DNA of 12,452 nt, from the NCBI GenBank assembly GCA_913054525.1, contig CAJXHR010000007.1, forward strand, positions 1 to 12,452. Direction: 5' to 3'. The position numbers and the translations under genes were made by a program. Source of the stretch: an uncultured bacterium. GTDB lineage: Bacteria > Patescibacteriota > Minisyncoccia > Spechtbacterales > HO2-43-30. Every line of letters starts with the position of its first letter. The first letter of the stretch is position 1. Below are positions 1-12,452 of the stretch, piece by piece. The notes beneath the pieces were generated by a model, which saw only the letters and a list, made by a program, of their open reading frames with translations, was not told where the DNA came from and did not search any database.

Positions 1-43
1 CTTGCCATGCCCGCAGGGCCGTGATATCGTTATTGTGCTGTGA
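1..43 (+). CDS. Possible C-terminal tail of an upstream gene (partial)
   Basis: A frame open from base 2 reads LPCPQGRDIVIVL and stops at TGA 41-43. The mix of residues is protein-like and the stop lies 39 bases before the NUDIX start, a normal spacing for tandem genes. Thirteen codons are too few to name a family, and an open frame this short can occur by chance, so this is only a possible gene end. Confidence 0.25.
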   Translation, partial: LPCPQGRDIVIVL

Positions 44-82
44 GGAATTAAGCGCGCTCTTATTATAAAAAGGAGGCAGTAT

Positions 83-523
83 ATGAGCGAACGATGCACG
101 GGAAAATCAGTCGGTGGAATTTGCGAGGATAACGGCAGGATTCTGATGATTTTCCGGAGATATGAGCCGTATGGCTGGGCATGTCCGGCGGGGCACGTAG
201 AAGAAGGCGAGCATGTCGAAGATGCCCTAATTAAAGAATTTGACGAAGAAGTAGGCCTCAAAGTTGTAGGCATGGAGCAGCTGGCAAAGGAAGAGGTACC
301 TTGGAATAATTGTTACCAAAGTGAAGGGGCGGGTCACAGATGGTGGGTATTCAAAGCATTTTGTCTTGGAGAATTAAAAGTCGGCGAAGAAGAGACAGTG
401 ACAGATCCAAAGACAGGAAAAAGCTGGGGATGGTTCACTCGAGAAGAAATAGGGGATTTGGAACTAGAGCCAGTTTGGCGCTACTGGTTTGAAAAATTGG
501 GATATATCAGGTCCTCGCAATAA
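83..523 (+). CDS. NUDIX hydrolase
   Basis: A 146-residue protein of the NUDIX superfamily, which cleaves nucleoside diphosphates linked to another group; the substrate cannot be told from sequence. The Nudix box spans residues 37-59: G37, E43, K51-E52, E55-E56, G58 and L59 fit G-x5-E-x7-REUxEExGU, with Lys in place of the usual Arg at position 51. The metal-binding glutamates are intact. The length is normal for a single-domain member (about 140-160), and the C-terminal half has the usual Trp-rich strand and 'WFTREEI' segment. The start is set by AGGAGG at 71-76, six bases before ATG. An intrinsic terminator overlaps the stop codon, so it is probably transcribed separately from gatB downstream. 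Cytosolic; roles in clearing damaged nucleotides or nucleotide sugars are possible but unproven. Confidence 0.95.
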   Translation: MSERCTGKSVGGICEDNGRILMIFRRYEPYGWACPAGHVEEGEHVEDALIKEFDEEVGLKVVGMEQLAKEEVPWNNCYQSEGAGHRWWVFKAFCLGELKVGEEETVTDPKTGKSWGWFTREEIGDLELEPVWRYWFEKLGYIRSSQ

Positions 524-536
524 GCGGGGATTTTTG
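512..536 (+). terminator. Intrinsic terminator over the NUDIX stop codon
   Basis: TCCTCGC (512-518) pairs with GCGGGGA (524-530), seven base pairs including one G-U. The loop AATAA contains the start of the stop codon TAA (521-523), and a T5 run follows (531-535). It ends the NUDIX transcript 14 bases before the gatB start. Confidence 0.75.
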
Positions 537-543
537 TTAATAT
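535..543 (+). promoter_or_regulatory. Possible extended -10 element for gatB
   Basis: TG-T-TAATAT (TG at 535-536, hexamer 538-543) ends six bases before the gatB ATG. There is no Shine-Dalgarno sequence, and in-frame TAA at 538-540 excludes an earlier start. The hexamer matches TATAAT at only four positions and no -35 is evident, so this is a weak call. The alternative TATGAT (541-546) lies too close to the ATG for the transcript to include it. Confidence 0.35.
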
Positions 544-549
544 GATTTT

Positions 550-2043
550 ATGGCAAAGTATATACCTACAATAGGTTTAGAAATACACGCTGAACTAAAG
601 ACGAAAACAAAGATGTTCTGTCCTTCCCTGAATGATCCCGAAGAGAAAAAGCCAAATGTTAATGTTTGCCCGATATGCATGGGGCATCCGGGTACTTTGC
701 CGGTGCCGAATATAGAGGCAATCAAAAAAATTATACAAGCTGGCCTTGCGCTGAATTGCAAAATCGCGGAATTTTCAAAATTTGACCGCAAAAATTATTT
801 TTATCCTGATTTGCCCAAGGGTTACCAGATATCTCAATACGATAAGCCGTTTTGCGAGGAAGGGCATCTAGAGACATACGAGGGTAAAAAAATACGTATT
901 ACGAGAATACACCTGGAAGAAGACGCGGGGCGGCTTATCCATCCCAAAGATGTCGACTATTCCCTGGTTGATTTTAACCGGGCAGGAGTGCCGCTGATGG
1001 AGCTTGTGACAGAACCGGAGATGCACACTGCAGAAGAGGCGCAGAGCTTTGCCGAAGAGCTACAGCTAATTTTAAGATATCTTGGCGTGTCTGATGCGAA
1101 TATGGATAAAGGTCAGATGCGAGTAGAGCTAAATATTTCTCTGGCGTCTGCGGGATCGAAAAAACTTGGAACAAAAGTAGAAGTAAAGAATTTGAATTCG
1201 TTTAATATTGTGGGTCGGGCCGCGGCTTATGAAACCAAGCGCCAGAGCGAGCTACTGGATAATGGCGAAAAAGTTATACAAGAGACAAGGGGATGGGACG
1301 AGAATGGCCAAAAAACTTTTTCACAGAGATTGAAAGAGGAAGCGCATGATTATAGATATTTCCCCGAACCGGATATACCGCCAATAGTAATCAATAATAA
1401 ACAATCAGCAATAAATACAGAAAAATTAAGGTCTCTTATCCCGGAGCTTCCCCAACAGAAACGAAAAAGGTTTATTGAGGAATACGGCATTGATACAAAT
1501 CTTGCGGAAATTTTTGTGAAGGATATGGATATTGCCAATTATTACGAAGAGGTGGTAAGCGAACTTCTTTCATGGGAAAAAGCGCAGGGCCACGAAGAAG
1601 AGAAGAAGGATATAAGACAAAAACTATTGACGCTTGCCGCGAATTATCTGACGACAGATCTGCGGGGACTTATGTCGGGGGATGCGATGCCGATATCAGA
1701 ACTCAAAATATCCCCTGAAAATTTCGCGGAATTTGTAGATCTTATTCATATCGGGAAGCTCTCCAGCAGAGGAGCAAAAGACCTGCTTCCCCAGATGCTT
1801 AAAACCGGAGGCGACCCTCATCAGCTGATGCTGGACAAGGGCCTCGGGCAGGTGAGTGAAGCAGGGGAACTGGAAGTTGCGGCTGACAGGGTTATCGCGG
1901 CAAATCCCGAAGCTGTTACAAAATATAAGTCCGGCAACGAAAACATTCTCCAGTTTCTTGTCGGCCAGATGATGAAAGAAACAAAAGGCGCAGCCAACCC
2001 GCAAGTAGCGGCCGAGATTTTGAGGAAAAAAATTGTGTCATAA
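550..2043 (+). CDS. gatB: Aspartyl/glutamyl-tRNA(Asn/Gln) amidotransferase subunit B
   Basis: GatB is the tRNA-binding and kinase subunit of the GatCAB amidotransferase, which turns misacylated Glu-tRNA(Gln) and/or Asp-tRNA(Asn) into Gln-tRNA(Gln) or Asn-tRNA(Asn) using ATP and ammonia channelled from GatA. The 497 residues match the family (about 475-500). Family motifs include GLEIHAEL (9-16), CPICMGHPGTLP (40-51), the KFDRKNYFYPDLPKGYQ block, DFNRAGVPLMEL, and a YqeY-like C-terminus with NPEAVTKYKSG and FLVGQMMKETKGAANPQ. The frequent N-terminal CxC...CxxC cysteine set is reduced here to C24, C40 and C43. ATG 550 is the only usable start. No Shine-Dalgarno is visible, and a possible -10 lies immediately upstream. 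gatA and gatC are not in the window, so the subunits are encoded apart or beyond its edges. Confidence 0.98.
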   Translation: MAKYIPTIGLEIHAELKTKTKMFCPSLNDPEEKKPNVNVCPICMGHPGTLPVPNIEAIKKIIQAGLALNCKIAEFSKFDRKNYFYPDLPKGYQISQYDKPFCEEGHLETYEGKKIRITRIHLEEDAGRLIHPKDVDYSLVDFNRAGVPLMELVTEPEMHTAEEAQSFAEELQLILRYLGVSDANMDKGQMRVELNISLASAGSKKLGTKVEVKNLNSFNIVGRAAAYETKRQSELLDNGEKVIQETRGWDENGQKTFSQRLKEEAHDYRYFPEPDIPPIVINNKQSAINTEKLRSLIPELPQQKRKRFIEEYGIDTNLAEIFVKDMDIANYYEEVVSELLSWEKAQGHEEEKKDIRQKLLTLAANYLTTDLRGLMSGDAMPISELKISPENFAEFVDLIHIGKLSSRGAKDLLPQMLKTGGDPHQLMLDKGLGQVSEAGELEVAADRVIAANPEAVTKYKSGNENILQFLVGQMMKETKGAANPQVAAEILRKKIVS

Positions 2044-2092
2044 CCGGGTCATAATCGGGTTAAATAAAAATGACCCGGTGCAGGTCGGGTCA
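2044..2092. repeat. CGGGTCA inverted/direct repeat cluster between gatB and folD
   Basis: CCGGGTCA (2044-2051) is the perfect inverse of TGACCCGG (2071-2078), which can instead pair with CGGGTCA (2086-2092). The central arm can therefore form either of two hairpins. The outer arms also head an imperfect direct repeat, CGGGTCATA followed by a second (G)GGT(T/C)A element. On the minus strand the inner hairpin has a U-tract and is the folD terminator; on the plus strand neither hairpin is followed directly by a T-run. Confidence 0.7.
2065..2092 (-). terminator. Intrinsic terminator of the glyA-folD operon
   Basis: Read on the minus strand, TGACCCG, an 8-nt loop and CGGGTCA make a seven-base-pair stem followed directly by TTTTTA (plus-strand A-run 2066-2070). 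It lies about 28 bases past the folD stop. The convergent gatB transcript would also meet this hairpin but without a good T-tract. Confidence 0.75.
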
Positions 2093-2120
2093 TAGTAAGG
2101 TCATTTTCAATGCCCTTATT

Positions 2121-2999
2121 TTATTTCAGCTGTAGTCGTTGTTTTTCAAGCTGGACGAGATTGTAAAAAATCATAGCCACGGTCATCGGGCCGACGCCGC
2201 CGGGGACGGGGGTAATATAGGAGGCCTTGGGCTCTACTGATTCAAAATCCACATCTCCGTGTATCTTTCCGGTTTCGGGATCTGTTTTGGTGCCTGCGTC
2301 TACAACAATGACACCGTTTCTCACCATGTCTCCTTTTATTATTCCCGGGGCACCTGCTCCTGAAATTATAAATCTGGCCCTCTTATATAACTTCTTATCT
2401 TCCGTGTGGCTGCAAGGGTTGATAACGGTTGCATCCTTATCATCTTTTCGATTAAAATATGATGCGGCCGGTTTGCCTACTAATTTTCCCTGACCCACTA
2501 CTATCAAGTTTTGTCCTTTGAAATTAGTAATCCCATACTCGGCAAGAAGCCGTATGATTCCGGCAAGCGTAGAGGGGATAATAGGGAAGTCCTTATCGTT
2601 TACGTAAAACTTGCCGGATGCGGCAGATCCAAGAACATCCACATCTTTTTCAAGAGGAACAATGTCTAGAATGGGCTGTTCTTCGATATGTTCGGGCAAG
2701 GGGAGCTGAATTATTATTCCATGCACTTCGTTGTCCGTGCCCAACTCCGATACCTTTTCCGCTAATTCGTCCGCGGTTATATCCTCGCTGAAGTGATGCG
2801 CATCTACCTTTATATTTATTTTTTCACCGGTTTGTTTTTTGTTTTTTACGAAGATAGCCGATTCGGGATTATCGCCAACCATGACAATCGCAAGACACAA
2901 CTTGCGCGGCGCAAGCATTCCGTTTATCTTTTCTATATCCGGTTTAAGTTCTTCTAAAACCTTTCTGCGAGTTTTTTTACCGTCTAATATTTTTGCCAT
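2121..2999 (-). CDS. folD: Bifunctional methylenetetrahydrofolate dehydrogenase / methenyltetrahydrofolate cyclohydrolase
   Basis: FolD oxidises 5,10-methylene-THF to 5,10-methenyl-THF and hydrolyses that to 10-formyl-THF in the cytosol, supplying purine and initiator formyl-Met-tRNA synthesis. The length, 292 residues, is typical (about 280-300). K54, Q98 (IIQLPLPEH) and D121 (KDVD) sit at the E. coli catalytic positions, and PVPGGVGPMTVAM (264-276) is the family signature. Two oddities: the tyrosine four residues before K54 is Phe (F50), and the dinucleotide loop reads VVGQGKLVGKP (167-177) instead of the common GRSxxVG. A Shine-Dalgarno AGGAGG (plus-strand 3004-3009) lies four bases before ATG. 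The gene starts 12 bases after glyA stops, so the two are co-transcribed and biochemically consecutive. A terminator follows. FolD identity is secure; cofactor preference is not. Confidence 0.97.
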   Translation of the reverse strand: MAKILDGKKTRRKVLEELKPDIEKINGMLAPRKLCLAIVMVGDNPESAIFVKNKKQTGEKINIKVDAHHFSEDITADELAEKVSELGTDNEVHGIIIQLPLPEHIEEQPILDIVPLEKDVDVLGSAASGKFYVNDKDFPIIPSTLAGIIRLLAEYGITNFKGQNLIVVGQGKLVGKPAASYFNRKDDKDATVINPCSHTEDKKLYKRARFIISGAGAPGIIKGDMVRNGVIVVDAGTKTDPETGKIHGDVDFESVEPKASYITPVPGGVGPMTVAMIFYNLVQLEKQRLQLK

Positions 3000-3011
3000 A
3001 CTTCCTCCTGT

Positions 3012-4319
3012 TTACTCAAATCCCGGTGGCGGGAATTTTTTGCAAAGTGCTTTTACCTGATTTTTTATTCTTTTCAGATTTTCTTCGGAAGGGTTGTTAA
3101 TCGCCCCATGTATCCATTTTGCGAACTGTCTCATTTCTGTAACGCCCATACCGCGCGTTGTCACGGCCGGGGTGCCAAGGCGTATTCCAGATGCTTTCTG
3201 AGGGGGCAGCGGATCATTGGGAATAGCGTTTTTATTCACCACTATGCCTGCCTGGTGCAACCACTCGGAGGCATCTTCGCCGTTCACAGTAAATGGCCGC
3301 AAGTCCACAAGCATCAAATGGTTATCGGTGCCTCCAGAGATGATATCAAAGCCATATTTTTTGAGGTTTTCGCAAAGCGTGTTTGCATTTTTTATAACCT
3401 TTTTTGCGTAGGAGCGGAATTGCGGAGCGTTCGCTTCCCTTAAGCACACTGCGATTGCCATTGTCTGCTGATTATGCGGGCCGCCCTGGAGGCCGGGGAA
3501 GACCCCGGAGTTTATAAGCTGAAAAATGGTTTTCTCACCATGCTTTATATCTTTTCGCGCGAATATTAGCGCGCCGCGCGGTCCGCGCAGGGTCTTATGG
3601 GTAGTTGTCGTTACAATGTCGCAGTGGGGGAATGGCGAGGGGTGTGTTCCGCCTGCAATGAGTCCTGCGATATGCGCGATATCTGCCATTAGGAGGGCGC
3701 TGTGTTTCTTGGCAATCTTGCCGAATTTCTCAAAATCTACAACACGGGAGTACGCGGACGCGCCGCATACTATAAGTTTTGGTTTGAATTTTTCCGCAAG
3801 CTGCTCAACTTCCGCATAGTTTATATATCCCTTTTCATCAAGGCCGTATTGTTCAAAGTGGAATAATTTTCCCGAGAAGGAAACATGAAAACCATGCGTG
3901 AGGTGGCCGCCGAAATCAAGCCGCATGCCAAGGGCAGTGTCTTCGCCATTGGCATGGCCCTTTGCTTTGAGCAATGCGCCATATACCGCAAGATTCGCCT
4001 CGCTCCCGGATGCGGCTTGGACATTTGAGCCCCATATATTTTCATCAAGTCCGAAAAGTTTCAGGGCTCGTTTCTGTGCGAGTATCTCTACCGGGTCTAT
4101 CGCGGCATCACTGCCCTTATAATATCTTGCGCCCGGGTATCCTTCGGAATATTTATTGGTGGCAACGGAAGAGCCGGCTTCCCGTACAGCGGGGGAGGCG
4201 TAGTTTTCCGAAGCAATAAAATCCGCATACCAAAACTGCCTGTCTTCCTCCAGAAGATTTAGCTCCGCTATTTCCGGGTCTGTTTTTTCCAGATTTGGAT
4301 ATTTTATAGCACGTTTCAT
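3012..4319 (-). CDS. glyA: Serine hydroxymethyltransferase
   Basis: SHMT is a PLP enzyme that interconverts serine plus THF with glycine plus 5,10-methylene-THF, the main entry of one-carbon units. The 435 residues fit the family (about 415-435). Visible motifs: ASENYASPAV (36-45), NKYSEGYPGARYY (55-67), D212 and H215 in MADIAHIAGL, and the PLP lysine K242 in TTTTHKTLRGPRGAL. The usual NVQPHSGSQAN reads NVQAASGSEAN here, followed by a short insertion around residues 120-127, and the QGGPHNQQT segment resembles eukaryotic-type SHMTs. The start is supported by AGGAG (plus-strand 4326-4330) six bases upstream. It is the first gene of a two-gene operon with folD, which uses its product. The probable 5' leader is short and begins with a hairpin (4335-4357). 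Confidence 0.98.
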   Translation of the reverse strand: MKRAIKYPNLEKTDPEIAELNLLEEDRQFWYADFIASENYASPAVREAGSSVATNKYSEGYPGARYYKGSDAAIDPVEILAQKRALKLFGLDENIWGSNVQAASGSEANLAVYGALLKAKGHANGEDTALGMRLDFGGHLTHGFHVSFSGKLFHFEQYGLDEKGYINYAEVEQLAEKFKPKLIVCGASAYSRVVDFEKFGKIAKKHSALLMADIAHIAGLIAGGTHPSPFPHCDIVTTTTHKTLRGPRGALIFARKDIKHGEKTIFQLINSGVFPGLQGGPHNQQTMAIAVCLREANAPQFRSYAKKVIKNANTLCENLKKYGFDIISGGTDNHLMLVDLRPFTVNGEDASEWLHQAGIVVNKNAIPNDPLPPQKASGIRLGTPAVTTRGMGVTEMRQFAKWIHGAINNPSEENLKRIKNQVKALCKKFPPPGFE

Positions 4320-4334
4320 GGTAGGCTCCTTTTG

Positions 4335-4357
4335 GGTACCCGTATTTTTAGGGTACC
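4335..4357 (-). repeat. GGTACCC hairpin in the glyA leader
   Basis: GGTACCC (4335-4341) and GGGTACC (4351-4357) form a perfect seven-base-pair inverted repeat around a nine-base A/T-rich loop. On the glyA transcript it would sit just upstream of the Shine-Dalgarno AGGAG, possibly at the very 5' end. It has no U-tract. A role in mRNA stability or ribosome access is possible, and the leader is too short for a known riboswitch. Confidence 0.5.
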
Positions 4358-4365
4358 GTCTTCAC

Positions 4366-4394
4366 AGTATAGCGTGCGTAAAAGCGTTAGGAAA
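4366..4394 (-). promoter_or_regulatory. Possible glyA-folD promoter
   Basis: On the minus strand TATACT (plus-strand 4366-4371) fits a -10, with a poor -35, TTTCCT (4389-4394), 17 bases upstream. Transcription would begin near 4359, about 40 bases before glyA and just ahead of the GGTACCC hairpin. The position, divergent from the strong plus-strand promoter at 4397-4425, is sensible, but the -35 is weak. Confidence 0.4.
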
Positions 4395-4396
4395 TA

Positions 4397-4425
4397 TTGA
4401 CAAAATATCAATAATGTGATATAAT
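4397..4425 (+). promoter_or_regulatory. Consensus sigma-70 type promoter with extended -10
   Basis: TTGACA (4397-4402), a 17-base spacer and TATAAT (4420-4425) match the housekeeping consensus at all twelve positions. TG at 4417-4418 adds an extended -10 (TGnTATAAT). Transcription should begin near 4432. It is the best promoter in the window and drives the hairpin-rich unit ending at 4690. Because the predicted start coincides with ATG 4433, the product is either a leaderless mRNA or, more likely in my view, a non-coding RNA. Confidence 0.9.
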
Positions 4426-4432
4426 ACTGCAT

Positions 4433-4567
4433 ATGAATAAAACACGAAAGACACGCGTTTCGCGGAAGAATTCAAAAAAACTTTCGCGAAAACGAACTTC
4501 TTTTCTGCGGGGCTTGTTTATTAAAAGCAGTAATGCTTTTAAGTGGGCCTTCGCGGATAACCGTTAA
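4433..4567 (+). CDS. Possible leaderless 44-residue basic peptide (alternative to the ncRNA reading)
   Basis: ATG 4433 opens a 44-codon frame ending in TAA 4565-4567. The peptide starts MNKTRKTRVSRKNSKKLSRK and is extremely rich in Lys and Arg, with a short hydrophobic patch (SFLRGLFI) and the end FKWAFADNR. It matches no ribosomal protein or family I know. There is no Shine-Dalgarno, and the expected transcription start falls on or one base before the ATG, so translation would have to be leaderless. The same bases form the H1 and H2 hairpins, which accounts for much of the base pattern without coding. Basic composition is also expected from a purine-rich RNA. I favour the RNA, but a dual-function RNA or leader peptide cannot be excluded. 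Confidence 0.25.
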   Translation: MNKTRKTRVSRKNSKKLSRKRTSFLRGLFIKSSNAFKWAFADNR

Positions 4568-4572
4568 TTGCG

Positions 4573-4646
4573 CTGGGCAATTCTGCCCAGACATCTGGAG
4601 GAGGGTCAGAAAAATACTTGGGACCTTGATCCTCCAGATGTCTGGG
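4573..4646 (+). repeat. Mutually exclusive hairpins before the terminator
   Basis: The segment CCCAG (4586-4590) can pair upstream, in CTGGGCA/ATTC/TGCCCAG (4573-4590), or downstream, in a perfect 17-base-pair stem between CCCAGACATCTGGAGGA (4586-4602) and its inverse (4630-4646). In the latter, GGTC (4604-4607) and GACC (4622-4625) extend pairing into the loop. The small hairpin would form first during transcription and be displaced by the longer one. The stem also buries an SD-like GGAGGAGG with no evident reading frame behind it. Confidence 0.7.
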
Positions 4647-4650
4647 TATT

Positions 4651-4689
4651 AAAATAATACAGCCCCCTATAGGGGGCTGTATTATTTTT
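4651..4689. terminator. Shared bidirectional terminator (38-bp perfect palindrome)
   Basis: A 17-base arm at 4651-4667 (ending CAGCCCCC) pairs perfectly with 4672-4688 around TATA. The right flank is T-rich for plus-strand transcripts and, by symmetry, the left flank is T-rich for minus-strand transcripts. It would end both the candidate ncRNA and the convergent secreted-protein gene, whose extended -1 frame stops at 4704, 16 bases away. Confidence 0.9.
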
Positions 4690-4703
4690 GTTATAAATCC
4701 GGA

Positions 4704-4847
4704 TCAATTCTGTATTTTAAAGGGGTCATATGGCACGCCTTGGGTCGCGGATGTCGGAGGAAGTGATACGGGCGGCGCTGGGACAGGTTCTGCTTCTCGC
4801 AGCTTTTTTATCTCGGGATTTTCTTCAATTCTTTTTCGGAGCTTGTT
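4704..4847 (-). other. -1 frame C-terminal extension of the secreted repeat protein
   Basis: The annotated frame of the upstream gene stops at 4808, but the -1 frame is open and protein-like. After the A7 run (plus-strand T7, 4846-4852) it reads NKLRKRIEENPEIKKL, then REAEPVPAPPVSLPP, then TSATQGVPYDPFKIQN, stopping at TGA 4706-4704. The first part continues the charged helix of the main frame, whereas the in-frame alternative ends abruptly in KKIPR. In the -1 frame a stop at 4871-4869 bounds the upstream side, so any shift occurs between 4868 and 4811. The tail ends 16 bases from the terminator, where a gene end is expected. Causes could be programmed -1 slippage, transcriptional slippage on A7, a natural indel, or an assembly error. 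Confidence 0.7.
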
Positions 4848-6496
4848 TTTTTCATTTTCCTTACCTGCTCAGCACTATCTTTTCTGCTTTGAATCCGGTC
4901 TGCCTGCTCTCTCCTCATGTCTTGGAAGAAATTGACTTGCGGCCCAAACTCACCTTCAAATTCATCAAGTATAGACATATGCTCGGGCTCGGACCCGGCC
5001 ATCATGCGCATTTTATCCCCAAGCCGTCCGAGTTGCCGGGCCTCATTAACCTCCTCCTGCATCTCGCTCATCGCTTTTTTCTTCATCTCCTGCCAGAGAT
5101 ATTTTTTGTCCGGAGGGATTATTCCTTCCATTTCGCTTAGAGTTTGCAACATCTGGACGTCACGGAATTTTTCCATTTCTCCAAAAAAGTTATCAAGGTC
5201 TCCGGTCGACTCTGCCTGCTCAAATCGCTCGCGCATTTTTTGCTCCATCTTGCGCTTGATGTCCAAGACAGCTGTTATGGTATTGGGATCAAGATTGGTC
5301 TCGAGCTCCCTGATGATGCGCGCATCTTCCATTTTTCCGTCCTCAAGGTGCGCGATAAATACTTTTTTACGGGTCTCATCTTTTATTTGTTTCATGCGAT
5401 GCTCCACCCGTCTGCGAGATTTTTCGCGGGCTCTTTCCATTTCTTCGAATATCCCTTTTTCCATGCTAGTAAATGCCCCAAGGGAATCGAATGCCTCAAG
5501 GTGGCGGACTTCGTTGCCTCCTATTTTTTCTATATATTTGCTGAATACTTTTCGTTCCTGTTCGTCTATTCTACTAAATTCCTCCTCAAAAGCTTTCGAG
5601 GATTGTTTGATGGCGTTTTGGATAGCGCCTCTCGCCCGCTCCGGTACAAAATCCTTCATCTCCTCCAGCATCTCTATGTGCTTGAAGTGGCGGAACGAAC
5701 AACTTCCTTTTTGTTCCCTAAGGGCCTCGCTAAATTTTTGCTGGAGTACCTCCGGCTCAACAATGGCGGCCATGCCCCGGGAAAAATGTCTCATTGCCGC
5801 GATTTTTGCTTCCTCAATTTCAGGGGCGATATTTTCGCGTTTTTTCATAATTGCACCCAAAATTTTGTGATGCTTAATCTGGTTACCGGCAGTTCTTTTG
5901 ACAATCTCTTCCACCCTTGCTTTATCGGGAACAGTTTTTAATTTGTTGAGCTCGGTTTTTGTGCGCTCAACTTCTCTTGCGTATTTTTCTACTGCTCTTT
6001 TTACTATTCCATCGTCAGCCCCCTTTTCCTCAAGGGTTTTTGCTATCATGAGATCTTCACTGGCGAATCTTTCTTTAAGCTCCACCCGTTGTATGGGGTC
6101 GCGCGTGGTAACTGTCTGGACTGTCCTTGTGAGCCCCCGAAGGGCTCTTCTGAACGGGTTGGTGAAGTTTCCTACCGATTGTTCCGCCACTCCAAGATCT
6201 GCGGCTGTAATATTTTCATCTAGGGCCACGAGTTGTTCTGCCCGGGAATCTGCGATGGCAGCTTCCATTTGGGCCGGTACTCTGATGTCTCCTATGGGCG
6301 TAGGTATGCCTCCGTCTTCATCTTCGTCCCCGCCTTCTTCTCCCGGTTCTTCGTCGGTTACCCTATCTCCGCCGGGTGATGGTCGGTCTTCCTCTACTTC
6401 CTGCGCGTTTACGGGTAAAATCGCCATGGCAAAGAGCAGGACGAAAGATAAGGCAAAAATGCTAATTACAAAACGCAAACTATGCGTTGCGGGCAT
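4808..6496 (-). CDS. Secreted, helical repeat protein with a DUF5667-like N-terminal region
   Basis: A 562-residue protein of unknown function. Residues 1-31 are a signal peptide (Arg8, hydrophobic core 9-27, cleavage after V-N-A31), so it is exported. An acidic Gly/Glu/Asp linker (32-63) follows. Residues about 105-190 (NPFRRALRGL, then DPIQRVELKERFASEDLMIA) resemble the DUF5667 pattern common in Patescibacteria. From about 206 to 515 I see six degenerate helical repeats of 55-62 residues, starting near 206, 268, 330, 392, 447 and 505, each opening with an xxHLExLxxh-like segment. There is a single cysteine (C266) and no catalytic motif. It begins 15 bases after thrS without a Shine-Dalgarno, so it probably depends on read-through from dnaE-thrS. 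The reading frame appears to shift near its end (see 4704-4847); the full product would be about 597 residues. A scaffold or cell-surface role is a guess. Confidence 0.85.
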   Translation of the reverse strand: MPATHSLRFVISIFALSFVLLFAMAILPVNAQEVEEDRPSPGGDRVTDEEPGEEGGDEDEDGGIPTPIGDIRVPAQMEAAIADSRAEQLVALDENITAADLGVAEQSVGNFTNPFRRALRGLTRTVQTVTTRDPIQRVELKERFASEDLMIAKTLEEKGADDGIVKRAVEKYAREVERTKTELNKLKTVPDKARVEEIVKRTAGNQIKHHKILGAIMKKRENIAPEIEEAKIAAMRHFSRGMAAIVEPEVLQQKFSEALREQKGSCSFRHFKHIEMLEEMKDFVPERARGAIQNAIKQSSKAFEEEFSRIDEQERKVFSKYIEKIGGNEVRHLEAFDSLGAFTSMEKGIFEEMERAREKSRRRVEHRMKQIKDETRKKVFIAHLEDGKMEDARIIRELETNLDPNTITAVLDIKRKMEQKMRERFEQAESTGDLDNFFGEMEKFRDVQMLQTLSEMEGIIPPDKKYLWQEMKKKAMSEMQEEVNEARQLGRLGDKMRMMAGSEPEHMSILDEFEGEFGPQVNFFQDMRREQADRIQSRKDSAEQVRKMKKTSSEKELKKIPR

Positions 6497-6511
6497 AATC
6501 GTAAATTAATT

Positions 6512-8248
6512 TTAATGTAATTCTATTTTAACATTTTTTACGAATTCTTCGAGTGTGGATAGTCCTATATCGCCCATTTTACGGTCTCTGACAGAGATTT
6601 TTTTGGACTTTTCCTCTTTTTCACCGACTATGAGAAGGTAGGGGATTTTTTGAAGCTGTCCTTCTCGTATTTTTTTGCCGAGGGTTTCATTTTCTTCCCG
6701 GATACTCACTCTTAAGTTTTCGTTCAGCAGGCCCTCTGCTACACTTTTTGCGTATGCATTAAACTTTTCGCTTACGGGGATTACCCATATTTGCTCCGGC
6801 GCAAGCCAGAGAGGGAAGGCGCCGGCGTAGTGCTCGATGAGCATGGCCATAAAGCGCTCCACAGACCCCATAAACGCGCGATGCATCATAACAGGCGTTT
6901 TTTTGGAGCCGTCCTCTCCCGTGTATTCGAGATTGAATCTGCTTGGCAGATTAAAATCCAGCTGTATAGTGGAGAATTGCCATTGCCTTCCGAGGGAATC
7001 CTTAGCCATAAAGTCCATTTTGGGGCCGTAAAATGCGGCCTCACCCTCCACGGGCTCGTATTTTATTTTTTGTTTTTTGAGCAGGGCTTCCATCTCCTTT
7101 TGGGATTTTTCCCATGTTTTGTCATCTCCAAGATATGCTTTTTTGTTTTTTTCATCGCGAAGAGACAGCCGGACCCAATAATCTGTCAGATCGACTGCCT
7201 TTGCCAGTTCCTGCTGTATTTTTAGATTTATTTCAAATTCCTGCGCTATCTGATCTTCGCGCAGGAAACAATGGCCGTCATCTTGTGTGATGCAGCGCAC
7301 TCTTACCAGCCCCCCAAGTTCTCCTGCTTGCTCATCGCGATATACAGTGGTCGTCTCGAAGTACCTGACGGGCAAATCCTTATAGCTTCGCATTTGAGAT
7401 TTATAAATCTGGATGTGATGCGGGCAATTCATCGGCTTGATAACAAACTCGCTGTCAGCGCCCTTCACATAAAAGAGGTCTTCTTTAAATTTTTCCAGGT
7501 GTCCGGATATTTTGTAGAGCTCCGGTTTTGCAAGGTGGGGGATCCACACTTCTTCATATCCGTATTTTCTTTCAAGATTTTCTACAAAGTTGGTTAGAAT
7601 GTTTCGTATTATTGTGCCTTTTGGTGTAAAGAGGGGGAGCCCCGATCCCACTAGCTCCGAAAAGGTGAATAAGCCAAGTTCTTTGCCGAGCTTTTTATGA
7701 TCTCTTTTTTCTGCTTCCTCTTGTTGTTTGATATATTCTTCGAGCTCTTTTTTTGTATTGAATCCTACGGCATAAATGCGGGTAAGCATTGGATTTTTTT
7801 CACTGCCTTTCCAGTAGGCTCCTGCAACGCGTGTAAGCTTAAACGCATCAAGCGGCAAATCCTTCGTATTTTTTACATGTCCGCCGCGGCAGAGGTCCAG
7901 AAACGTTTCGCCCATATGCACCATACCGACTTTGGATTCACCTTCTTTTTCAAGGTCGTCAATTAGCTCAAGCTTGTATGTTGCCTTTTCTTTTTTGAAA
8001 TGCTCCGTTGCTTTATCGGCGGGCCACTCTTCTTTTTTAAACTCATGGCCTTCTTTTGCGATCTTTATCATTTCCTTTTCAATCTTAGGCAAGTCCTTTT
8101 CGCTTATTTCCACATTGTCAAAATCATAATAAAAACCATTTTCAATCGTCGGCCCAATACCAAATTTAACGTCCGGATATAAGCGCTTTACCGCCGCAGC
8201 CAAAAGGTGGGCGAAGGAGTGGCGCGTATTTTCTATGGAGTTTGACAT
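6512..8248 (-). CDS. thrS: Threonyl-tRNA synthetase, TGS-less form
   Basis: ThrRS is a class II synthetase that charges tRNA(Thr) and hydrolyses Ser-tRNA(Thr). At 578 residues it is about 62 shorter than the E. coli enzyme at the N-terminus: the TGS domain is absent and the protein begins directly in the editing domain. Editing residues H10, H14 (HSFAH), C120 and H124 (CRGGH) are all present. The catalytic zinc ligands are C275 (MNCPHH), H326 (DDGHCF) and H456 (MMHRAF), matching E. coli C334, H385 and H511. Motif 2 reads YRDEQAGELGGLVRVR, and the C-terminal anticodon-binding domain (about 480-578) is complete. ATG 8248 lies nine bases after the dnaE stop with no clear Shine-Dalgarno, suggesting translational coupling; TAATAT six bases before the ATG could instead serve as a weak internal -10. 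Confidence 0.98.
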   Translation of the reverse strand: MSNSIENTRHSFAHLLAAAVKRLYPDVKFGIGPTIENGFYYDFDNVEISEKDLPKIEKEMIKIAKEGHEFKKEEWPADKATEHFKKEKATYKLELIDDLEKEGESKVGMVHMGETFLDLCRGGHVKNTKDLPLDAFKLTRVAGAYWKGSEKNPMLTRIYAVGFNTKKELEEYIKQQEEAEKRDHKKLGKELGLFTFSELVGSGLPLFTPKGTIIRNILTNFVENLERKYGYEEVWIPHLAKPELYKISGHLEKFKEDLFYVKGADSEFVIKPMNCPHHIQIYKSQMRSYKDLPVRYFETTTVYRDEQAGELGGLVRVRCITQDDGHCFLREDQIAQEFEINLKIQQELAKAVDLTDYWVRLSLRDEKNKKAYLGDDKTWEKSQKEMEALLKKQKIKYEPVEGEAAFYGPKMDFMAKDSLGRQWQFSTIQLDFNLPSRFNLEYTGEDGSKKTPVMMHRAFMGSVERFMAMLIEHYAGAFPLWLAPEQIWVIPVSEKFNAYAKSVAEGLLNENLRVSIREENETLGKKIREGQLQKIPYLLIVGEKEEKSKKISVRDRKMGDIGLSTLEEFVKNVKIELH

Positions 8249-8257
8249 AGCTTTATA

Positions 8258-11200
8258 TTACAACTCTTTTACCTCTTCGCACAATATCTTTAGCTCCCCA
8301 TCCTTGTCCGAGAGGCGGCCTTTTACCCGGATTGTTGCCCCGTCCCGGAATATATCAGGATTCTTTGCAAGAAGCGAGGGGAATACGAGACCTTCTATCT
8401 TGGCTGTTAAGTCCTCAATGCCTATAAAAAGCATTGGCTGGCCGGCCTTAGTTACAATTTTTTGAATCCCCGAAATTATCCCCCCAATAGAAATCATCTT
8501 GCCGGCATCCTTTGATTTAAGGTTTTTTACTTTTGTGAATGATGCAAGTTCCGCCTTATGCTCCTCAAGGGGGTGGCTCGAAACATAGAACCCCAAAAGT
8601 TCTTTTTCCCAGGCAAGGGATTGCTTCTTCGGGGCGGGTTCTGTCTCCTCAAGGCGAAGCGAGCTTGCAAATGTGGGCTGATCGGCAAATAAACTTATTT
8701 GCGATGAATTTTGTAGAGTTTTTTGATTTTTTGAATATTTAAGAAGCGTGTCTATATTCGCAAGGAGCTTGCTGCGCTCTGCAAGATTGTCAAACGCTCC
8801 GCATTTTATTAAGCTCTCCAGGGATTTTTTGTTCAAATCTTTATCGCGCACCCTCTCGAGAATATTTTCAATGCTTTGAAATTGGCCGTGCTTGTCTCGT
8901 TCCTTGATTATCTCCCCCACTATATGCTCACCGACATTTTTTACCGCGGCAAGCCCGAACCGTATCCCTGCGGGGCTAACAGTAAAATGCTGGTCGGACT
9001 CGTTGATATCCGGTGCGAGTACTTTTATGCCCATTGTTTTGCACTCATCCATAAGGGAAGAGATGCGGTCAATGTTTTTCTGCTCTGCGTTTAGGATCGC
9101 TGCCATAAACTCGGAGGGGTAATGTGCCTTGAGGTAGGCGGTCTGGAAGCCGACAGTTGCGTAACAGGTAGAGTGGGCTTTGTTGAAGCCGTATCTTGCA
9201 AACGGCTCCACGAAATGGAACAGCTGTTCCGCGGTGGCTTTTTGAATTCCCCGATCCATCATGCCCTGTACAAATTTTTCGCGTTGTTCGTCTAATAATT
9301 CTTTGATTTTTTTACCAATGGCTTTGCGGAGCACATCTGCTTCCGAATAGGTAAACCCGGCAAGCTCCCGGGCAATCTGAAGGACCTGCTCTTGATAGAC
9401 CGCGATGCCGTAAGTGCTTTTTAGAATTGGCTCAAGGTCCGGATGAAGGTAGGAAATTTGCGTTCTGCCATGCTTTCGTTCGATAAAGTCGGGGATAAGC
9501 TCCATGGGACCGGGCCGGTACAATGCTATCATAGCGATAATATCTTCAAACGCCGTGGGCTGGAGTTCTTTAAGATAGCGCCGCATGCCCGCTGATTCCA
9601 GTTGAAAGATTCCAACAGTGTTTGCCTGGCGGAATAATTCAAGGGTTTTTTCGTCATCCAGGGGTATTTCGTCCATCTTGATTTCTTTCCCATAAGCTCG
9701 CTTTATTTGCTTCCTCGCGTTTTCTATAATGGTGAGATTTTTGAGTCCCAGAAAGTCCATTTTTAAAAGTCCAAGGTCTTCGATTGCGTGCATTTCGTAT
9801 TGGGATATTTGGGCTGTGCTGCTTTGAGAAGATAGCTGAAGGGGCACGGAATTTGTCAGAGGTTCTTTTGTGATTACAACTCCGCAGGCATGGGTGGATG
9901 CGTGCCGCGCAACGCCCTCTAGCTTTCTTGCGGTATCTATCAAGCGGCGAGCGTCCCTGTCGCCTTGATAGAGAAAAGCAAATTCTTGGCTTTCGCGCAG
10001 GGCTTGCTCAAAATTCATCATCATCGGGATGGTTTTGGCGACTTTATCGCAAAATTCATAGGGGTAGTTGAGCGCGCGCCCGACGTCGCGCACTGCCGCG
10101 CGCGCAGCCATAGTCCCGAAGGTTATTATTTGGGCAACATTTTCACGGCCGTATTTTTCCGAAACATATTCGAGCACCTCGTCGCGTCTGATGTCTGCAA
10201 AGTCAATGTCTATATCAGGCAGCTCGTTTCTATCTATCTGAAGGAATCTTTCAAAAATGAGATCGTATTTTAAGGGATCTATATCCGTAATATTGAGCAG
10301 ATAAGAAGCTATTGAGCCCGCGGCAGATCCTCTTCCGGGGCCAACCACTATACCCCTGCCTTTTGCCCAGTTTACAAAATCTTGGACTATAAGGAAGTAT
10401 GAGGCAAAACCCATTTGCTTGATGACATCAAGTTCATAATCCAGGCGTTCTATTACCTTGGATTCGTTATATTTACTCCCGTACCGTACCGCCAGTCCTT
10501 TTTCGCAAAGTTCTCGCAAGTATTCATCTTGGGTTTTTTCTTTTGGCACCTCAAAATACGGCAGTTGATATTTTCCAAGCTCAATATCGGTGTTGCACAT
10601 ATCCGCGATTTTTTGCGTGTTTTCGAGGGCACTGGGAATATCATTAAAGGCCTCGGCCATTTCCTGGGAGGACTTCAAGGAGAAATCCTCATCTTTCATT
10701 GTAAGTCCCCGTTTTTCGTCGGTGATTTTGTCGCCTGTCTGAATGGCAAGAAGGATGTCTTGAGCTTCCGCGTCTTGGGGGCGTAGATAATGTGAATCCT
10801 GTGTTGCAACAACTGCAAGGGAAAGTTTTTTGCTAAGCTTTCTAAGTTCGCTGTTTAGTTTTATCTGCTCCGGTATATTGGGGTGATGCTGGAGCTCAAG
10901 ATAAAAATTTTCTTTGCCGAATATATCGGTATATTCAGCTATCAAGCTCTCGGCTTCGCTTTTGTTTCCGGACAATATTGCCCTTGAAATTTCTCCGCTC
11001 AGGCATCCCGAAAGCGCAATCAGTCCTTCGGAGTGCTCCCGGAGCAGTTTTTTGTCCACTCGCGGTTTGTAGTAAAATCCTTCAAGATGGGATTTGCTTG
11101 AGAGTTGTATGAGATTTTTGTAGCCCGTGTTGTTTTTGGCGAGAAGTATGAGGTGGTACCGCTTGTCGTCAATGCCGGGCTGCTTATCGTGCATTGACCG

Positions 11201-11419
11201 CGCGGCTACGTACGCCTCCATTCCAAAAATCGGTTTAATGCCACGTTTTTTTGCTTCTTTATAAAATTCTATATTGCCGTAAAGTACACCATGGTCTGTA
11301 ATCGCAACAGAGTCCATGCCAAGTTCCTTTGTGTAGTCCAAAAGATCGGGGATTTTTGAGAGGCCATCCAAGAGAGAGTAGTGGCTGTGCACATGCAGAT
11401 GAGTAAATTTTGGATTCAT
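8258..11419 (-). CDS. dnaE: DNA polymerase III alpha subunit
   Basis: DnaE is the replicative polymerase. I choose ATG 11419 (1053 residues, starting MNPKFTHLHVHSHYSLLDG) over in-frame TTG 11440, which would place the start before the -10 element. In this numbering, the N-terminal PHP domain has an intact HLHVHSH motif, DHGVLYG and QDSHYL, so metal-binding residues look retained, unlike E. coli. The catalytic aspartates are D402 and D404 (PDIDIDF) and D555 (MDFLG), at the E. coli positions. GPGRGSAAGS, RHASTHACGV, YRPGPM and FNKAHS are also family motifs. A clamp-binding QISLF begins at residue 907, followed by an OB fold; the protein ends there, about 100 residues short of E. coli DnaE, so the C-terminal tau-binding domain seems absent. 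First gene of dnaE-thrS-secreted protein. No Shine-Dalgarno; probably leaderless. Confidence 0.98.
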   Translation of the reverse strand: MNPKFTHLHVHSHYSLLDGLSKIPDLLDYTKELGMDSVAITDHGVLYGNIEFYKEAKKRGIKPIFGMEAYVAARSMHDKQPGIDDKRYHLILLAKNNTGYKNLIQLSSKSHLEGFYYKPRVDKKLLREHSEGLIALSGCLSGEISRAILSGNKSEAESLIAEYTDIFGKENFYLELQHHPNIPEQIKLNSELRKLSKKLSLAVVATQDSHYLRPQDAEAQDILLAIQTGDKITDEKRGLTMKDEDFSLKSSQEMAEAFNDIPSALENTQKIADMCNTDIELGKYQLPYFEVPKEKTQDEYLRELCEKGLAVRYGSKYNESKVIERLDYELDVIKQMGFASYFLIVQDFVNWAKGRGIVVGPGRGSAAGSIASYLLNITDIDPLKYDLIFERFLQIDRNELPDIDIDFADIRRDEVLEYVSEKYGRENVAQIITFGTMAARAAVRDVGRALNYPYEFCDKVAKTIPMMMNFEQALRESQEFAFLYQGDRDARRLIDTARKLEGVARHASTHACGVVITKEPLTNSVPLQLSSQSSTAQISQYEMHAIEDLGLLKMDFLGLKNLTIIENARKQIKRAYGKEIKMDEIPLDDEKTLELFRQANTVGIFQLESAGMRRYLKELQPTAFEDIIAMIALYRPGPMELIPDFIERKHGRTQISYLHPDLEPILKSTYGIAVYQEQVLQIARELAGFTYSEADVLRKAIGKKIKELLDEQREKFVQGMMDRGIQKATAEQLFHFVEPFARYGFNKAHSTCYATVGFQTAYLKAHYPSEFMAAILNAEQKNIDRISSLMDECKTMGIKVLAPDINESDQHFTVSPAGIRFGLAAVKNVGEHIVGEIIKERDKHGQFQSIENILERVRDKDLNKKSLESLIKCGAFDNLAERSKLLANIDTLLKYSKNQKTLQNSSQISLFADQPTFASSLRLEETEPAPKKQSLAWEKELLGFYVSSHPLEEHKAELASFTKVKNLKSKDAGKMISIGGIISGIQKIVTKAGQPMLFIGIEDLTAKIEGLVFPSLLAKNPDIFRDGATIRVKGRLSDKDGELKILCEEVKEL

Positions 11420-11426
11420 TGTTTCG

Positions 11427-11435
11427 ATTATATCA
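11427..11435 (-). promoter_or_regulatory. Extended -10 of the dnaE promoter
   Basis: On the minus strand TGATATAAT carries a perfect TATAAT (plus-strand 11427-11432) with an extended TG. The -35 position has only TTTGTA (11450-11455, 17-base spacer). The hexamer ends seven bases before ATG 11419, so the transcript should begin at or next to the start codon. The same TATAAT-N7-ATG spacing occurs at 4420-4435. Confidence 0.7.
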
Positions 11436-11447
11436 CCCAATAGCTTA

Positions 11448-11475
11448 TTTACAAATTCTTAGCTGGTGATACTAT
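11448..11475 (+). promoter_or_regulatory. Promoter of the small membrane protein gene
   Basis: TTTACA (11448-11453), a 16-base spacer and TACTAT (11470-11475) preceded by TG at 11467-11468. Its -35 overlaps the dnaE -35 position on the other strand, so the two promoters are back to back. Transcription would begin near 11482, leaving a leader of about 40 bases with a Shine-Dalgarno. Several other A/T-rich hexamers are nearby, so the exact -10 is uncertain. Confidence 0.5.
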
Positions 11476-11521
11476 ATAAACAGTAATTTTACAGATTTTC
11501 TTAATGCAGAGAGGTGGCTTG

Positions 11522-11839
11522 ATGAAGAAAATGAGCTGGGGAGTAGTTTTCGATGCGTATCTAAAGAAGAGGGGAGGCTGGCTTTGGGCGCTGTTTGCTG
11601 TAATCTGGGGGATTAAGATAGCAGGGCTTGGCGGGGCATTGCTTACCGCGATTCTCGTGATTATCATGGGTTGTTTGATGACGCGTCTTTCGTTTATTAT
11701 CTGTAGAAATTCCTACGGCGCTGGTGAATGTGGCGAGATTGTCAGCAGGGCGAATAATTTTTGCGGGAGATGCAGAGGAGAAGTTCCTGAAAATCTCAAA
11801 TATTTATGGAGGAGACAAGGACCCCCCGAAAACCCCTGA
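11522..11839 (+). CDS. Small membrane protein with a zinc-ribbon-like tail
   Basis: A 105-residue protein of unrecognised family. GAGGTGG (11511-11517) lies four bases before ATG 11522, which I prefer to ATG 11504 because the latter lies upstream of this Shine-Dalgarno. Residues 1-18 are basic and amphipathic, 20-36 and 38-54 are two hydrophobic, probably membrane-spanning segments, and 61-87 is a Cys-rich tail. The tail CGEIVSRANNFCGRC (70-84) strongly resembles the second part of a double-knuckle zinc ribbon; the first cysteine of the first knuckle is missing (Ala67), unless C61 takes its place. The tail would face the cytosol or outside depending on topology. Its last residues (GPPENP) are encoded by the overlapping terminator. 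It diverges from dnaE and precedes rnhB, which has its own possible -10. No function can be assigned. Confidence 0.75.
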   Translation: MKKMSWGVVFDAYLKKRGGWLWALFAVIWGIKIAGLGGALLTAILVIIMGCLMTRLSFIICRNSYGAGECGEIVSRANNFCGRCRGEVPENLKYLWRRQGPPENP

Positions 11840-11860
11840 TAAAATCAGGGGTTTTATTTT
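11829..11860 (+). terminator. Intrinsic terminator over a stop codon
   Basis: CCCCTGAT (11833-11840) pairs with ATCAGGGG (11844-11851) around AAA, flanked by AAAA and TTTT that can lengthen the stem, then a T-rich run (11852-11860). The stop codon TGA (11837-11839) lies within the stem. It separates the small membrane protein gene from rnhB. Confidence 0.9.
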
Positions 11861-11863
11861 ATG

Positions 11864-11872
11864 TGGTAAAAT
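11864..11872 (+). promoter_or_regulatory. Possible extended -10 for rnhB
   Basis: TG-G-TAAAAT (TG at 11864-11865, hexamer 11867-11872) ends nine bases before the rnhB ATG and comes right after a terminator. Transcription would begin about two or three bases before the start codon. No -35 is evident and no Shine-Dalgarno is present, so promoter and gene both point to a near-leaderless mRNA. Confidence 0.5.
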
Positions 11873-11881
11873 TAAATAAAT

Positions 11882-12452
11882 ATGTCGCCGGATTTTACGT
11901 TTGAAAAACAATTGAGAAAGAAAGGATATAGAATTATATTCGGGATTGACGAAGTCGGAGTCGGCCCGCTTGCGGGGCCGGTAGTAGCATGCGCGGTTAC
12001 GCTCCCTGCGTTTTTTGTGTTTGGGAATATCGGGGAAAAAATTGAGGTTATCAAAAAACTTAAGGATTCTAAAAAATTATCTCATAGTCAGAGAGAGGGA
12101 TTTTTATATGAGTTTGATGGGGAGGGGGAGCTGGCATGGGAGACTGCTAGCGTGTTTCCAAGGATTATTGACCGTATAAATGTTTATGAAGCAAGGCGGC
12201 TTGCGGCAAAGCGGGCAGTGAAAAAATTGGAAAAAGCAATCGGCAGGGAGGCGGACATGCTTATTCTTGATGGCAGGGCAGGGCTTGCTATAAAAAGGGA
12301 ACAGGAGGTAATTGTGAAGGGGGATGAGAAAATTGCGTTGTGCGCCATCGCCTCTATAATTGCGAAAGTAAAGCGCGATTCTATGATGCTGCGCTGTCAT
12401 AAAAAATATCCGGAATATGGATTTGATTTACATAAGGGATACGGTACAAAAT
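11882..12452 (+). CDS. rnhB: Ribonuclease HII (partial, 3' end beyond the window)
   Basis: RNase HII nicks RNA-DNA hybrids at ribonucleotides misincorporated in DNA and helps remove RNA primers. The first 190 residues are present with no stop. Motifs: GIDEVGVGPLAGPVVA (21-36) with catalytic D23 and E24, DSKKLS (62-67), LILDG with D130, KGDEKIALCAIASIIAKVKRD (146-166) with D166, and YPEYGFDLHKGYGT near the cut. The four acidic residues fit the D-E-D-D active site. The notable change is GVG (26-28) in place of the GRG that normally contacts the ribonucleotide 2'-OH. ATG 11882 lacks a Shine-Dalgarno and follows a possible -10 by nine bases. Only a short C-terminal part should be missing, since family members are about 200-230 residues. 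Confidence 0.97.
   Translation, partial: MSPDFTFEKQLRKKGYRIIFGIDEVGVGPLAGPVVACAVTLPAFFVFGNIGEKIEVIKKLKDSKKLSHSQREGFLYEFDGEGELAWETASVFPRIIDRINVYEARRLAAKRAVKKLEKAIGREADMLILDGRAGLAIKREQEVIVKGDEKIALCAIASIIAKVKRDSMMLRCHKKYPEYGFDLHKGYGTK

Follow-up and report, generated by a model that had tools for sequence, protein, structure and literature searches.

A strongly folding region beside glyA in a Spechtbacterales genome is most likely an unannotated leaderless small-protein gene

The window analysed here, a whole stretch of 12,452 nt from an uncultured bacterium of the Spechtbacterales, carries at 4397-4690 what is most likely an unannotated leaderless small-protein gene, a real feature of an ordinary kind. 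As predicted from sequence, this would be a monocistronic leaderless mRNA for a strongly basic protein of 44 residues (ORF44), with a structured 3' end, and the evidence, which is suggestive, favours such an mRNA over an orphan structured RNA. The probability of the coding reading is put at about 0.62 and not higher because of the poor codon usage of ORF44, the strong folding, the fact that its counterpart ORF49 in a related genome (G002) is not leaderless, and the lack of a frame of this type in another genome of the family (G001). In the preliminary description, the region was read as an independently expressed non-coding RNA. The signals of independent expression, promoter and terminator, stand, but the leaderless ATG and the alignment with ORF49 speak against its being non-coding.

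Genomic context, promoter and start codon

The gene order in the window is a NUDIX gene, gatB, folD (-), glyA (-), the 4397-4690 region, a gene with a signal-like N-terminus (-), a thrS-like gene (-) and dnaE (-), the last of these named from its sequence. Coordinates of the relevant features are collected in Table 1. The DUF5667 match of the convergent gene (E 9.5e-4, 20 bits) is below the cut-off of 27 bits. No tRNA or tmRNA was found in the window.

Table 1. Features of the 4397-4690 region and its flanking genes.
Feature	Position	Strand	Evidence
glyA (serine hydroxymethyltransferase), divergent neighbour	3012..4319	-	PF00464, E 3.7e-145
Sigma-70-type promoter, TTGACA-N17-TATAAT with extended -10	4397..4425	+	sequence scan
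ORF44, 44-codon frame	4433..4567	+	predicted leaderless; ATG 7 nt past the -10 box
11-pair hairpin in frame (arms 4458-4468/4481-4491)	4458..4491	+	folding z -3.0 for 4445-4505
Outer stem around nine-pair GUAA hairpin in frame	4504..4557	+	folding z -5.0 for 4504-4558
Long near-perfect hairpin, 3' untranslated part	4584..4648	+	folding z -7.5 for 4578-4650
Perfect 38-bp palindrome	4651..4688	.	100% match to own reverse complement over 38 nt; folding z -6.3 for 4650-4690
Convergent gene, signal-like N-terminus (by eye)	4808..6496	-	weak DUF5667

The perfect extended -10 promoter claimed in the preliminary description is confirmed: TTGACA (4397-4402), a 17-nt spacer, TG (4417-4418) and TATAAT (4420-4425) give a 12/12 match. 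Promoter-like sites in the window number 21, which is the shuffle level (mean 19.2), and this is the sole 12/12 site among them; under a first-order Markov model, 0.005 perfect sites would be expected in the window. The ATG at 4433 follows TATAAT at a distance of 7 nt, about where a transcript would be expected to start, and a leaderless start is predicted. This spacing falls in the 5-8 nt leaderless range. By eye, no Shine-Dalgarno sequence is seen in AATGTGATATAATACTGCATATG, which precedes the ORF44 start, while one (AAAAGGAG) is present ahead of the glyA of the window. The frame ends with a UAA stop at 4565-4567.

RNA folding

The strong folding that the preliminary description emphasised is real: 4432-4690 has a minimum free energy of -118 kcal/mol, while its shuffles average -62.6 (z -12.4). 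However, the two hairpins at the 3' end account for most of this extreme value, and one of them is the terminator, which the convergent gene faces as well. When 704 segments of 140 nt from both strands were each compared with 40 shuffles, the seven lowest z values all belonged to segments starting at 4516-4621. Both strands are represented among them, since a palindrome folds on either strand. The plus-strand segment starting at 4446 has the eighth-lowest value. The part containing the frame (4431-4570) has a z of -4.6, and the value for 4445-4505 is equalled by 3 of 200 shuffles. As for the individual stems previously described, the 11-pair hairpin and the stems with the GUAA loop (nine-pair arms at 4521-4529/4534-4542) are present, but the third hairpin is longer than the 17 pairs attributed to it. 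The 38-bp palindromic terminator is found as claimed. It is probably a bidirectional terminator common to the ORF44 transcript and the convergent minus-strand gene, which points at it from the opposite side and would thus allow it to terminate both ways.

These folding values, for the whole region and for the frame part alike, are what would be expected of an orphan structured RNA of about 260 nt, trans-acting or protein-binding and specific to the genus or species, in which ORF44 and its likeness to ORF49 arise by chance. Such an RNA is a possible but unlikely explanation. It gains from a comparison with synonymous versions of ORF44 drawn from the codon usage of the window, 999 of 1000 of which fold less well than the actual RNA (for ORF49, with the window's codon usage applied, 959 of 1000). 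Against it stands the position of the ATG at exactly the leaderless spacing. Since the fold of ORF44 exceeds the synonymous expectation, a dual-function transcript may also be considered, in which selection would have acted on the RNA structure of the coding part of a leaderless mRNA. This, again judged from sequence, seems rather improbable. If true, one short RNA would be both message and structured RNA; a literature search found no paper on such dual-function RNAs in this radiation.

The corresponding slot in another genus of the family

The genomes compared include three in the family and seven in the order. G002 belongs to a second genus of this family. Around the slot it shares the gene order of the window (glyA and the secreted-type gene were recognised by searches, thrS, dnaE, folD and gatB by eye), except that additional minus-strand frames of 84, 94 and 373 aa separate the slot from the secreted-type gene. 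The slot has a perfect divergent promoter (TTGACA-17-TGC-TATAAT) and, on the same strand, a basic frame of 49 aa, ORF49 (MKKRDIAIKVRVKTAKTAKVSGKKVKRASILSRLFSKANYVLRYVFVED), which is also predicted as a protein by JGI (P0001). ORF49 is not leaderless, its ATG lying 83 nt from the -10 box, with no clear Shine-Dalgarno sequence.

Aligned with ORF44 (MNKTRKTRVSRKNSKKLSRKRTSFLRGLFIKSSNAFKWAFADNR), ORF49 has 15 identical residues in 43 aligned codons, and a different codon is used at 7 of these 15. Protein-type change in the 44-codon frame, named in the preliminary description as a sign against a structured RNA, is thus seen in ORF49. The local alignment, between residues 3-43 of 44 in ORF44 and 13-49 of 49 in ORF49, scores 49, reached by 2 of 5000 residue shuffles. 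The two are the best of 36 frame pairs between both regions, a result reached by 3 of 2000 dinucleotide shuffles (0 of 400 in a smaller run). Among 742 other frames compared with ORF44 (complete from ATG to stop, 40-55 aa, in the loci examined), ORF49 has the highest local score, 49, with 43 for the runner-up, and its global score is tied for first with that of an unrelated frame. The C-terminal part alone is matched by 0 of 5000 shuffles, which is given no weight because the stretch was picked after seeing the alignment. The alignment of ORF49 with ORF44 argues against an orphan RNA.

The similarity is close to what some other stretches reach. Natural controls from loci around the glyA genes of relatives score up to 48 against 49, namely in L023, where the control is a pair of frames with stops from the wrong side of glyA, and in L040, where it is, by position, a 31-residue stretch without Met; in the control set that includes L023, the minus-strand rows are from the downstream side of glyA and are still usable as controls, and the set that includes L040 covers the upstream side in 30 loci. 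In a scan of 8710 open stretches, one of 35 residues in G002 (L045) scores 51, above ORF49. At the DNA level, the best alignment lies wholly within the frames and is modest, being equalled by 38 to 51 of 1000 shuffles, and the 3' hairpin region has no similarity to G002 (998 of 1000 shuffles as good). Differences by codon position number 18, 15 and 26 in the 43 codons, with no clear skew.

Neither the 11-pair hairpin nor the stems at 4504-4557 are kept in G002 in the codon alignment. Of the 39 predicted pairs of ORF44, 17 are able to pair in G002, against 14-19 in slid controls, a comparison of two sequences on an alignment built for protein. That the stems are not kept there also counts against an orphan RNA.

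The glyA-divergent slot in other relatives

Within 900 nt, a promoter of the form TTGACN-16/18-TANNNT reading away from glyA is found in five of the six other members of the order and in 0 of 24 other loci. The loci with a strong divergent promoter upstream of glyA are L013, L014, L015, L016 and L018; that of G003 is about 300 nt from glyA. What lies behind the promoter differs. G001, which is in the same family and 82% complete, has no ORF44-type frame and no match to the ORF44+ORF49 profile, and its slot holds a different gene of 81 aa behind the promoter. The slots of G004 and G006 contain short Cys-containing frames with Shine-Dalgarno-like sites (by eye). On the whole, a strong divergent promoter is retained in the slot, and the genes behind it vary. 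Some of the small genes behind glyA-divergent promoters carry Cys pairs, and a 128-aa frame of FPTxxP-like repeats occurs near the glyA-divergent gene of G001 (L013:258-644).

The presence of different small genes behind similar promoters would fit the view of ORF44 as a remnant: it would once have headed a divergent operon and would now be losing its coding function, with promoter and terminator intact. ORF49 heads a run of minus-strand frames (next an 84-aa gene, then others) that is missing in the window, and the codon choice of ORF44 looks unselected, both also as a remnant would have it. However, ORF44 is intact from start to stop and its promoter has been kept perfect, and a remnant is improbable.

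Several further observations were made around glyA. A contig in a MAG titled Neomarinimicrobiota (L042, JACZSB010000019.1) has a glyA 76% identical to that of the window over residues 1-286, with a divergent TTGACT-17-TATAAT promoter beside it; this contig is possibly misbinned. The glyA relative on a Staskawiczbacteria contig is 54% identical over residues 9-431. G005 has a near-palindromic MITE-like repeat of about 100 bp with long terminal inverted repeats, of which there are three copies in the two loci read (L009, about 1594-1700; L017, about 1311-1415 and 2799-2905). The idea that ORF44 corresponds to the start of a helix-turn-helix regulator placed divergently to glyA in G032 was rejected, as the region compared there is downstream of glyA.

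Searches for RNA and protein relatives

No Rfam family was found in the whole window at the gathering cut-off, nor was there any match in four loci around the glyA genes of relatives. With E up to 10, there are 31 matches in the region, all well below their cut-offs, the best being Phe_leader with 31 bits against a cut-off of 55; that no known RNA family is recognisable, as noted before, therefore holds. The weak Phe_leader score is due to the layout of short frame, hairpin and terminator. This layout would suit a leader or attenuator, but the next plus-strand frames are antisense within the convergent gene, and with no likely plus-strand gene downstream attenuation is unlikely, while an antisense regulator of the convergent gene would overlap its target only near the terminator, making either role highly improbable.

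In a DNA search of 54 relatives, similarity was confined to query 2-60 of 311, which takes in the promoter and the first few codons. Weak matches were obtained in 49 phage records, and of the 20 listed (E 0.3), 19 are over the promoter and one is over query 42-90. A covariance model of the frame part, run against 237 genomes of the class, found no convincing structural homologue, which goes against an orphan RNA; there were two weak outside matches, with per-genome E of 0.0086 and 0.08, about chance level.

For the peptide, no family was found at threshold in Pfam, NCBIfam or PHROG, and ORF44 alone had no match among 5.8 billion proteins, both of which would equally be expected if the region were an orphan RNA. 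A PDB search gave no match. Searched against the same proteins, the ORF44+ORF49 pair found just ORF49 itself. A profile of the two, run on 383 genomes of the class, gave seven weak matches besides both; none of the six that were read is an intact small start-to-stop frame, and the seventh, by the table, has internal stops. The 85 pattern matches in viral contigs include no relative. ORF49 of G002 is the only candidate homologue of ORF44.

Composition and codon usage

The ORF44 peptide has 15 K/R in 44 residues and a computed pI of about 12, which is the ceiling of the calculator. Its N-terminal half is K/R-rich and its C-terminal half is half-hydrophobic (TSFLRGLFIKSSNAFKWAF). At a guess from this composition, it might bind nucleic acid, the ribosome or a membrane.

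The synonymous codon choice of ORF44 is below that of all 77 same-length pieces of the window's genes, and of 385 wrong-frame pieces, 259 equal or exceed it. The other two frames over the same stretch look more gene-like than ORF44. ORF49 is worse than 63 of 64 pieces of its own genome's genes. The ribosomal protein bL34, taken as a control, has normal codon choice in both genomes, where it scores no lower than 15 of 77 and 56 of 72 gene pieces, respectively. Such non-coding-like codon choice is in line with an orphan RNA, and together with the strong fold of the coding part it leaves room for a role of the RNA itself.

Leaderless pattern in the genome and its relatives

The dnaE of the window (TGATATAATCGAAACAATG) likewise has 7 nt from an extended TATAAT to the ATG (11417-11454, minus strand, ATG at 11419). 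It appears to be leaderless, and the longer TTG start given by the ORF finder (11440) is probably wrong. In the genome as a whole, there are 112 instances of TATAATN3-12ATG and 58 of its reversed control, and the commonest spacings among 100 sites listed are 7 (16 sites), 6 and 12 (14 each), a weak peak. Across 55 genomes (54 relatives together with this one), the counts are 666 for TGNTATAATN5-8ATG and 105 for its reversed form, an excess of about six-fold, and 221 and 91, respectively, for TGNTATAATN15-18ATG. Frames of at least 60 codons are opened by 17 of the 30 leaderless-pattern ATGs assessed (those with loci, both strands); for the remaining 1178 ATGs of these loci, the share is 21%. 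Among the 17 is the start of a frame in L104, presumably pyrG-like.

By this indirect measure, leaderless genes exist in this class, and ORF44 shares their anatomy. Judging by the excess of fused -10 boxes and ATGs, leaderless expression looks common in the class and its small genomes, and dnaE and the pyrG-like gene would be examples of it. A literature search found no paper on leaderless genes in Parcubacteria.

Predicted expression and comparison with known systems

For the leaderless small-protein mRNA, the consensus promoter would start transcription at about 4431-4433, placing the 5' end at or within two nt of the AUG, from which ribosomes would initiate without a Shine-Dalgarno sequence and translate to the UAA. 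The hairpin that follows would probably shield the 3' end of the transcript, which should end at the palindromic terminator, where from its position the convergent gene would end too, on the other strand. Genes of this kind can escape gene callers tuned to ribosome-binding sites and typical codon usage, and leaderless small genes that are missed may be taken for new RNAs.

With intergenic small RNAs, the region shares its own promoter, a length of about 260 nt, strong stems, an intrinsic terminator and the lack of a neighbour in the same transcript. Unlike them, it has no Rfam match and no convincing structural homologue, and its frame, predicted to be leaderless, has a protein-like counterpart at the equivalent place in a relative. 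Like bL34 (PF00468), ORF44 is short (44 aa) and K/R-rich, but it has no family match at threshold, and the genome has its own bL34 elsewhere, with normal codon usage, unlike ORF44. Leaderless genes occur in many bacteria, mostly Actinobacteria and Deinococcus-Thermus (PMC3160421), and those with a -10 box by the start codon are described in Deinococcus-Thermus (PMC12340547); in PMC12641178, leaderless translation comes up in connection with YchF, and not with leaderless genes in Patescibacteria. ORF44 differs from these known genes in that it also has a perfect -35, in that its genome is probably one of Patescibacteria and in that its start site is a predicted one, and it shares with them the -10 box about 10 bp ahead of the start codon, the absence of a Shine-Dalgarno sequence and a predicted 5'-terminal AUG.
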